64,000 nucleotides of DNA, taken from contig JABLXA010000001.1 of NCBI GenBank assembly GCA_013178415.1, positions 159,445-223,444 on the forward strand, read 5' to 3'. The stretch's first letter is position 1. Each line of letters opens with the position of its first letter. Both the position numbers and the translations under genes were made by a program. Source of the DNA: Bacillota bacterium. Lineage in GTDB: Bacteria > Bacillota > SHA-98 > Ch115. Below are positions 1-64,000 of this stretch, in pieces. A model generated the notes under the pieces. That model saw only the letters and a program-made list of their open reading frames with translations, did no database searches and had not been told where the DNA came from.

Positions 1-124
1 GACCGATGCCTAGATCTGCCCGCGCCTTTATCTGCCGCTTGAGGTCCAAATCACATTCCTGTCCATGACCGACCGCGAAGTGCCCCATAGTCGCGAACAT
101 AACCGTGAATGGCGATGTTATCAT
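1..124 (-). CDS. 5' end of an unrecognised gene, cut by the window edge
   Basis: A reading frame of 41 codons starts with ATG at 124 and runs without a stop off the left edge. It is preceded by a perfect AAGGAGG ribosome binding site (135-141 on the complement) at ten bases, which is the main reason to call it. The visible peptide begins MITSPFTVMFATMGHF and shows no motif that I can assign. Divergent from the thioesterase gene at 259, so both could share the short promoter region between 142 and 258. The function is unknown. Confidence 0.45.
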   Translation of the reverse strand, partial: MITSPFTVMFATMGHFAVGHGQECDLDLKRQIKARADLGIG

Positions 125-258
125 GGCTCTCAAGCCTCCTTACAGGTATGTTATGCCTCTTACATTGATCCGTTGTCGACATTCCGGATGGCACTGGCCA
201 GGATGATCTGTTATACTCAAATCTGAAAATCTAGCGGGGAAAAGGGGACTGCAGCGGC

Positions 259-696
259 ATGGCATATGAGCATCAATATGAGCGTGAATATGAGCGCGAT
301 CGTGATAACATGTGCTTTGCATGCGGCAAGGATAATCCAATAGGTCTCAAGCTGCGATTCGAACCAGATGGAGAGGAGCTCGTAGCGAGATTCATGACGC
401 GCAGGGAGTTTCAGGGGTATCCGGGTATTCTCCACGGTGGAATAGCTGGAACGATTCTGGACGATCTTATGGCTAATTTGTTCATTGTTAGAGGAATCCA
501 TGCCGTTACAGCCTCCATTGATATTAGTTTCCGCGTGCCCATTCCAATTGGCGAAATGATAACTGGGCGAGCAAGAATAGTCGATGATAGCGGGAGGATT
601 GCCGAAACTGAGGGGGAATTATATCTTCCTGATGGAAAAGTCGCGGTCAGGGCCAGGGGAAGATTTGCGAAATTGGGCAAGTTAAAGACCGAGTAA
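259..696 (+). CDS. PaaI-like hotdog-fold thioesterase
   Basis: Predicted acyl-CoA thioesterase of the 4HBT/PaaI hotdog superfamily. After a charged N-terminal stretch the protein has the CFACGKDNPIGL segment (about residues 19-30) typical of this subgroup, then the LHGGIAGTILDD segment (about 59-70), in which the HGG and the following acidic residue belong to the family's active-site helix, then a beta-strand-rich C-terminus. The length of 145 residues is normal. The first 17 residues come from a short tandem-repeat-like DNA stretch (ATATGAGC occurs three times), so translation could instead start at Met18 (310). The substrate cannot be inferred; the family hydrolyses diverse CoA thioesters in the cytoplasm. 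Confidence 0.8.
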   Translation: MAYEHQYEREYERDRDNMCFACGKDNPIGLKLRFEPDGEELVARFMTRREFQGYPGILHGGIAGTILDDLMANLFIVRGIHAVTASIDISFRVPIPIGEMITGRARIVDDSGRIAETEGELYLPDGKVAVRARGRFAKLGKLKTE

Positions 697-836
697 TCTA
701 AGCGTGAAGGTGGCAGCAGTTCAGGCAATCTCGGCTCTCAAATGGCGGAAATTCCGCCGCATTTACCCCATATTGGGATATTATGAGATAAACCATTCCT
801 GACAGGGAAGGTCATGGAACATATTGGGTTGAGATT

Positions 837-1643
837 GTGAGGTGGATGATTCAGTTGGATGAAATCGCAGTAGCGCGGAGAGCGGCAGAAGAAGCAGGGG
901 CTATTTTGAGGGAGAAACTTGATCATGTTCGCAACATAGAATTTAAAGGCGAGCGGGATCTTGTAACTGAGGCTGATAGGCTATCTCAAGAACGCATTAT
1001 CAGCATAATATCTGAAGCCTTTCCTGGTGACCGTATCCTATGTGAAGAGTCGCCCGATAAGAGCATCATTGGAAATCCGGGGCGTATCGAAGGAAGGTTA
1101 TGGATAATTGATCCTCTGGATGGCACGACTAACTTTGCCCACGGGCTCAGACTCTTCGCAATCTCAATCGCTCTCATGCAGGATGGGGAATTGGTAATGG
1201 GGCTGGTATCGGATCCAAATTCCCGCGAGATGGTTATCGCCAAAAAAGGGAAAGGTACATATCTTGGGGAGACCCGGATCAGGACATCGAAGACGGAAAG
1301 CCTTGACAAAAGCCTCCTCGCCACCGGATTCCCGTATCATATAACCAAATCGAAAGATAATAATATCAACCACTTCATAAATTTTACGTTCAAGACTCAG
1401 GCCGTAAGGCGCCTTGGTTCCGCGGCCCTGGCTCTCACCTATGTCGCTCTAGGCCGATTGGATGGTTATTGGGAGATAGGCCTTTCCCCATGGGACATCG
1501 CTGCAGGCATATTGCTAGTAAGAGAAGCCGGAGGCACAGTGTCTGATTTCAGTGGAGGGGTTTCCGATCCCTTTAAACGCCAGATTGTGGCATCAAATGG
1601 CTTAATTCATCCTGCTATGCTGGACACATTGAGGGCAGGATAG
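837..1643 (+). CDS. Inositol monophosphatase family phosphatase
   Basis: Mg-dependent phosphatase of the SuhB/IMPase/CysQ superfamily. Key motifs are GERDLVTEAD (metal site region), the CEESP glutamates, the signature WIIDPLDGTTNFAHG (about residues 88-102) and the C-terminal LSPWDIAAGILLVREAGG motif. The length of 268 residues is usual for the family. Members hydrolyse inositol-1-phosphate, fructose-1,6-bisphosphate or 3'-phosphoadenosine nucleotides; sequence alone does not separate these. The start is uncertain: GTG at 837, ATG at 846 or TTG at 855, the last having GAGGTGG at a good distance. It probably forms a small unit with the upstream thioesterase, although 140 bases separate them. 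Confidence 0.85.
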   Translation: MRWMIQLDEIAVARRAAEEAGAILREKLDHVRNIEFKGERDLVTEADRLSQERIISIISEAFPGDRILCEESPDKSIIGNPGRIEGRLWIIDPLDGTTNFAHGLRLFAISIALMQDGELVMGLVSDPNSREMVIAKKGKGTYLGETRIRTSKTESLDKSLLATGFPYHITKSKDNNINHFINFTFKTQAVRRLGSAALALTYVALGRLDGYWEIGLSPWDIAAGILLVREAGGTVSDFSGGVSDPFKRQIVASNGLIHPAMLDTLRAG

Positions 1644-1664
1644 AAGAGCCGCCCCGCCTCCGAG

Positions 1665-2564
1665 TCAGGAGCCTGTGGAATGATGGCTTATCAGCGCTAG
1701 GCGCCGTCCTGTGGGCGTTTCTGCAAGTCCTCCCTCCGCCGTCTCACGTAGAGCGCACGGGAGCATCCTTCCCACCTTCCCCATTGCTGATATGACCTCA
1801 TCGATGGGGATGACGCTTTTTATTCCGGCAAGGGCCATATCGGCTGAAGCGAGCGCCGCAGCAGCCGCTGTAGCGTTCCGTTTTACACATGGAACCTCCA
1901 CAAGCCCACCCACTGGATCACATACAAGCCCCAGAAGCCCCTTTAACGCTATGGCTCCTCCATGGCATACCTCATCAGGCCCCCCGCCTGCAAGCTCGAC
2001 CGCAGCGGCTGCCGCCATACAGGCTGCGCTCCCAATTTCAGCCTGACATCCTCCTTCGGCTCCGGAGAGCGAAGCCCTGGCAGCGATTACCTTCCCGACC
2101 CCGGCTGCTGTGAATAATGCTGCAATAAGCTCGTCATCGCCAGCCCCGACGGCTTCCGCCACAGTCAAGAGCACCCCAGGCAGCACACCGCATGAACCCG
2201 CCGTAGGCGCCGCCACTATCCTTCCCATCGCCGCGTTCACTTCAGCACATGCCATAGCGCGGGCAATGGCGAGGTCGAGCACAGTGCCGCCGATTAGGCG
2301 TCCCTGGGCCCTAGCTTCCTCTACCTTCCGGGCATCACCCCCGACAAGTCCGCCCATGCTTTCAAGATTATTATGGATTCCCCGTTCCACGGCAGAACGC
2401 ATAACATTGAGCGCGTCACCCATCTTGCGCCGCACATCAGAAACCGGGGCTCCGGATTCTGATACTTCATCCATCAGAACGATATCGGAAATCTTGCGCC
2501 CGGCATCAAGTGCCCGCCTTGCGAGCTCTGCGACAGAAGGCATGTCCCTGCTCATTTCAGTCAT
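1665..2564 (-). CDS. sdaAA: L-serine dehydratase, iron-sulfur type, alpha subunit
   Basis: Catalytic subunit of the oxygen-sensitive [4Fe-4S] L-serine ammonia-lyase, which converts serine to pyruvate and ammonia. It carries the family motifs PTAGSCGVLPG, EGGCQAEIG and CDPVGGLVEVPCVKRN, which supply the cluster-binding cysteines. I place the start at ATG 2564 rather than farther upstream, because this ATG overlaps the stop of the beta-subunit gene as ATGA (translational coupling) and gives 299 residues, the usual length. Cotranscribed with sdaAB. The two-subunit form is typical of Bacillota and consistent with an anaerobe. Confidence 0.95.
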   Translation of the reverse strand: MTEMSRDMPSVAELARRALDAGRKISDIVLMDEVSESGAPVSDVRRKMGDALNVMRSAVERGIHNNLESMGGLVGGDARKVEEARAQGRLIGGTVLDLAIARAMACAEVNAAMGRIVAAPTAGSCGVLPGVLLTVAEAVGAGDDELIAALFTAAGVGKVIAARASLSGAEGGCQAEIGSAACMAAAAAVELAGGGPDEVCHGGAIALKGLLGLVCDPVGGLVEVPCVKRNATAAAAALASADMALAGIKSVIPIDEVISAMGKVGRMLPCALRETAEGGLAETPTGRRLALISHHSTGS

Positions 2565-3277
2565 TTCCCTGCGGCTCCCTTCACCTGCCCAGTTACACAT
2601 GGGCGTTCCAGCACGATTTCCCGCACCCATGTTACATCCTTGAGTTGCGCGACCATGGAGATAAGATCAGGAGTCAGGGGCTGGTCCGTCTCTATGACCA
2701 TGAGAGCTTCTTCACCCTTTTTGCGCCGCGATACCTCCATTGTGGCGATATTCACGCCATATTTCGCTATGACCCCGGTGACAGCCGCGATGATCCCTGG
2801 CTTGTCAATATGCAGGACAAGCAGGGTAGGGTAATGACCTCTCAGCTCGAGTTCGAATCCGTTGATTTCCCTTATGACAGCTTCCCCGCCCCCTATCGAA
2901 GAACCGAGAACTGTGACCTTACCCAGGCCCTCGCCTTCCGCCATTATCAGAGTGGAATTTGGATGCACATCCCCGAGATCAGTGGCCGAAATTTCGATCT
3001 CGAGACCTGAATTCCTGGCTATTGAAAGTGCGTCACGCGCCCGCTCGTCATCGGTCGCAAAACCCAGGAGCCCGGCAACTATAGCTCTATCGGTTCCATG
3101 CCCGCGGAATGTGCGGGCAAATGAACCGTGTAGCTTTATTTCAGCCCTCTGCGGTGTGCCGCCGAGAACAGCCCGGACCATTCTCCCCAATTTCACAGCA
3201 CCCGCGGTATGTGAAGACGAGGGCCCGATCATAACCGGGCCTATTACATCAAATACACTCAGAAACCTGGCCATCAT
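2561..3277 (-). CDS. sdaAB: L-serine dehydratase, iron-sulfur type, beta subunit
   Basis: Beta subunit of the two-subunit iron-sulfur serine dehydratase. The N-terminal half shows SVFDVIGPVMIGPSSSHTAG, characteristic of the beta domain, and the C-terminal part (about residues 150-220) is an ACT domain (LLVLHIDKPGIIAAVTGVIA) that may sense serine or help subunit contact. GGGAGG lies just upstream; the second Met (3274) has slightly better spacing than the first. The 3' end overlaps sdaAA by four bases. Together with the hydrolase gene at 3397-4194 it could belong to one minus-strand unit. Confidence 0.95.
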   Translation of the reverse strand: MMARFLSVFDVIGPVMIGPSSSHTAGAVKLGRMVRAVLGGTPQRAEIKLHGSFARTFRGHGTDRAIVAGLLGFATDDERARDALSIARNSGLEIEISATDLGDVHPNSTLIMAEGEGLGKVTVLGSSIGGGEAVIREINGFELELRGHYPTLLVLHIDKPGIIAAVTGVIAKYGVNIATMEVSRRKKGEEALMVIETDQPLTPDLISMVAQLKDVTWVREIVLERPCVTGQVKGAAGK

Positions 3278-3396
3278 TTTCCTCCCAGCGCCATTTCAAG
3301 CTTGCCCATCCTGTGAGCTAACATACTATCTTCCCCTTTGTGGCTACTCCGGCCCCTTTTCCTCTTTCACCACCCCCAAATGCTCTATAAGAGTTA

Positions 3397-4194
3397 TCAT
3401 CCCAGGAGGTGCCGTACGAACCATTCAGTGGAATGCGTTATGACCTCCCGCTCCAGGGGTTCTGAATTGAATGTATGGTCGCCTCCTTTGATGATTACAA
3501 GTCTTGCATCCTCATCACTTCTGCTAATTCGCGCTGCTTCCAGGAAAGAATATGCCTGCTGATATGGCACGGTCTCATCAGAATCGCCATGCAGGATCAA
3601 GACCGGGGCAGAGCTCCTGGCGAGTTCATCTGCAGGCCTTGCCTTTACTACTCCCTCAAGGAAAGCGCGGCCTACAACGTTCCCTCTCATATCAACCCTG
3701 TCAGGGATTGGCCCACCCTGTAGCTCCTGCGTGAGCCCGAGGGTAGAGAAGTCTGCTGCCGCCGCCCAAAGCACACAGGCCTTTACCCTGCTATCGCGCC
3801 CGGTCACTGTTGCCGCTACCGTTCCGCCCATACTCAATCCTAGCACGCCCATTCTGTTTGGATCTAATTCCGGCCGTTCACTGAGGAAGTCAAGAGCCTT
3901 AATTGCATCAGAGATTTCGCCCTCAAGGGTCATTTCCGCAAAATCTCCTTCACTGTCCCCTGATCCCCTGAAGTCAAAGCGCAGAGCCGCAATGCCCTTG
4001 CTTACCAATGATTCCGCCATTTTCACAAAGATCCTGTGTGGTTCCACCTTTGTCCCAGTAAATCCATGAAAGATAGCCACTGCTGGAACGCGGCGGCCGC
4101 CACAACACCTATTCTGTTTTATGAAATCAGGCTCATGTAATACACCTATGATTTTTTGCCCTTGGTTGTAGAAGACTACGGGATCTCTCATCAT
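3397..4194 (-). CDS. Alpha/beta hydrolase (esterase/peptidase-like)
   Basis: Cytoplasmic serine hydrolase of the alpha/beta fold, closest in look to the small S9-like/BAAT/dienelactone hydrolase families. Visible elements are the oxyanion segment FHGFTGTK, the nucleophile elbow GLSMGG with its serine, the acid in LHGDSDETVP and the catalytic histidine in GGDHTFN near the C-terminus. Start chosen at 4194 because GGAGGG sits five bases before it; the longer frame from 4206 would include the ribosome binding site itself. The substrate is unknown. A Cys-Cys pair in a basic stretch (QNRCCGGRR) near residue 30 is an unusual insertion. Confidence 0.85.
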   Translation of the reverse strand: MMRDPVVFYNQGQKIIGVLHEPDFIKQNRCCGGRRVPAVAIFHGFTGTKVEPHRIFVKMAESLVSKGIAALRFDFRGSGDSEGDFAEMTLEGEISDAIKALDFLSERPELDPNRMGVLGLSMGGTVAATVTGRDSRVKACVLWAAAADFSTLGLTQELQGGPIPDRVDMRGNVVGRAFLEGVVKARPADELARSSAPVLILHGDSDETVPYQQAYSFLEAARISRSDEDARLVIIKGGDHTFNSEPLEREVITHSTEWFVRHLLG

Positions 4195-4294
4195 GATTCC
4201 CTCCATTATCTCGTATTCACGGGGAGATTCTCAGTATCCCTGATGGCGCCGCAATGGCAATACTGGGTCTTCTTTAGAATTCATTTGATTATTC

Positions 4295-4343
4295 GCGGTT
4301 GTAACAGGATTCCCTCCAAGCGGTTGTGATGGGATTCCCTCCA
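4295..4343. repeat. Short tandem duplication, 25-bp period
   Basis: Two consecutive copies of GCGGTTGTnnnnGGATTCCC followed by TCCA, at 4295-4318 and 4320-4343, differing mainly in the four bases at the n positions. It has no visible role. Confidence 0.7.
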
Positions 4344-4516
4344 GCGGGAAAATTTTTCTCGCCCATCCGGTCGCTCCCGTAGAGCTTCCCTTGATTTTCA
4401 TTCCTCGGTATGCCTTGCTGCGTGGAGAGGCTTCCATTTTTATATGATGCACCATTGGCATAGACCTTGCGTGAATGTCTATTTAGCCTGTGCGTTGTAT
4501 TTCGGTCCGGCAGTTA

Positions 4517-4546
4517 TTGCCATTGAGTGGGTGAGACGCATAATAG
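4517..4546 (+). promoter_or_regulatory. Candidate sigma-A promoter of the flg operon
   Basis: TTGCCA (4517-4522), an 18-base spacer and TAATAG (4541-4546) lie 30 bases before flgF. A clear sigma-28 type promoter was not seen. The AAGGAGG ribosome binding site of flgF follows at 4561-4567. Confidence 0.4.
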
Positions 4547-4575
4547 AGGGAGTGCCTGCGAAGGAGGTGGAATAA

Positions 4576-5409
4576 ATGCTTCGAGGCCTTTATGCAGCAG
4601 CCTCAGGAATGCTTGCGAGGGGCATCTGGCAGGACATAACCGCAAATAATCTGGCCAATCTGACGACTCCTGGATTTAAGCGAGACTTCCCTATCTTCAA
4701 GACTTTTGCTGATATGCTTGCATCCCGTATAACTGATATCGTCCCTGATCGCGCTAATTTAAAGAGCCCAGGGTTGATGCGTTTGAATTACAGGGAAAGG
4801 GTCCCTATCGGGACTTTAGGAATGGGAACTGATTTTGAAGGGATCGCGACAGACCTCTCTCAGGGACCCCTTGTTGAGACCGGCAACCCGCTCGACCTGG
4901 CCATAGATGGGGATGGGTTCTTTGTGGTCCAGACTCCGGCAGGAGAACGATATACCAGGTCCGGGTCGTTTTCCCTGGACAACCTGGGGCACTTGGTGAC
5001 TCAAGAGGGATTCATGGTAATGGGAGAAAATGGGCCGATAGCGCTTCCCATACATGGTCCTCAGGCTATTAAGGGAATTGAGGTGACGGAGACCGGGGCC
5101 ATACTCGTTTCGGGAAAACCTGTTGCGCAATTGAGGATCGTGCGGTTTCAAAATCCGATCGATATCGTGAAAGAAGGCAATGGGCTATTCAGGCTGGCTC
5201 AGGGGACCGCTGTTGCTCAGGTCCAGCCTCAGCCAGCTGGTTTCTCCTTGATGGTAAAACAGGGGTTTCTCGAGATGTCCAATTCGGATCCAATAACCGA
5301 ACTCGTTTCAATGATCGAGTGCCTTAGGGCCTATGAGACCAACCAAAAGGCGATAGCATTCTTTGATCAGACACTGGAGAAGGCCGTAAATGAGGTAGGG
5401 AGAGGATGA
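4576..5409 (+). CDS. flgF: Flagellar basal-body rod protein FlgF
   Basis: Proximal rod protein of the flagellum, exported through the flagellar type III apparatus. The N-terminus has the rod/hook signature (MLRGLYAAASGM, then DITANNLANLTTPGFKR), the middle has the GNPLDLAIDGDGFFVVQ and YTRSGSFSLD segments shared by FlgE/F/G, and the C-terminus ends with a coiled helix (QGFLEMSN, then LRAYETNQKAI). It starts the operon and is followed by flgG. In monoderm Bacillota the equivalent is often called FlhO; with flgH and flgI present the FlgF name is preferred. The gene ends inside a 17-base duplicated segment. Confidence 0.9.
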   Translation: MLRGLYAAASGMLARGIWQDITANNLANLTTPGFKRDFPIFKTFADMLASRITDIVPDRANLKSPGLMRLNYRERVPIGTLGMGTDFEGIATDLSQGPLVETGNPLDLAIDGDGFFVVQTPAGERYTRSGSFSLDNLGHLVTQEGFMVMGENGPIALPIHGPQAIKGIEVTETGAILVSGKPVAQLRIVRFQNPIDIVKEGNGLFRLAQGTAVAQVQPQPAGFSLMVKQGFLEMSNSDPITELVSMIECLRAYETNQKAIAFFDQTLEKAVNEVGRG

Positions 5410-5430
5410 GCAAGTAGGGAGAGGATGAGC
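5395..5430 (+). repeat. 17-bp direct duplication over the flgF stop
   Basis: GTAGGGAGAGGATGAGC occurs at 5395-5411 and again at 5414-5430, separated by two bases. The first copy contains the flgF stop codon; the second lies in the spacer to flgG. Confidence 0.9.
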
Positions 5431-5529
5431 CGCGGCTGCCATAGATCTGCCGGTAGGACGGTTTTGCCTGTCAGGAGTCATTCAGCATATGGATACATTT
5501 AAATCTCATAAATCAGGAGTGATGGTGTC

Positions 5530-6318
5530 ATGATGCGCGCATTGTGGTCGGCGGCAACTGGTATGCTGGCCAAACAACTAAACATGGATGTCATCGCAAA
5601 TAACCTGGCAAATCTGAATACCGCGGGTTTCAAAAAGAGCAGGGTGGATTTTCAAGATTTGATGTATCAAAATCTTAGAGCTCCCGGAACTACAGTAGCG
5701 GAAGGGGCTAAGGTTCCAAGCGGCATTCAGGTTGGGCTCGGCACCCGCCCGGCGGCAATACAGAGGATCTTTTCACAGGGAGATTTTGTCCAGACCGAGA
5801 ATCCTCTCGATCTGGTAATCGAAGGGGATGGATTCTTTCAGGTGCTAATGCCTGATGGATCCATCGCATATACACGGGATGGCGCATTCAAGATGGATAG
5901 TGAAGGACGCATCGTGACGTCCGATGGCATGCCTATCGAGCCAGAACTAGTGATTCCGCCTGACGCGGTCAATATTACCATAGGTAGCGATGGGACTGTA
6001 TCTGTCATGTTGGCTGGCCAAGAGCAGCCAAATGAAATAGGCAAGATCGAAATTGCAAAGTTTGTCAACCCTGCCGGGCTCACCAGTATAGGGCGCAACC
6101 TCTTCAGGAGCACAGCAGCTTCAGGGCAACCGATGGTCGGCACGCCGGGCCTAGAGGGATTCGGGACAATAAGTCAGGGCTTTCTAGAAATGTCCAATGT
6201 AAAAGTAGTGGAAGAGATGGTCAACATGATCATCGCGCAACGGGCATACGAGGTTAATTCCAAGGCGATTCAGACTTCAGATGATATGCTAGCAATCGCC
6301 AACAATTTGAAACGATAG
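5530..6318 (+). CDS. flgG: Flagellar basal-body distal rod protein FlgG
   Basis: Distal rod protein, the structure around which the P and L rings assemble. It has the N-terminal [20 protein letters not shown] and [18 protein letters not shown] signature, the [15 protein letters not shown] segment, and the conserved C-terminal [20 protein letters not shown] and [18 protein letters not shown] helices. The length of 262 residues is the normal FlgG length. AGGAG is found about ten bases before the start. The paralog FlgF lies directly upstream; together they form the rod segment. Confidence 0.97.
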
Positions 6319-6443
6319 AGTTGAGACGGTCATTTATTGTCGTCCGTAGCCTGCATCGTTTGTGGATGAAGTTCATTGCCGTTGGAGATCTATCAAGAGG
6401 TTTCCCTGCCCATGAGGCAGTTGCCCGTCAGGAGGGAAGGGGA

Positions 6444-7433
6444 ATGTCGCTCCGGTTAGCTATAGCCTGCGTGATCATTCTTGTGGCAGCCAATTGTGTC
6501 GCGGCTGCTGTTACATCTGCGCAGCAGGACCCCAACCGGGCTATGGTTCTAATCCAGAGTCCGGTGGAAGTTGACGGTCCGTGGATCAAACTTGGCGATA
6601 TCGCGAAGATCGATGGGCAGCCGACGGAGCTCATTTCGACATTGAAGGATATAGAGATCGGGCGGGCCGCCCTTCCAGGCTATACAAGGATAATCACGCT
6701 AGATTCGATCAAGGTTCGCCTGAGACAGGCCAGGGTGGATCTCGGGCGAGTCGAAGTTCGCGCTCCGGATGACATCACTATTCTCACTAGAGCTATCACT
6801 GTCTCAGGGCGAGATATCGCCGAAGAAGCCAGGAGATTTGTAGCGGAAACGGCCGCGCAGCCGGGAGTAGACGTGAAAGTCGAGATCTCCAGAATCCCCG
6901 GGGATTTGTACCTTCCGGTTGGGCAACCCAATTTCCAGGTGAAAACCACATCAACCAGCAAATTCCCTGGCAGGACTACTTTGATGGTGGCGATATTCCT
7001 GGATGGGGTCCAGTGCAAGCTAGTGCCGGTTTCGGTCGACGTGAGGTTTATCGCCCCTGTTGTGGTGGCCTCGAGGACAATTCAAAGGTATGAGGTTATA
7101 AACCCCGACATGGTGAGGGTGGAGAAGCAGGAGATACATAACCCCAATAGTCTGGCGGCCTCAACCGTCGAGGATGTTTTAGGGAAGGTAGCGAGCCGTA
7201 CTATACCAGCTGGTTCTGTGATCGAGCGTGACATCATCGCCAATCCCCCGGTGATAAGCCGGGGTATGAGAGTCACAATTGTCGCGACAAGAGGAAGTGT
7301 AACCATAACTGCCTCAGGGGAGGCCCTCGAGGATGGACAGGTGGGGCAGATCATCAGGGTCAAGAATTTGGACACTGCTCGTCAGGTTCAAGCCATTGTG
7401 CGCGATTCCTCAACGGTGGAGGTGAGTCTGTGA
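6444..7433 (+). CDS. flgA: Flagellar P-ring assembly chaperone FlgA
   Basis: Periplasmic chaperone that assists FlgI polymerisation into the P ring. The start at 6444 is supported by AGGAGGG (6430-6436) and by a following signal peptide (LRLAIACVIILVAANCVAAA); the frame stays open upstream to a TTG at 6321, but that extension has no signal features. The C-terminal half holds the SAF-like/FlgA domain, with TIQRYEVINPDMVRVEK, the AASRTIPAG-like segment and VRDSSTVEVSL at the end. The stop overlaps the flgH start as GTGA. FlgA is expected only in flagella with a peptidoglycan ring, i.e. in diderm cells. Confidence 0.9.
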   Translation: MSLRLAIACVIILVAANCVAAAVTSAQQDPNRAMVLIQSPVEVDGPWIKLGDIAKIDGQPTELISTLKDIEIGRAALPGYTRIITLDSIKVRLRQARVDLGRVEVRAPDDITILTRAITVSGRDIAEEARRFVAETAAQPGVDVKVEISRIPGDLYLPVGQPNFQVKTTSTSKFPGRTTLMVAIFLDGVQCKLVPVSVDVRFIAPVVVASRTIQRYEVINPDMVRVEKQEIHNPNSLAASTVEDVLGKVASRTIPAGSVIERDIIANPPVISRGMRVTIVATRGSVTITASGEALEDGQVGQIIRVKNLDTARQVQAIVRDSSTVEVSL

Positions 7434-8146
7434 TCCCTATGTATAGGGCTGCGCCATCATTTTTGGCTAGCAGATCGTGTGTGGTCCCGATTTATAAGGC
7501 GAGATTTGGGAAGCGTGCGGGATTCGGGAAGCCAGAAACGATATATGTTTCGCACGCGGCGCTGGCGATTATCTTCGGTTTGTCTCTATGTGCCGCCTTT
7601 TTCACATCACCGTGTTCGGCCACTTCCTTGTGGAAAGAGGGGACAGCCTCCTTGTTTTGTGACCTCAAGGCCAGGAATGTTGGGGATGTGCTGACTGTCC
7701 TGATAGCCGAGAAAGCCGTTGCCAGCAATAAAGCTGAGACCTCCTCCGGCAAGGATGCCAGTCTTTCTGCGGCCCAGGGATCCGGGCTTCTATCGTTTTT
7801 GCCGGAAGCTGGGCTCGGCGTGAGTTCAAGCGCCAGCTCCGGTAAATCTACAACTCGCTCGGGCAATCTAGTGGCTAAAATGACAGCTCAGGTGATCGAA
7901 GTGCTCCCCAATGGATATCTCAGGATCCAGGGGACTCAAGGACTGATCATCAACAAGGAAAGGCAGAATATCGTAATCACTGGGATTGTCCGACCGCAGG
8001 ATGTGGCCTCAGACAATACGGTTTTATCAACGTATATCGCGGATGCTGAAATCAGGTACGAAGGGACAATAGAGGCTTCTAGCCGTCCTGGGATTTTGGG
8101 CTATCTGCAACGATTCTTCACCGGACTTATAAACTTGATATTTTGA
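7430..8146 (+). CDS. flgH: Flagellar L-ring protein FlgH
   Basis: Outer-membrane ring protein. The C-terminal two thirds match the family: SLF.D.KARNVGDVLTVLIAE, many Ser/Ala-rich residues, then VIEVLPNGYLRIQGTQ, IVITGIVRPQDVASDNTV and IADAEIRYEG. The N-terminus is long (about 41 residues, basic) before the hydrophobic signal segment at about residues 42-60; cleavage after CSA by signal peptidase I is plausible. No standard lipobox is visible, although classical FlgH is a lipoprotein. GTG start with GGAGG seven bases upstream, overlapping the flgA stop. Its presence argues for an outer membrane. Confidence 0.92.
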   Translation: MIPMYRAAPSFLASRSCVVPIYKARFGKRAGFGKPETIYVSHAALAIIFGLSLCAAFFTSPCSATSLWKEGTASLFCDLKARNVGDVLTVLIAEKAVASNKAETSSGKDASLSAAQGSGLLSFLPEAGLGVSSSASSGKSTTRSGNLVAKMTAQVIEVLPNGYLRIQGTQGLIINKERQNIVITGIVRPQDVASDNTVLSTYIADAEIRYEGTIEASSRPGILGYLQRFFTGLINLIF

Positions 8147-8205
8147 ATCAATTCTGGCAAATCTTGATTGCCTTGCCCCAGGGCTTATTGGTATTGAGGA
8201 AGCTT

Positions 8206-9618
8206 ATGTTTAGCCGGGGGGATATGAAGAAAATGCCGATAAGTAGCAAAAGCCTGTTGAGCATATGTTGCGCGAGATTAGCGGCCTTGGGATCCATCGT
8301 CTCCTTCATTGTGTTCGGTGTCATATATTTGTCTTATACTTCAGTTGCGCTTGCCGATCCCCCCACACAGATTGATCCCGAACAGCAGAATGCGACCGAG
8401 ATTTGGCCCATTCAGAAAAGTGGAGATTTGCCGGGCACCCCGGTTCGCATTAAAGATATAGCGCGGGTGCTGGGGGTTCGCTCGAATCAGCTCATGGGCT
8501 ATGGATTGGTGATTGGACTCAATGGCACTGGCGATTCGCGCCAGGTGATATTCACTACTCAGGCAATAAGCAATATGTTGAATCGTTTTGGCATCACCGT
8601 TGATAGCCATGATGTTCAATCGCGAAATGTGGCTGCGGTCATGGTTACGTGTGATCTTCCTCCGTTCGTCAAAAATGGCGACAGGATCGATGTGGTCGTA
8701 TCCTCGCTAGGAGATTCCAGATCCCTGGAGGGGGGAGTCCTGTTACTTACTCCACTTCAGGCCCCGGACGGAAATGTGTATGCTGTTGCCCAGGGCCCTG
8801 TAAGTTTGGGGGGGCGAGGCGGAACTAGGAGGGATAGCAATTTTCCTACTGTAGCTGTGATTCCAAATGGTGCCATAATTGAAAAGGAAGTCCCGACCAT
8901 CTTCGCCGATTCGGGCTCGAAGACAATTTCGATTACGTTGAATCGTCCTGATTTTACCATGGCCTCCCGGGTGGCGCAGGCGATAAATACGGCGCTTGGC
9001 GGAGCAATAGCGTCAGCCCAGGATGGGGCTACGGTCCGGGCTACCATTCCGGATTCATATTCAAATAACACCGTTGGTTTCATTGCTGCTATAGAGGAAC
9101 TCACGGTCAATGCTGACGCCGTGGCCAAGGTGGTCATAAATGAGCGAACAGGCACGGTGGTAATAGGTGGCAATGTTCGACTTCTGCCTGCGGTCATCTC
9201 GCACGGAAATCTCAGGGTTCAGATATCCGGTTCAGGCGCCGGGGCATCTCATGCAGATATTGAGCCGGCGTCTAAGGGCGCCACTGCGGCTACCGGGGCA
9301 ACTCACGTGGATACTGTGGCGGCCACCGGGGCAACTCACGCAGGTACTGGCGCAGCTCCGGCGGGTGCCGGGGCAACTCCCGAGGGTACCAGGGCATTTC
9401 CTGCGGGCGCCCGGGTGTCACCTGTAAATGCTGGCAATGTCAATAATGCCAGACCTGGCGGGTCGACTGGCAGTCTATTTGAAGTCGGCTCAGGCGGCAC
9501 GGTTGATACCCTGGTTCAGGCCCTAAATAGTGTCGGCGCTTCGCCAAAGGATGTGATAGCCGTGCTGCAGGCCTTAAGGTCTGCTGGGTCATTGCTGGCG
9601 GAGATTGAGATACTTTAG
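8206..9618 (+). CDS. flgI: Flagellar P-ring protein FlgI with a repeat-rich insertion
   Basis: Periplasmic ring subunit around the distal rod. Conserved blocks are VRIKDIARVLGVRSNQLMGY, GLVIGLNGTGDS, NVAAVMVTCDLPPF, GDRIDVVVSSLGDS, GGVLLLTPL and the C-terminal LVQALNSVGASPKDVIAVLQ. I take ATG 8206, with GAGGA upstream and an N-terminal signal anchor of about residues 20-45; the frame is open to a TTG at 8143 that overlaps the flgH stop. Between about residues 341 and 415 there is a long Ala/Gly/Thr-rich low-complexity insertion (DNA 9229-9450) in the place where other FlgI proteins have a short loop. Confidence 0.93.
   Translation: MFSRGDMKKMPISSKSLLSICCARLAALGSIVSFIVFGVIYLSYTSVALADPPTQIDPEQQNATEIWPIQKSGDLPGTPVRIKDIARVLGVRSNQLMGYGLVIGLNGTGDSRQVIFTTQAISNMLNRFGITVDSHDVQSRNVAAVMVTCDLPPFVKNGDRIDVVVSSLGDSRSLEGGVLLLTPLQAPDGNVYAVAQGPVSLGGRGGTRRDSNFPTVAVIPNGAIIEKEVPTIFADSGSKTISITLNRPDFTMASRVAQAINTALGGAIASAQDGATVRATIPDSYSNNTVGFIAAIEELTVNADAVAKVVINERTGTVVIGGNVRLLPAVISHGNLRVQISGSGAGASHADIEPASKGATAATGATHVDTVAATGATHAGTGAAPAGAGATPEGTRAFPAGARVSPVNAGNVNNARPGGSTGSLFEVGSGGTVDTLVQALNSVGASPKDVIAVLQALRSAGSLLAEIEIL
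9229..9450 (+). repeat. Degenerate GC-rich repeat inside flgI
   Basis: The segment repeats variants of GCCACCGGGGCAACTCACG (for example at about 9292 and 9321) and GGTACC/GGGCA blocks. It encodes Thr-Gly-Ala-Thr-His-type repeats of FlgI. The reading frame is kept throughout. Confidence 0.7.
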
Positions 9619-9711
9619 TAATAGTTGATGATGCCTATGTATCCGGTGCGGCAGTGAGGCGTCGCCGTATTAACAGCAAGTCTGATGGGATCATTTGGAG
9701 GGTGCGGCATT

Positions 9712-10359
9712 ATGGCTTTTTGTGCATCGGGTTTGTCTGGAATCGATAGAATTCAGCCCTCTGGCGTTTATGGTTCATATAGCCTCTCAGGGGCCTATTT
9801 TGAGAATAAGCGATTGCCATTTTCATCATTCGCTGGCGCCGGCCAGGCCAGCATAGGCGACTGCCCGCCAGTAGCGGCCCAGCGCGACCAAGCCTCGTCT
9901 GCCAGTCCCGTGCGGGCTGAGAGAGGAAGAGGTACTAATCAAATTGGAGGAGCAGCCGATAACCTTAATGGAGGCAGGAATCTCAATAGGGCCAGGAATC
10001 TCGATGGGGCCAGGAACCTTAATGGGATCAGGAGCTTCGATGGGACCGAGAACCTTAATGAGTCCAGGAACCTCAGCGAGGTATGCCGGGATTTTGAGGC
10101 GATCTTCCTCCAATATTTGATTCGCGAGATGCGGGCGTCAGTCCCAAAGGATGATCTATTCGATGGAGGCTTTCAGGAAGAGGTATTCATGAGCCTCTTT
10201 GATGAGAGTCTTGCGAAGGAACTCGCCAAGCGTGGTGGAATCGGCATCGGTGATATGCTTGTAAAGCAGCTCTCTGAATCCTCACGGATCGTTCATCCCG
10301 CGGCTAAGGCTCCCGTTATCGGTAAAAGCGAGGGGAATCAGCGTGAGGGTAACGAATGA
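9712..10359 (+). CDS. flgJ: FlgJ-like rod-binding protein (no muramidase domain)
   Basis: Rod-cap/rod-binding protein. The C-terminal part (about residues 125-187: CRDFEAIFLQYLIREMR ... GFQEEVFMSLFDESLAKELA ... GIGIGDMLVKQL) is the rod-binding domain of FlgJ; the glucosaminidase domain of enterobacterial FlgJ is absent, as in many other bacteria. Start at 9712, set by GGAGGG at 9697-9702. The N-terminal half is unusual: disordered and carrying a six-residue repeat of the NLNxxR type (about residues 84-122) encoded by an 18-bp minisatellite. The 3' end overlaps flgM by 17 bases. Confidence 0.85.
   Translation: MAFCASGLSGIDRIQPSGVYGSYSLSGAYFENKRLPFSSFAGAGQASIGDCPPVAAQRDQASSASPVRAERGRGTNQIGGAADNLNGGRNLNRARNLDGARNLNGIRSFDGTENLNESRNLSEVCRDFEAIFLQYLIREMRASVPKDDLFDGGFQEEVFMSLFDESLAKELAKRGGIGIGDMLVKQLSESSRIVHPAAKAPVIGKSEGNQREGNE
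9961..10086 (+). repeat. 18-bp minisatellite, seven units, in flgJ
   Basis: Seven consecutive 18-base units of the form AAnCTnnATGGGGnCAGG fill 9961-10086 exactly and encode (R)NLNGxR-like hexapeptides. Units have diverged but the period is perfect, so the reading frame is maintained and copy number could vary without frameshift. Confidence 0.9.
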
Positions 10360-10639
10360 TGCCCTTAGGCACATGCTCCAGGCTTATTTGGATCCAGTAA
10401 ATAGAAAGTCCGTAAGGGAAGATAAGGGGCAAGCCGGGGTAAAGGCACAGGAAGGTGATACGGTCGTCATATCCGATCGGGCCAGAGAGCTTTCCAAAAT
10501 GCGAGCTATGCTAGACAAGCTTCCGGATGTCCGCCAAGAACGGGTTGTATATCTCAAAAAGCTGATAGAGTCAGGAGCATATAATGTTGATGGCCGCATG
10601 ATAGTGGACAAATTACTCAGATTCGGGAGCGGCGAATAA
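10343..10639 (+). CDS. flgM: Anti-sigma-28 factor FlgM
   Basis: Negative regulator of the flagellar sigma factor, secreted when hook assembly is complete. It has the FlgM features: a disordered N-terminus, then GDTVVISDRARELSKMRAMLDKLPDVRQERV (about residues 38-68), followed by LKKLIESGAYNVDGRMIVDKLL. The length of 98 residues is normal. GTG start with GAGGGG eight bases upstream, inside the end of flgJ; its stop overlaps the flgN start (TAATG). Its place in the middle of the operon couples regulator, chaperone and late proteins FlgK and FlgL. Confidence 0.92.
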   Translation: MRVTNDALRHMLQAYLDPVNRKSVREDKGQAGVKAQEGDTVVISDRARELSKMRAMLDKLPDVRQERVVYLKKLIESGAYNVDGRMIVDKLLRFGSGE

Positions 10640-11115
10640 TGAGTTATAATGTGATCCTGGAGGTATTGGGGGAGCAATTGCGGATCTGCAATCGCCTTTT
10701 GGACATTTCCAGGCGGGAACAGGAATTTCTACTAAAGGGCGATATTGAGGGGCTGGAACATGTGGTCTCCGAGTTCAACTCTTTGATGCCAGAGATCCAG
10801 CGGCTTGTTGCAGGCGAAGCACTTCAGGATGGGATACAACAGGAAGGCGCGGCATTCCAAGCCGAGGTGGGGGAAGCAGGGATAGAGGAAGCCGGGGCGG
10901 ATGCCGTATTAGAGGAAGTCTCTACACGGGAAATTGAATCACAGAAGATTGCGGACGCTCTCGCAGATCTCAGACAGATCATCGACGAGATAGCCCGGAT
11001 AAATCGTGCCAATTCTTTTCTGATAAAGGATTCTAATGATTTTTTGATATTTCTCCATAACTTGATGAGTCAAGGGGAACCTGGCGGGATTTACCGGAAT
11101 CCAGGACATATTTAG
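10639..11115 (+). CDS. flgN: FlgN-family flagellar export chaperone
   Basis: Predicted cytoplasmic chaperone for FlgK and FlgL. It is a helical protein with the family pattern: LGEQLRICNRLLDISRREQEFLLKGDIEGLEHVV at the start and a C-terminal helix with RANSFLIKDSNDFLIFLHNL. It lies between flgM and flgK, the standard place. A stretch of about 40 Glu/Ala/Gly-rich residues in the middle (about 53-95) lengthens it over the usual 130-150 residues. The start overlaps the flgM stop by one base. Confidence 0.85.
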   Translation: MSYNVILEVLGEQLRICNRLLDISRREQEFLLKGDIEGLEHVVSEFNSLMPEIQRLVAGEALQDGIQQEGAAFQAEVGEAGIEEAGADAVLEEVSTREIESQKIADALADLRQIIDEIARINRANSFLIKDSNDFLIFLHNLMSQGEPGGIYRNPGHI

Positions 11116-11146
11116 AGCAGCATAAATGCAGGCTGGTGATGGGGTA

Positions 11147-12568
11147 ATGCGTCCCACCTTTCTCGGTCTTGAAACGATGCGAAGAGCGCTCCAGGCACAT
11201 CAAAAGGCTCTTGATGTGACGGGGCATAATATAGCGAATTCCACCACCCCGGGATATGTGCGCCAGGAGGCGATGTTCGAGGTTACACCTCCTTACACGC
11301 CGCCTGGCGTGGTGAGATTGGTCCGTCCGGGTCAGATCGGAACCGGTGTAGATGTCGTCCGGGTAAGGCGAATATTCGACGGTTTTATTGAGGCCCGCAT
11401 CAGGGCGGCGAACTCAGGGCTCGGCAAATGGGAAGAGCAAAAGTCAGCTCTCGAACGCATCGAGTCGGCCTTCAATGACCCTGGGGATATTGGATTCGGC
11501 GATGCTCTATCGAGATTCTGGAATGCGTGGCAAGAGCTGTCCAAACGGCCGGAGAGTGATGCAGCACGCGCAGTGTTGCTGGAAGAGGCGGGGGGCTTTT
11601 GTGCCATCTTGAACCGCACCGCCCGCCAATTGGAGACGACTCATGAGGAGCTTGAAGCAGCGTACAGGGCGAAGGTCGAAGAGGTCAATTCCCTGGCGGA
11701 CCAGGTCGCAGAGCTCAATGCAGAGATAGCGAAAATAAAGGTCACTGGCAACGAGCCCAACGACCTTATGGATAAGCGCGACGCCGCTATCCGCAGGCTT
11801 TCTGAATTGATGGACATCTTGGTCTATCAAGATAGGGAAGGGGCGCTGAATATACAAGTCGGCAATGAATTTCTTGTAAAGCGGGACGAGACGCACAAAC
11901 TGGGATTGAAAACCATTGAGGCTGTGGCCGATGGGCTGCCCGGCCTCGGAAAGTCAATCGCAGTCTGGACCCACAATAACCAAGAGGTCCCCATAACTGG
12001 GGGAGAGATAGCTGGGGTTAGAGAGGCGAGAGATACCCTACTGCCAAAATACTATGGCCGCCTGGATCAAATTGCTAATACGATAATCAGTAAGGTAAAT
12101 GCACAGCATTGGGATGGCTATGGAATTGATGGATCCACCGATGTATATTTCTTTACAGGCGCGAGAGCTCGTGACATTGCGGTCAATGCCGATCTGGTCG
12201 CATATCCCAGGAGAATTGCAGCTGCCGCCACTCCAGATGCACCCGGCGACGGGTCTAATGCCGCCAAAATAGCTGCTCTCAAAGACGAGTTGCTCATATC
12301 GGGGCTCACTATCGATGGGTTCTATTCCGAGACCATTGTCCTCCTTGGAAACGACGGGAATTCCGCTGACAGAATGGCCGAGATAGAGAAATTGACTGTT
12401 GAGCAAAACACCAACCGCAAGGAGAGCTTCTCTGGAGTTTCGACAGATGAGGAGCTTGCGAAGGTGATGCGTTACCAACACGGATACAATGCCTGTGCCA
12501 GGATGGTAAGTGTCATTGATGAAATGCTAGATGTCCTCATTAACAGGACAGGGGTGACCGGCCTTTAG
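11147..12568 (+). CDS. flgK: Flagellar hook-associated protein 1, FlgK
   Basis: First hook-filament junction protein. The N-terminus has FLGLETMRRALQAHQKALDVTGHNIANSTTPGYVRQ, the flagellar axial signature; the C-terminus carries SGVSTDEELAKVMRYQHGYNACARMVSVIDEMLDVLIN, the matching coiled helix. At 473-480 residues it is at the short end for the family, so surface domains are reduced. The Met at 11147 is preferred because GGTGATGGGG precedes it; Met at 11126 is possible. Next gene is flgL. Confidence 0.93.
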   Translation: MRPTFLGLETMRRALQAHQKALDVTGHNIANSTTPGYVRQEAMFEVTPPYTPPGVVRLVRPGQIGTGVDVVRVRRIFDGFIEARIRAANSGLGKWEEQKSALERIESAFNDPGDIGFGDALSRFWNAWQELSKRPESDAARAVLLEEAGGFCAILNRTARQLETTHEELEAAYRAKVEEVNSLADQVAELNAEIAKIKVTGNEPNDLMDKRDAAIRRLSELMDILVYQDREGALNIQVGNEFLVKRDETHKLGLKTIEAVADGLPGLGKSIAVWTHNNQEVPITGGEIAGVREARDTLLPKYYGRLDQIANTIISKVNAQHWDGYGIDGSTDVYFFTGARARDIAVNADLVAYPRRIAAAATPDAPGDGSNAAKIAALKDELLISGLTIDGFYSETIVLLGNDGNSADRMAEIEKLTVEQNTNRKESFSGVSTDEELAKVMRYQHGYNACARMVSVIDEMLDVLINRTGVTGL

Positions 12569-12689
12569 GCCTGCCGGTATGGGAATCTAGGTATTGTGGA
12601 GCCGCTGGTGATGGTTGAAGTCGCGGGCCATGGATGGGGCCATGGGTCCGATGGTTTGCAACCTGGGCGTGGAAGGAGCTAGATAGGAT

Positions 12690-13589
12690 ATGCGAGTGAG
12701 CACGGGCCTTTTATTTAATACGATGATGCAAGATGTGGCGAAATACCAGGAGAGGATGAATAGCTTAAGAGAAGACATCGCAACAGGCAAATCTCTCCGC
12801 AAGCCTTCCGACGACCCACTCGGCGCTTCCCGTGCTGTCACCATCAGGGCTCTTTTGGCAGGGGCGGAGCAGCATGAAGCCAATGTGAGAGATGCCAGGG
12901 AATGGCTTTCTGCTACTGAGATGTACATGAGCCAGGCGCAGGATCTTTTGGTGGCGGCCAAAGATGCTGCGATCAAAGGCGCAAATGATGCTCTGACTGG
13001 GGACGCGAGGAAGGCTATAGCCTATGACATAAACCAGATGATCGAAGATATGTTCAGGCTGGCTAATTCGCAGCACGAGGGCAGGTATATATTCGCAGGG
13101 CTGAAAACAACAACGCCTTCGTTTACGGCGACCCGCGACGCTGATGGCATCATTACCTCCGTTACGTATGGTGGAGATTCCAAGCTTAAAATGATAGAGG
13201 CCGAAGATGACGTAAATGTGCAGGTAAACCTTCCTGGCGACCAAGCATTTGGAGCCTCAGGCTTATTCTCGACTCTCATCGCCCTGCGCGATCACCTTAT
13301 GGCCGACAACGGTGATGAGATAAGGCAGGATGTAGGCAGGCTGGATGCATGCATAGATAAGGTCACGGAGATGATCGGCCAGCTTGGGGCGCGAAGCGCC
13401 CGCCTCGGGCGCGCGGCCACCCGCATTGAACAGACCAAGGTGGAATTGGCCGCATCGCTTTCAAAGATAGAGGATACGGATATAGCCAAGGCCACAGTAG
13501 CGTTAGAGCTCCAGCAGGTGATCTACAAGGCCGCCCTTGCGGCCGGGGCGCAGGTGATACAGCCCACGCTCCTGGACTATCTGCGCTAG
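12690..13589 (+). CDS. flgL: Flagellar hook-associated protein 3, FlgL
   Basis: Second hook-filament junction protein, related to flagellin. It starts MRVSTGLLFNTMMQDV, contains the conserved GKSLRKPSDDPLGASRAVTIR segment (about residues 33-53), EGRYIFAG in the middle and IEDTDIAKATVALELQQVIYKAALAAGAQVIQPTLLDYL at the end, the flagellin C-terminal pattern. 299 residues. AAGGAG is about eleven bases before ATG. It is the last flagellar gene in the window; fliW, csrA and flagellin, often next in Bacillota, do not follow. Confidence 0.95.
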   Translation: MRVSTGLLFNTMMQDVAKYQERMNSLREDIATGKSLRKPSDDPLGASRAVTIRALLAGAEQHEANVRDAREWLSATEMYMSQAQDLLVAAKDAAIKGANDALTGDARKAIAYDINQMIEDMFRLANSQHEGRYIFAGLKTTTPSFTATRDADGIITSVTYGGDSKLKMIEAEDDVNVQVNLPGDQAFGASGLFSTLIALRDHLMADNGDEIRQDVGRLDACIDKVTEMIGQLGARSARLGRAATRIEQTKVELAASLSKIEDTDIAKATVALELQQVIYKAALAAGAQVIQPTLLDYLR

Positions 13590-13596
13590 ATCTAGC

Positions 13597-13612
13597 TGGG
13601 TGCTACCACCCA
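13597..13612 (+). terminator. Short hairpin after flgL
   Basis: TGGGTG and CACCCA form a six-base-pair stem around a four-base loop just after the flgL stop. There is no T run behind it, so it is a weak terminator candidate only. Confidence 0.25.
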
Positions 13613-13803
13613 ATGTCGACTGCGATAGATTATGGATTGGCAAGTCCAGAGTTGAAAGATAAAGCTATACCAGCGGTCGCCAGGCGCGCCGTGTGCAATC
13701 AGCTCATATTTTGAATTCGAGCTTAGTCATCTATAGCTGGGCGCCATCGTCAAGTAATCTATTATCGAAACATAATTCCTTGGTCGCAGATTGTCTTTCC
13801 ACC

Positions 13804-14556
13804 CTAGCCCCCCTCAATTACTTGTCGCACATACGTTTTGGATGCCTTCTTAATTGCAAGCATTAATGGATCATCGAGTTCCAACTGGCGCAGTGGGAGG
13901 AGAGCCCCGATCTTCTCGGAAATCTTATTCAGTGTCAAGTCCGTGGGGTGAATTATGATCAGTTGTATTCTATTCTCTATACTAAGACCCTTTTTGATCA
14001 GATCTCGCATTCTCCGATCCACAGCTTCCTCTTTGCCCGGATATCGCTTTGTCGGGCCATAGTGTTGGGCCCCGTTGAATTCAAATGCTACTCCCCTATG
14101 ATAGAGACGATCATATTCCAAATTTTGCCCAGTCACCGGGTTTTGCAGGAAATCAGGTCTTACATTATCCTCAAAGTCCTGGTCGTCGACCAGCAAATCC
14201 AGCCATGCCTTCATAAGAAATTCTCCCCGATTTGTCGCCCTGGCCAGCTTCCTTTGGAATTCCTCTGCCTCGCGTCCCCTGGCATCTAAAACAGGGTTGC
14301 GCGCTATTATGGTCAACCAACTGGCTCGATCCCTTTTTTGTTCGATTATCTCTACCCAGCCTTTATCCGCCAGTACTCTCAAGTATCTCTTAAGTGTGTT
14401 TCGCGACCGAAAGCCGGCAGATCGCATCAATTCTTCGGTCCGGACTGGGCTCTGGCCATCTGGGCTATTGAGGAGAATGGCGATATACAGCATTCTCTCG
14501 TATACCCCTAGTTTCTTGTCCGATAATAATTCCTTCGGAATCCTATTTATGTACAT
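13804..14556 (-). CDS. Winged-helix protein with a PD-(D/E)XK nuclease-like domain
   Basis: Uncharacterised 250-residue protein. Residues about 15-85 look like a winged helix-turn-helix (VYERMLYIAILLNS ... TEELMRSAGFRSRNTLKRYLRVLADKGWVEII), similar in pattern to replication-initiator or DnaD-N-like DNA-binding domains. Residues about 130-205 resemble PD-(D/E)XK-type endonucleases: Asp135 in RPDFLQNP, Glu159 in AFEFNGAQHYGP with Gln164-His165, then RDLIKKGL and the strand IQLIIIHPT. A weak ribosome binding site precedes ATG. The gene points away from a 15-fold dyad array that starts 167 bases upstream. DNA binding and cleavage are inference; it may be an immobile relic of a plasmid or element gene. 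Confidence 0.7.
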   Translation of the reverse strand: MYINRIPKELLSDKKLGVYERMLYIAILLNSPDGQSPVRTEELMRSAGFRSRNTLKRYLRVLADKGWVEIIEQKRDRASWLTIIARNPVLDARGREAEEFQRKLARATNRGEFLMKAWLDLLVDDQDFEDNVRPDFLQNPVTGQNLEYDRLYHRGVAFEFNGAQHYGPTKRYPGKEEAVDRRMRDLIKKGLSIENRIQLIIIHPTDLTLNKISEKIGALLPLRQLELDDPLMLAIKKASKTYVRQVIEGG

Positions 14557-14722
14557 ACCACATTATTCCACACAAGGGATGGATCTCCTGCCATTTAACG
14601 TAAAATATTTGCCATTAATTTTCCTGATATGTAGATCGAATCAAAGATTCAATATGAAATCATCGCGTTACCCTCAAATGCAACTATTTTCGTATTTCTA
14701 ATGATGTTATCGAAGCATTATT

Positions 14723-15215
14723 TGTCATGCGATGACAATTTGATTTGGGGGCAAACGATCATGTGACGATAGTCTGTGGTCTTTGGCCATTGTCATCCGA
14801 TGACGGTCAGACCTGCGGGATAGATGATCATAGGATGACAGTTTGTAATCTTTAGCGAATGTCATCCGATGACGGTCTGATATGGGGGACAGATGGTTAT
14901 CGGATGACGGTTTGCGATCTTTAGCAAATGTCATGTGGTGACAGTTTGGTGTAGGGGCAGATCATCATGGGATGACAATTTGTGGACTTTGCCGATAATC
15001 ATCTGGTGACAGTCTAGCGTGAGGGTAGACGATCATGGGATGACACTCTATGGCGCTTGGAGATTGTCATCCGATGACAGTTTGGTATTGGGGTAGACGA
15101 TCACGGGATGATACTTTACGGCGTTTGGCGGATGTAATGCGGTGATGATTTGTCATGTAGGCAGACGATCATGGGATGACAATCTATGACCCTTAGCGAT
15201 TGTCATCTGGTGACA
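14723..15215. repeat. Array of 15 dyads with 34-bp period
   Basis: Fifteen 15-base dyads start at 14723, 14757, 14791, 14826, 14860, 14895, 14929, 14963, 14997, 15031, 15065, 15099, 15133, 15167 and 15201, i.e. every 34 (twice 35) bases. Odd members are of the type TGTCATCCGATGACA, a perfect inverted repeat around its centre; even members are of the type GATCATGGGATGACA. The 19-base spacers also alternate in two related forms, so the higher-order unit is 68-69 bp. The dyads are better kept than the spacers. The spacers repeat and are not unique, which excludes a CRISPR. It may be a multi-site operator, iteron-like or centromere-like site. Confidence 0.9.
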
Positions 15216-15306
15216 ATTGGGGGTGCCAGACGGTGACAATCTGAGACATAAGCGGTGGATGCTTATGGGGTTATAGTTCGCAAATCATACAAGCTCGATT
15301 TTAGAA

Positions 15307-15345
15307 GTTGCGCTCGACGCAGATGGTGCACACAAAGAGCGCAAC
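15307..15345. repeat. 9-bp perfect inverted repeat
   Basis: GTTGCGCTC at 15307-15315 and GAGCGCAAC at 15337-15345 are perfect inverted copies around a 21-base loop. No T run follows. Confidence 0.75.
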
Positions 15346-15349
15346 TACA

Positions 15350-15380
15350 GGATGCTTAGATATTGGGATGCTTAGACATT
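15350..15380. repeat. 16-bp period tandem duplication
   Basis: GGATGCTTAGATATT (15350-15364) and GGATGCTTAGACATT (15366-15380) are tandem copies with one difference. Confidence 0.85.
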
Positions 15381-15495
15381 GCTGTGACTTCGGAGTTGGA
15401 TATACATGTGCATTAGAGCTGAAATCACGACGTTGGTTTGCTCATAGCGAAAATTGGGCCCTTTTAGGGCCCAACATATCAATGTATCTATATAT

Positions 15496-15540
15496 AGCCC
15501 GAGGCGTATAGGCATAGCCTGAGGCGTACAGGCATAGCCT
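15496..15540. repeat. 20-bp tandem duplication
   Basis: AGCCCGAGGCGTATAGGCAT (15496-15515) and AGCCTGAGGCGTACAGGCAT (15516-15535) are followed by the start of a third copy, AGCCTG. The GCATAGCC core reappears in the hairpin region after 16267. Confidence 0.85.
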
Positions 15541-15570
15541 GCAGCAATATCCTATTTTGATTTTGCCAGG

Positions 15571-15792
15571 CTACATCACGGTAACCTCTGCTATGCCAAT
15601 GCGCCTCAGGAACCTATACTCTGGTTCGCTTATCCGGACTATTGTGATCTGCCTTCCCATGCGGCTCTCCAGGATTGCGAAGAATGTCATATCCAGCCTA
15701 ACCACCGCCCGCAAGCAGACGAATTCGTCGCTTGAGTAGTCAGGCATATATCCAGGAGGATAAGTCTGCTTGAGTGCCTGATTCTCTTCCAT
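15571..15792 (-). CDS. Small protein with C-terminal RIS-EY-FLRRIGI motif (copy A)
   Basis: A 73-residue protein of unknown function. Start at 15792 because AAAGGGGGT lies seven bases upstream; the frame continues to a TTG at 15816. The N-terminal part is soluble-looking (KQTYPPGYMPDYSSDEFVC). The C-terminal 25 residues (VRISEPEYRFLRRIGIAEV, ending VTVM) match those of the divergent neighbour at 16040-16267 almost exactly, so the two are paralogs in that part only. The shared end is likely a functional domain; I do not recognise the family. The two genes are separated by 247 bases that must hold both promoters. Confidence 0.65.
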   Translation of the reverse strand: MEENQALKQTYPPGYMPDYSSDEFVCLRAVVRLDMTFFAILESRMGRQITIVRISEPEYRFLRRIGIAEVTVM

Positions 15793-16039
15793 GCCGGTTA
15801 CCCCCTTTGTCAACAATATTTTGTCGGAGATCTGTTCTATTCTATGAAAAAGCGGTGAAAAAGGTGAGGAACCAATCTATGCTTGTTTTCATAATATTAA
15901 CTAGCGCTCGCATATTATAGGCTACCAAGCCCGGACAAAAACAGGAGTTGATCGTACGCGGCGCGCATACTGGCATTCGGGTATTGCCGGTTCATCTATA
16001 TGTTGCCTGCATGGCACCTTTCAGAAGGGGGATGAGCCC

Positions 16040-16267
16040 ATGGAAGGCGGGACGGATGATAATCCGGTGATCAAGCAGATAATTGGGGGGGTTGTTGCGG
16101 CGCCCTTTATCTTTGCCGCAGCGCCGATTGGCTTTTTTGTAGGGTTTGCGCCCGTAATCGGAATATTCTCAGAAGACGAAGCCCGCTACTCCATAATGCG
16201 GATTTCTGATGCTGAGTATATGTTCCTTAGGCGTATAGGGATAAGGGAAGCTGTGGTAGTGATGTAA
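16040..16267 (+). CDS. Small membrane protein with C-terminal RIS-EY-FLRRIGI motif (copy B)
   Basis: A 75-residue protein. It has a strong AAGGGGG ribosome binding site about nine bases before ATG. Residues about 11-42 are hydrophobic and glycine/alanine-rich (IIGGVVAAPFIFAAAP and IGFFVGFAPVIGIF), enough for one or two membrane segments. The last 25 residues (MRISDAEYMFLRRIGIREA, ending VVVM) are nearly identical to the end of copy A. Sharing of only the C-terminus between a membrane and a soluble small protein suggests a common partner or target. Function unknown. Confidence 0.65.
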   Translation: MEGGTDDNPVIKQIIGGVVAAPFIFAAAPIGFFVGFAPVIGIFSEDEARYSIMRISDAEYMFLRRIGIREAVVVM

Positions 16268-16488
16268 CGATCATAATAAGGCAAACATCCATGTAGCTGA
16301 ATATGCCCATATGGCCGAGTTGGCACATAGTTGAATCCAAATATAGCCAGATCGATTATTCGGCTAGATTCGCACGCATAGCCAGATGCGAACATATGGC
16401 TATGCGTGCAGCCAGATCTGCCCATATAGCCGACTTCATGTACATAGCAGATCCCCATATATGGTTTGATTGCAGCTGCGGGCCAGAC
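16268..16488. repeat. CATAGCC-rich region with a 13-bp perfect inverted repeat
   Basis: No gene is seen in this spacer between copy B and ychF. GCACGCATAGCCA (16372-16384) and TGGCTATGCGTGC (16397-16409) form a perfect 13-base-pair hairpin with a 12-base loop. Around it are many variants of CATATGGCC and CATATAGCC. There is no T run, so a simple terminator is unlikely. Confidence 0.75.
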
Positions 16489-17586
16489 CTATATGTTGAA
16501 TCTGAAATTCATGATATCGCCATCCTTCACAATATAATCCTTACCTTCTAACCGATAGACCCCACCGCTTCTGACGGCAGCCACTGAGCCTGCATTTTTG
16601 AGATCCTCGAAGGAGACCACCTCGGCTCTTATGAATCCTCTTTCTATGTCTGAATGCACCTTGCCAGCAGCCTTTTTTGCCGTTGTGCCATCCTGGATCG
16701 GCCACGCCTTAACCTCATCCTCCCCCACGGTGAAGAAGGAAATGAGGCCGAGCACCTGATAGACCTTTTTCGACAATTGCCCTATGGCTGGCTCAGTAAT
16801 CCCGTATTCTTGCAGAAACACCTTTTGTTCCTCTCCTGGTAACTCCTGTATTTCCGCTTCAATCTTAGCAGAGAGCTCGATCAGAGGGATATCATGTTCC
16901 GCTAGATAGGCCTTGAGTTTCTCCTTGCCAGGATAAGAATGCTCCAAAAACTGATCCTCACTTAGATTCACCACAATGACTATGGGTTTTAAGGTCAAGA
17001 ACGCATATCCCCTGAGGTTATGCTTTTCCTCTGGCGTCAAAAGTCGATCTAGCCTTTTTCCTTCCTCAAGAAGCGGCTTCGCGCGCTGCAATAATTCAAG
17101 TTCAGCTTCTTCATCCGCGTTTCTTTTCCTTGAATGCTCGAGCCGCTCGATTCTATTCTGTGCGACCTGTAGATCTGCCAGGATAAGGTTTAGATTCAAG
17201 GATTCGATTTCACTAATAGGGTCGATTTCATAGTCTATAGGCAGTGCGCCTGGCACATTTCCAAAGGCGCGAATCACATAGATAAAAGCGTCGACAGTGC
17301 GAAGATAGGACAGAAAACGACTGCAATCAGCCTTAGAGCCGTTCGTGCTAGCTGATAGACCGGGCACATCCGTGATTTGTATTTGGGCATAGGTGGTTTT
17401 GCGTGGTTTGAACATATTTGAGAAAAAATCAATCCTCTCATCTGGCACCTTTGCCATCCGAATCGCCACATCCTGTCTGCCTGGCCGCATTTCCTTCCCA
17501 TACGGTTGATCTCCGCTGTTACCCGCAAGCAGATTAGATAGCGTGGTTTTTCCTGAAAGTGGTGGCCCCACAATTGCTACTTGCAT
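16489..17586 (-). CDS. ychF: YchF/Obg-type P-loop NTPase
   Basis: Ribosome-associated NTPase of the YchF family (which prefers ATP in characterised members). The order is P-loop domain (MQVAIVGPPLSGKTT), DVPGL (G3), VVNLSED in the G4 position, a long helical insertion (about residues 130-185) and a C-terminal TGS domain (FFTVGEDEVKAWPIQDGTTAKKAAGKVHSD ... GKDYIVKDGDIMNFRFN). The length of 365 residues is usual. The P-loop differs from the GLPNVGKST of typical YchF, having GPPLSGKTT, so this is a divergent branch. GAGAGG lies about nine bases before ATG. Confidence 0.88.
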   Translation of the reverse strand: MQVAIVGPPLSGKTTLSNLLAGNSGDQPYGKEMRPGRQDVAIRMAKVPDERIDFFSNMFKPRKTTYAQIQITDVPGLSASTNGSKADCSRFLSYLRTVDAFIYVIRAFGNVPGALPIDYEIDPISEIESLNLNLILADLQVAQNRIERLEHSRKRNADEEAELELLQRAKPLLEEGKRLDRLLTPEEKHNLRGYAFLTLKPIVIVVNLSEDQFLEHSYPGKEKLKAYLAEHDIPLIELSAKIEAEIQELPGEEQKVFLQEYGITEPAIGQLSKKVYQVLGLISFFTVGEDEVKAWPIQDGTTAKKAAGKVHSDIERGFIRAEVVSFEDLKNAGSVAAVRSGGVYRLEGKDYIVKDGDIMNFRFNI

Positions 17587-17852
17587 ATTTCATTGCCTCT
17601 CTCGATATGTCATATTTCCAGAGATTTCATATCTTAGCGTTCCCAACTACAGCCTCATAAAAGGCCAGTCCCCATGGATCTGTCTTCTCATTGATTATAT
17701 AATTATATGGCACGGGGTGATACTGATCAACGTTTCATTGGCCATGTTGTTCGCGGTCCCTGGAAGGACTTACAATATAGGGAATCTAACGGAAAATCTG
17801 ATGATCGAAGAATCTGATGATGCCGCAAAGAATCAGGATAGGAGGGATTTCC

Positions 17853-18890
17853 TTGCTAAATGGTATGATAAACCTCAGGAGTGATACGCAGACGCTGCCC
17901 ACGGAGGAGATGCTGGAGGCGATGGCTAAGGCCCCGCTCGGCGATGATGTCTATGGGGAGGATCCGACTGTGAACGCCCTGGAGGAACTTGCAGCCAGCG
18001 TGGTCGGTAAGGAGGCGGCCTTATTCGTTCCCAGCGGGACAATGGGAAATCTCATCGCCCTCAAGGTGCACACTCGCCATGGGGAGGAAGTCATTCTTGA
18101 GAAGGATAGTCACATTTACTATTACGAGGCCGGCGGCCTGGCGGCCATATGTGGTCTTACCCCGAGGCTCGTCACGGGGCATATGGGCGTTATGGACGCC
18201 AAAGATATAGAAGAAGCGCTGAGACCCTATAACATTCATCACCCTCCAACATCTCTGATCTGCTACGAGAATACTCATAATCGTGCTGGTGGTACGGTGG
18301 TGAGCGTAGAAAAAAGCAAGGAATTATATGAACTTGCCAAAAAGCATGGATTTGCTGTGCACCTGGACGGAGCGCGAATCTTCAATGCCGCCCTCTATCT
18401 TGGCGTAGATGCAAAGGTCCTGGCGAGTTACGCAGACTCTGTGATGTTCTGCCTTTCCAAAGGATTGAGCGCCCCCGTGGGTTCTGTGCTTACTGGTTCT
18501 AAAGATTTCATAAAACGGGCAAGGCATGTGCGAAAAATGCTAGGAGGCGGGATGCGCCAGGCGGGGGTCCTTGCCGCGGCAGGGATAATCGCTATAAGCA
18601 AAATGCGTGACCGGCTCGAGGAGGACCACAAAAATGCTCAGTTGCTAGCAAAAGGGGTTGCGGAAATTCCCGGGCTCACTGTTGACCTGAAGACAGTTCA
18701 GACAAATATGGTGAATGTCAATATCGATCCATCTGTAATGCCACTCTCAACCTTTGTTGACGAACTAGAAAAACGAAGGGTTCTAGTCTCCACCAGGCCT
18801 CCCCGCGGAATACGTCTGGTGACTCACAGACATGTATCCCGCGAGGATATAGAGACCGCATTGGAGGTAATGAAAGAGATACTTGCCTAG
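17853..18890 (+). CDS. ltaE: Low-specificity L-threonine aldolase
   Basis: PLP enzyme that splits threonine or allo-threonine to glycine and acetaldehyde. Motifs: MINLRSDTQTLPTEEM and GDDVYGEDPTVNALEE at the start, SGTMGNLIAL, HLDGARIFNAA with the PLP-contacting Asp, and FCLSKGLSAPVGSVL with the Schiff-base lysine. I chose TTG 17853 because GGAGGG (17841-17846) is six bases in front; the next Met (17865) would be too far away. First gene of a run with RidA, M20 peptidase and sugar-acid genes, all on the plus strand. Confidence 0.92.
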   Translation: MLNGMINLRSDTQTLPTEEMLEAMAKAPLGDDVYGEDPTVNALEELAASVVGKEAALFVPSGTMGNLIALKVHTRHGEEVILEKDSHIYYYEAGGLAAICGLTPRLVTGHMGVMDAKDIEEALRPYNIHHPPTSLICYENTHNRAGGTVVSVEKSKELYELAKKHGFAVHLDGARIFNAALYLGVDAKVLASYADSVMFCLSKGLSAPVGSVLTGSKDFIKRARHVRKMLGGGMRQAGVLAAAGIIAISKMRDRLEEDHKNAQLLAKGVAEIPGLTVDLKTVQTNMVNVNIDPSVMPLSTFVDELEKRRVLVSTRPPRGIRLVTHRHVSREDIETALEVMKEILA

Positions 18891-19008
18891 CTATTGGCCA
18901 GGCGATGAGACGAAGGAATTCCGTTCATTGTGGAGAAGGAAATAGGGAAGTCTAGCTGAAGGCGCACTTGAAAGGCGTCATATTTTTGTTCGGTTTGGGG
19001 GGACCTTG

Positions 19009-19464
19009 ATGGGCGTTGAAGATAAAATAAGGGAATTGGGGTTTGAATTGCCGGAGTGCCCGAAGCCTGTCGCGGCTTATGTGCCGGCGGTCAAGGCCGG
19101 GGAATTTGTCTATGCCTCGGGCCAGACGGCGATAGTTGATGGCAAGCCTGTTCATCCCGGCAAGCTCGGGGCAGGCGTTTCTATCGAGCAAGGTTATGAG
19201 GCCGCCAGGATATGTGCCCTCAGATGCCTTGCTGAGATCAAATCAGTCATCGGCGATCTAGATAAGGTAAAGCAGATCGTGAAGGTAACGGGGTATGTGG
19301 CATCGGGCCCTGGATTCGGCGATCAGCCGAAGGTGGTAAATGGCGCTTCAGAACTCCTCCGTCAGATTTTTGGGACAAAGGGGGAGCATTCGAGATCGGC
19401 TATTGGAGTGGCCGAACTCCCCGGCGGGGCGTGCGTGGAGGTCGAGATCATCGCGCAAGTGTAG
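19009..19464 (+). CDS. RidA family protein
   Basis: Member of the RidA/YjgF/UK114 family, whose characterised members hydrolyse reactive enamine/imine intermediates made by PLP enzymes. It shows YASGQTAIVDGKPVHPGKL, the helix RICALRCLAEIKSVIG and the end HSRSAIGVAELPGGACVEVE, with the conserved arginine and glutamate of the family. The N-terminal region and overall length (about 151 residues) place it in the longer, L-PSP-like YjgH subgroup rather than RidA proper. It lies between threonine aldolase and the peptidase gene, in keeping with amino acid catabolism. GGGGGGA precedes the start. Confidence 0.9.
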   Translation: MGVEDKIRELGFELPECPKPVAAYVPAVKAGEFVYASGQTAIVDGKPVHPGKLGAGVSIEQGYEAARICALRCLAEIKSVIGDLDKVKQIVKVTGYVASGPGFGDQPKVVNGASELLRQIFGTKGEHSRSAIGVAELPGGACVEVEIIAQV

Positions 19465-19476
19465 CGAAGGGGCAGT

Positions 19477-20655
19477 GTGGTCGGAATGGCAGGTGCAGAT
19501 GTCAGTCGCGACGAGATCATCCAGTTGCTGTCGCAACTTATATCGCTGAAAAGCGTCAACCCTCGTGACATGGAAAACCCCGGACCCGATGATGGCGAGC
19601 TACATATGGCAGAGTTCATTGCCAAATGGGGTAAGGATCTTGGTCTGGCTGTGGAGGTTCATGAGGTTCTTCCAAATAGACCCAACGTGATAGTGAAGCT
19701 GGAAGGCAGGGACCCTGAGAAGATAATCCTACTTGAAGGACACATGGATACAGTTCAGGTGGATGGAATGGTCATAGATCCATTTATGGCGAAAACAGCA
19801 GGGGATCGGATCTATGGCCGGGGCGCGTGTGACGCTAAGGGATCGCTGGCCAGCATGATGCTGGCGCTGAAAACAATTGCCTCTTCGCCAGAAAAGATCG
19901 ATGCCTCAGTGGCGCTGGCCGCAGTGGTTGATGAGGAGCACAAGTTTAGGGGAGTGCAAGCCCTGATAGATTCGGGCATGAAGGCTAGCGCGGCTATTGT
20001 CGGTGAGCCAACCGGGCTTGATCTGGTCATTGCCCACAAGGGATGTGCGAGATGGTGGATCACCGCGCATGGTAGGGCGGCTCATAGTTCGCAGCCGCAG
20101 GAAGGAATAAATGCCATATATAAGATGTCTCATGTGATCAAGGCTATTGAGGGCTTGGGAAGGGCTTACATGGCTCGGAGTCACCCTCTAGTTGGTCCAC
20201 CCTTGATCACAGTGACTTTGGTGAAAGGTGGGTCTGGGATCAATACAGTCCCGGATCGGTGTGCCATCAATATAGACAGGCGAACATTGCCCGGCGAGAA
20301 TGCGGATGATGTGATAGGGGAGGTACTAGCTCTCCTTGAGGATTTGAAGCGGAAGGATCCGGAACTAGAAGTGGAGATGGAACCCCCTTATCTTTTTGAT
20401 CCTCCCATGGAGATTTCGCGAGATGAGCCTATTGTAGGGGCGCTTGAGAAGGCAATCATTCGCCTCGGGAGATCTCCCAGGATCACTGGAGCGCCTTATG
20501 GAACTGACGCCAGTAAGCTTGTCAGAGCCGGGATTCCTTCGGTGGTCTTCGGCCCCGGGTCGATTGCAAATGCTCATGCGGCGGATGAATATATAAGTAT
20601 TTCTGAGATAGAAGCGGCAGTAAGGATCCTTGTAGAAGCTATAGCCGATTTCTAA
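19477..20655 (+). CDS. M20 family metallopeptidase (ArgE/DapE/CPG2-like)
   Basis: Zinc-dependent amidohydrolase/peptidase. The family zinc ligands and catalytic residues are visible in order: LLEGHMDTVQVDG (His, Asp), GRGACDAKGSLA (bridging Asp), VVDEEHKFRG (catalytic Glu and ligand Glu), VGEPTGL (ligand), IAHKGCARW and the final His in ANAHAADEYI. A dimerisation domain lies in the middle (about residues 185-295). The best start is GTG 19477 or ATG 19486, twelve or more bases after ridA. Substrate could be an N-acyl amino acid or dipeptide. Confidence 0.88.
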   Translation: MVGMAGADVSRDEIIQLLSQLISLKSVNPRDMENPGPDDGELHMAEFIAKWGKDLGLAVEVHEVLPNRPNVIVKLEGRDPEKIILLEGHMDTVQVDGMVIDPFMAKTAGDRIYGRGACDAKGSLASMMLALKTIASSPEKIDASVALAAVVDEEHKFRGVQALIDSGMKASAAIVGEPTGLDLVIAHKGCARWWITAHGRAAHSSQPQEGINAIYKMSHVIKAIEGLGRAYMARSHPLVGPPLITVTLVKGGSGINTVPDRCAINIDRRTLPGENADDVIGEVLALLEDLKRKDPELEVEMEPPYLFDPPMEISRDEPIVGALEKAIIRLGRSPRITGAPYGTDASKLVRAGIPSVVFGPGSIANAHAADEYISISEIEAAVRILVEAIADF

Positions 20656-20690
20656 TCATTGCCCAGATATCTTTAACGGAGGTGTAACTG

Positions 20691-21674
20691 ATGTATGATC
20701 TTGTTACCTTCGGCGAAGCGATGGTGAGGCTCTCGCCACCGGATTTCAAGAGGATCGAGCAGGCAAGCTCCTTTGACGTTCAGGTAGGCGGAGGGGAGCT
20801 CAACGTAGCCGTCGCTGCGAGCCGACTAGGGCTCAAGACGGCCTATGTTACCCGCGTCCCGAAAAATCCTCTAGGACGGCTTATAGTTAACAAGGCTAGA
20901 GAGCATGGAATTGACACTTCGCACGTTGTATGGGCCGAAGATGGCCGAGCGGGGATCTATTTTCTCGAGCTTGGGGCGGCTCCCAGGGCCAGTAGCGTGG
21001 TTTATGACCGGGCTGGTTCCTCCATCAGCTTGATAAAGCCCGGGGAAGTGAATTGGGATGAGGTTTTCAAAGGGGCAAAGGCATTCCATGTAAGCGGCAT
21101 AACTCCCGCCCTCAGCAAATCGGCGGCCGATGTCACCATGGAGGCGCTCAAAAGCGCCAAGGCGGCCGGATGCAAGGTGAGCTTTGACCTGAATTATCGC
21201 GCCAAACTCTGGGCTGAAGAGGAAGCCAACAAGTGCATGGTTCCGATGATGGAGTATGTGGATGTCCTGATTACCACTGAAGAAGATACATACCGTGTAT
21301 TTCGGATCAAGGACGAAACTTATGAGAAGGTGGCGGAAAAGTTGCACGAGACCTTCGGATTTGATGTAGTGACCATAACTCTGCGGGAAACGCCGTCGGT
21401 CTGGAGGAATAAGTGGACGGCTATTGCCTATCATAATGGCAGGTTTTATACCGATAGGACCTATGATGTCGAGATTGTGGATAGGGTAGGGGCTGGCGAT
21501 TCTTACAGCGCGGGATTCATTTATGGATATCTTACCGGCGATGTAGACAAGGGAGTCAAATATGGTAATGCCCTGGCGGCTTTGAAGCATACAATTCCAG
21601 GAGATCTGAACTGGGTTACTTTAGAGGAAGTTGAAGCCCAGCTCAAAGGGGCGGGGCTTAGGATCAGCAGGTAA
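20691..21674 (+). CDS. kdgK: PfkB family sugar kinase, probable 2-keto-3-deoxygluconate kinase
   Basis: Ribokinase-like kinase that probably phosphorylates 2-keto-3-deoxygluconate. It begins DLVTFGEAMVRLSPPDF, has VQVGGGELNVAVAASRLG (substrate lid region) and the PfkB signature VDRVGAGDSYSAGFIYG with the catalytic Asp. The next gene is KDPG aldolase, which would use the product, so the pair makes pyruvate and glyceraldehyde-3-phosphate from KDG. GGAGGTG lies upstream of ATG. The substrate call rests on this pairing. Confidence 0.88.
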   Translation: MYDLVTFGEAMVRLSPPDFKRIEQASSFDVQVGGGELNVAVAASRLGLKTAYVTRVPKNPLGRLIVNKAREHGIDTSHVVWAEDGRAGIYFLELGAAPRASSVVYDRAGSSISLIKPGEVNWDEVFKGAKAFHVSGITPALSKSAADVTMEALKSAKAAGCKVSFDLNYRAKLWAEEEANKCMVPMMEYVDVLITTEEDTYRVFRIKDETYEKVAEKLHETFGFDVVTITLRETPSVWRNKWTAIAYHNGRFYTDRTYDVEIVDRVGAGDSYSAGFIYGYLTGDVDKGVKYGNALAALKHTIPGDLNWVTLEEVEAQLKGAGLRISR

Positions 21675-21761
21675 AGGATTGTGATAGGGACTAGCGGATA
21701 TATGGCCGCGTTGTCGAGGACGGCGCGAGCCAAGTGAACAATAGCCCGGGAGGTATTAGAT

Positions 21762-22409
21762 ATGGATTCACGGGACATTCATCTCAAGACTATGATAGAT
21801 ACTGGAGTTGTAGCGATAATTCGCGCGCAGAGTTCTGATGAGCTCGTGGATGTAGCAACCGCCTTGAAGAATGGAGGCCTGAAGGCCATAGAGGTTACCA
21901 TGACGACACCAGGCGCTTTGGATGTGATATCCCAGGTGGCAAAACAGATGGGTGATGAGGTCATCATAGGTGTTGGGTCTGTTTTGGACAGTGAAACAGC
22001 GAGAATGGCCATCCTTGCCGGCGCCCAGTTCGTCGTATCTCCGGTCTTGAACCGAGACGTGATCGCGCTTTGCAAGAGATATAGCAAGGTGGTCGTCCCG
22101 GGGGCATTCTCGCCGACAGAAATACTGGCTGCCTGGGAAGCGGGGGCTGATGTGGTGAAGGTCTTCCCTGCCACCCGCCTGGGACCAAGTTTCTTCAAGG
22201 ATATAAAAGGCCCTCTGCCTCAGATCCGGTTGAGTCCGACTGGAGGCGTGAATCTCGAAAATGCGGGGGATTTCATCAAGGCAGGGGCTTCATTCGTTGG
22301 AGTCGGGACTGCCCTCGTTGATAAAAAGATGATAGCTGAGAGGCGCTGGGATGACCTATCTGCTCTCGCGCGCAAATACCTGGAGGTCGTTAGGGCTGCG
22401 CGGCAGTAG
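21762..22409 (+). CDS. eda: 2-keto-3-deoxy-6-phosphogluconate aldolase
   Basis: Class I aldolase splitting KDPG (or 4-hydroxy-2-oxoglutarate) into pyruvate and glyceraldehyde-3-phosphate (or glyoxylate). Family residues: KAIEVTMTTPGAL (catalytic Glu), GVGSVLD, FVVSPVLN, ADVVKVFPATRLGPSF (Schiff-base Lys) and LSPTGGVNLEN (phosphate loop). 215 residues, standard length. A GGGAGG site precedes ATG. It is the last gene of the ltaE-ridA-M20-kdgK-eda run and is followed by a terminator hairpin. Confidence 0.93.
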   Translation: MDSRDIHLKTMIDTGVVAIIRAQSSDELVDVATALKNGGLKAIEVTMTTPGALDVISQVAKQMGDEVIIGVGSVLDSETARMAILAGAQFVVSPVLNRDVIALCKRYSKVVVPGAFSPTEILAAWEAGADVVKVFPATRLGPSFFKDIKGPLPQIRLSPTGGVNLENAGDFIKAGASFVGVGTALVDKKMIAERRWDDLSALARKYLEVVRAARQ

Positions 22410-22448
22410 GACAATACATATCCGTTACGTTTTGCCCCGGCATATAAC

Positions 22449-22482
22449 AAGGAGCGGATTAGAATAAGAGTCCGCTCCTTTA
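22449..22482. terminator. Bidirectional rho-independent terminator
   Basis: AAGGAGCGGA (22449-22458) and TCCGCTCCTT (22471-22480) form a perfect ten-base-pair stem with a T-rich run on the plus strand. It sits between the convergent eda and YhcH-like genes and can serve both. Confidence 0.85.
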
Positions 22483-22497
22483 TCATCGAATCCTTTG

Positions 22498-23004
22498 TTA
22501 TCGAATCTCATCCACCGCGATCTTGAGGCAGATCTTATTTGCAACCTCCGGGGAGATACTCATGATCCCGGGGCCGTGGGCATCTTCTGGGAAGAATACC
22601 GCCACAAAGCCAGGCGTCAGGATAACTTTCTGATGCTCTTGAGGGACTGCAAAGAATTGGATATCGCGCTCAGCGGAGTAGTTGTCAACCGGCTTGCAAT
22701 CTGCCGCATCAGCCCAGAGGATTGTCTCACTACTTGATAGGACAATCTGGAAATCCACGTACTCGCGGTGAGCCTCCATGAGCTTCTCTTCGGCGGGCAC
22801 TGTCATATAGCGTGTCAGGACTGCGCAAATACGCTCTCCATCCACGGAAAACCTGCGTGATTCACCAGGCCCGAGGGAATGTAGTATCGCCAGGGCCTCT
22901 TTTTCTGTGCCATTGACGCATCCTTTCAAAAATTCCAATCCCTTTTTCATTGCAGGTGAGTCAGTCATCTGGAGTCCTATTCTATCTAACCTTGCAAAAA
23001 GCAT
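22498..23004 (-). CDS. YhcH/YjgK/YiaL family cupin-like protein (EbgC family)
   Basis: Beta-sandwich protein of the YhcH/YiaL/EbgC (DUF386) family, found in sugar-acid and sialic-acid catabolic clusters. Conserved features: LMEAHREYVDFQIVLSSSE with the metal-binding His/Glu, and FFPEDAHGPG with a second His. The protein has a longer N-terminus than usual (about 25 residues). AAGGAGG precedes ATG. A role as sugar-phosphate anomerase or beta-galactosidase accessory subunit is known for some members, but none can be assigned here. Confidence 0.85.
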   Translation of the reverse strand: MLFARLDRIGLQMTDSPAMKKGLEFLKGCVNGTEKEALAILHSLGPGESRRFSVDGERICAVLTRYMTVPAEEKLMEAHREYVDFQIVLSSSETILWADAADCKPVDNYSAERDIQFFAVPQEHQKVILTPGFVAVFFPEDAHGPGIMSISPEVANKICLKIAVDEIR

Positions 23005-23040
23005 CTCATTGCCTCCTTAATGCTAGCAGATAATCTGGCC

Positions 23041-23232
23041 CTCCGCGAGATCCTGTTATATATCATCGAGGCAGCCATATGAACAATGATTTCGACATAT
23101 TCGCCAGAAAACGCAAGATTCCTGCAAGAGCATTGCCCCGGCAGGAAATCCGCAAGTAATGGCGAATCATTGGGTGCGGGTCTGAATATCCGGTGGAAGA
23201 ATACCGTGACAAGGCCAGAGGTCAGATCAGCT
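23041..23232 (-). pseudogene. Decayed fragment resembling the YhcH-like gene
   Basis: The plus-strand string TGGAAGAATACCG (23194-23206) and its surroundings repeat the sequence at 22588-22621 in degenerate form. Read on the minus strand it gives LTSGLVTVFFHR, against LTPGFVAVFFPED in the intact gene at 22498-23004. The fragment has no start, since the OppF gene occupies that side. It may be a left-over of a second copy displaced by rearrangement. Confidence 0.35.
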
Positions 23233-23234
23233 TC

Positions 23235-24266
23235 TCATATCTCCACCCCTCGCAACTTAAGTTCTTCAGCTAGATGACACGCTACATAATGGCCGGGCCT
23301 TATTTCGCGAAGCGGGGGGATCTCTTCGCCGCATAGCTTTTCCTGGTAGACGCATCGCGGGTGGAAATAGCATCCCGTTGGTGGATTTATGGGAGATGGC
23401 ACATTGCCCTTTAGGAGGATCCGTTCTCTCCTATAATCAGGATCTGGCACCGGCACAGCTGATAGAAGCGCCTCAGTGTAAGGATGCATAGGGCTACTAT
23501 AGAGTTCGTTCGTGTCGGCAAGTTCGATCACTCGCCCCAGGTACATTACCGTGACGCGGTTTGAGATGTGTTGGACAACGGAGAGATCATGCGCGATGAA
23601 AAGGTATGTGAGGCCAAATTGTCTTTGAAGTTCCTCGAGCAAATTCAGCACTTGACCCTGGATCGAAACATCAAGCGCTGACACAGGTTCATCACATACA
23701 ATCAGACGGGGATTTAGAGCAAGCGCTCGCGCTATACCTATACGTTGACGCTGCCCGCCGGAAAATTCATGAGGATAGCGCCGCATGTGTTCGGGACGAA
23801 GGCCTACGGCCTCAAGAATCTGGCTTACCCTTTCCTCGGCCTCTTTTCCTTTTGCTTTGCCATGGATTATGAGGGGCTCCTTTACTATATCACCTACGCT
23901 CATCCTGGGATTCAGAGAAGAATTGGGATCCTGGAATATCATGGCGATCTCCTGCCTGATCATTTTCATCTCTGCAGGCCCAAGCTTAAGGAGGTCCACA
24001 AAACTCGATTCTCCATTCTGGGAGAGAATACGGCTTTTGAACTCTATCGTGCCAGCAGTCGGTTCGATCAGGCGAATTATACACCTTCCAGTGGTGGTCT
24101 TACCACAGCCGCTTTCCCCGACCAGGCCCAATGTTTCACCTTCCTTGATAAAGAGATCGACCCCATCTACGGCCTTCACATAGCCCGCTATAGTCTGAAG
24201 AATGCCACTGCGAATCGGAAAGTATTTCTTAAGACCTTTTACCCTTAGCATGATATCATCAGGCAT
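23235..24266 (-). CDS. oppF: Oligopeptide-type ABC transporter ATP-binding protein (OppF-like)
   Basis: One of two ATPases of the Opp/Dpp-type importer encoded at 23-29.6 kb. It has Walker [11 protein letters not shown]-loop, signature [14 protein letters not shown], Walker [13 protein letters not shown], and the oligopeptide-family C-terminal region with [14 protein letters not shown] cysteines. 343 residues. Its start overlaps the end of oppD by eight bases, so they are translated together. The order on the minus strand is binding protein, oppB, oppC, oppD, oppF. Confidence 0.95.
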
Positions 24267-25323
24267 CGACCTTCACCCCGCTTTCCTTGTAGAGCCAGCA
24301 GCGGACCTCATGACCATCAGGCATTTGGAATAATGGAGGGGGTTCCAGGCACTCTGCCATACGGGCCGGGCATCGTGGCTCGAACCGGCAGCCCTCGGGA
24401 AAATCAAAAGGATCAGGGATGTTGCCCTGGATTGGGATGAGAGGTTGCTTCGCCTGAGAGCCTATTCTTGGCATAGACTTCAAGAGCCCATCCGTGTATG
24501 GGTGCAAATGCTTTTTGAATACATCTCGAACCGTGCCATGCTCTACCACCTGTCCAAGGTACATGACAACTACCTCGGAAGTCATTTCAGCTATTACTCC
24601 CAGGTCATGGGTGATCATCAATATTGAGGCATTGAACTCTCTTTGGAGTTCCCTCATAAGGTCCAGTATCTGTGCCTGGATTGTGACATCCAGAGCGGTA
24701 GTAGGCTCATCGGCTATGAGAAGGGATGGATTACAGGATAGAGCCATGGCGATCATAGCACGCTGTCTCATCCCACCGCTCATTTGATGAGGATATTCAT
24801 CGACCCGCCTTTCTGGATTCGGGATCCCCACCAGGTCGAGCATTTCAATGGCCCGCCTTCGGGCGGCCTTTTTGTCTAACCCCTGATGTAGCATTATAGC
24901 CTCCATTATCTGATTGCCTATGGTATATACGGGATTTAGCGAAGTCATGGGCTCCTGGAATATCATGGCTATTTCTTTTCCGCGAATCGAACGATATTCA
25001 GGTCCTTTGGGAGGTAGGCTGTCCAAGGCCACGGACGACCCACCTTCGCGGTAGAAAAGAATCCTGCCGGTCACTTTGCCTGGCGGTTGAGGGACAAGGC
25101 CCATTATCGACAGCGCAGTAATGCTTTTGCCGCAACCACTTTCTCCCACGAGGCCAAGAGCCCTATGTCTCCCGATGGAGAAGGAAACTCCATCAACGGC
25201 GCGCACTATGCCGTCTGATGTATAGAAATATGTCCTGAGGTCATTGAGTTCGATAAGAGGCGGCTCCGTGGCGGCGTGACTGAGCGTTGCTCCAACTGGT
25301 TCCTGCGAAGACATTTGATTCAT
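24259..25323 (-). CDS. oppD: Oligopeptide-type ABC transporter ATP-binding protein (OppD-like)
   Basis: Second ATPase of the importer. Walker A GESGCGKS, signature [15 protein letters not shown], Walker [13 protein letters not shown] and the C-terminal oligopeptide/dipeptide extension with [14 protein letters not shown]. 354 residues. GGGAGGTGG lies a few bases before ATG. In this family OppD and OppF form a heterodimer beneath the membrane proteins OppB and OppC. Confidence 0.95.
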
Positions 25324-25371
25324 TCATTCCACCTCCCTGGCTTTTGCATCCTATAGCGAGAGGGTCTGGCC

Positions 25372-26556
25372 TTATTTGTTTGAATAAGGGTCGGCGGCAT
25401 CACGTAGGCCATCCCCCATGAAGTTGAAGGATAGAACAGTCAATATCACGAAGAAAACGGGGATGATGAGCCACGGACTCTGGCGCAAGGAGCGTATATT
25501 CTGCGTCTCCTGTAAAAGCACACCCCAGCTGGTCATGGGGGGGCGAAGCCCCAGGCCAAGAAAACTCAGGGCGGTTTCTCCCAATATCATTCCAGGAATG
25601 GAGAGCGTGGCTGTGACTATGATGTGGCTTAGACAATTTGGCACGAGATGACGTGTTATTATACGCCAGTTGCTTGCGCCGATGCTCTTAGCCGCGGCAA
25701 TGAAATCTTGTTCCCGGAGGGAAAGCACCATTCCCCTTATTTGACGCGCCAGACCGCCCCATCCGATGACCGAGAGTATCACTGTTATTCCAAAATAGAC
25801 TCCAATGGGGGACCAGTTTGGTGGCACTGCCGCAGCTAGGGCCATCCAGAGCGGAATGCCGGGGAAGGCCATGAGAAGCTCCGTGATTCTCTGGATTATG
25901 ATATCCATGGTGCCGCCAAAATAGCCTGATATCGTTCCGAGTATTACGCCAAAGATGAGGCTGAGGAACACTCCTACAAGTCCTATTGTGAGCGAGATGC
26001 GGCCCCCATAGATGATGCGCGAGAAGAGGTCCCGTCCCAGCCTGTCTGTACCGAATATATAGCATGAGGCCTCGGGATCATCCCTTGAGACCCCGAAAAG
26101 GTGCAAGTCCGTTGTAAAGAGACCCCACAGTTTGTATGTGTCTCCTCTCGCAATGAAATAGATCGGATATTTCTTTGATGTGTCAATCACAAAACTACGC
26201 CGGAATGTGGCAAAATCTAGCTTCTTCTGATATCCATAGACGAAGGGCCTCAGGTGAAACTTACCTTCTGTATCGATAAAATGAGGTATTTGGGGGGGAG
26301 CGCTCAGATGCGGTGATTCCAGTGTTAAAGTATAAGGGGCGAAAAATTCCGCGAAAAGCACGCATACGAAATAGAAACAGCCCAATACTATGGCACCGGC
26401 GACTGCCATCTTGCTTTTCTTGAATTTCCTCCAGACAAGCTGCCAGTAGCTTCGCCCTACCTGTGTTTCCTGGCGCAGGGGTTTGGGAGAAGTCCCTGGA
26501 GCCGGATTTACTTTAGCGGGGAATCTACGTCTCAGTTGCGGCAAGATCGGGATCAA
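25372..26556 (-). CDS. oppC: Oligopeptide-type ABC transporter permease (OppC-like)
   Basis: Inner-membrane permease. After a first membrane segment (about residues 50-75) it has an external insertion of roughly 100 residues ([16 protein letters not shown] ... [10 protein letters not shown]), common to the large DppC proteins that go with 630-residue binding proteins. Then follow five more segments and the EAA loop [25 protein letters not shown] set the start at TTG 26556 because AAAGGAGGT precedes it by seven bases; an open frame extends to 26658 into oppB. 394 residues. Confidence 0.92.
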
Positions 26557-26596
26557 GCCATCCACCTCCTTTGATCGTAACAGATGCGGAGATCCG

Positions 26597-27580
26597 CTAG
26601 TCATAGCGGATACGAGGATCCGCCCAGGCAAGGGCAAAGTCAGCGAGAAGGTTTCCAAGAACCAGCATCATGGCCAGGAACATCAGAAATGTCCCAGCCA
26701 GGAACATGTCCTGGGTCTGGAGAGCGGTAAGGAATAGGGGACCTGTAGTTGGAAGATTCAGGACGATGGAGGTCAGGGTCTCGCCGGAAATGATCCCCGG
26801 GAGGGACATCCCCGCCATGCTGATCAGAGGATTGATGGCGACCCTTACAGCATGCTTGAACACCACGATACGTTCCTTTAGCCCCTTGGCCCGCGCAGTG
26901 AGGATATATTGCTGCCCTAGTATATCGAGAAGATTCCCCCGCATGACACGAATGAGTCCGGCTGTGCCTGACATCCCTATGATGATCACGGGGATCCATA
27001 TATGCTTTAGCATATCCAGGATTTTTGCCAAATTCCAGGGGGCGTCCACGTATTTGGGCGAGAAAAGCCCACCCACAGATTGATCGAAATAGAAGACCGC
27101 CACGAACATGAGTATAAGGGCCAGGAGAAACCCAGGGATTGAGAGGCCTATAAACCCCAGGAATGTAAAGATGCGGTCGCCGATAGAATACTGGTGGGTT
27201 GCTGAGTAGATGCCGATGGCAAGGGCTATGACCCATGTGAAGATCATGGTGACAACTGACAGCGTCACCGTCAGGGCTATGCGCTCGCCAACAAGTTCAC
27301 TTACAGGCCGTTCGTATCTGAAGGAATAACCAAAGTCTCCTCTAACGAAGTTGCTGATCCAGATCCAGTATTGTAGCCATATAGGCTTGTCAAGACCGTA
27401 GCGGGCCTTGAGCTGGTCTATGTACAGCCGGGCGCTATAGTCACCCCGCGCCTCCAGTTCTGTTATCCTTATGGTAAGGAAATCGCCGGGCGGAAGCTGT
27501 ATTACAAGAAACCCTATGATCGAAACCATGATCAGAAGCGGGATGGAATAAAGGACGCGCCGCAAAAGGTAAGTAAGCAT
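26597..27580 (-). CDS. oppB: Oligopeptide-type ABC transporter permease (OppB-like)
   Basis: Second permease, with [26 protein letters not shown] as first segment, the DppB-type PPGDFLT segment, six membrane segments and the EAA loop [34 protein letters not shown] lies five bases before ATG. A strong hairpin separates it from the upstream binding-protein gene, a common arrangement that lets binding protein be made in excess. Confidence 0.94.
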
Positions 27581-27607
27581 CTGATCCTCCCCTTCCTATC
27601 AAGTATC

Positions 27608-27630
27608 AGGGGGAGGATGACCCTCCCCCT
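27608..27630 (-). terminator. Intercistronic hairpin between binding protein and permease genes
   Basis: AGGGGGAGG (27608-27616) and CCTCCCCCT (27622-27630) make a nine-base-pair stem with a five-base loop. There is no U tract on the transcribed minus strand, so partial termination or RNA stabilisation is more likely than a full stop. Confidence 0.6.
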
Positions 27631-27642
27631 ATTGCGGGATGT

Positions 27643-29550
27643 TTACTGCTTTATGAAGTATTGTTCAGGGTTGGTATTACCCGGACCGCCCACAGCCCAT
27701 GGGCCGAGAATCCCAAAATCCGGGACGTTGCGGAAGTTTTTCTTGACAATTACGGGCTGCGGCAGGTCTCCAGTGATGCCGATGTAGAAGGGGCCATCGG
27801 TGATATGTATCTTTATCGCATCCCATACATAGCGGTGGCGCTTTTCCACGTTGGGCTCTTCGATGCCTTTTTCATAAAGCTTGATGAGCTTCTCTTCCGG
27901 GCTTCCTGGTTCAGGCGCTTCGCCTTCTTCACCACCGGTCATGTACCACCTGCCTACCTTTGGCCATGCGCGGCTGTCACGTACCGGGAACACCCAGTCT
28001 GGATATGTCCAGAGGTCCATCTCTGCACAGTGGGCAAAGCGGAATTGGTATGTGCTCTGGGTTTGCCTCTGTCCTTCTTCCGGCGTCCCCTGGACGGCGT
28101 TCAGAACGGTCCTGAGACCGACTGCCTCCCAGAAATTCTTTACAAGGGCGCCGGTCTCAGCATTTATCTCAGCGATACCCCATCCGGTGATGTCCAGGAC
28201 AAGCTCGAGTTTACTTCCGTCGGGTCTTGTCCGGAATCCCTGGGCATCTCGCTTGGTAAGCCCTATTGAATCGAGAAGACGATTTGCCTCTTTGGGATCA
28301 TATTTGGCATAGTTATTAGCCCATTCTTTGTAGACCTTTTGTCCCTCCGGGCTCCGGAAGTGCCAAGATTCCTTACTGATGGTGCCCTGGCGCGGTGTGG
28401 CCATGCCGTTCCATATGACTTCGTTGACACGATTTCTGTCGATCGCAAGCGATAGAGCCGCTCTGAATTTCTGATTTCGCAGAAGGTCCCGCATCCACTT
28501 ATCCCCTACATAGTTCTGGTTTACTAAGATGCCTGGCCATCCACCGGCGCCATTCTGCCATAGGATCACGCGATAGCCTCCGGCCTCCTGACGCTCGAGC
28601 AATACTGGAATATTTCGCGGATTATCAACGCCGCGGAAGGTAGCGGTATAATCGCCCTTCAGCACTTGCAAGAGCCGAACTTCGGGATCTGTTACTTCAA
28701 CACTTTCGATCCGGTCTATATAAGGCAACTGGTTACCCTTTGTATCTACTTTCCAATAATAGGGATTCCTTTCAAAGATTACCCTCTCGCCAGGGACATA
28801 CTTCACGCAATGCCAGGCAAAGAGTGTAGGATATTCAGGATTCTGCCACCACTGGTCCTTATCCTGGAAAGTCTTCCAGTCTTTTATTTTGGGGTTGTAT
28901 TTGGGATGGAACTGCTTTAGATAATGCTTGGGTTTCATTAGCGGCTCCCATTCCCAGAATCCCGATGCAAGGACGTAAGGGACGTTCCAGTTGGGGGCGT
29001 CGAAGGTGAACGAGACTGTGTAATCATCAATGAAATTTACCTTCATGAGTTTGCCATTCTTATATGCCCACCATGGAGGACGGATTACCTGATAGTCCTC
29101 GTTGAGGGCGAGATCCTCCCACCAAAACTTGAGATCCTCTGTTGTAAATGGATGACCATCTGACCATTTAACTCCTTTTCGGAAGTAAAAGGTTATAGTT
29201 TTCCCGTCCTTTGAAAATTCCCATTTTTTTGCAAGTCCGGGCACGTAGGCTGTATAATCTCTATTCCATCGTACTGGTGGGTCGTACATTATCATCTTTA
29301 GATTGCCCATACCGGGATCCCAGTGTACAGCCCGCCATGTGCCACCGTATTGTCCTATTTCTTCTACGGGCGTGACGACCATGATGTCTTCCTTTACGGG
29401 CAGCCGCTTTTCCACAGGTGGAAGTTTACCTTCTTTGACTAACTTGGAAAGCATAGGAGCTTCATTGTAGGCGAGCCCTGCGGTGGTCCCCAGGAGAATG
29501 ATCGAAAGGGCCAAAATGCCGATGAAACACAGTTTGATATGTGGCTTCAC
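27643..29550 (-). CDS. Peptide-type ABC transporter substrate-binding protein (YNEAPML family)
   Basis: Exported solute-binding protein of family 5. Signal peptide in about the first 27 residues (CFIGILALSIILLGTTAGLAYN); no lipobox. Then the lineage-specific start YNEAPMLSKLVKEGKLPPVE, VTPVEEIGQYGGTWR, KDGKTITFYFRKGVKWSDG and FTTEDLKFWWED (family-5 pattern). 635 residues, long for the family. GTG start at 29550 with GGGGGG about eight bases upstream. First gene of the opp operon; two paralogs lie at 48387 and 56892. The ligand may be a peptide or oligosaccharide. Confidence 0.92.
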   Translation of the reverse strand: MKPHIKLCFIGILALSIILLGTTAGLAYNEAPMLSKLVKEGKLPPVEKRLPVKEDIMVVTPVEEIGQYGGTWRAVHWDPGMGNLKMIMYDPPVRWNRDYTAYVPGLAKKWEFSKDGKTITFYFRKGVKWSDGHPFTTEDLKFWWEDLALNEDYQVIRPPWWAYKNGKLMKVNFIDDYTVSFTFDAPNWNVPYVLASGFWEWEPLMKPKHYLKQFHPKYNPKIKDWKTFQDKDQWWQNPEYPTLFAWHCVKYVPGERVIFERNPYYWKVDTKGNQLPYIDRIESVEVTDPEVRLLQVLKGDYTATFRGVDNPRNIPVLLERQEAGGYRVILWQNGAGGWPGILVNQNYVGDKWMRDLLRNQKFRAALSLAIDRNRVNEVIWNGMATPRQGTISKESWHFRSPEGQKVYKEWANNYAKYDPKEANRLLDSIGLTKRDAQGFRTRPDGSKLELVLDITGWGIAEINAETGALVKNFWEAVGLRTVLNAVQGTPEEGQRQTQSTYQFRFAHCAEMDLWTYPDWVFPVRDSRAWPKVGRWYMTGGEEGEAPEPGSPEEKLIKLYEKGIEEPNVEKRHRYVWDAIKIHITDGPFYIGITGDLPQPVIVKKNFRNVPDFGILGPWAVGGPGNTNPEQYFIKQ

Positions 29551-29986
29551 TTTTTCATCCCCCCTGATGTGATTTGCGGTGATTTAGAAGATTCAGCGTG
29601 GCAAAACACGAAGATAACCCTCACTGGCCTCTTCCTGTTTTCACCCCCTATCTCGCTTTTTGGGCACCAGTCTGACAGGCGTATAGAAATCTAGACCCGC
29701 CTGGCAAGGATATCTTCTATGTCTGCGGGACGGAATGCAGAAGACCGATATAATAAAGGCGAATATTCTCGTGATGATGGGAATTTCGTTCTCTGATGGC
29801 AATACCCAAGGTAATCCGCATAGTTAGCTGATTGCTGGATAAATTGGCTAATTAGATTTTAATCTATAATTATTGTAAGTCAATGATTTCCGAATATTTT
29901 GGTTAAGGTAATCCTGCTGAGGATCTGGGGCAGAGGCAGAACTCCTTCGGGCATGCGTTCGTGAACTAACCTAGATACCCCCGAGG
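29551..29986. promoter_or_regulatory. Regulatory region between binding-protein and ROK genes
   Basis: No gene is seen. The AT-rich stretch 29830-29890 contains TAGATT (29853-29858), two bases, and AATCTA (29861-29866), a perfect short dyad, and nearby TATAAT-like strings. Since both flanking genes are on the minus strand, this is the promoter of the opp operon and a possible operator for the ROK regulator. Confidence 0.45.
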
Positions 29987-31366
29987 TTAGAAATTGCGGT
30001 TATAGCTGATAAATGCAGACTTGATCTGCGCTGCCTCCAGGTCAATATCTCCCGGCAGGATGAGTTTCGGCGAGTAAACAAGTTCCTTCAAGGCTAGCGC
30101 CCCTGCTCCGATCACGCCGATTTTGTCTCCGAATGCGCTGACCCTGATCTCTGGGGGCTCGCCGCCTCTAAGAGTCCTGGCTGTTATGATGTTCCTTATG
30201 GGCTTTAGGAGCAGGTCACCTGCGTTCATCACGCCGCCCGCGAGGATTATGAGCCTCGTGTCAATGATGCCCATAAGATTAGCTATAGCATTTCCGAGGT
30301 GGGTTCCTGCGTTCTCGAATATCTCGAGCGCCAGCCGGTCCCCCTCGTTGGCTGCTTTTGCCACTGTTTCTGCGGTGATATTGCTGAGATCGCCGCCTGC
30401 GAGGTTGCCTATCAATGACTTATTTCCTTTCTCGATCTCTTCGATGGCGAGTTCTGCAATGGCCCGGCCGGAGGCGACGGTCTCAAGGCACCCACTGCCG
30501 CCACAAAAGCATCGTCTACCTCCATCTACCACATGAGTATGTCCTAATTCTCCAGCCCTGCTGGTGCTGCCCGCGAAGATTTCCCCGTTCAGCATAAGGC
30601 CGCAGCCAATTCCGGTCCCCACGTATATCAGAGCAAGGTTGCTGAATCCCTGTCCTGCCCCAAATGTATGTTCCGCCAGGACCATTGCCCTAGCGTTTCT
30701 GTCAATCATTACCGGAATATCGGAGTCTTTGGCGAAGATATTCATCAAATTAACATTTTCCCATCCCAGGGTGGATGAATATTCTAGGATGCCGGTCTCT
30801 CGATGGATTATTCCCGGCAAAGATACTCCTATGCCGAGGGGAAGCTTGCCCCTTTCAGAGGCGTTAGTTCTGAGCGTTGCTATTAATTGCCGGACAAGGT
30901 CCGCCACTTGCGGCAGCTCGCGTGGGTCTTGAACCTCATGAACTATTTCCTCATCAATGCCTCCTTTTAGGTTTATGAAAGCTCCGGCAACACGATCCCG
31001 CGCAATGTCAATGGCTATAACGCCACCAAGTCCCTGGCGGATATCAAGCATGGTAGGTATTCGACCCGCGCCTCGCCTTTCTTCAGAAGCAACCTGAGGT
31101 ACCTCATGAATCAATCCACATTCGATGAGTTCGGCGGTAAGTGTGCTCACAGCCGCGCGGCTCAGATGAGTTATGTCGGAGATCTGAACGCGTGAAATGG
31201 GGCCGCGTTTCAGGATTATCTCAAGGATCAAGGCGCGATTGCGTCGCTTGACCAAGAAGGTGCTATCCCCAAGGTATTTCTCCATTGATGAATTCGCCAG
31301 CCTTTCTATTATGTATGCGTATGTCGATCTGTGCGGAGCGGATGTCGCTCTTATGCGGACACCCAC
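29987..31366 (-). CDS. ROK family transcriptional regulator
   Basis: XylR/NagC-type repressor. The N-terminus has a winged helix (VKRRNRALILEIILKRGPISRVQISDITHLSRAAVSTLTAELI, about residues 40-82) and the rest is the ROK sugar-kinase-like domain: IDIARDRVAGAFINLKGG, IGVSLPGII, ALIYVGTGIGCGLMLNGEIFAG, and the zinc-binding GHTHVVDGG..CFCGGSGCLE. A GTG start at 31366 with TAGGAG eight bases upstream extends it by 27 residues before the next Met. Probably senses a sugar and controls the adjacent opp operon. Confidence 0.92.
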   Translation of the reverse strand: MGVRIRATSAPHRSTYAYIIERLANSSMEKYLGDSTFLVKRRNRALILEIILKRGPISRVQISDITHLSRAAVSTLTAELIECGLIHEVPQVASEERRGAGRIPTMLDIRQGLGGVIAIDIARDRVAGAFINLKGGIDEEIVHEVQDPRELPQVADLVRQLIATLRTNASERGKLPLGIGVSLPGIIHRETGILEYSSTLGWENVNLMNIFAKDSDIPVMIDRNARAMVLAEHTFGAGQGFSNLALIYVGTGIGCGLMLNGEIFAGSTSRAGELGHTHVVDGGRRCFCGGSGCLETVASGRAIAELAIEEIEKGNKSLIGNLAGGDLSNITAETVAKAANEGDRLALEIFENAGTHLGNAIANLMGIIDTRLIILAGGVMNAGDLLLKPIRNIITARTLRGGEPPEIRVSAFGDKIGVIGAGALALKELVYSPKLILPGDIDLEAAQIKSAFISYNRNF

Positions 31367-31432
31367 CGCGCATGCTCCTAATTAATTCATCATATAAATT
31401 TTATTCTTCATCAAAGATGCAATTCCTTTTGG

Positions 31433-31678
31433 TCAATATTTGAATTTGCCTCCCACCCCGAGCCAAAAAGATTCCTCATCAGGTAGCGCCAACTGTTTCT
31501 TCAGAATAAATTGCCAGAGGCTTGCCGGTATTTCCTTATGCAATGCAAAGCTTATTTTGGTCCGCAGGATACGTCCGTCAGGCAATACTTTTTCGAAATA
31601 CCAGTGATCAGTCTGTTTCACTAACACCCAGCCAGTCTTTTCAATAAAGCGCTTCAGGTCGCGAAACCTAGGAGGCAT
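31433..31678 (-). CDS. HicA-like toxin
   Basis: An 81-residue protein with the HicA/YcfA double-stranded-RNA-binding-like fold pattern: RDLKRFIEKTGWVLVKQTDHWYFEK ... LRTKISFALHKEIPASLWQFILKKQL. The histidine in the TDHWYFEK segment corresponds to the catalytic His of HicA mRNA interferases, though the usual G-S-H becomes T-D-H. It overlaps the antitoxin gene by eleven bases. The antitoxin comes first. Confidence 0.75.
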   Translation of the reverse strand: MPPRFRDLKRFIEKTGWVLVKQTDHWYFEKVLPDGRILRTKISFALHKEIPASLWQFILKKQLALPDEESFWLGVGGKFKY

Positions 31679-32111
31679 TCTCCAACTCCAGGAGGTGTTC
31701 TATTTCCTTATCTGAATCGCACATGAGAATCCGCAATACATACGGGAAATGCTGGCGGCGGTTAGGCGAATTTAGGTACAGCTGGGCGTTATTTGCATAG
31801 CTTAAAGCATATTCCTTTAAATCGGCCACAAGCTGCGCAACTGCGGCTTCTAATGTCTCAGCGTTGGCCCATAATTCTAAGGCGTCTATGGTTAGGGTAT
31901 AAGATTTATCGGATTCCCGGGTTATCTTGACCGGGAAGCGGTATGCTGACAGAATGATGTTTTGCTGCAAGTCCCGACGCAGCATCAATATATCCTCATG
32001 CTTTCTGCGTCGGACGACCACCGTTGGTTGGAGTAAGCTCCAGACATTATCAAAGATGGCGCTGAATCTCCCGCGGGCCTCTGTGAACCGTAGCTCCGGT
32101 AACATGCTCAC
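31668..32111 (-). CDS. Antitoxin with Phd/YefM-like and HicB-like parts
   Basis: A 147-residue protein that appears to combine two antitoxin types. Residues about 5-53 (LPELRFTEARGRFSAIFDNV ... VVVRRRKHEDILMLRRDLQQ) look like a Phd/YefM DNA-binding domain, and residues about 60-125 (KITRESDKSYTLTIDALELWANAETLEAAVAQLVADLKEYA) look like the partial RNase-H fold of HicB. The final helix may bind the toxin. GGAGGTGAGGGGG precedes the GTG/ATG start. Likely autoregulates the pair. Confidence 0.7.
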   Translation of the reverse strand: MSMLPELRFTEARGRFSAIFDNVWSLLQPTVVVRRRKHEDILMLRRDLQQNIILSAYRFPVKITRESDKSYTLTIDALELWANAETLEAAVAQLVADLKEYALSYANNAQLYLNSPNRRQHFPYVLRILMCDSDKEIEHLLELENAS

Positions 32112-32321
32112 TCCCCCTCACCTCCCAGTATATCAGGATATGTACAGTGTGAACAGAGTGCACAAGGGATATGCTGAGATTTTTTCTTTATGATAGGAAT
32201 ATCAGCCTTTATATAGAATTTGTCTCAGAGGGTTGCGGGCGGATCAGCAAAGATTCGATAGATGCCTCCATAAATAGAATATCTGGCTCAAAACCATGGG
32301 CAAACGGAGAATCAAACTAGC

Positions 32322-33272
32322 ATGAATCAAGTATATGACGGCGTTCCTAACAACACAAAACCTTCGCCGACTGGGCGTATTTTCGATATTCAGCGGTTTT
32401 CTCTTCATGACGGGCCTGGTATCAGGACTACCGTGTTTTTTAAGGGCTGCCCTTTACGTTGCTTGTGGTGTCATAATCCGGAGTCGATCGATCCCAAGCC
32501 TGAGCTGGCCTTTTATGACAATAAGTGTATCGGGTGCGGGCGATGCGTAGCGGCGTGCCCAACAGGGGCTCTTAGGGATGATCCGGAAAAGGGAAGGGTC
32601 TATGACAGGGAGCTATGTCGCTCATGCTGGACGTGCGCAAGGAATTGTCCAAATCAGGCCCTTGTGGTGCAGGGCCGGGAATATACGGTTGAGGATGTCG
32701 TAAGAGAGGTGATTTCCGACCTTCCTTTCTATAAGACATCCGGTGGCGGGGTTACCCTCTCCGGTGGCGAACCTACCCTCCAGTTTGATTTTTGTCTTGC
32801 TCTGCTACAAGCCCTCGAGGAGAAAGGGCTCCATACCGCCCTCGATACCTCGGGTTTTGTGGCCTGGGAGAAACTCGCGCAGCTTCTCCCTTTTGTAAAT
32901 CTTTTGCTATATGATCTCAAGCAAATGGATCCAGAAGAGCATCTCAGGCTGACTGGCGTTCCAAATGGCAGGATTATCGAGAACCTTCATAGAATCAACG
33001 AGTTTAATAAGCCTGTGGAGATAAGGGTCCCTATCATACCAGGTTACACCGACTCAGACGAGAATATATTAGCTATCGGCTGTCTTGTCAGGGAGTTTAC
33101 GTGTGTCAAGAGGGTGAAGCTCCTGGCATATCATAAGCTTGGGATGAGCAAGCCATGGAAGTTCAATCAACGAAGGGGGCTGCCGGAGGTGGAGCCGCCA
33201 GGCAAACAGCGAATGGATGAATTGAGGGACCTCATGGCGAGTCTGATTGGCAGAGAGCGGGTGTACATGTAA
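32322..33272 (+). CDS. Glycyl radical enzyme activating enzyme (radical SAM)
   Basis: Radical SAM activase that would install the glycyl radical on the enzyme encoded next. Cys43, Cys47 and Cys50 (CPLRCLWC) bind the SAM cluster; two further [4Fe-4S] motifs, CIGCGRCVAACP (from Cys69) and CRSCWTCARNCP (from Cys99), form the ferredoxin-like insertion that distinguishes activases of dehydratase/decarboxylase-type enzymes from the short PflA. TLSGGEPTLQ and LYDLKQMD are further family motifs. The stop overlaps the next ATG (TAATG). Confidence 0.94.
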   Translation: MNQVYDGVPNNTKPSPTGRIFDIQRFSLHDGPGIRTTVFFKGCPLRCLWCHNPESIDPKPELAFYDNKCIGCGRCVAACPTGALRDDPEKGRVYDRELCRSCWTCARNCPNQALVVQGREYTVEDVVREVISDLPFYKTSGGGVTLSGGEPTLQFDFCLALLQALEEKGLHTALDTSGFVAWEKLAQLLPFVNLLLYDLKQMDPEEHLRLTGVPNGRIIENLHRINEFNKPVEIRVPIIPGYTDSDENILAIGCLVREFTCVKRVKLLAYHKLGMSKPWKFNQRRGLPEVEPPGKQRMDELRDLMASLIGRERVYM

Positions 33273-35536
33273 TGACTTATCAGGAGCGCATCGAGGCGCT
33301 TCGCGCCACGAAGTTGGAACAAACAAGGGAGAAACAGCAGGTTATCGGATCCATGGATCATGATGACTGGGGCCTTATACTTCCGCCTCCGGACAAAAGG
33401 GAAATCGTCCAGACTGTGAGCTCTTCCGGGATGCCCATTACCGATGTGCTGCTGAAGGATTTCAAGCCTGTGAGCAACCATCCCAGTGGAGGGTTTTTCG
33501 GGCCGAAAGCATGTGGCGAGAATTTCAGGAGGCTCCTGGAGGTGCACCCAACCTATATAGATCCTATAAGCTCGCTCCTGGGCGGCTATATGGTTAACTT
33601 CATGTCCTACCGCAAGCCTCATTGGAATCCAGATTTCGATTATTCGCATCTACGTGAAAATCAGAAGAAATATCAGCTTGTCAGCGGAATAGGCGCTACT
33701 CAGCACTTCTGTCAGGATATGGCCATCGGTTTTGAATTAGGTTGGGGAGGCCTTCTGGATAAGATTAGACATTATCGGAAGGTCAATGAGGCCCAATCTG
33801 CCGGGCCCTGCGATGGGTCTCAGCCTTCAGGGTCCTATGACGAATGTCGGTCCGCAGAGTTCTATGACGGGCTGGAAGATATAGTCCTCGGCGTGCAGAA
33901 CTGGATCAAGCGCCATGTCGAAGAGGCGCGCCGTATGGCTGAAAAGGAAGAAAACCCGCAATTCAAAGAGAATCTGAACGCCATGGCAGATATGAATGAA
34001 CGTCTCATAACAGATCCGCCCCGTACATTTAGGGAAGCGTGCCAGTGGACACTCTGGTATCTCATAATTGCGCGTATGTACAACGGCAGCGGTTCGCTTG
34101 GGCGGCTCGACGTGCTCCTTTACCCCTATTATAAGCGCGATATGGAGGCAGGCATACTCACAGATGAAGGGGCGATATTCCATATAGCATGCCTTTTGCT
34201 GAGGGATACGGCATACCTCCAGCTCGGAGGGTATGACGCAGCTGGCAACGATGCGACGAACCCGGTTTCGTTCCTGATATTGGAGGCTGCCCACCGGTTG
34301 CGGATTCCGGCCAATATCGGCGTATGTGTCGGAAACGGAGTAGATCCCGACCTCATGCGTAAAGGCGTGGAGATCCTCATCAATGATAAGACTGGGATTC
34401 CTAAGTTTTTGGGGACTGATCCTACCGTTGAGGGATTTGCAAAGAATGGCTACCCGATGGAGCTTGCCCGCGAGCGTGCTTATGCTGGTTGCCACTGGTA
34501 TGGCATCCCGGGACGTGAATATACATTAATGGATTGCGTCAAGATCAACTTTGCCACGGTATTTGATGTGGCACTACGCGAGATGATGGCAGACGCCAGC
34601 GTCACCCCAAGCGTGGATGAATTGTGGGCGCGCTTCATCAAACACCTCGGGATTGCTGTGGATACCATAGCCAGAGGCCTTGACTTCCATCTTGAGCACA
34701 TGCATGAAGTATTCCCCGAATTAGTACTTGATCTATGCTGTTACGGGCCTATTGAGAAAGGGCTTGACGCTTCTCATGGTGGGGTTGAATTCTATAACAT
34801 GTGTCTGGATGGGGCGGCCCTCGCTACAGTAGCTGATTCCTTTGCTGCCATAGAACAGCGTGTTGAAAAAGAAAGGCTACTGACATGGCAAGAATTGATG
34901 CATTATCTGGATACTGACTGGGCGGGGCCTGATGGGGAGCAACTGAGGCTCATGATGAAGAATATCCCGCGATACGGAAGCGGCGGCTCCCGTGCTGATG
35001 AATATGCAGTGCGCATCTCACAGGCTTTTACCAGGCTTGTGAAAGAGAACTCCACCCCGGCCGGATACAATATGATCCCGGGTCTATTTTCCTGGGCAAA
35101 CACCATTCCCATGGGCAAGAACCTGGGCGCCACGCCCAATGGACGACATGCCGGCGACCCGATTTCACACGGGGCCAACCCTGACCCCGGTTTCCGGAAG
35201 GATGGAGCTGCTACCGCCATGGCTGTGGCTATAGCGTCTGTACAGCCTGGGTATGGCAACGCAGCGCCTATGCAGATAGAGATAGATCCTGCGATTTCAA
35301 ATGAGGAAGGAGCCGTCGATGTCGTATCTAGTCTCATAAAGACCCATTTTGATCTAGGCGGGACCATGGTGAATATAAACGTAATGGATGCAGAGAAGGT
35401 GCTGGAGGCGCATAAGGATCCTGGCAAATATTCTGACCTTGTTGTGCGGGTGACAGGCTTCAGCGCATACTTCAGCAGTCTGTCGCCAGAATTTCGCCAG
35501 TTGGTTGTGGATAGGATCATCGGCATGTCTGCATAG
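33272..35536 (+). CDS. Glycyl radical enzyme of unknown substrate
   Basis: A 754-residue pyruvate-formate-lyase superfamily enzyme. The radical site is Gly729 in RVTGFSAYF near the C-terminus; the thiyl-radical cysteine is Cys407 in YAGCHWYGIPGREYT. The usual dehydratase motif is GCVE, with a glutamate two residues after Cys; here His-Trp follows, so neither a diol/choline-type nor a CC-type PFL assignment fits. Residues about 173-200 form an odd Ser/Gly/Pro-rich insertion (AGPCDGSQPSGSYDE). Its partner activase precedes it, and a GH130-like gene follows, which may hint at a sugar-derived substrate. Requires anoxic conditions. Confidence 0.93.
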   Translation: MTYQERIEALRATKLEQTREKQQVIGSMDHDDWGLILPPPDKREIVQTVSSSGMPITDVLLKDFKPVSNHPSGGFFGPKACGENFRRLLEVHPTYIDPISSLLGGYMVNFMSYRKPHWNPDFDYSHLRENQKKYQLVSGIGATQHFCQDMAIGFELGWGGLLDKIRHYRKVNEAQSAGPCDGSQPSGSYDECRSAEFYDGLEDIVLGVQNWIKRHVEEARRMAEKEENPQFKENLNAMADMNERLITDPPRTFREACQWTLWYLIIARMYNGSGSLGRLDVLLYPYYKRDMEAGILTDEGAIFHIACLLLRDTAYLQLGGYDAAGNDATNPVSFLILEAAHRLRIPANIGVCVGNGVDPDLMRKGVEILINDKTGIPKFLGTDPTVEGFAKNGYPMELARERAYAGCHWYGIPGREYTLMDCVKINFATVFDVALREMMADASVTPSVDELWARFIKHLGIAVDTIARGLDFHLEHMHEVFPELVLDLCCYGPIEKGLDASHGGVEFYNMCLDGAALATVADSFAAIEQRVEKERLLTWQELMHYLDTDWAGPDGEQLRLMMKNIPRYGSGGSRADEYAVRISQAFTRLVKENSTPAGYNMIPGLFSWANTIPMGKNLGATPNGRHAGDPISHGANPDPGFRKDGAATAMAVAIASVQPGYGNAAPMQIEIDPAISNEEGAVDVVSSLIKTHFDLGGTMVNINVMDAEKVLEAHKDPGKYSDLVVRVTGFSAYFSSLSPEFRQLVVDRIIGMSA

Positions 35537-35815
35537 GGGCCTGCACTTGGACTTGTCTAGGTCGCCCCGAAGGTGCCAGTCTGATTTCTATTGCGCTATC
35601 TGGTCCATTGCCGGCCAGGATTCAGTTGCTACATGTGGAATGTGCGAAGATTTAAGTAATAATTTGCATATGCATTTCAGATGCATAGCTGGTAGAATGT
35701 TGTCAGGAGAACCAGATAGAATCTGTGAATGAACGGGTTCAAACTTGCTTACTCGGGTCCAGAATAAAGGCTGCATAATAGCCCCTTCTAAAGGGATAAG
35801 GGAGAGGGAGAGGCT

Positions 35816-36742
35816 GTGATTAAGCTGAGGAGAATCACCACAAGACCGATTTTGAGCCCCATTCAGGATCATGAATGGGAAGGGGCGGCAGTATTCAACT
35901 GCGCTGCTGTCTATGACCGGGGACTTTTTCACCTGTTATATCGTGGAATGAATCGTGATTACAGTGGTGTCGGCGGGAAGTTCATTTCTAGTATTGGATA
36001 TGCGGTCAGCACAGATGGATTCAATTTCTTGAGGTTGGATCGTCCTGTCCTGGTCGGGGAGGGCGAGCAGGAAGGTTCGGGGGTTGAAGACCCACGCGTC
36101 ACCAGACTCGGCGACACTTATTACATGTTCTACACAGCATATGGGGCAAGGTACGCGGATGACTACCGGATTTCCCTTGCTACCAGTCAGAACCTGATCT
36201 CATGGAAAAAGCACGGGATCATGTTGGACGAACCCAACAAGGATGCGGCGCTTCTGCCGGAAAAGATAGGTGGGCGCTATGTCATGTTTCATCGTAGGCC
36301 TCCAGCCATTTGGGTCGCGTATTCTGAGGATCTGAAGAATTGGACTGATCACCGGAAGATAATGGATATCCGTCCTGGCTGGGAATCCAGAAAGGTAGGT
36401 ATCGCAGGGCCTCCAATGAAGAGGGATGATGGCTGGCTGCTATTTTACCATGCGGTGGACGAAAATTGGGTTTACCGCCTTGGAGTGGCGCTCTTGGATC
36501 TTGAGGATCCGACAAAGGTAATCGCCCGGCAGAATGAGCCGGTCCTAGAACCTGAATTGGCATGGGAGAAGGAGGGGCTTGTTCCTAATGTGGTCTTCAG
36601 CTGCGGACATGTTGATGTAGGAGACGAATATTATGTCTACTACGCCGGAGCAGATCATCACATCGGAGTAGCGGCGGTTGCCAAGAAGGATGTCAAGTTC
36701 GAGAGAGAAGCCGGCGAAGAGAGCCAGTTGATTGCAGTCTAG
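35816..36742 (+). CDS. GH130-like glycosidase/phosphorylase
   Basis: Five-bladed beta-propeller protein of the GH43/GH130 type. Repeated blade motifs (AAVFNCAAVYDRGLFHLLYRG, GYAVSTDGFNF, GVEDPRVTRLGDTYYMFYTAY, SEDLKNWTDH, EYYVYYAGADHHIGVA) and the EDPR acid are as in mannoside phosphorylases and mannosidases of GH130. No signal peptide, so it acts inside the cell on short oligosaccharides. GTG start after AGGGAGAGG. Linkage (beta-1,4- or beta-1,2-mannose, or other) cannot be told. Confidence 0.88.
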   Translation: MIKLRRITTRPILSPIQDHEWEGAAVFNCAAVYDRGLFHLLYRGMNRDYSGVGGKFISSIGYAVSTDGFNFLRLDRPVLVGEGEQEGSGVEDPRVTRLGDTYYMFYTAYGARYADDYRISLATSQNLISWKKHGIMLDEPNKDAALLPEKIGGRYVMFHRRPPAIWVAYSEDLKNWTDHRKIMDIRPGWESRKVGIAGPPMKRDDGWLLFYHAVDENWVYRLGVALLDLEDPTKVIARQNEPVLEPELAWEKEGLVPNVVFSCGHVDVGDEYYVYYAGADHHIGVAAVAKKDVKFEREAGEESQLIAV

Positions 36743-36804
36743 TTTAGGGCCTTGCCCGACGGTGGCGGGACGTTAATCGGAAAGGGTTGCGTGGGCAAGA
36801 ATAT

Positions 36805-36826
36805 GGGCACCTTCTATGGGGTGCCC
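36805..36826 (+). terminator. Hairpin after the GH130-like gene
   Basis: GGGCACC (36805-36811) and GGTGCCC (36820-36826) form a seven-base-pair stem, followed by TTCCATATTT. Probable terminator. Confidence 0.5.
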
Positions 36827-36864
36827 TTCCATATTTCGCGACATTGATTCTTTCAGGTTATATA

Positions 36865-36893
36865 TTGCATCCTGCCCGATTTGAATGTATACT
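36865..36893 (+). promoter_or_regulatory. Promoter of the mazEF-like operon
   Basis: TTGCAT (36865-36870), a 17-base spacer and TATACT (36888-36893), close to the sigma-A consensus, lie about 100 bases before mazE. Confidence 0.65.
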
Positions 36894-36917
36894 CAAGGTA
36901 GATACATGTTTGCATGG

Positions 36918-36977
36918 TTTCCGTCCGGACAACATCAACAAGCATCGGCAGGTGATTGAGATTTAGCCGGACGGAAA
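36918..36977 (+). promoter_or_regulatory. 11-bp inverted repeat in the mazE leader
   Basis: TTTCCGTCCGG (36918-36928) and CCGGACGGAAA (36967-36977) are perfect inverted repeats spaced by 38 bases, between the promoter and the mazE ribosome binding site. It could be an operator for the antitoxin or a structured leader. Confidence 0.5.
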
Positions 36978-36990
36978 GAGGTGTGGAGAA

Positions 36991-37230
36991 ATGATCGTTA
37001 AGGTTCAAAGATGGGGGAATAGTCTGGCATTGCGCATCCCAAAGTCTTTCGCTTCGGAAGTCAATCTTGAACCGGGTTCCCGAGTCAACCTTTCTCTCAG
37101 AGGCCGAAGAATTGTGATCAGCCCCATATCCCAAGAATATTCTATGGAAGAACTTGTCTCACGCATAAATGAATCAAATGTACATAGGGAGATATCAACT
37201 GGTGACCCTATGGGGAAGGAATTGTGGTAA
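36991..37230 (+). CDS. MazE/AbrB-fold antitoxin
   Basis: A 79-residue SpoVT/AbrB-like DNA-binding antitoxin. The swapped-hairpin N-terminus is clear: IVKVQRWGNSLALRIPKSFASEVNLEPGSRVNLSLRGRRIVISP; the C-terminal tail (MEELVSRINESNVHREIS) would wrap the toxin. GAGGTG/GGAG lie before ATG. The stop overlaps the toxin start as TAATG. Confidence 0.9.
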   Translation: MIVKVQRWGNSLALRIPKSFASEVNLEPGSRVNLSLRGRRIVISPISQEYSMEELVSRINESNVHREISTGDPMGKELW

Positions 37231-37568
37231 TGCGCGGCACCTACATTCCTGACCGGGGCCATGTGGTATGGCTCACTTTTGATCCGCAAGCAGGGCATGA
37301 ACAAGCTGGAAGGAGACCCGCTGTCGTCATATCCCCGCGCCCATATAATGAAGTGACCAGTCTTGGAATCTTTTGTCCGATCACATCGCAAGTAAAAGGA
37401 TATCCATTTGAAGTCTTGATTCCAGAAGGGCTGACGGTAAGTGGCGTAATTCTATGTGATCAGATTAAAAGCCTGGACTGGCGGGTCAGAAATGCAACAT
37501 ATCTTTGTGAGTTGCCGGGGGCGACGGTTGCCGATGTCCTTGCGAAATTGAAGGCGCTGGTTTCTTGA
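37230..37568 (+). CDS. MazF-like endoribonuclease toxin
   Basis: PemK/MazF toxin, an mRNA interferase. Motifs: YIPDRGHVVWLTFDPQAGHEQAGRRPAVVISP, with the family's DPQ-G-EQ-GRRPAVV signature, and GVILCDQIKSLDWR, with the conserved Asp-Gln. ATG 37230 overlaps the antitoxin stop; a GTG six bases earlier is possible. Length 112 residues is usual. Confidence 0.93.
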   Translation: MRGTYIPDRGHVVWLTFDPQAGHEQAGRRPAVVISPRPYNEVTSLGIFCPITSQVKGYPFEVLIPEGLTVSGVILCDQIKSLDWRVRNATYLCELPGATVADVLAKLKALVS

Positions 37569-37710
37569 AGATGGCCGCAATGGGGAGTTCAGGCGTCAAT
37601 AGCAGTAATGTCGGGCTTGCCACCAGCATGCCAGAAGAATATAATCATCTTCAGTCGCGAGTCGCTGATGAGGGATTTGGTTACCCTCGCGACCGAAGGG
37701 GTCACAGGAT

Positions 37711-39081
37711 TTGCACTTTAGGCGTCTAGATCTGGCGCGTCTTAGATTACGCCTCTCTTTCTCCAAAGCGCGGGATAGGAATAGGCCAAGAACCAGGCGG
37801 GCACTGCTGGAGGAAAACATCCGTTATAACATTTATAATGGAGTCGCCGCCCTGGTTTCGGTGAATTTGGTCATTCCCTTTCTCGGCATCTTCGGCCTGC
37901 GGGTTGGGGCCACAAACACGGAAATAGGCCTCATTACTTCTCTTCCGGCCATGATCAGCCTGGTTTCGGCCCTGCCGGCAGCGTTTTTAGTAGACAGGTG
38001 TTCAAACCACAAGCATTTCACTGTGGCATTGATCCTGCTTACGCGTTTCCTATATACGCCTCTCGCACTGATCCCTTTTTTCCCGTCAAGATGGCAACCT
38101 ATACTGTTGCTGGCGGTGGTCACCATCATGACAATTCCGCAGGCATTCCTCAGCGTAGCGTGGCAGAGCATCATAGGATCCGCTATTCCTCCCGAGGTTA
38201 GGTCTGATGCCTTTGCTGAACGTAGCATCTGGATGACCCTCAGCGGCACGGTTTCAGTGCTCCTTGGGGGATGGATCATGGATCATATTGCCTATCCGGT
38301 CGGGTATCAGGTCGCCTTTGTCGCATCTTTCCTCGCTGGAATTGCCGAGGCATATTTCCTGAATCGTCTGGTCATCCCGCTGGATGGGCCTGATAGTTCA
38401 CAGGAAAAAGGTGCGCAACAGAAGGCCAGTCGCGAGCATGACGGGAAACCGCAGCCAGCGCAGAAGCCCTGGGCCGGCGCTGCCAATGAATGGCGCAGGG
38501 TGCGGGGTGATCGTCCATATTTTTGGTTCCTCCTGGCAACCCTATATTTCCATTTCGCATGGATGGGAGCATGGCCGTTATTCACTATCTATCGTGTAGA
38601 ATTCCTTCACGCCAACAATGTCTGGATGAGCCTGGCCACGGTGGCAAGCTCTATAGGCTCTGTTGTCACCTATCGTTGGTGGTCCAGGTTGAGCAAACGC
38701 AAAGGATACAGCACGGCGCTCATATGGAGTTCAGCCGGGATCGCCATGCTACCTGCGGCATGGATCTTCGTGAAGGATCTCTGGTTTGCTACCCTTATGG
38801 ATTTCGTTGGCGGGGCGGCTACTGCCGGCATCGGGCTTGGTCTTTTAAACCGTCTCCTGGAGGTTGCATCCGATGATCATCGGGCTACAGATGTAGCATA
38901 TTTTAACATGGCCGTCCAACTCGCGGCGACTACCGGGCCAATGCTGTGGACATTCGGTTATGAACGCCTGGGCTGGGGGGTTTCAATGGGCATAACAGCC
39001 ATAGCAAGAGCCCTTTCTGTGGCAGGATACTGGCTCGCCGCGAACGCCGCATCCCACGAAGTCAGCGAGACCTCAGCATAG
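37711..39081 (+). CDS. Major facilitator superfamily transporter
   Basis: Integral membrane protein with about twelve hydrophobic segments in two halves, split by a hydrophilic loop (about residues 228-262: GPDSSQEKGAQQKASREHDG). VSVNLVIPFLGIFGLRVGATNTEIGLI and PAAFLVDRCSNHK are typical MFS beginnings. The start is uncertain; TTG 37711 with GAAGGGG ten bases upstream is used here, giving a basic N-terminus. It may export or import the sugars handled by the neighbouring GH130/glycyl-radical genes, but this is only a guess. Confidence 0.8.
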   Translation: MHFRRLDLARLRLRLSFSKARDRNRPRTRRALLEENIRYNIYNGVAALVSVNLVIPFLGIFGLRVGATNTEIGLITSLPAMISLVSALPAAFLVDRCSNHKHFTVALILLTRFLYTPLALIPFFPSRWQPILLLAVVTIMTIPQAFLSVAWQSIIGSAIPPEVRSDAFAERSIWMTLSGTVSVLLGGWIMDHIAYPVGYQVAFVASFLAGIAEAYFLNRLVIPLDGPDSSQEKGAQQKASREHDGKPQPAQKPWAGAANEWRRVRGDRPYFWFLLATLYFHFAWMGAWPLFTIYRVEFLHANNVWMSLATVASSIGSVVTYRWWSRLSKRKGYSTALIWSSAGIAMLPAAWIFVKDLWFATLMDFVGGAATAGIGLGLLNRLLEVASDDHRATDVAYFNMAVQLAATTGPMLWTFGYERLGWGVSMGITAIARALSVAGYWLAANAASHEVSETSA

Positions 39082-39168
39082 ACATGGCGGATCATAGGAC
39101 TCATTTCCGTTCGCATTTGCAGGTTTCTTCATGAGCGGGCTTCTTCCTCCAGAGGGTTTCTTCCTCAG

Positions 39169-39197
39169 TTGACATTCGCCACTGGGACTGTTAAATT
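39169..39197 (+). promoter_or_regulatory. Promoter of aminotransferase-serA-metG operon
   Basis: TTGACA (39169-39174), exactly 17 bases, TAAATT (39192-39197), followed by the GGGGG ribosome binding site and ATG at 39246. Close to sigma-A consensus. Confidence 0.75.
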
Positions 39198-39245
39198 ATA
39201 TACAATTATTATAGTCACATCTCATCTCACCAGGGGGAATCTACC

Positions 39246-40448
39246 ATGTCTGCTGGACAAGTTCATGATCTATTTGTAGGCTCTATGAATTTCGAGGAGA
39301 AATTCGACCTTTTCATTCCCGGTCCCACACCTATTCCGCCTCGAGTGGTCAGGGCCATGTCAAGACCGATTATAAACCACCGCGGCTCGGAATTTCATAA
39401 GGTATTCAAGAATATCACTGAGAAGGCGAAGGAACTTCTCAAAACCAGTGGCGATGCTATTATACTGACCTCGTCCGGGACCGGCGGCATGGAGGCTGCC
39501 GCAAGTAACCTCTTATCCCCTGGTGATCATGTGCTGGTTGGTGTAGCAGGCGCTTTTGGAGAGCGTTATGCCAAGATCCTGGAGGCCTATCATGTAAATG
39601 TGACCAGAATACGTTCCAGCGAACCGGGGAAGGCCGTGGATCCTGCTCACTTTGAGGAAGAATTGAAACGTGATCCTAAAATCAAGGCAGTCTTTGTGAC
39701 CCAGAATGAGACTTCTACAGGCGTAAGGACGGATGTCAGGTCTATAGCCAGGATAGCCAAGGAACACGGAGCCCTGGTCATCGTAGACGCGATAAGTTCT
39801 TTTGCGGCCATGGAACTCTCCATGGATGACTGGGGCGTGGACGTAGTCATTGCGGCATCACAGAAGGCTCTTATGACGCCTCCGGGACTCGCTGTTGTTG
39901 GTGTAAGCAAGGATGCCTGGAAAGCGATGGAGAGCGCAACGCTGCCGCGATTCTATTTTGACCTTCGCCTTGCCAAGCGGTCGGCTGAAAAATGGGAGAC
40001 ACCAGCTACACCGGCTGTCTCGCTGTTATTCGGCCTCGATGAAGCTCTGAGCATCATCTTCGAACAAGGGCCTGAGAATTTCATCAAGCATCATGAGGTT
40101 CTTTCTCAGATGGCCAGGAGCGGGGTAGCGGCGCTTGGTTTTCCGCTTCTAGCCCAGGATGATTGTGCGTCTACCACGGTAACGGCCGTAAAGGGGCTCG
40201 AGGGAATGAGCGCAGATGAATTCAGGCGACAGGTGCGGAAATATGAGGTGGTATTAGCTGGAGGGCAGGGAGAGCTTTCGGGCAAGATCTTCAGACTTGC
40301 GCACCTCGGGTACATAAGTCAAATGGATATTATAAAGGCCATATCCGCAATTGAGCTTGCGTTGGCGGACATGGGGCATCCGGTCAAATTCGGGTCAGGG
40401 GTTGCAGCCGCCATGAGTGCCATGCGTGGGAAGCAGGTGGGAGAATGA
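39246..40448 (+). CDS. Class V aminotransferase (alanine-glyoxylate/phosphoserine type)
   Basis: PLP aminotransferase of fold type I, class V. Features: FIPGPTPIPPRVVRAMSRPIINHRGSEFHKVF, SSGTGGMEAAASNLL, VDAISSFAAMELSMDDWGVDVVIAASQKALMTPPG with the Schiff-base lysine. It directly precedes and overlaps serA (ATGA), so it most likely acts as the phosphoserine/serine-glyoxylate-type transaminase of serine biosynthesis, as in bacteria and archaea that lack SerC. Annotated biochemistry of the family includes alanine-glyoxylate, serine-pyruvate and phosphoserine substrates. Confidence 0.9.
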   Translation: MSAGQVHDLFVGSMNFEEKFDLFIPGPTPIPPRVVRAMSRPIINHRGSEFHKVFKNITEKAKELLKTSGDAIILTSSGTGGMEAAASNLLSPGDHVLVGVAGAFGERYAKILEAYHVNVTRIRSSEPGKAVDPAHFEEELKRDPKIKAVFVTQNETSTGVRTDVRSIARIAKEHGALVIVDAISSFAAMELSMDDWGVDVVIAASQKALMTPPGLAVVGVSKDAWKAMESATLPRFYFDLRLAKRSAEKWETPATPAVSLLFGLDEALSIIFEQGPENFIKHHEVLSQMARSGVAALGFPLLAQDDCASTTVTAVKGLEGMSADEFRRQVRKYEVVLAGGQGELSGKIFRLAHLGYISQMDIIKAISAIELALADMGHPVKFGSGVAAAMSAMRGKQVGE

Positions 40449-42076
40449 AGATACTGATTGCTGATTCAATTGCAGAGCAGGGGATAGATACCCTCCGTTC
40501 ATTTCCAGAGTTTGAGATAGATTTCCTGCCTAGAATCACTCCCGAGGAACTTCTTGAAAAAATTGGAGATTATGAGGCTCTCATCGTCCGCAGCAGGACA
40601 AAGGTCACGGAGGATGTAATTGCTCGCGCGGCCCGGCTCAAGGTGATAGGGCGTGCCGGCGTTGGGGTAGATAATGTTGATGTGGATAGTGCCACCAGGC
40701 GAGGTATCATTGTCCTCAATGCTCCCGAGGGCAACACAATGTCCACTGCCGAGCATACCTGGGCCATGATTCTGGCTCTTGCGCGCAATGTGCCTCAGGC
40801 CTGCGCTTCACTAAAGGCTGGCAATTGGGAGCGCAACCGTTTCACTGGCGTTGAACTTTATGGGAAGATCCTGGGCATAATAGGACTGGGAAGAATCGGC
40901 ACGGAAGTCGCTCGTAGAGCCCATTCGATGCATATGAAAGTCATCGCATACGACCCGTTCCTTTCCAAGGAAAGGGCGTCGCAGTTGGGCACGGAGCTTT
41001 CGGAATTTGATGAGGTTATATCCTCCGCTGATTTCATCACCGTACATTGCCCGCTTACCCAGGAAACGAAGGGCATTGTCGGTCAAAAAGAATTCAAGAA
41101 GATGAAAGATGGAGTCCGGATAATCAACTGTGCCCGTGGTGGCATTGTGGATGAGAAGGCCCTTTATGATGCCATTGTCTCGGGGAAAGTGGCAGGGGCG
41201 GCATTGGATGTGTTTGAGCAGGAGCCCCCTACGGGAAATCCTCTTATCGCGCTTGATAACGTGATCGTGACACCACATCTTGGCGCATCTACAGAAGAAG
41301 CGCAGATCAATGTGGCTGTAGATGTAGCGGAGCAGGTGGCACATGTCCTGCTTGGCCAGCCATACAAAAATGCCGTGAACGCGCCGAGGATCTCTGCAGA
41401 AACCTTGGCTGCTGTAGGGCCATTTCTACCCCTTGCGGAAAGCCTGGGGAAATTGCTTGCCGGGCTATGCGGAGCGGGTATAAGAAAGGTCAGGCTCACA
41501 TATGGCGGCGACCTTGCTGATGTGGACACAAGCATGATCATGGCCTCATTCCTCAGGGGGCTCTTGAGCAAGGTCATGACAGAAGAGGTCAACATCATAA
41601 ATTCGAGGATTCTGGCGCTCGGACGAGGTATCGGGATTTCTGAGTCGAAGGAGGTCAACTCCTTTGATTTCGCGAGCGTGGTAATAGCAGAGGTGGATAG
41701 CGACAAGGGTACTCATCGCGCCGCAGGGACTTTGTTTGGGAAGCGCGATCCTCGGATTGTGGAGATAGATGGGTACCGGGCTGACGCCCCCTGTGAAGGG
41801 CATGTATTGATAATTCCACATGTAGATAAGCCTGGAGTCGTGGGGCCGGTGGGCATGGTGCTTGGCAGGTATGGCGTCAATATCGGCTCGATGCATGTTG
41901 CCCGTAAGACTGCTGGTGGTACGGCATTGATGCTGCTTGGTGTCGACGTCATTCCTGGCTACTTCGATGGCAAGGGGACTCGGCTTGAAGAGATCCTGGC
42001 GGACATACTCAAGGTTGATGGTGTGCAAGATGTCAAGCTGGTGGACCTCTCCCATCAGGTTAGTCAGCTAATATAA
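40445..42076 (+). CDS. serA: D-3-phosphoglycerate dehydrogenase
   Basis: First step of serine synthesis from 3-phosphoglycerate. NAD-binding GIIGLGRIGTEVARRA, the D-2-hydroxyacid dehydrogenase motifs INCARGGIVDEKALYDAI and DVFEQEPP, and catalytic His in TPHLGAST. After the two dehydrogenase domains come the long-form intervening domain (about residues 315-455) and a C-terminal ACT domain (HVLIIPHVDKPGVVGPVGMVLGRYGVNIGSMHVAR). 543 residues, the long type. Coupled to the upstream aminotransferase by a four-base overlap. Confidence 0.96.
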   Translation: MKILIADSIAEQGIDTLRSFPEFEIDFLPRITPEELLEKIGDYEALIVRSRTKVTEDVIARAARLKVIGRAGVGVDNVDVDSATRRGIIVLNAPEGNTMSTAEHTWAMILALARNVPQACASLKAGNWERNRFTGVELYGKILGIIGLGRIGTEVARRAHSMHMKVIAYDPFLSKERASQLGTELSEFDEVISSADFITVHCPLTQETKGIVGQKEFKKMKDGVRIINCARGGIVDEKALYDAIVSGKVAGAALDVFEQEPPTGNPLIALDNVIVTPHLGASTEEAQINVAVDVAEQVAHVLLGQPYKNAVNAPRISAETLAAVGPFLPLAESLGKLLAGLCGAGIRKVRLTYGGDLADVDTSMIMASFLRGLLSKVMTEEVNIINSRILALGRGIGISESKEVNSFDFASVVIAEVDSDKGTHRAAGTLFGKRDPRIVEIDGYRADAPCEGHVLIIPHVDKPGVVGPVGMVLGRYGVNIGSMHVARKTAGGTALMLLGVDVIPGYFDGKGTRLEEILADILKVDGVQDVKLVDLSHQVSQLI

Positions 42077-42094
42077 GAGGGGGCGACCTCGAAA

Positions 42095-44104
42095 GTGCAG
42101 CATGAAAAAGAGACTGGTGAAGGGCAAGGCAGGAAGTTTTACCTGACCACTGCCATAGATTATGTGAATGCGGAGCCGCATTTGGGGCACGCGTATGAGA
42201 AGATTGCCGCAGATGTGATCGCAAGGTTTAAAAGGCTTTGCGGATATGATACTTTTTTTCTGACCGGCACAGATGAACATAGCCTCAATGTGGCTCGAAA
42301 GGCTGAATCAGAGGGCCTTACGCCTAAAGAATTCTGTGATCGGATCGTTGCATCCTTCAAGAGGGCGTGGGATATTTTGAATGTGCGGCCTGACAGATTC
42401 ATCCGGACAACCGATCCGGATCATGTAAAGACCGTGCAGGATATCGTCAGGCGTGCCAATGAGCGCGGTTATATCTACGAAGGGACCTATTCAGGCTGGT
42501 ATTGCGTTTCCTGCGAGGCGTTTTTGAGAGAGGATGATCTGGTGGAGGGACATTGTCCACTTCATCCCAGCAAGAGAGTTGAATGGGTTGAGGAAAAAAA
42601 TTACTTCTTCGCCCTTTCGAGATTTCAGGATCGCCTTATAGACCACATCGAGAAACACCCAGAGTTCATTCAGCCTGAAACGCGGAAGAATGAGATATTG
42701 AACCGCCTCAAGGACGGCTTGCAGGATGTCAGCATATCCCGTTCTACCATGGCCTGGGGAGTCCCGATGCCACTTGACCCCCAGCAGGTTGTCTATGTCT
42801 GGTTTGATGCCCTGATCAATTATGTGACTGGCGCCGGTTATATGGAAGGGCCGGAGAAATTCAATAAATGGTGGCCCGCTGACCTGCACTTGATTGGGAA
42901 GGATATAACATGGTTCCATTGCGTCATCTGGCCTGCCACATTGATGGCATGTGACCTCCCGCTGCCGAAAACTGTCTTTGGCCATGGCTTCGTAAATATC
43001 AAGGGCATCAAAATGAGCAAGAGCGAGGGGACCGTGGTAGATCCCATCGCCTTGGCGCAAAAGTATGGAGCTGACCCACTGCGATTTTATTTGATGCGGG
43101 AGATTCCGTTCGGCCGCGATGGGGATTTCTCGGTGGAGGGGCTCATAAATTGCTACAATTCCGATCTTGCTAATGACCTTGGCAATCTGCTAAATCGTGC
43201 CGTGGCCATGACGGAGAGATTTCTTGGAGGCGTGGTGCCGCAGCCTATTAAGGATTTCAGCGCCATGCCGGCGCGTGATCGGGAATTCATATCCGAGTCA
43301 ATTGAGGCCATCAAGAGGGCGCGGGAAAAGATGGAGGGACTCAGCTTTTCCGAAGCCATTGAGCAAATCTGGACGGTGGTCACAGGCGGGAACAAGTATG
43401 TTGATGAGAGGGCGCCGTGGTCGCTTGCAAAGAATGAAGAGACTCGGGACCAGCTGAACACAGTTATGTATAACGTGCTGGAATCCTTGCGGATTGCCGC
43501 CATCACATTGAGTCCATTCATGCCTGAATCGTGCGGCCGGGTCTGGAATCAACTCGGCCTCGATGGAAGACCGGAATCAGCCGGGTGGAATCAGGCAGAG
43601 ACCTGGGGCATTATGAAGCCCGGAAGCAAGATAAGGAGGGGATCACCAATATTCCCACGTATTGAATCCATGGAAGATACGCCGGGAGGAACGGCGGAGG
43701 CGGGCGCTGATCATGCGTCTAAAGTTGAGCGCGAGTCTGGAGAAGGAGAAGCGAAGACGCAGCCAGTGGTGCCAGAAGGGATAATTACCATCGATGATTT
43801 TGCCAAAGTCCATTTAAGGGTAGCAAAGGTGATGGATGCTGCCAAAGTCGCCGGAGCAGACAAACTTCTCAGGCTTGAGGTGGACCTTGGGGATGAAAGG
43901 CGTCAGATCGTGGCCGGCATAGCTCAGCAATATTCCCCGGATGACCTTAAGGGCAAGCTAATTGTAGTAGTGGCCAACCTGAAGCCAGCGAAGCTCAGGG
44001 GACTCATTTCCCAGGGTATGCTTCTTGCGGCAACCAGCGCCGAAGGCAAGATCTCAGTTCTGACTGTTGACCGCGAGGTTGAGGCGGGATCGAAGATTCG
44101 ATGA
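42095..44104 (+). CDS. metG: Methionyl-tRNA synthetase
   Basis: Class I aminoacyl-tRNA synthetase. HLGH signature near residue 29, KMSKS near residue 306, zinc-knuckle with CVSCEAFL and CPLH, anticodon-binding helices, and a C-terminal OB-fold tRNA-binding domain (DDFAKVHLRVAKVMDAAKV ... GLISQGMLLAA, about residues 565-669) joined by a Glu/Gly-rich linker. GTG start with GAGGGGG upstream. Follows serA by 18 bases, so it is probably cotranscribed with serine genes, an unusual pairing. Confidence 0.97.
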   Translation: MQHEKETGEGQGRKFYLTTAIDYVNAEPHLGHAYEKIAADVIARFKRLCGYDTFFLTGTDEHSLNVARKAESEGLTPKEFCDRIVASFKRAWDILNVRPDRFIRTTDPDHVKTVQDIVRRANERGYIYEGTYSGWYCVSCEAFLREDDLVEGHCPLHPSKRVEWVEEKNYFFALSRFQDRLIDHIEKHPEFIQPETRKNEILNRLKDGLQDVSISRSTMAWGVPMPLDPQQVVYVWFDALINYVTGAGYMEGPEKFNKWWPADLHLIGKDITWFHCVIWPATLMACDLPLPKTVFGHGFVNIKGIKMSKSEGTVVDPIALAQKYGADPLRFYLMREIPFGRDGDFSVEGLINCYNSDLANDLGNLLNRAVAMTERFLGGVVPQPIKDFSAMPARDREFISESIEAIKRAREKMEGLSFSEAIEQIWTVVTGGNKYVDERAPWSLAKNEETRDQLNTVMYNVLESLRIAAITLSPFMPESCGRVWNQLGLDGRPESAGWNQAETWGIMKPGSKIRRGSPIFPRIESMEDTPGGTAEAGADHASKVERESGEGEAKTQPVVPEGIITIDDFAKVHLRVAKVMDAAKVAGADKLLRLEVDLGDERRQIVAGIAQQYSPDDLKGKLIVVVANLKPAKLRGLISQGMLLAATSAEGKISVLTVDREVEAGSKIR

Positions 44105-44156
44105 GACGCCTGATCGGTAGGTACGTGAGAGGTGCACACGCCAAGGAACCCTTCGT

Positions 44157-44178
44157 GGGCGAGGCAGATGCCCCGCCC
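44157..44178. terminator. Bidirectional hairpin between metG and rpiR
   Basis: GGGCGaGGC (44157-44165) and GCCcCGCCC (44170-44178) pair with one mismatch around AGAT; CTATATTTT follows on the plus strand. It ends metG and the convergent regulator gene. Confidence 0.7.
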
Positions 44179-45051
44179 CTATATTTTCTGAGATTTCACC
44201 GTTTCACCGGTTTTTTCTAGGAAGCTGAATGAAGTCTCGCGACGATATAGCGCTAGACCAACGAATAGGGCGTCAATGACTACAAGCTGGGCGATAAGAG
44301 AGGACGCGGCTCCACTCCCGAAAGGGGTCTCCTTGGAGGATGTCAACAGCATGATGTCCGAGTATTTGGCGAGGGGAGAACGCTCGTAATTGGTTATAGA
44401 TATGGTGGTCGCCCCTTTTTCTTTTGCGGCCCTGATAAGGTTTATCACCTCTTTTGTGGCCCCGCTGTGGGAAATGCTTATTACAAGGCTATTTTGGTCG
44501 AGAAGTGCCGTTGAGATGAGCTGCAGATGAGGATCCTGGTATGATAAAACTGGGATGCCGAGCCTCAATAGCTTGTAACCTAAATATTGAACCGCCAGAT
44601 TCGAGGTCCCCACCCCATTTAGGAGAATCTGTTTTGCGTTGGAAATACCCTGAATGGCCCTCTCTAATCTGCCGAAATCCATGATAGAGAGTGTATCAGC
44701 CGCGGCCTGACTGTCTGCTCTTAATGCCTTAGTTACCGCCTCTGGCAGGCTGTCATTGGGAGTAATTTCTTCATAGAGATCGCTGGTCGGGGTAAGTAGA
44801 TTTCTTGCCATCTCTATCTTCAATTCCTGATAGCCTGACAGACCAAGCAAGCGAGCAAAACGAATGATGGTTGCTTCACTCACGTTACATCTGTCTGCGC
44901 ACTCGGAGACAGAAAGGTAGATTACCTTGTCCGCGTGTTTTAGTAGAAAATCTGCCACCTTCTTTTCGGAAGGCCGGAGTGATTCATAGACGGTCTGTAT
45001 CCTACTCTGAACATTCATGGAACTAGGTTTAACCTGCTTTTGCGGTTGCAT
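44179..45051 (-). CDS. MurR/RpiR family transcriptional regulator
   Basis: Regulator with an N-terminal RpiR helix-turn-helix (SEKKVADFLLKHADKVIYLSVSECADRCNVSEATIIRFARLLGLSGYQELK) and a C-terminal SIS sugar-phosphate-binding domain (KQILLNGVGTSNLAVQYLGYKLLRLG ... VISISHSGATKEVINLI). The Met at 45051 (GGAG nine bases before) is favoured over the first Met at 45114. Divergent from the SIS/DegT/ceramidase cluster and its probable regulator, responding to a phosphorylated (amino-)sugar. Confidence 0.9.
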   Translation of the reverse strand: MQPQKQVKPSSMNVQSRIQTVYESLRPSEKKVADFLLKHADKVIYLSVSECADRCNVSEATIIRFARLLGLSGYQELKIEMARNLLTPTSDLYEEITPNDSLPEAVTKALRADSQAAADTLSIMDFGRLERAIQGISNAKQILLNGVGTSNLAVQYLGYKLLRLGIPVLSYQDPHLQLISTALLDQNSLVISISHSGATKEVINLIRAAKEKGATTISITNYERSPLAKYSDIMLLTSSKETPFGSGAASSLIAQLVVIDALFVGLALYRRETSFSFLEKTGETVKSQKI

Positions 45052-45149
45052 TCGCATCGACTCCAAAGGGATAATTTTCATGGCAATTATACGTATGTTG
45101 GCCATTGGGATCATATTGGCTCATTTCAGGGTCTGGACCGCCTAGAACT

Positions 45150-45600
45150 AAAAGATTCCTCGCTCTGCGACTATATCAACTAAGAGATTAGCATACTCAT
45201 AGGACTCCATCAATCCCCTAACCGGCGTTCCCCCTTTATAAATTCCATCTCTTTTTTGATCTTGAGCTCCAATTCCCCTAATTGCCAATTCCACTCTTTG
45301 GATGCGTAACCCTCTGCCCGTGACACATGTTGGCTCAAACGAAGCTTATCCCAGTAGCGGAGGATCTCCTCCACTGATGTGCCGGAAACTCCGCTCTGCA
45401 TACTTGAGGGACTGATACGATTCCTTTATCTTCTCTGAATTCATCTTCTCCCTTAAGGATTGCCGGCCTGAGCCGCGCCAGCTCCTTTCGGGCTGGAGAC
45501 CTGCGGAAATCGTCATATATCAACAGTCGGGGTTGAATTCGTTAAAAGTTCAGCATAGTCATTGAGGCCCATCAAACCTAAAATCGGCCGTCTAAGACGT
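45150..45600 (-). pseudogene. Frameshifted gene remnants with a duplicated C-terminal segment
   Basis: Short minus-strand frames follow each other without an intact gene: MNSEKIKESYQSLKYAERS (45442 downward, with AAGGGAGAAG before it), then in another frame the 63-residue stretch TSVEEILRYWDKLRL ... KKEMEFIKG (45210-45401), then PVRGLMESYEYANLLVDIV in a third frame. A related end, PILGLMGLNDYAELLTNST, occurs upstream at about 45525-45594. This looks like a small gene and part of a second copy, broken by frameshifts. I do not recognise the family. Confidence 0.35.
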
Positions 45601-45663
45601 TTTCTGGCTCATATATGTAGATCATATGCGAAATATTATCTGTCATGTAGTAATACTTCATAA

Positions 45664-45703
45664 ATGATACTTGATATCATGTAGAAAATATGATGAAATA
45701 TCA
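45664..45703 (+). promoter_or_regulatory. Dyads before the SIS gene, possible RpiR operator
   Basis: ATGATA (45664-45669), five bases, TATCAT (45675-45680) form a perfect dyad, and a second, TGAT-GAAAT-ATCA, lies at 45691-45703. The stretch is AT-rich and about 90 bases before the SIS gene. Confidence 0.4.
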
Positions 45704-45788
45704 CTGGTGAAGCGTATTCTCTCCAACTGTCTATCAGTATGGCCACCTGAGCGCGAATCGCAGACTTATCTTCAAGGAGAATGAATCC

Positions 45789-46577
45789 ATGGATACAATA
45801 GACTCCTTTGACATTTGTAGCGTCGACGGTTGCAAGGGTTTCGAGATCGGCAGAGAGTATCTCACTAATATCGTGGACTTAATGTCCAGAATTTGCTCCA
45901 CGCAAGAGCAAAAGATGGAAAAAGCGGCAGTAGCGATTGCAGACTCGATGGCTCATAATGGCCTTCTTCATGTATTTGGGACTGGACATTCCCACATGCT
46001 TGCCGAGGAGGTATTTTATCGCGCTGGGGGCTTCGCCAATGTCAATGCAATTCTTGAGACAGGTCTCATGTTTAATGACGGCGCCGCCAAGAGCACTGCT
46101 CTCGAACGTGTCCAGGGGTATGCCTCCATTATACTTAACGATTATGATGTTTCCCCGGGTGATGTAATTATCATTGCTTCTAATTCTGGCATAAATCCGG
46201 TACCGGTTGAAATGGCGATGGAAGCGAAAAAACGGGGGCTGTTTACAATTGCCATCACTTCCCTGCAGCATTCGAACTCTATGGATTCGCGTCACCCAAG
46301 TAACAAGAAACTCTATGAAGTGGTCGATCTATACATTGACAACTGCTGTGGCACTGGGGATGCCAGTGTTGCGATAAAGGATTTGCCATATCCAGTTGGG
46401 CCTACATCAACGGTGGCGGGAATCCTGATACTTAACAGCATTATGTGTCAGGTCGCGCAAAGGCTTGTAAGGAAAGGTATCATACCTCCAATATATGTTA
46501 GTAGCAACATCAATAATGGAGATAGGGTTGACTCTGAATTGGTAAAAAGGTTTAAGGGTAAGATAAGGCATCTATAG
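45789..46577 (+). CDS. SIS domain protein (UPF0309-like)
   Basis: A 262-residue protein whose core is one sugar-isomerase fold: LLHVFGTGHSHMLAEEVFYRAGGF, GDVIIIASNSGINPVPVEMAMEAKKRG and the conserved end DLPYPVGPTSTVAGILILNSIMCQVAQRLVRKG. It belongs to the UPF0309-type SIS proteins found beside amino-sugar catabolic genes. AAGGAG lies before ATG. First gene of the cluster controlled, by inference, by the divergent RpiR regulator. Confidence 0.88.
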   Translation: MDTIDSFDICSVDGCKGFEIGREYLTNIVDLMSRICSTQEQKMEKAAVAIADSMAHNGLLHVFGTGHSHMLAEEVFYRAGGFANVNAILETGLMFNDGAAKSTALERVQGYASIILNDYDVSPGDVIIIASNSGINPVPVEMAMEAKKRGLFTIAITSLQHSNSMDSRHPSNKKLYEVVDLYIDNCCGTGDASVAIKDLPYPVGPTSTVAGILILNSIMCQVAQRLVRKGIIPPIYVSSNINNGDRVDSELVKRFKGKIRHL

Positions 46578-46676
46578 GTTCGGAGTTTTTGCCGGGCTAA
46601 AATAGAAAGACGAGCTATATATCATGTGCGGATCAATTTGTTACGGGACATGATTAATCTCTGGAGGTGTCTCAAT

Positions 46677-47843
46677 ATGAATATAGGCAGCGATGTCAGA
46701 TCCTCTCCTGGTATACCCGAAAGTCTTTACATTGGGCCTGTTTTGGATGACGAGGAAATAACCGAAGTTGAACGGGTCCTGAGGTCCGGCAGAATCACGC
46801 AGCTATCAAGTGATGAGGTTGAAAGGTTTGAGAAGTCGTTTGCCTCCTATGTGGGAGCCAAAGAAGCCATAGCAGTGAATTCCGGGACTGCTGCAATACA
46901 TACAGCGCTTGCCTCTTATGATATAGGTCCGGGAGATGAAGTGATTGTGCCTGCATTTACCTTTATTGGGACTGTCGGACCTGTTCTGCAGCAGGGGGCA
47001 ACTCCAGTATTCGCAGACATAGATCTGGATACCTTCTGTCTTTCTCCCGAGGATATTGATCGTAAAATAACCACTAGAACTAAGGCAATTATACCTGTAG
47101 ATCTATTTGGACATCCTGCGGATTTAGACGCAATCAGGAAATTGGCCGATGAACATGATCTCCTAGTGATCGAGGATGCTTGCCAATCTCACGGAGCTGA
47201 GTATAAAGGTCGTAAGCTTGGCAGCATCTCTCACGCCACATGTTTTAGTTTCCAGGAATCCAAAAACATGACCACCGGTGAAGGTGGCATGATCACCACT
47301 GATGACACGGATTTTGCCAGCGTGTGCCGTAGGGTTCGCCATCAAGGAGAGAGGAGCTGGCATGTAATTGAGCGTCTCGGGTGGAACTATAGAATGACTG
47401 CTCTTCAGGCCGCAATTGGTATTGTTCAGCTTCGTAGACTAGAGAAATTCAATGAAGCAAGGCGAAGAAATGCTGCTATATATACAGAGGAACTGTGGAG
47501 GCTAGACCTTCGCCTTCCCTCAGAGAAGCCTTATGCCGAGAGTGTTTATCATGTTTACACATTTATCCTGCCTGCTGGGATGGCCCCGAAACGGGATGAG
47601 ATCGTAGAGGCTCTTACTAGAGAGAGGGTGCCGGCCATGGTTGCTTATCCAAGTCCACTATACAGTAGTCCCCTATTTAGCAAATACTCCGGGCCGCACA
47701 ACTGCCCAGTTACGGAGGATGTGAGTAGGAGGGTGATAACACTAGCTACGTCCCAATCGATCATGCCGGGAATAGCGAGGGAGATAGCAAAGACTACCCG
47801 CAAGGTACTCGAAATGTATGGTGTTGGATCCTCCGCAGAATAA
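46677..47843 (+). CDS. DegT/DnrJ/EryC1/StrS aminotransferase
   Basis: PLP-dependent sugar aminotransferase. It has GPVLDDEEITEVERVLRSGRIT, NSGTAAIHTALASYDIGPGDEVIVPAFTFIGT, IEDACQSHGAEYKGRKLGS and SFQESKNMTTGEGG, containing the Schiff-base lysine. The start at 46677 is set by GGAGGTG eight bases before; the frame is open to 46626. Family members transaminate keto-sugars or inososes. Paralog at 53172. Confidence 0.9.
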   Translation: MNIGSDVRSSPGIPESLYIGPVLDDEEITEVERVLRSGRITQLSSDEVERFEKSFASYVGAKEAIAVNSGTAAIHTALASYDIGPGDEVIVPAFTFIGTVGPVLQQGATPVFADIDLDTFCLSPEDIDRKITTRTKAIIPVDLFGHPADLDAIRKLADEHDLLVIEDACQSHGAEYKGRKLGSISHATCFSFQESKNMTTGEGGMITTDDTDFASVCRRVRHQGERSWHVIERLGWNYRMTALQAAIGIVQLRRLEKFNEARRRNAAIYTEELWRLDLRLPSEKPYAESVYHVYTFILPAGMAPKRDEIVEALTRERVPAMVAYPSPLYSSPLFSKYSGPHNCPVTEDVSRRVITLATSQSIMPGIAREIAKTTRKVLEMYGVGSSAE

Positions 47844-48386
47844 CTCTTCTATCAGGTATGTCCCGATGAGCGATCCCGTCAGTCGCATGTAGGGGTTGCC
47901 TGGATTACTGTAGCATACGAGGTATCTGATTTTGGATTTCCTAACATAAAATTCGATGGCATGCTTTCCAAAAAATATAATGGTTCTATAAGTTAGAAGG
48001 GGGGATGCAGGATAGAGTAGGAGGTGGTGAAAAGAGCTACGGTACATATTTCCGTTGCAATGACTTAGGCTTTGTCCCAGTGTGACGGAGACGGAGATGA
48101 AAGTATCATTAGTGAGGAGGTAGCGATTTATGCGGAAAAGCGGCCATCTGGCTCGTCTGGTTACGCGTTGGGCGCACGCGACAATCTTTGTGATTGAGCC
48201 AAGATGATTTGGGATTGCGCCTGCGCCATGCTGCAGAAAGGGGGTGAAGGCGAATCTTGGAGGTAGGTTCTCGGGCAAAGCCATGAGGTAAGGGGAATAA
48301 GGCTCTAGAATGGATTTGACGCTGGAATGTCCTGGATGCCTTGGGTCTAAGAAAGGATTTACCGGTGAATAGGAGGTATAGAAATA
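47844..48386 (+). other. Long leader region of the second binding-protein gene
   Basis: No large gene. There is a TATAAT at 47976-47981 without a good -35, a 25-codon open frame with a strong ribosome binding site at 48130-48207, and AGGAGG-like stretches at several places. The actual binding-protein start is at 48387, after ATAGGAGGTATAG. Confidence 0.5.
48130..48207 (+). CDS. Possible 25-residue leader peptide
   Basis: ATG at 48130 is preceded by GTGAGGAGGT at nine bases, an excellent site, and the frame encodes MRKSGHLARLVTRWAHATIF plus five residues before TGA. It is basic and partly hydrophobic. Nothing is known of such a peptide; it may be a leader of the following gene or a chance frame. 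Confidence 0.3.
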   Translation: MRKSGHLARLVTRWAHATIFVIEPR

Positions 48387-50273
48387 ATGAGAAGCCTACG
48401 CGGTCAGATCCTATTAGTTCTATGTGCCGTCCTGCTGTTGGTAGTATCATCAATTTGCATTGCTCAAAAAAGGTATAATGAGGCGCCAATGCTTGCAGAA
48501 CTCGTGAAACAGGGGAAGCTTCCACGTATTGATCAGAGGTTGCCGGAGGAGCCGTTGACTGTCAAGCCGATAGAGGAGGTCGGAAAGTACGGAGGAACGT
48601 TGAGAAGGGCAATTAGGGGACCCGCCAATTCATATAGTTGGATCGTAACATCCAGCGATTATTTGGTGAGATGGCAGTATAGCAATGACAAGCTCAAGGT
48701 AGTCCCGAATGTAGCCAAGAAGTGGGATATCTCCACAGACGGGAGAGTCTACACGTTCTATCTGAGGAAAGGAATGAAGTGGTCTGACGGAGAACCCTTT
48801 ACTGCGGATGATGTCTTATTCTGGTACAATGACATACTTCTTAACAAAGAGCTTACTCCTTCATTTCCTACTTGGCTTACTGTAGGGGGGAAACCGGGAA
48901 AAGTAGAGAAGGTAAATGATTATACAGTGCGATTTGTTTTTGAGCAACCTTACGGGATCTTCCTTGAGTTCCTGGCATATGACGGAGAAACTTTTGCGCC
49001 AAAGCACTACTTGAAGCAATTTCATCCTAAATATACCCCAAAGGACAAACTTGATAAGTTGGCCAAAGAAGCCAAATTTGAGTCTTGGTATCAATTATTT
49101 GCCAGAAAAAACAATAGATTTCAAAACCCCGAACTCCCTGTAATAACTGCCTGGAAGGTGACAGTGCCACTACCTGCTACGAGAATGGTTGCGGAGAGGA
49201 ATCCCTATTACTGGAAAGTTGATCCTGAAGGGAACCAGCTTCCTTATATCGATAGAGTTACCTATGATGACATATCAGATCTAGAAGTTCTCACAATGAG
49301 GGCGCTAAATGGCGATTTCGACATGTTGGATTTCGAGCAAGCTAGCTTCCAGAATTATCCTATCTATATGGAGAATAGGGACAAAGGCAATTATAGGGTA
49401 TTGAGATGGATAGGAGCAGGCATACCATGTATCTATGTCAACCAAAATGTGAAGGATCCCATCCTGCGGAAACTTTTCTGCGATCGTAGATTCAGGATGG
49501 CGCTTTCGCTGGCCATAAACAGAGATGAGATGAACTCCTTGTTCTTCAATGGGATGGCGAGAATTGCGCAACCCGTTGGTGGACCTGGGGATCCGTTCTT
49601 TAAGGATGAGTTTGGCAAGACAGCCATTGAATACGATACGAAAGAGGCTAATAGACTCCTAGACGATTTGGGACTAACAAGGAGGGATGCTCAGGGATAT
49701 AGACTTCGTCCGGACGGTAAGCCTCTCAGTCTCACAATAGAGACCTGGGAATTCGGGGCAAATGTCGCTGATCAATTCCATATGGTTGCTAATTACTGGA
49801 AGGATATTGGGATCAAAGCTACCGTTACGGTCCTAGAACGATCACTGTGGTATACGCGTGCGCCTGCCGGGGACATGGAGCTTCCGGGGTACAGCTGCGC
49901 ACTTGTTAACTGGGTATTAGACTACGGGCTATGGTATGTTCCGACTTTAGGTTCGACTTACTGGGCGCCATTATATGGAATCTGGTACGCTACAGGGGGC
50001 AAAGGCGGGGAAGAGCCTACCGGCGACTTGCGTAGGCTGCAGATCCTCTATGATCAGCTGAAAGTTACCATAGATAAAGCAAAGCAACACGAAATAGGCC
50101 AGGAGATCCTTAGTATACATGACAAGAATCTCTATATAATTGGTCTTTGCCAGGCTCCATTCAGACCAATGATCGTGAAGAATAACTTGAGGAATTTCAT
50201 CGAAAAGGCCCCTGCTGATTGGCGTAATAAAGGCGACCTTATAACTTGGCCAGAGCAATTGTTCTTTAAGTAA
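48387..50273 (+). CDS. Peptide-type ABC substrate-binding protein, paralog 2
   Basis: Exported family-5 binding protein of 628 residues. A signal peptide (ILLVLCAVLLLVVSSICIAQ) is followed by RYNEAPMLAELVKQGKLPRID, IEEVGKYGGTLRRA, KGMKWSDGEPFTADDVLFWY and ERNPYYWKVDPEGNQLPYID, all shared with the binding proteins at 27643 and 56892. GGAGGTA lies upstream of ATG. No permease or ATPase gene is linked; the protein may use the Opp system at 23-27.6 kb or one outside the window. Confidence 0.92.
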   Translation: MRSLRGQILLVLCAVLLLVVSSICIAQKRYNEAPMLAELVKQGKLPRIDQRLPEEPLTVKPIEEVGKYGGTLRRAIRGPANSYSWIVTSSDYLVRWQYSNDKLKVVPNVAKKWDISTDGRVYTFYLRKGMKWSDGEPFTADDVLFWYNDILLNKELTPSFPTWLTVGGKPGKVEKVNDYTVRFVFEQPYGIFLEFLAYDGETFAPKHYLKQFHPKYTPKDKLDKLAKEAKFESWYQLFARKNNRFQNPELPVITAWKVTVPLPATRMVAERNPYYWKVDPEGNQLPYIDRVTYDDISDLEVLTMRALNGDFDMLDFEQASFQNYPIYMENRDKGNYRVLRWIGAGIPCIYVNQNVKDPILRKLFCDRRFRMALSLAINRDEMNSLFFNGMARIAQPVGGPGDPFFKDEFGKTAIEYDTKEANRLLDDLGLTRRDAQGYRLRPDGKPLSLTIETWEFGANVADQFHMVANYWKDIGIKATVTVLERSLWYTRAPAGDMELPGYSCALVNWVLDYGLWYVPTLGSTYWAPLYGIWYATGGKGGEEPTGDLRRLQILYDQLKVTIDKAKQHEIGQEILSIHDKNLYIIGLCQAPFRPMIVKNNLRNFIEKAPADWRNKGDLITWPEQLFFK

Positions 50274-50307
50274 ACTACACACATATTCTATCAAGTATCT
50301 TGAGAAG

Positions 50308-50363
50308 TAACGATCTGCCAGGGACAGCATCCGCATAATTGTTTTGTCCCTGGCAGATCGTTA
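50308..50363 (+). repeat. 19-bp perfect inverted repeat before the first ceramidase-like gene
   Basis: TAACGATCTGCCAGGGACA (50308-50326) and TGTCCCTGGCAGATCGTTA (50345-50363) are perfect inverted copies around an 18-base loop. The stem ends 24 bases before the ATG of the next gene. A T run follows only weakly, so besides a terminator for the binding-protein gene it may be an operator or a leader structure. Confidence 0.85.
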
Positions 50364-50386
50364 GGAGACCTAAAGGGGGGTATGGG

Positions 50387-51760
50387 ATGTTTAATGTTGG
50401 TGCTGCAAGCGTTTGTATCACGCCTCCGATAGGAGGTTTGCTTTCCGGTTATGCCGCACGGAAAGATGTGTCCATCGGGGTACACGATGACCTATTTGCG
50501 CGGTGTCTAGTTGTGGGGGATGGCCATACTGAGGTCGCCATAATAACATGTGACCTGATAGGTCTGGACAAGGAAATAGTTGCTGAGGTAAGGGAGAGAG
50601 TGACAAAGCAGACTGGGCTCCCCACGAGCAATCTGATGATCTGCTGCACGCACACGCACTCCGGCCCTGACGGACTACGAAAGGGCATCACAGGATTTGA
50701 TGCAAGCCTGAGAGAAATAACCATTCGGAAACTCGCAAGTCTTGTCAATCTTGCAAGATCTCAGTGCGAACCATGTAAAATGAAGATAGGTTTCATGGAC
50801 GTCCATACCTTGAGCCAAAACCGAAGAGACCCAGATTGGGGTATACTGCCGCGTCTCACTGTATTGATTGCGGAAAATGAGTCAGGAGATATCAAGGCTA
50901 TTCTCATCAATTTTGCGTGTCATGGCACGGTACTAGGTTCTAAAAACCTCTATATTTCCGCGGATTATCCCGGTGCAGTAGTGGGAGTAATTCAGGCTGT
51001 CATGGGAGAAAATGTCACAGTGCTTTTCACTAATGGCGCTTGCGCTGACATAAACCCTGCCAGGAGAACTCCAAGCTTCAAGGAGATTGAAAGATTTGGT
51101 CTCGTGCTTGGGGGAGAGGTGTTGAGGCTGGCGGGAGATCTTCTAGCCCTTGGAGACAGAGTTGCGGCAGACAATATTAGGTGGGGTGAAGCAATAGAAA
51201 AGAAGATAGACGCAGGTCATCTTATAAAAGATGGGAAGCTTTGGGTAGGCTCAAGGCATGTTCAATTAAAATTAAAAGAGCCGCTATCTTCTGATGAAGA
51301 CTACAAGCACAAATTGCAGGAGCTCAGGAAGGAATTGGAGGCTCTCAAGGCATGCGGTGCTTCTTTAGATAAGATAAGAGAACAAATGGCCAAGATCACA
51401 GCACTAGAAGCGGAGTCTTACTTTGCTCCTCGTGTGAGGAATCTACGTGAGTCCGGGGAGGAGTATCTGAGCTGCGAACTGCAAGTTATCGGATTTGACG
51501 ATGAGACTGCAATAATTGGCCTTCCCGGAGAGATCGCTCATGATATAGGGAAGGAGCTTATAAACCACGGGGGATTCTCTTATCTCACCATTTGTGGGTA
51601 TAGTAATGACTATGCCGGGTACATAGTGACCGACCGAACTTACTTGGAGGGTGGCTATGAAGCAGGAGCCACTCCATTTGCTCCGGGAACTGAAGATGCA
51701 TTTGTAAAGGCCGCGTTGGATCTGCTTGGTGATTGCAGGAAGAGAGAGGGAAATGGCTAG
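50387..51760 (+). CDS. Neutral/alkaline non-lysosomal ceramidase-like protein, copy 1
   Basis: Member of the neutral ceramidase N-terminal domain family, zinc-dependent amidases. Motifs: GAASVCITPPIGGLLSGYAARK, ITCDLIGLD, CTHTHSGPDG (zinc-binding His), NFACHGTVLG with a further His, DYPGAVVGVI and FTNGACADINPARR. 457 residues from the start at 50387, which has AAAGGGGGG upstream. No signal peptide, so the substrate is intracellular and unlikely to be ceramide; an N-acyl amide of an amino-sugar or similar is more likely. A Lys/Glu-rich coiled segment (about residues 315-350) is specific to this copy. Confidence 0.88.
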   Translation: MFNVGAASVCITPPIGGLLSGYAARKDVSIGVHDDLFARCLVVGDGHTEVAIITCDLIGLDKEIVAEVRERVTKQTGLPTSNLMICCTHTHSGPDGLRKGITGFDASLREITIRKLASLVNLARSQCEPCKMKIGFMDVHTLSQNRRDPDWGILPRLTVLIAENESGDIKAILINFACHGTVLGSKNLYISADYPGAVVGVIQAVMGENVTVLFTNGACADINPARRTPSFKEIERFGLVLGGEVLRLAGDLLALGDRVAADNIRWGEAIEKKIDAGHLIKDGKLWVGSRHVQLKLKEPLSSDEDYKHKLQELRKELEALKACGASLDKIREQMAKITALEAESYFAPRVRNLRESGEEYLSCELQVIGFDDETAIIGLPGEIAHDIGKELINHGGFSYLTICGYSNDYAGYIVTDRTYLEGGYEAGATPFAPGTEDAFVKAALDLLGDCRKREGNG

Positions 51761-51803
51761 GAAAATACTTGAACCGCTTTTGTGCTGGAGGTGGTGAGGG
51801 GAG

Positions 51804-53072
51804 ATGCAAACTGGATTTAGCAAGGTAGATATCACGCCCAAACCCGGCGTGGAGTTATCCGGCTATGGATATTTTCTGGGAAGAACAGCCCGGCGAGTTC
51901 TTGATCCTCTTTTTGCCAGAGCCGTTTCATTTAGACATAATGGGAAGACGATTCTTCTCATAGATTGCGATCTAGTGGGGCTTGACGCGAAGACTGTGCA
52001 GACGGTAAAAGACAGTCTGAAGGGGGAATATGGGTTAGAAAGCAAGGATATCATGTTGCTTTCGATTCATACCCATTCCGGCCCGGCTGTGGCAACTCTT
52101 TCAGGTTGTGGTGAGGTGGATGCGGAGTATGTCAGCGGGCTAGCAGAAAAGTTCATCCTGGCGGCCAAGGAAGCTTTACAGAGCATGAAGAGAGTGGAAG
52201 GTGTCAGCCATTTTGTGCAGGATTTTGAAGGGATAGGCTACAACAGGGTCCTCGGCGATGATGGCCCCGTCGACGCCAGGATAAGGGGGATCATCTTTGA
52301 GCGAGAGGGTGCCCGTCCACTTGTATTGATAAACTATGCCTGTCACCCGGTAGTTCTCGGAAGGAATGAAGAGATCTCCGCTGACTATCCGGGTCAAGTG
52401 GTGGCAGCCATGGATGATATGGGGTATGAGGCGGTCTTTTTGAATGGTTTCTGCGGGGATATTGACCCGGCCATAAACAGGATTTCCTGGGGATCCGGGA
52501 CGGCTGAGACCATTAAGGAATACGGGAAGAAGATAGCTGATGCCGCCCTTGAGGGTATAAGGAACTCGTCGCCCCTTACTGATCTCACCCTAGATGCCAT
52601 GGAAATTGCTGTAGAGCTTCCGCTTCAGATTCCTGACCGGGATGCCATTTTAGAGGAAATGAAAGAGGCCGAGGCTATTCAGACGGAAAATCCCGGCTAC
52701 GCACGGATTATACAAGAGTGGAATTCAAAGTTACTCTCCGAGATACAGGCTGGGACGCTGCCGAAAACAGAGTGTGAGGTCGTACACTTGTTCCGGATAG
52801 GCGATGTCCTACTGGTCGGGTTCCCTGGGGAAGCCTTTACACGCCTTGGGCTTATGATCAAGGAGGCATTTCCTGATCGGAATATCATGACACTCGGAAA
52901 TGCCAATGTGGTCATGAGATATATTCCTACAGCCGATGATATTCAAAGGCGGGGTTATGCTGGCTATGCCTCATGCAGGATCTATAGTCGGCTGCCCCTC
53001 GAGCCAGGGGCGGGCGAGAAACTCGCCGAAACCGCCATTGCAGGGATAAGGGGGTTCATTCACGAAATATGA
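51804..53072 (+). CDS. Neutral/alkaline non-lysosomal ceramidase-like protein, copy 2
   Basis: Paralog of the preceding gene: TGFSKVDITPKPGVELSGYGY, LIDCDLVGLD, LSIHTHSGPAVATLSGCGE (zinc His), INYACHPVVLGR, DYPGQVVAAMDD and LNGFCGDIDPAINR. 422 residues, no signal peptide. GGAGGTG precedes ATG. Tandem duplicates of this family suggest two related substrates or a heteromeric enzyme. Confidence 0.9.
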   Translation: MQTGFSKVDITPKPGVELSGYGYFLGRTARRVLDPLFARAVSFRHNGKTILLIDCDLVGLDAKTVQTVKDSLKGEYGLESKDIMLLSIHTHSGPAVATLSGCGEVDAEYVSGLAEKFILAAKEALQSMKRVEGVSHFVQDFEGIGYNRVLGDDGPVDARIRGIIFEREGARPLVLINYACHPVVLGRNEEISADYPGQVVAAMDDMGYEAVFLNGFCGDIDPAINRISWGSGTAETIKEYGKKIADAALEGIRNSSPLTDLTLDAMEIAVELPLQIPDRDAILEEMKEAEAIQTENPGYARIIQEWNSKLLSEIQAGTLPKTECEVVHLFRIGDVLLVGFPGEAFTRLGLMIKEAFPDRNIMTLGNANVVMRYIPTADDIQRRGYAGYASCRIYSRLPLEPGAGEKLAETAIAGIRGFIHEI

Positions 53073-53171
53073 GGATGACGTTAGAGTCTAGGAAATCCGG
53101 GCCATGATGCGCAGGCTTGAGATGCTGCGGCAGAAATACTATAAGGAAAACATCGAGGGGGTTGGGTTCGT

Positions 53172-54371
53172 ATGGCATCTTTGGCTATCAAAGGTGGAAC
53201 TCCTGTAAGAACAAAGCCGTTTACAAAATGGCCGATATTCGGAAAGGCTGATGAGGACGCCCTTATAGAGGTAGTGAGAAGCGGCGCCTGGGGCTGGGTG
53301 AGTGGTGGAAAGAAAAATGGGGAACTGGAGGAGAAATTCGCCCGCTATCATGACGCGAAATATGGAGTCACATGTGTCAATGGGACCGCTGCTCTTGAGA
53401 TCGCGCTGAAAGCGATGGGGGTAGGGGAGGGCGATGAAGTGATAACTACAGCCTACACCTTTATCGCTACAGCAAGCGCTGCGGTCCTGGTGGGGGCCAC
53501 TCCGAGATTCGTTGACATTGATCCTGATACTTACAATATAGACCCCACGAAGATAGAAGAAGCTATAACTCCAAAGACAAAGGCCATCATTCCAGTACAT
53601 ATTGGAGGATGCCCCGCCAACATGGATGGAGTTCTTGAAGTCGCCAGGAAGCATAACCTGATGGTCCTGGAGGATGCGGCCCAGGCTGTAGGTGCAGAGT
53701 GGAAAGGGCAAAAGGTAGGCTCCATCGGCAATATGGGAACCTTCAGTTTCCAGGCATCAAAGAATCTCAATTCAGGTGAAGGCGGCATAATCATTACCAA
53801 TGATAAGAAGCTCGCGGATATGGCCTGGTCTTTGATGAATGTGGGGAGGGTGAAAGAAGGCGGGTGGTATGATCATCCAATACTTGGATGGAACTACCGT
53901 CTAACAGAGTTCCAGGCAGCGCTGGTACTCTCCCAGATGGAGAGGCTTGAGGAGCAGATGAAGGCACGTGAAGAGAATGCGGCCTATCTTTCAGAGGGAT
54001 TGAAGAGGATAGGGGGAGTGGAACCGCTGGTACCTGATGAAGGAGTGACCAGGCATGCATATCATCTTTATATCTTCCGGTATCGTAGCGAAGAGTTTGG
54101 CGACCTGCCGCGTGAGAATTTCCTCAAAGCCCTGCACGCGGAAGGCATACCAGTAAGCCCCGGATATGTGCCGCTGTATAAGTTCCCCGCTCTGATCGAC
54201 TCGAGGAAAGACGCCGGTTATGACAAAGTCTTCTTGCCCGCCACCGAGAGGGCGTGTAATGAAGAAGGGGTATGGATCCCGCAGAGTGTGCTCCTGGGGT
54301 CTAAGGAAGATATGGATGACATAATTGAGGCGGTAGAAAAGGTCAAGGCTAATATAGGCGAGGCTAGATAG
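53172..54371 (+). CDS. DegT/DnrJ/EryC1/StrS aminotransferase, second copy
   Basis: A 399-residue PLP aminotransferase: SGAWGWVSGGKKNGELEEKFARYH, NGTAALEIALKAMGVGEGDEVITTAYTFIATASA, LEDAAQAVGAEWKGQKVGS and SFQASKNLNSGEGGIII with the Schiff-base lysine. It resembles inosose/keto-sugar aminotransferases more than the copy at 46677 does; that is an impression only. GAGGGGG lies twelve bases before ATG. Confidence 0.9.
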   Translation: MASLAIKGGTPVRTKPFTKWPIFGKADEDALIEVVRSGAWGWVSGGKKNGELEEKFARYHDAKYGVTCVNGTAALEIALKAMGVGEGDEVITTAYTFIATASAAVLVGATPRFVDIDPDTYNIDPTKIEEAITPKTKAIIPVHIGGCPANMDGVLEVARKHNLMVLEDAAQAVGAEWKGQKVGSIGNMGTFSFQASKNLNSGEGGIIITNDKKLADMAWSLMNVGRVKEGGWYDHPILGWNYRLTEFQAALVLSQMERLEEQMKAREENAAYLSEGLKRIGGVEPLVPDEGVTRHAYHLYIFRYRSEEFGDLPRENFLKALHAEGIPVSPGYVPLYKFPALIDSRKDAGYDKVFLPATERACNEEGVWIPQSVLLGSKEDMDDIIEAVEKVKANIGEAR

Positions 54372-54523
54372 AATCGATCTGGCTGAATGAAATTCGTTTT
54401 GGCGATCGTGGGGTGCCGATTCTTGCATCTCACGATCTTGGGCGTCTGAAGTAAAGTTCAGAAAGGGGGAGCGCCATTTTTCTGCCGATTGGGACTGTCA
54501 ATAGCCTTTATGGCGCGGTTTCT

Positions 54524-55267
54524 ATGAAAGTATATATATTGTCTGATCTTGAAGGTACAGCTGGTATAATCAATTTCGATGACTACGGCGAGCCAGGGGC
54601 CCGGTATTATGAGCTGGCGAAGAGCCTTGTCACAGCTGAGGTGAATGCAGCGGTCGAGGGGGCGCTTGATGCTGGCGCTGATGAGATACTGGTTCTTGAC
54701 GGGCATGGTCATGGCGCCATAAATCCATTGGAACTCCATCCATCTGCCAAGCTTCTTGCGGGGAGGCCAATGACCTATCCATTTGGGCTGGATGCATCCT
54801 TTGACGCGATGGTGATTGTGGGACAGCATTCCAAGGCGGGCACGCCAGGGGGGCATCTGGCCCATACAGGTAGTTTCGATGTCAAGGAGTACACCATAAA
54901 TGGCATTTCCGTGGGAGAACTCGGGGTAAACATGCTCTTTGCCGGTTACTTCGGTGTTCCGACTGTGATGGTCTCAGGAGATGATGCCGTTTGTAATGAG
55001 GCGCTAGCGCTTGTGCCTGGCATCGAGGTTGCCGCGGTGAAGAAAGGATTGAATTGGGGGGCGGCCATTCATCTTCATCCCCATAAAGCCCGAGAGCTTA
55101 TCCGCGAGAAGGCGCGCCTGGGTATTCAACGTTGCCGGGAGTTACCTATCTATAAAATCAACCCCCCATATGAGCGTAGGATCGAATACTATGGCACTAT
55201 GGATAGACCTGTGCGGGTGAGCGTTAATAGGTCCGATGACCTGCTTAAGCTGTTGCGAGGGGAATAA
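54524..55267 (+). CDS. M55 family metallopeptidase (DppA-like D-aminopeptidase)
   Basis: Zinc aminopeptidase family M55; characterised members cleave D-Ala-containing dipeptides. Ligands are visible in order: SDLEGTAGI (Asp, Glu), LDGHGHGAINP (His), VGQHSKAGTPGGHLAHTGS (His) and INGISVGELGVN (Glu). 247 residues. No good ribosome binding site is found before ATG 54524. It sits in the amide/amino-sugar cluster, where it could act on peptides or amides freed from cell-wall fragments. Confidence 0.9.
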   Translation: MKVYILSDLEGTAGIINFDDYGEPGARYYELAKSLVTAEVNAAVEGALDAGADEILVLDGHGHGAINPLELHPSAKLLAGRPMTYPFGLDASFDAMVIVGQHSKAGTPGGHLAHTGSFDVKEYTINGISVGELGVNMLFAGYFGVPTVMVSGDDAVCNEALALVPGIEVAAVKKGLNWGAAIHLHPHKARELIREKARLGIQRCRELPIYKINPPYERRIEYYGTMDRPVRVSVNRSDDLLKLLRGE

Positions 55268-55438
55268 ATTCTCCCTATGCATGATGTGGCCATATGAATT
55301 TCGTGAAAAAGACTCGCATCATGTAAGAAGGAAATTCTGATGGTATGTCGAACAGATTAATTAGTCACATTAAGTTGAACGTTTAAATGAGGGGATTGCC
55401 CGAGGTAACTCATGAAGAGCTCATCGAGGAGGGGTTAT

Positions 55439-56716
55439 ATGGATAAGGTCATTCCTGTCGCTGAACCAGTAACTAGATCGGTGGCTTACATTGTTGAAGG
55501 GGGCAGACATCTCGGCCTTCGAGAAGAGGAGATCAAAGCAATAATCAATCCTCAGGAGGTCAGGGTATTTAGGCTTTCGTGCAAGATACTGGGTAAGACG
55601 GTGACTTTCTCGGGCGTCCTATGTCTTCATAATGATGCTCGAGGGCCATATAAGGGAGGCATTCGCATAGCCCCGGACGTGGACATGTGGGAGACGATAG
55701 AGCTTGGAAGGCTCATGACTCTCAAGACTGCGGTATCTGACATAGAATTCGGGGGCGGGAAGACGGGGGTAAGGGTCGATTGGGAATACCTTTACAGGCT
55801 CTATGACCGGAAACCGCGGGACAAGGAATTCGAGAAGATAGTCGCGCTTGATATTGTGGAGTATTATGCTCAAGCTTATCGGGATCTCTTCAGTAAACAT
55901 ATCTATATCCCAGCCCCTGATATGGGGACAGGGCCTGAGGAGATGGCATTCATCTACAATGAGACTCTGGACCCGGCGTCGGTGACGGGAAAACCTGAAG
56001 GCACCCATGGCTGGCTTCCGGGGAGGAAAGAAAGCACGGGATATGGGTGTGCCTATATAACCAGGGAGTGTGTCAGGCGCATTTCTCGTAAGGAGATCTC
56101 GGGCACGAGCGTCGCAATTCAGGGTTTCGGAAATGTGGGGAGCCACGTGGCCAAATTCCTCTATGAATCTGGTGCAAAGGTCGTCGGCATAAGCGATATT
56201 CAGGGTGGGGTCTTTGATGAAGATGGCCTCAATATAGAGAAACTGGCTGAATACGCGAGAAAAGTTGGCACCGTGGTTGGGTTTGGCGGGAAATCTATTA
56301 CCAATGCTGAGCTTCTGAGTCTACCCGTGGACGTATTGATCCCAGCTGCTGCGGGCCATGTGATAGGAACAAAGGAAGCCGGAAAGGTGCAGGCAGGGAT
56401 TATAGTAGAGGCTGCAAATGCTCCCATAACGCTGGAAGGCATGGAGGTCTTGAGGAAGAGAAAGATCCCTGTGGTTCCCGATATTATAGCTAATTCAGGC
56501 GGGGTTGTGGCCTCTATGGAGGAATACTCCAGGTCCTTGAGCGCGCTTAAAATGAGGAAAGAAGAGGTATTCAAGGTGCTCGAGGAAAAGCTCGGCCAGG
56601 CTCTTGAAGAGTCGTGGGCCATCTCGGAGAATGAGGGAGTTGATCTTTGCCAAGCTGCGGTAGAGCTCGCCGTGACAAGGGTGTACCAGGCTATGAAGAA
56701 TAGGCGGTATATCTAG
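55439..56716 (+). CDS. Glu/Leu/Phe/Val dehydrogenase
   Basis: NAD(P)-dependent amino acid dehydrogenase. Substrate domain: GPYKGGIRIAPDV, IEFGGGKTGVRVDW (catalytic Lys of the family) and IPAPDMGTGPEEMAFIYNE; Rossmann motif VAIQGFGNVGSHVAKFL. The start at 55439 has GAGGAGGGG upstream. Length of about 425 residues is standard for the glutamate type. In this cluster it could release ammonia from glutamate made by the DegT aminotransferases running backwards; substrate is not certain. Confidence 0.92.
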   Translation: MDKVIPVAEPVTRSVAYIVEGGRHLGLREEEIKAIINPQEVRVFRLSCKILGKTVTFSGVLCLHNDARGPYKGGIRIAPDVDMWETIELGRLMTLKTAVSDIEFGGGKTGVRVDWEYLYRLYDRKPRDKEFEKIVALDIVEYYAQAYRDLFSKHIYIPAPDMGTGPEEMAFIYNETLDPASVTGKPEGTHGWLPGRKESTGYGCAYITRECVRRISRKEISGTSVAIQGFGNVGSHVAKFLYESGAKVVGISDIQGGVFDEDGLNIEKLAEYARKVGTVVGFGGKSITNAELLSLPVDVLIPAAAGHVIGTKEAGKVQAGIIVEAANAPITLEGMEVLRKRKIPVVPDIIANSGGVVASMEEYSRSLSALKMRKEEVFKVLEEKLGQALEESWAISENEGVDLCQAAVELAVTRVYQAMKNRRYI

Positions 56717-56891
56717 CCAGCGGGTTTGGTATCTCGCAGGATTTCATGTTATCAATAGTGCCTCGAGGGCAGGATTTACGAGGGGGTGAGAAATGATCTA
56801 TGGGATTCCTTGCTAGCAGGAGCTAATCTAGATCGTTCATGGTGGAACATAGGGTTAGGATCATTCTCAATATAATAAGGAGGAAGAAAGC

Positions 56892-58805
56892 ATGACCAAT
56901 TCTATTAAGAGACGATTGGTGACGGTCCTATTTGTGATGGCTCTTGTAGCTGGATACATTTATGCATCTTTTGCGGCATCTAGAGATTATAATGAGGCCC
57001 CGATGCTTGCGGCCCTTGTGAAGCAAGGCAAGCTTCCCCCTGTAGAGAAAAGACTTCCCGATGACCCAATGGTTGTCACTCCTGTGGATGAAGTAGGCCA
57101 GTATGGAGGGACATGGCGTAGAGTCGCCTTGAGTCCAGGAGACACCATGATACATGTCCGCCTTGGATATGAACCCCTGGTAAGATGGGACAGAGATGGC
57201 AAGAAGCTGATCCCCAATGTGGCTAAGTCGTGGGAGATAGGAAATGGCGGGAAGACATTTACACTTCATCTTAGAAAAGGCATTAAGTGGTCAGACGGGG
57301 AACCCTTGACCGCAGATGATATTGCCTTCTGGTATGAAGATGTAATTTGCAATAAGGAACTGACCCCTGTCTATCCCGCCTGGCTGCAGGTAAATGGCAA
57401 GCCTGCAGAGTTTGAGAAGGTGGATGCTTATACCGTCCGGTTTAGCTTTGTAAAACCTCATGCCCTATTCCTGGAATACCTCGCCAGCCCAAATGCAGGA
57501 CCCTCTGTATTCAACTATCCTAAGCATTATATGAAGCAATTCCATCCCAAGTATACCTCGAAGAGTCAGCTTGATGCGAAGGTCAAGGCGGCTAAATTTG
57601 ATAGCTGGTATAAGCTGTTTGCAGACAGAGCCCAGCCTTTTACTAATCCTGATCTTCCTACTATAAGACCCTGGGTTCTCAGATCAAGCCCAACAGCCAC
57701 TCGTATAATAGCAGAGAGGAATCCTTACTATTGGAAAGTCGATACCAAGGGTAATCAATTACCCTATATAGACAGGATAGCATGGGACATGGTGCAAGAT
57801 ATCCAGATGATCACCATGAAGGCGGTCTCTGGAGAAGTCGATATGCAGGCAAGGAACCTGTCGTTCTCAGACTATCCACTTCTTATGGAGAACAGGGACA
57901 AAGGGGGTTACGAGGTTTATCTTTGGAATGCAGGAGAGGGAGCGAGCGCTATATTCCCGAATCAAACCCTTGAAGGTGATGAGGTGCTGCGGAATTTGGT
58001 GAGGGATGTCAGGTTTAGAAGAGCCCTTTCCATGGCCATCAACCGGGATGAAGTCAATGAGGTGGCTTACCTTGGCCAGGCGACCCCGGTATATACAATG
58101 TTCCCTGTAGCTTCTGTAGGGAATGATCCTGAGATCCGCAAGTTCTATGAGTATAATCCGAAGGAAGCGAATAGACTTCTTGACGAAATGGGGCTCAGCA
58201 AGCGAGACAAGGATGGTTTCAGGCTTCGTCCTGATGGCAAGCCGCTGACGTTGACAATTGTAGTGAACTTAGGTTATTCAATACATGCCGATGTCATGCA
58301 GATGGTGAAAAGATATTGGGATGCAGTCGGGATTAAGACGGTTGTAGACGCCATATCTGGCTCTCTCTGGTGGCCTCGTATCGACTCAAATAACTATCAG
58401 TTTGTGGGATATACAACGGAATTTGCCACAGATTACTTTGTTGCAAGTTATTCTATGAGAAGTCTTGTTCCAAATGAGATCAACACATACTGGGCACCCC
58501 TCTGGGGCAGGTGGTATGTAACCGGTGGCAAGGAAGGCGAGAAACCGGTCGGAGACGCTGCAAAAATACAGGATGACTTCAGCAAGATGCTCGTCACCAT
58601 AGACGAGAAGGAACGCGAAAAGCTTCTCGAGGATATGTTCAGGTTGTGGGCGAAGAATATGTATGTTATCCCCATACTAGGAGGATATAACATACCTGTA
58701 GTGGTCAAGAAGAATTTCAAGAATGTTCCGCGCAAGGGCAATTTGGCTTATGCATATTCAAGCCCTGGTTATCTCACACCTGAGCAATTCTTCATCAAAC
58801 GGTAA
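56892..58805 (+). CDS. Peptide-type ABC substrate-binding protein, paralog 3
   Basis: A 637-residue exported family-5 binding protein. Signal peptide in the first 29 residues (FVMALVAGYIYASFAASR); then DYNEAPMLAALVKQGKLPPVE, VTPVDEVGQYGGTWRRV, KGIKWSDGEPLTADDIAFWY and ERNPYYWKVDTKGNQLPYID. AAGGAGGAAG precedes ATG. Like the copy at 48387, it has no linked permease. Two hairpins follow. Confidence 0.92.
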   Translation: MTNSIKRRLVTVLFVMALVAGYIYASFAASRDYNEAPMLAALVKQGKLPPVEKRLPDDPMVVTPVDEVGQYGGTWRRVALSPGDTMIHVRLGYEPLVRWDRDGKKLIPNVAKSWEIGNGGKTFTLHLRKGIKWSDGEPLTADDIAFWYEDVICNKELTPVYPAWLQVNGKPAEFEKVDAYTVRFSFVKPHALFLEYLASPNAGPSVFNYPKHYMKQFHPKYTSKSQLDAKVKAAKFDSWYKLFADRAQPFTNPDLPTIRPWVLRSSPTATRIIAERNPYYWKVDTKGNQLPYIDRIAWDMVQDIQMITMKAVSGEVDMQARNLSFSDYPLLMENRDKGGYEVYLWNAGEGASAIFPNQTLEGDEVLRNLVRDVRFRRALSMAINRDEVNEVAYLGQATPVYTMFPVASVGNDPEIRKFYEYNPKEANRLLDEMGLSKRDKDGFRLRPDGKPLTLTIVVNLGYSIHADVMQMVKRYWDAVGIKTVVDAISGSLWWPRIDSNNYQFVGYTTEFATDYFVASYSMRSLVPNEINTYWAPLWGRWYVTGGKEGEKPVGDAAKIQDDFSKMLVTIDEKEREKLLEDMFRLWAKNMYVIPILGGYNIPVVVKKNFKNVPRKGNLAYAYSSPGYLTPEQFFIKR

Positions 58806-58842
58806 ATGTCGGCATCCATGAATCTTGTGGTTTGCGGGTACT

Positions 58843-58867
58843 ATGCGGCTCCATCTCGGGGCCGCAT
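58843..58867 (+). terminator. Hairpin after binding protein 3, first
   Basis: ATGCGGC (58843-58849) and GCCGCAT (58861-58867) make a seven-base-pair stem with an eleven-base loop, 38 bases after the stop. Confidence 0.4.
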
Positions 58868-58901
58868 GATTGGTTAGAATTCGGGTTCCCTTGTTTGAAA
58901 C

Positions 58902-58926
58902 GGAGAGGCGGTCACCCCGCCTCTCC
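58902..58926. terminator. Hairpin after binding protein 3, second
   Basis: GGAGAGGCGG (58902-58911) and CCGCCTCTCC (58917-58926) form a perfect ten-base-pair stem. It lies between convergent genes and may stop transcription from both sides. Confidence 0.6.
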
Positions 58927-58972
58927 CGGGATCTGCGCCCTTGGGGCCCCGGATTCGCAGTGAGTCGCCTGT

Positions 58973-59272
58973 CTAGGTTACAGTGAATTGAACGGTTACA
59001 CCCTTCCCCCTGTTACCCTGCGTATCTCGCGCAAAGAATGTGACATCATATGTTCCGGGAGGCGCTCCGTAGGGGACGACGATAGTGGTCGAATATGTAT
59101 TCTCGCCTGCCTTGGGAAGGAATTCGGAGTATCCGTAGGCGTTCACCATGGCATAGACTGACTTGATCTCACCCACGACGTTGCTGAATCTGGCGGTTGC
59201 CTTTACGGTAGTCCCGGGGGAACCAGATGGAGGATCAAGGGTCACATTGAGGTCGTAAGAGAACTCTGCCAT
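58973..59272 (-). CDS. Small Ig-like beta-sandwich protein
   Basis: A 99-residue protein with the strand pattern of a bacterial Ig-like domain: LDPPSGSPGTTVKATARFSN ... YSTTIVVPYGAPPGTYDVTFFARDTQGNRGKGVTVQFTV. There is no signal peptide or membrane segment, so it stands as a lone domain. GAAGAGGTG lies before ATG. The role is unknown; such domains usually occur in larger secreted proteins. Confidence 0.7.
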   Translation of the reverse strand: MAEFSYDLNVTLDPPSGSPGTTVKATARFSNVVGEIKSVYAMVNAYGYSEFLPKAGENTYSTTIVVPYGAPPGTYDVTFFARDTQGNRGKGVTVQFTVT

Positions 59273-59351
59273 TCATCTCACCTCTTCTTTGGATTCTGTA
59301 TCTGAAGCCAAAAGATCATATGGGTTATATGGGGCCCTATCCTGAACGCCT

Positions 59352-60020
59352 TTACTGGCGGGGCGCTAGACCTGTCATAAGGAAATCCACTGTCTCTCCG
59401 GCGATCTCTTCAGGGGAGAATTTTTCATCTCCGATAAGGTGTCGCGCCATCAGGTTGGTAATGATGCCTACAATATGCTGTGAGACGAGATACACATCCA
59501 CCGGAGCGAATTCTCCGGCATCGATTCCTGCCTTGAGAATGGCGGCAAAGCGTTCCACCATGACCCAATAGACTTGCTCCACCTTAGGAACCCCAGAGGG
59601 ACAGCCCTTTATGAACCACGATTCAAAGATCAGTTCCACTATGGTCTTGTTAGACTGGCAAAATGAAATCACCGAGGCAATTGCTCGCTTGAGGTAATCC
59701 GCTTTTTTGGGACTATGGTTTGGAAATCCAGATTTGGGGGGATATTCAGGCGCCGAATTCAAAAAAGATTCGATGCCATGCTCCAGGAGGCTGACATAGA
59801 GCCCCTCTTTAGAATCAAAATAATAGTAGATCATGGGCACTGTGGTATTCGCGGCCTCCGCGATCTCTCGCACCGATGTCCCCTCGTATCCCTTCCCGGC
59901 AATCAAAGAAATAGCGGCTTGTAGGATACGATCGCGGACAAGAGTGCCATTGTGCTGGGTGTCATACGAGCTTGATTGTGGAGAGCCTCTGTCATTTTCT
60001 CGCTCATTCGATGTTACCAT
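59352..60020 (-). CDS. TetR/AcrR family transcriptional regulator
   Basis: N-terminal helix-turn-helix RDRILQAAISLIAGKGYEGTSVREIAEAANTTVPMIYYYFDSKEGLYVSLLEHG (about residues 29-82) is typical of TetR repressors; the C-terminal ligand domain is helical and not specific. A 28-residue charged N-terminal tail precedes it. AGGGAG lies twelve bases before ATG. Its targets are unclear, since the neighbouring Ig-like gene is the only one on its downstream side. Confidence 0.9.
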   Translation of the reverse strand: MVTSNERENDRGSPQSSSYDTQHNGTLVRDRILQAAISLIAGKGYEGTSVREIAEAANTTVPMIYYYFDSKEGLYVSLLEHGIESFLNSAPEYPPKSGFPNHSPKKADYLKRAIASVISFCQSNKTIVELIFESWFIKGCPSGVPKVEQVYWVMVERFAAILKAGIDAGEFAPVDVYLVSQHIVGIITNLMARHLIGDEKFSPEEIAGETVDFLMTGLAPRQ

Positions 60021-60133
60021 TATGGTTCAGACTCCCTACAAAAGAGTTTATCTAACGCTAAATAAAGTATACCACTTTTCATTTTCCGTTTCAAGGGTCC
60101 CTGGCCGGCTGCCGCAGGAATGCGTCATAAAGA

Positions 60134-60167
60134 CGCAGGGACCGGGCGTTGGGGCCCGATCCCTGCG
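60134..60167 (-). terminator. Terminator of the sigma-E-like operon
   Basis: CGCAGGGA (60134-60141) pairs with TCCCTGCG (60160-60167), with an inner GGGC/GCCC stem, and TCTTTA follows on the minus strand. It ends the operon after the HtrA gene. Confidence 0.65.
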
Positions 60168-60247
60168 CTGAGGAGGTTTTGGCATGCACGGGACTCTATT
60201 ATATGGAAGCAATGTCAGCAGAGGAAATCACATTAGAGGAGGAGACT

Positions 60248-61405
60248 TCACTCAATGCTCGTCGGCCTCTCTTCTAGGGTCACGACTATGATCCTCGTGC
60301 CGCCATTGCGCCATACCTTGAGAATGACCTTACTGCCGATCTTCTTTGAGTTTACGAGCTTGACCAGATGATCGGAATTGTCGACTTTTATATTGCCGAA
60401 TTCAAGGATTACATCATAGGTCGAAAGGCCTGCCTTTTCAGCAGGGCTGTTTGGCTGGACCTCTGTCACGATGGCACCCTTGGTGCTCTTGAGCCCCAAG
60501 GCATCGGCAAGCTGTTTGTTGAGATCCTGAAGCCCGATGCCAATCCATGGTCTTGCCACTTTCCCTTTGGTAATAAGGTCGTCAAGAATGCTTTTGGCCT
60601 GATTCACCGGGATTGCGAAACCAATACCCTGTGCGAATGGTATGATTGCAGTATTGATCCCTACCACTCTGCCACGTATATCCACCAGGGGACCACCGCT
60701 ATTTCCGGGGTTGATGGCCGCGTCAGTCTGGATGTAGCTGCCGGGCTTTGTCGGGTCATCTAGGGAACGCGCAAGTCCGCTGATGATACCTGCAGTCACG
60801 GTTCTTTGAAATTCATATGGATTCCCGATAGCTATGGCTATGTCCCCGGGACGGATCTTATCCGAGTCCCCAAGTTCGACCGTCGGTAGATTTGAAGCAT
60901 CAACCTTGACGACAGCCAGGTCGTACAGGGAATCTTGTCCCACCAGTTTGCCATTTAGCTGCCGCCCATCAGAAAGCGTCACCTTGATCTCTGTTGCCTT
61001 CTCAATGACATGCCTATTGGTAAGTATATATCCATCTGGCCTGATTATGAAACCCGACCCTTGCGCTGGAACGACTCTTTCTTTGGGCGTGAATGATTCA
61101 CCAAAGAATTGGCGGAAAAACTCGTCGTCAAACGGAAATACGGACTTGACTTGCACTGTGCGCTTTGTATCGATATTCACAACTGCCTTCGAGACTTTCT
61201 CTGCAACATCGGCTATGGTGTTTTCTCCCAGGGCCTGAATGGCCACCACATTTGATCCGGCCGCGCTGACCACCGGCGCAGGTTCATTGGCAAAAGTCGG
61301 CTTGTCATGTGTAAGCTGCACCACTACGACTGATGTAATGAGAGAACACACTATGGCAACCACTGCATATGGTAGATATTTACTTTTAAATTCCTTTAGG
61401 CTCAT
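60248..61405 (-). CDS. Do/HtrA family serine protease
   Basis: Membrane-anchored or periplasmic protease/chaperone. An N-terminal membrane segment (about residues 11-31) is followed by the trypsin-like domain with His132 in TNRHVIE, Asp162 in YDLAVVKV and Ser236 in GNSGGPL, and by one PDZ domain (about residues 285-375, IGIGLQDLNKQLADALGL ... PNSPAEKAGL). 385 residues. AAAGGAGG lies seven bases before ATG. It is the last gene of an operon that begins with an ECF sigma factor, as mucD is in the algU operon of Pseudomonas. Confidence 0.95.
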   Translation of the reverse strand: MSLKEFKSKYLPYAVVAIVCSLITSVVVVQLTHDKPTFANEPAPVVSAAGSNVVAIQALGENTIADVAEKVSKAVVNIDTKRTVQVKSVFPFDDEFFRQFFGESFTPKERVVPAQGSGFIIRPDGYILTNRHVIEKATEIKVTLSDGRQLNGKLVGQDSLYDLAVVKVDASNLPTVELGDSDKIRPGDIAIAIGNPYEFQRTVTAGIISGLARSLDDPTKPGSYIQTDAAINPGNSGGPLVDIRGRVVGINTAIIPFAQGIGFAIPVNQAKSILDDLITKGKVARPWIGIGLQDLNKQLADALGLKSTKGAIVTEVQPNSPAEKAGLSTYDVILEFGNIKVDNSDHLVKLVNSKKIGSKVILKVWRNGGTRIIVVTLEERPTSIE

Positions 61406-61429
61406 AAAAAATCCTCCTTTGCATCTAGC

Positions 61430-62581
61430 TCAATGTCTTGTCAGTATAAGGAGAAACTTGCTGGCGAGATCCTCGATGAGCCCCTCTGATCGACGGACCC
61501 CATCGCTAATCTTCACGGATTCCGCCATTTTTATCAGTATATCCTTTGAAACATTGCCTACCAGGAAGAGGTTCCTGCCATCCGCCTCCCATCTAAGGAT
61601 GTTGGCCCGTGGTTCCTCAACCAGATCAGCCTTTGAACCGTTTACCTCTACCGTCTCTGCATTTTGCAGGTGTATCCTTGATCGATCAGCAGAGAGCGTC
61701 TGGAAGAATGACACCACGTTAAATCCATCCGAATACTGCAAGTGAATACACGCTACTGGCCCAAGCTTTGCTGGGGCCCCCCCCTCCAGGGAATAACCCA
61801 GGGTCGAGAAGGATGGAAATATGATGTCACTTCCGAACTTCCGCCTGAGGTCCTGCGGTGGAACCATCGTAGGCTGTTCCTTTTCACATATTACTTTTAC
61901 ACCTGGAGGAGGAGCGAAGTCAAAGAGTCCATCAGGGATATCTGACGGAAAATCTATCCTGACGAAATATGACAGGTAAGTGAGGTTTTTGTTGTCATCA
62001 AACTCCTCCGTCCTTAATATCACCGGGTTTTCCGAATCTACCCATATCCTTCGAATAGGGTTTCCCCTGTACTTTGGTGATAGCAAAATAGCGTAAGATC
62101 TTCGCCCCGCAACAACCGCCCGTCCTAAGAGTTTCACCATGTAATTTTCGCCAGCAAGGTCGAGATTTTTCATATAGACGCCTTCTATAGGAAATTGGAC
62201 GGAATAAGATCTCGGCCCTACCGGCTGAGAAGTCACGATCTTCTGTGACGGGGCATATGTCCATATCCTGCTGCCGTCGGAGATAAACAAACGGTATGGA
62301 TTATCAGCCGACGGCAGATATTCGATCCTGACCTTAGACAGGCCCTCACGCGCAATACGGACGATACTGGCTTTTGCGCCCCTAGGCGACCAGTATATCA
62401 TTACTTGGGTGCCCTCAAACCTGAGATTTTCACTTTCCCGCGCAACCCGTCTCAAAATGGCCATGGCCGGGTTTTCCTGATCCGGGATCGCAGCTTCCGT
62501 GACCTGGAACCACAGCACAGTTACCGCGGCCACGGCAACCAGTAGTATAAAGAGTCCTCGAAAAGTGAGCATATAAGTCAC
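61430..62581 (-). CDS. RseB/MucB-like outer-membrane stress sensor
   Basis: Exported 383-residue protein with an N-terminal signal anchor (about residues 8-30) and a LolA-like fold pattern typical of RseB: AILRRVARESENLRFEGTQVMIYWSPRGAK, IVRIAREGLSKVRIEYL, FISDGSRIWTYAPSQ, RRSYAILLSPKYRGNPIRRIWVDSENPVILRTEEFDDN. The C-terminal part (about 230-383) matches the RseB/DUF4367-type domain. In Proteobacteria RseB binds the anti-sigma factor and prevents its cleavage; here it lies between anti-sigma and protease genes, as expected. Confidence 0.82.
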   Translation of the reverse strand: MTYMLTFRGLFILLVAVAAVTVLWFQVTEAAIPDQENPAMAILRRVARESENLRFEGTQVMIYWSPRGAKASIVRIAREGLSKVRIEYLPSADNPYRLFISDGSRIWTYAPSQKIVTSQPVGPRSYSVQFPIEGVYMKNLDLAGENYMVKLLGRAVVAGRRSYAILLSPKYRGNPIRRIWVDSENPVILRTEEFDDNKNLTYLSYFVRIDFPSDIPDGLFDFAPPPGVKVICEKEQPTMVPPQDLRRKFGSDIIFPSFSTLGYSLEGGAPAKLGPVACIHLQYSDGFNVVSFFQTLSADRSRIHLQNAETVEVNGSKADLVEEPRANILRWEADGRNLFLVGNVSKDILIKMAESVKISDGVRRSEGLIEDLASKFLLILTRH

Positions 62582-62587
62582 CCCATA

Positions 62588-63268
62588 TCAGGGGAGTATG
62601 CCCCATGGCTGGGCGTCGAAGTCGACCAGCCTGACCGCTGCCTGGTCATCATTAGATGCATTCAACCCGGTAGGCATGCTGCCGCCAGGCACGCTGACAT
62701 CGGGGTGAGCCAATTGTTCCACTGGTGTCAATCCAGGGTTGTGCTGGGACTCCAAAGCCATATAATTGATCCATGCATCATCGGACCAAGGTTGTCTATA
62801 TGCAGATAGCGCATGTGTTCGCAAGAAGGGGGCTATCTCTACAGGCTGCGGTCGCGAAACAATTGACCAAATCAAAGGCGCCGTCATGAAGAATACAAGC
62901 GGCAGAGCCGCCGCGGCTACTGCCATTCTCAGCCGGTTACTACCCGGTATGGTGAACCATGGCCTTCGGGTCGAAATCGCGAACCATGTTCCTCTTCTGA
63001 TGCGAGATATATCGCGGGTGCCTGCCGGTTCTCCAGCCAACTTTGCCCGGAGTCCTGGCCAAAAATCTCCGGGGAGATCACGGCTGGGAACCGACGAGAG
63101 CAGATCCTTGAGTGACCGGAGTTGCTCCAATTCTTTCGCGCACCGCAGGCACCCATCAACGTGGAGCGCTACTCGACGTTCTTCATCATAACTGAGCTCC
63201 CGGTCTACATATGATGAAAGCAGTTTTTGGACTTTGTCGCACGGCAGATCCCAATTCACCCTTTTCAC
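62588..63268 (-). CDS. Zinc-finger anti-sigma factor
   Basis: A 226-residue single-pass membrane protein. Residues about 8-46 form a ZAS/zf-HC2 domain (CDKVQKLLSSYVDRELSYDEERRVALHVDGCLRCAKEL, with HVDGCLRC as the metal motif); a membrane segment lies at about residues 113-135 (MAVAAAALPLVFFMTAPLIW); the rest is outside. Overlaps the sigma gene by four bases, so the two are made together. Confidence 0.9.
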   Translation of the reverse strand: MKRVNWDLPCDKVQKLLSSYVDRELSYDEERRVALHVDGCLRCAKELEQLRSLKDLLSSVPSRDLPGDFWPGLRAKLAGEPAGTRDISRIRRGTWFAISTRRPWFTIPGSNRLRMAVAAAALPLVFFMTAPLIWSIVSRPQPVEIAPFLRTHALSAYRQPWSDDAWINYMALESQHNPGLTPVEQLAHPDVSVPGGSMPTGLNASNDDQAAVRLVDFDAQPWGILP

Positions 63269-63888
63269 CTCCCACCGGGTGATCTGTGAGATGCTTCATG
63301 ATCCTCTTCCTGGCGGTGGCCGAGATAAGGCAATAGCCTCTTCCGGAGAAGTCTTCGACCTCTATGGATTCGTGATCTCACTGTCCCGATGGAACATTTG
63401 AGTATCTCGCTGATCTCTTCATATGAGAACCCCTGGACATCGCATAATACCACAGCGAGGCGATATTCAGGCGGAAGGGATTGGATTCCCCTCTGGATGG
63501 CCTGGTGGAGTTCTGATATTTCAGCCAGCTCTTCGGGCCCCGCTGAATTATCTTGAAGCTCCCGGGGCAACTGTTCGTCAAGTGTATCTATGGGTCTATC
63601 AAGAGACTCGATCCTGAATTTCGGCCTTCTACGCAGACGATCTATGTAGATATTGCTCGCGATCCTGTAGAGCCATTTTTCAAAGGAGGAGCCCAGTTGG
63701 AACTTATCGAAGGAACGATACGCCTTCACCAGGGCTTCCTGCACCAGATCCTTTGCCTCCTCTTTGTCACCGGTAAGCCGGTAAGCGAGGTTATATATGG
63801 CTTTGTCATATTTCTGGACCAGGCGCTCAAATTCCTCGACAGGTTTACGCGCGAGGCTGACGCCTGCCAGTGCCTCCGTCCGGATCAC
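63265..63888 (-). CDS. ECF-type RNA polymerase sigma factor, sigma-E-like
   Basis: Sigma-70 family factor with regions 2 and 4. Region 2: FERLVQKYDKAIYNLAYRLTGDKEEAKDLVQEALVKAYRSF; region 4: RGIQSLPPEYRLAVVLCDVQGFSYEEISEILKCSIGTVRSRIHRGRRLL. GTG start at 63888; a GAAGGG stretch is found about fifteen bases upstream. The promoter upstream carries GGAACTT, the classic sigma-E -35 element, so the operon is probably autoregulated. It is followed by anti-sigma, RseB-like and HtrA genes. Confidence 0.95.
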   Translation of the reverse strand: MIRTEALAGVSLARKPVEEFERLVQKYDKAIYNLAYRLTGDKEEAKDLVQEALVKAYRSFDKFQLGSSFEKWLYRIASNIYIDRLRRRPKFRIESLDRPIDTLDEQLPRELQDNSAGPEELAEISELHQAIQRGIQSLPPEYRLAVVLCDVQGFSYEEISEILKCSIGTVRSRIHRGRRLLRKRLLPYLGHRQEEDHEASHRSPGGR

Positions 63889-63914
63889 TCTCTCTCACTA
63901 CCCTTCACCATTTC

Positions 63915-63942
63915 ATAAACGTAAATACAGGGGAAAAGTTCC
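63915..63942 (-). promoter_or_regulatory. Candidate ECF promoter of the sigma operon
   Basis: On the minus strand GGAACTT (63942-63936), a 15-base spacer and GTTTAT (63920-63915), about 26 bases before the GTG start. GGAACTT equals the sigma-E -35 consensus. A sigma-A-like promoter may lie further upstream around TAAAAT. Confidence 0.6.
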
Positions 63943-64000
63943 CGACATAAATTTTACCATAATGGATGGGACCAGGCGACCCCGCTTCCCCTGCGAGCTT

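Follow-up and report, generated by a model that had tools for sequence, protein, structure and literature searches.

Phased dyad arrays linked to winged-helix/nuclease-like genes in Bacillota, a candidate repeat-nuclease system resembling REP/RAYT

Described systems of palindromes and nucleases

Dispersed bacterial palindromes and a cognate nuclease-type gene are best known from the REP/RAYT system. Strains with the gene harbor about ten times more palindromes (PMC2817692), and several types occur per genome (PMC3116915). RAYTs are transposases of the Y1 tyrosine type, encoded between two inverted REPs, while REPs bear GTAG-type tags and show complementary changes within the palindrome (PMC2817692; PMC3733652). 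Another related group is represented by I-Bth0305I, a phage homing endonuclease of the EDxHD/Vsr-like kind (PMC3943268). The proteins described below appear to have a similar nuclease domain joined to DNA-binding modules and also reside in varying gene neighbourhoods, but no intron was seen, and many palindromic tandem sites are present instead of one long target.

BIMEs, the Neisserial dRS3/NIME arrays and the pneumococcal BOX elements are intergenic mosaics that combine short dyads with spacers. To our knowledge, none of these has a cognate winged-helix nuclease or a helical spacing rule. The arrays reported here are likewise intergenic mosaics of dyads and spacers and differ in both respects. 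Iterons of winged-helix plasmid initiators are tandem sites upstream of the initiator gene. Tandem sites upstream of a winged-helix protein gene were also found here; in contrast to iterons, they are dispersed on many contigs, the protein has a nuclease-like domain, and a plasmid search yielded no homologue of it.

The home array and its neighbouring gene

The window, a stretch of 64,000 nucleotides, belongs to the Bacillota genome G000 (3.57 Mb, 57 contigs). Four features are central:

13804 to 14556, minus strand: gene for a 250-aa protein with a winged helix and a Vsr/DUF559/homing-endonuclease-like domain
14557 to 14722, minus strand: leader between home array and gene, delimited from the sequence
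14723 to 15215, no strand: home dyad array of fifteen 15-bp dyads at 34/35 bp
15224 to 15238, no strand: probable sixteenth dyad TGCCAGACGGTGACA, 23 bp after the fifteenth dyad

The dyads are of the TGTCAT-N3-ATGACA type with the consensus TGTCATNNNATGACA, the left arm often reading GATCAT in alternate units. A motif scan located their starts at 14723, 14757, 14791, 14826, 14860, 14895, 14929, 14963, 14997, 15031, 15065, 15099, 15133, 15167 and 15201. This agrees exactly with the original prediction of fifteen dyads in a 34-bp register, with 35 bp twice, and the winged-helix/nuclease-like gene was also found as placed, its start 167 bp from the array, which is on the 5' side. The 23-bp step to the probable sixteenth dyad is about one helical turn below the usual spacing. 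Repeat finders detected an alternating higher-order unit of 68-69 bp. A three-dyad pattern matched six times in the window versus zero times in 100 shuffles; an Rfam scan of the window gave no match. The leader ends with TGTGTGGAATAATGTGGT, abutting the ATG and resembling TATAGAATAATATGGT before the ATG of the homologues in genomes G003, G004 and G009. Judged from sequence, both may represent a promoter-proximal motif.

Other repeats accompany the array. A MITE-like element with imperfect terminal inverted repeats (ATACAAGCTCGA..AGAAGTTGCGC ... CTTCGGAGTTGGATAT) occupies 15287-15403. It adjoins the arrays on contigs C1 and C27, is also present at C17:13.2k, and has more copies at C30, C15 and C17:73k. 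A short tandem 20-mer, ATAGCCTGAGGCGTACAGGC, at 15494-15541 and an irregular weak cluster of ATATGG/CCATAT dyads at 16300-16460 are possibly decayed repeats.

The window protein consists of an N-terminal winged helix (residues ~1-85), MarR/TrmB-like in family scans and fold search, and a C-terminal Vsr/DUF559/homing-endonuclease-like domain (~105-250). In all 16 homologues, the catalytic-type residues E147, D149, E159, G162, Q164, H165, D185 and K188 are unchanged. AlphaFold2 models were good, with a mean pLDDT of 89.7 for the full length and 91.6 for the nuclease part. Viral fold matches of the nuclease model in BFVD included phage homing endonucleases, Vsr and DUF559 proteins (E ~1e-5 to 1e-7). 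Fold matches of the nuclease domain in the PDB were weak (Vsr 1cw0, TM 0.47, E above 1) and included TnsA; the full-length search returned mostly winged helices. PHROG homing-endonuclease and HNH families were matched by 16/16 homologues, by the window protein over its C-terminus, and matches in phage and viral collections lay chiefly within the nuclease part. Pfam, NCBIfam and PADLOC provided no name for this part, PADLOC giving weak helix-turn-helix matches only.

Linkage, copy number and constraint of the arrays

The predicted tie between array and gene was borne out by the paralogues, the homologues and the copy numbers. G000 contains the winged-helix/nuclease gene in four paralogous copies, each with a dyad array on its 5' side, of the TGTCAT type on C1 (34.5 bp), the TGGCGA type on C2 (31.5 bp) and the AGTGYT type on C43 and C3 (32 bp). 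Among homologues in 11 related genomes, an array precedes the gene in most cases with enough upstream DNA, some contigs beginning too near the gene to judge. The repeated dyads are TCACCCGGTGA in G003 (period 35), GCATCGGATGC in G009 (34/35), TGGTCCCCAGGGGACCA in G014 and G006 (32), TGGTCGAAAATCGACCA in G012 (32) and TGACGTACGTCA in G008 (30). Arrays at L136, L137 and L142 were identified by eye, as were those of G003:C9 and G004. No array was found upstream of the homologue at L147, and a weak 64-bp repeat only was present at L144. The gap between a home array and the start codon downstream of it measures 92-583 bp, and two of 18 regions downstream of the gene contained an array. In G015 (L148, 7059-7359), a 53-bp tandem repeat of GTGGCTCTTCCTGAGAGCCAC with six even copies was observed downstream of the homologue, not upstream. 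In G003 (L135, 7455-8420), the window gene has an orthologue broken over two frames, and a regular 35-bp array lies upstream nonetheless.

The dyad and its period vary with the protein subfamily. Proteins with at least 49% identity have a common dyad layout and period, whereas the dyad is not common to proteins with at most 41% identity. The C1, G004 and G009 proteins (51-52% to C1) and the G003 orthologue are associated with a CATCSGATG or CAYCCGGTG core at 34-35 bp. The proteins of C2, G014, G006 and G012 (49-60% to C2) have a common TGG...CCA 17-mer layout at 32 bp, and C3 and C43 (83% identity) have AGTGYT in common.

Dyad copy number tracks the cognate gene clearly in one dyad family and moderately in a second. 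TGGTCCN5GGACCA is present in 145 copies in G014 and 146 in G006, but in 0-2 copies in 15 other genomes of the class (reversed-pattern controls, 0-3); the two high counts are probably lower bounds because several contigs end inside arrays. TGRCGAN5TCGYCA has 35 copies in G000 versus 0-7 elsewhere. For AGTGCTN7AGCACT, with one mismatch allowed, 20 copies were counted in G000 and four in the control. The G004/G009 dyad has hardly any exact orphan copies. The gene is absent from five of 17 genomes of the class, and no such array was found in the samples taken from gene-lacking genomes (150 kb of G001; 200 kb of G005, one GC-rich 27-bp repeat excepted), compared with seven in the 474-kb sample of G000. 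The main exception to this tracking is G003, where clear members of type-2 (AGTGCTN7AGCACT) arrays occur (L115) and a search for their cognate gene found none; arrays can therefore exist or persist without the gene. In the same genome (L117, 13100-15581), TGCCAA-N5-TTGGCA and ATGCTGC..GTAGCAT arrays flank one TPR-like gene; no winged-helix/nuclease gene is nearby, and these dyads have no assigned gene.

Besides the home array, four arrays with the same dyad were located in G000:

C4, about 113.8-114.1k: array of the home dyad
C11, about 16.9-17.2k: array of the home dyad
C17, about 96.1-96.3k: array of the home dyad
C27, about 21.9-22.3k: array of the home dyad

Their mutual identity in alignment is ~60-67%, and their spacings include 24/25 bp besides 34/35 bp, i.e. 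one helical turn apart. G000 also contains arrays of other dyads with a period of 31-32 bp, the TGGCGA-N5-TCGCCA type at four sites and the AGTGCT-N7-AGCACT type at two. Two AGTGCT-type arrays on C17 (L088, 1560-2640 and 6360-8547) are each near an Rpn-like nuclease gene, named by eye. A detector for regularly spaced dyads, applied to sampled stretches and giving no detection in three shuffles of all sequences, indicated a background density of about one array per 70 kb in G000 (seven in a 474-kb sample). Using the three-dyad pattern with one genome per species (84,980 species), the array of the home dyad was not found outside G000; the 16 matches were unrelated, many of them simple repeats. 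Viral contigs gave no match to the pattern.

Whole arrays are common to several loci in G014 and G006, mostly at 75-92% identity, and the similarity often stops within tens of bases of the array ends. Two arrays occupy orthologous sites in both genomes. At another orthologous site, the orphan array comprises 18 dyads in G006 versus six in G014, and one array of G014 is missing at the matching G006 locus, where the surroundings differ too. A clean empty site with target duplication was sought in G006 and not found, the flanks being repeat nests and contig ends. Orphan arrays of both genomes (flanks of L208-L223) were observed within nests of other interspersed repeats. Across distant loci, no conserved gene neighbour was detected.

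Distances between neighbouring dyads within a family fall into classes one helical turn apart: 32/33, 41 and 52 bp for TGGTCC (256 distances), 31/32 and 41 for TGGCGA, 32 and 41/42 for TGCCAA, 23-25 and 34-35 for TGTCAT. Family members are copies of each other and not independent events in these counts, and the rule recurs across families. The phase with a 10.5-bp helix gave R values of 0.87-0.96 in seven of eight families and 0.62 in the eighth. Bound proteins had been expected to wind around the DNA; this is consistent with the home-array family (34.5 bp), but not with most other families, in which the dyads lie about three full turns apart.

The dyads had been claimed to be better kept than the spacers through selection on a binding site. 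In 43 type-1 units from four loci, the arms hold 1.19 bits/column and the spacer ~0.22, as claimed. Local, collinear alignments of the sister species G014 and G006 (ungapped) showed a home-array divergence of 3.1% in the arms, 18.9% in the centres, 24.9% in the spacers and 6.5% in the flanks. The high spacer divergence may result from exchange with other arrays. After pooling with two orphan arrays, arms differ by 3.7% and spacers by 13.6% (P 1e-13); the two orphan orthologues alone show a modest gap (arms 3.2-4.8%, spacers 6.0-9.4%). Arm covariation was not detected within type-1 units, with 203 matching pairs versus 206 expected by shuffling (P 0.80), and G-T (31) and A-C (36) mismatches are similarly frequent. 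Missing compensation and missing G-T bias identify the constraint as that of a duplex DNA site, not a hairpin. An RNA hairpin reading was thus rejected. Constrained arms beside fast spacers uphold the claimed selection on a DNA site, for which protein binding is the probable cause.

Two more candidates were rejected. The spacers are related to one another as diverged copies, which does not fit a CRISPR array, and no cas genes were recognised by eye among the ORFs around the home array. A coding-repeat reading was set aside because the arrays sit between long ORFs, which flank rather than contain them; an exception is L221 of G006, overlapping a called ORF.

Proposed system and alternative readings

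The arrays and their cognate genes probably constitute a repeat-nuclease system that is analogous to REP/RAYT in its working, while protein and DNA are unrelated (probability about 0.6). The home array would serve the adjacent winged-helix/nuclease protein for recognition, and a dimer of that protein would bind each dyad via its winged helices. The fixed helical phase of the dyads would lead to a regular, cooperative assembly of neighbouring dimers. From the sequence comparisons, binding of the protein to its own dyads is likely. Dyads differ by protein subfamily, and each gene would therefore address its own repeat family. Orphan arrays would derive from the home array as non-autonomous copies. 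The nuclease would keep them, and probably spread them, by nicking or cutting bound arrays or the DNA close to them; repair templated by another array, or insertion, would then follow. Their relation to the protein would be much like that of REP sequences to RAYT transposases. The odds that the nuclease maintains and copies the arrays are about even. Among the options of the original prediction, a nuclease landing array fits best.

Like REP/RAYT, few nuclease-type genes occur per genome, each beside its own palindrome, of which many dispersed intergenic copies exist, one genome can have several palindrome types, and palindrome number follows the cognate gene (145/146 vs 0-2; 35 vs 0-7), with the type-2 arrays of G003 as exception. 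The differences are structural. Family scans and models indicate a winged helix with a Vsr-like nuclease and no HUH/Y1 tyrosine transposase. As a rule, the tandem array is one-sided and 5' (downstream, 2/18), whereas RAYT genes are flanked on both sides. No constant GTAG or CGTC was found beside 51 type-1 units, compensation is missing (P 0.80), and the dyads are duplex sites with helical phasing. Each structural hallmark of RAYT/REP that was checked is lacking, and the system is therefore not a member of REP/RAYT.

A regulatory or structural role for the arrays is possible. The protein could be a transcription factor whose nuclease domain is degenerate or serves signalling, and the arrays high-order operators for neighbouring genes. 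Its MarR/TrmB-like winged helix, the arrays 5' of the nuclease gene itself and five G000 arrays that lie between divergent genes, in several cases including genes of sugar metabolism, are in line with such a regulon. Yet the arrays have no preference for promoters, 13 of 25 lying between codirectional, seven between divergent and five between convergent genes (ORFs called by length only). Genes beside orphan arrays are unrelated to each other, nuclease-type residues are invariant, and dyad number at one site differs between close species, making a regulon rather unlikely. The simple operator considered originally draws no clear support from the same orientations or from home arrays ending 92-583 bp from the start codon. 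Sites for chromosome structuring, replication or partition (iterons, centromere-like sites, nucleoid bridges) would explain the helically phased spacing as suiting a cooperative filament, and phage replication initiators are among the matches of the winged helix; without a plasmid homologue or a conserved partner gene, and with the gene absent from some genomes of the class, this is improbable. Given these points and the dispersal of the arrays, the iteron or centromere-like option of the original prediction is not supported as it stood.

Many dispersed sites could also titrate the protein, whose nuclease domain is of the phage type, so that arrays would restrain a dangerous nuclease or mark self DNA. 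A defence or sponge device of this kind is very improbable, given the weak helix-turn-helix matches in PADLOC and no conserved gene nearby. Neutral tandem repeats from slippage, or a satellite, would agree with the tandem arrangement, the alternating 68-bp higher-order units and the copying of arrays as blocks. Conserved arms beside fast spacers, whole-turn spacing classes and gene linkage already contradict this reading, as missing compensation and missing G-U bias contradict RNA hairpin arrays, and hardly any credence is left to either. Dispersal in the genome, named beforehand as the mark of a simple satellite, was indeed found, but the array is tied to a cognate gene and its dyads are constrained.

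The repeat-nuclease system looks previously undescribed; no such system was found in the open-access literature, most subscription journals lying outside the search. Somewhat short of an even chance is given to the broader proposal of a second, independently evolved bacterial palindrome-nuclease partnership, in which winged-helix/Vsr-like nucleases build and copy phased arrays of subfamily-specific dyads. If true, the REP/RAYT lifestyle would have arisen again from an unrelated nuclease and would be a general outcome, not something peculiar to a single transposase. The recognition code could be learned from the naturally paired winged-helix proteins and their dyads, and the arrays, with steps of three, four and five helical turns, could act as a natural ruler for cooperative assembly. 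The system also makes testable the idea that a nuclease may spread copies of its own binding sites along a chromosome.
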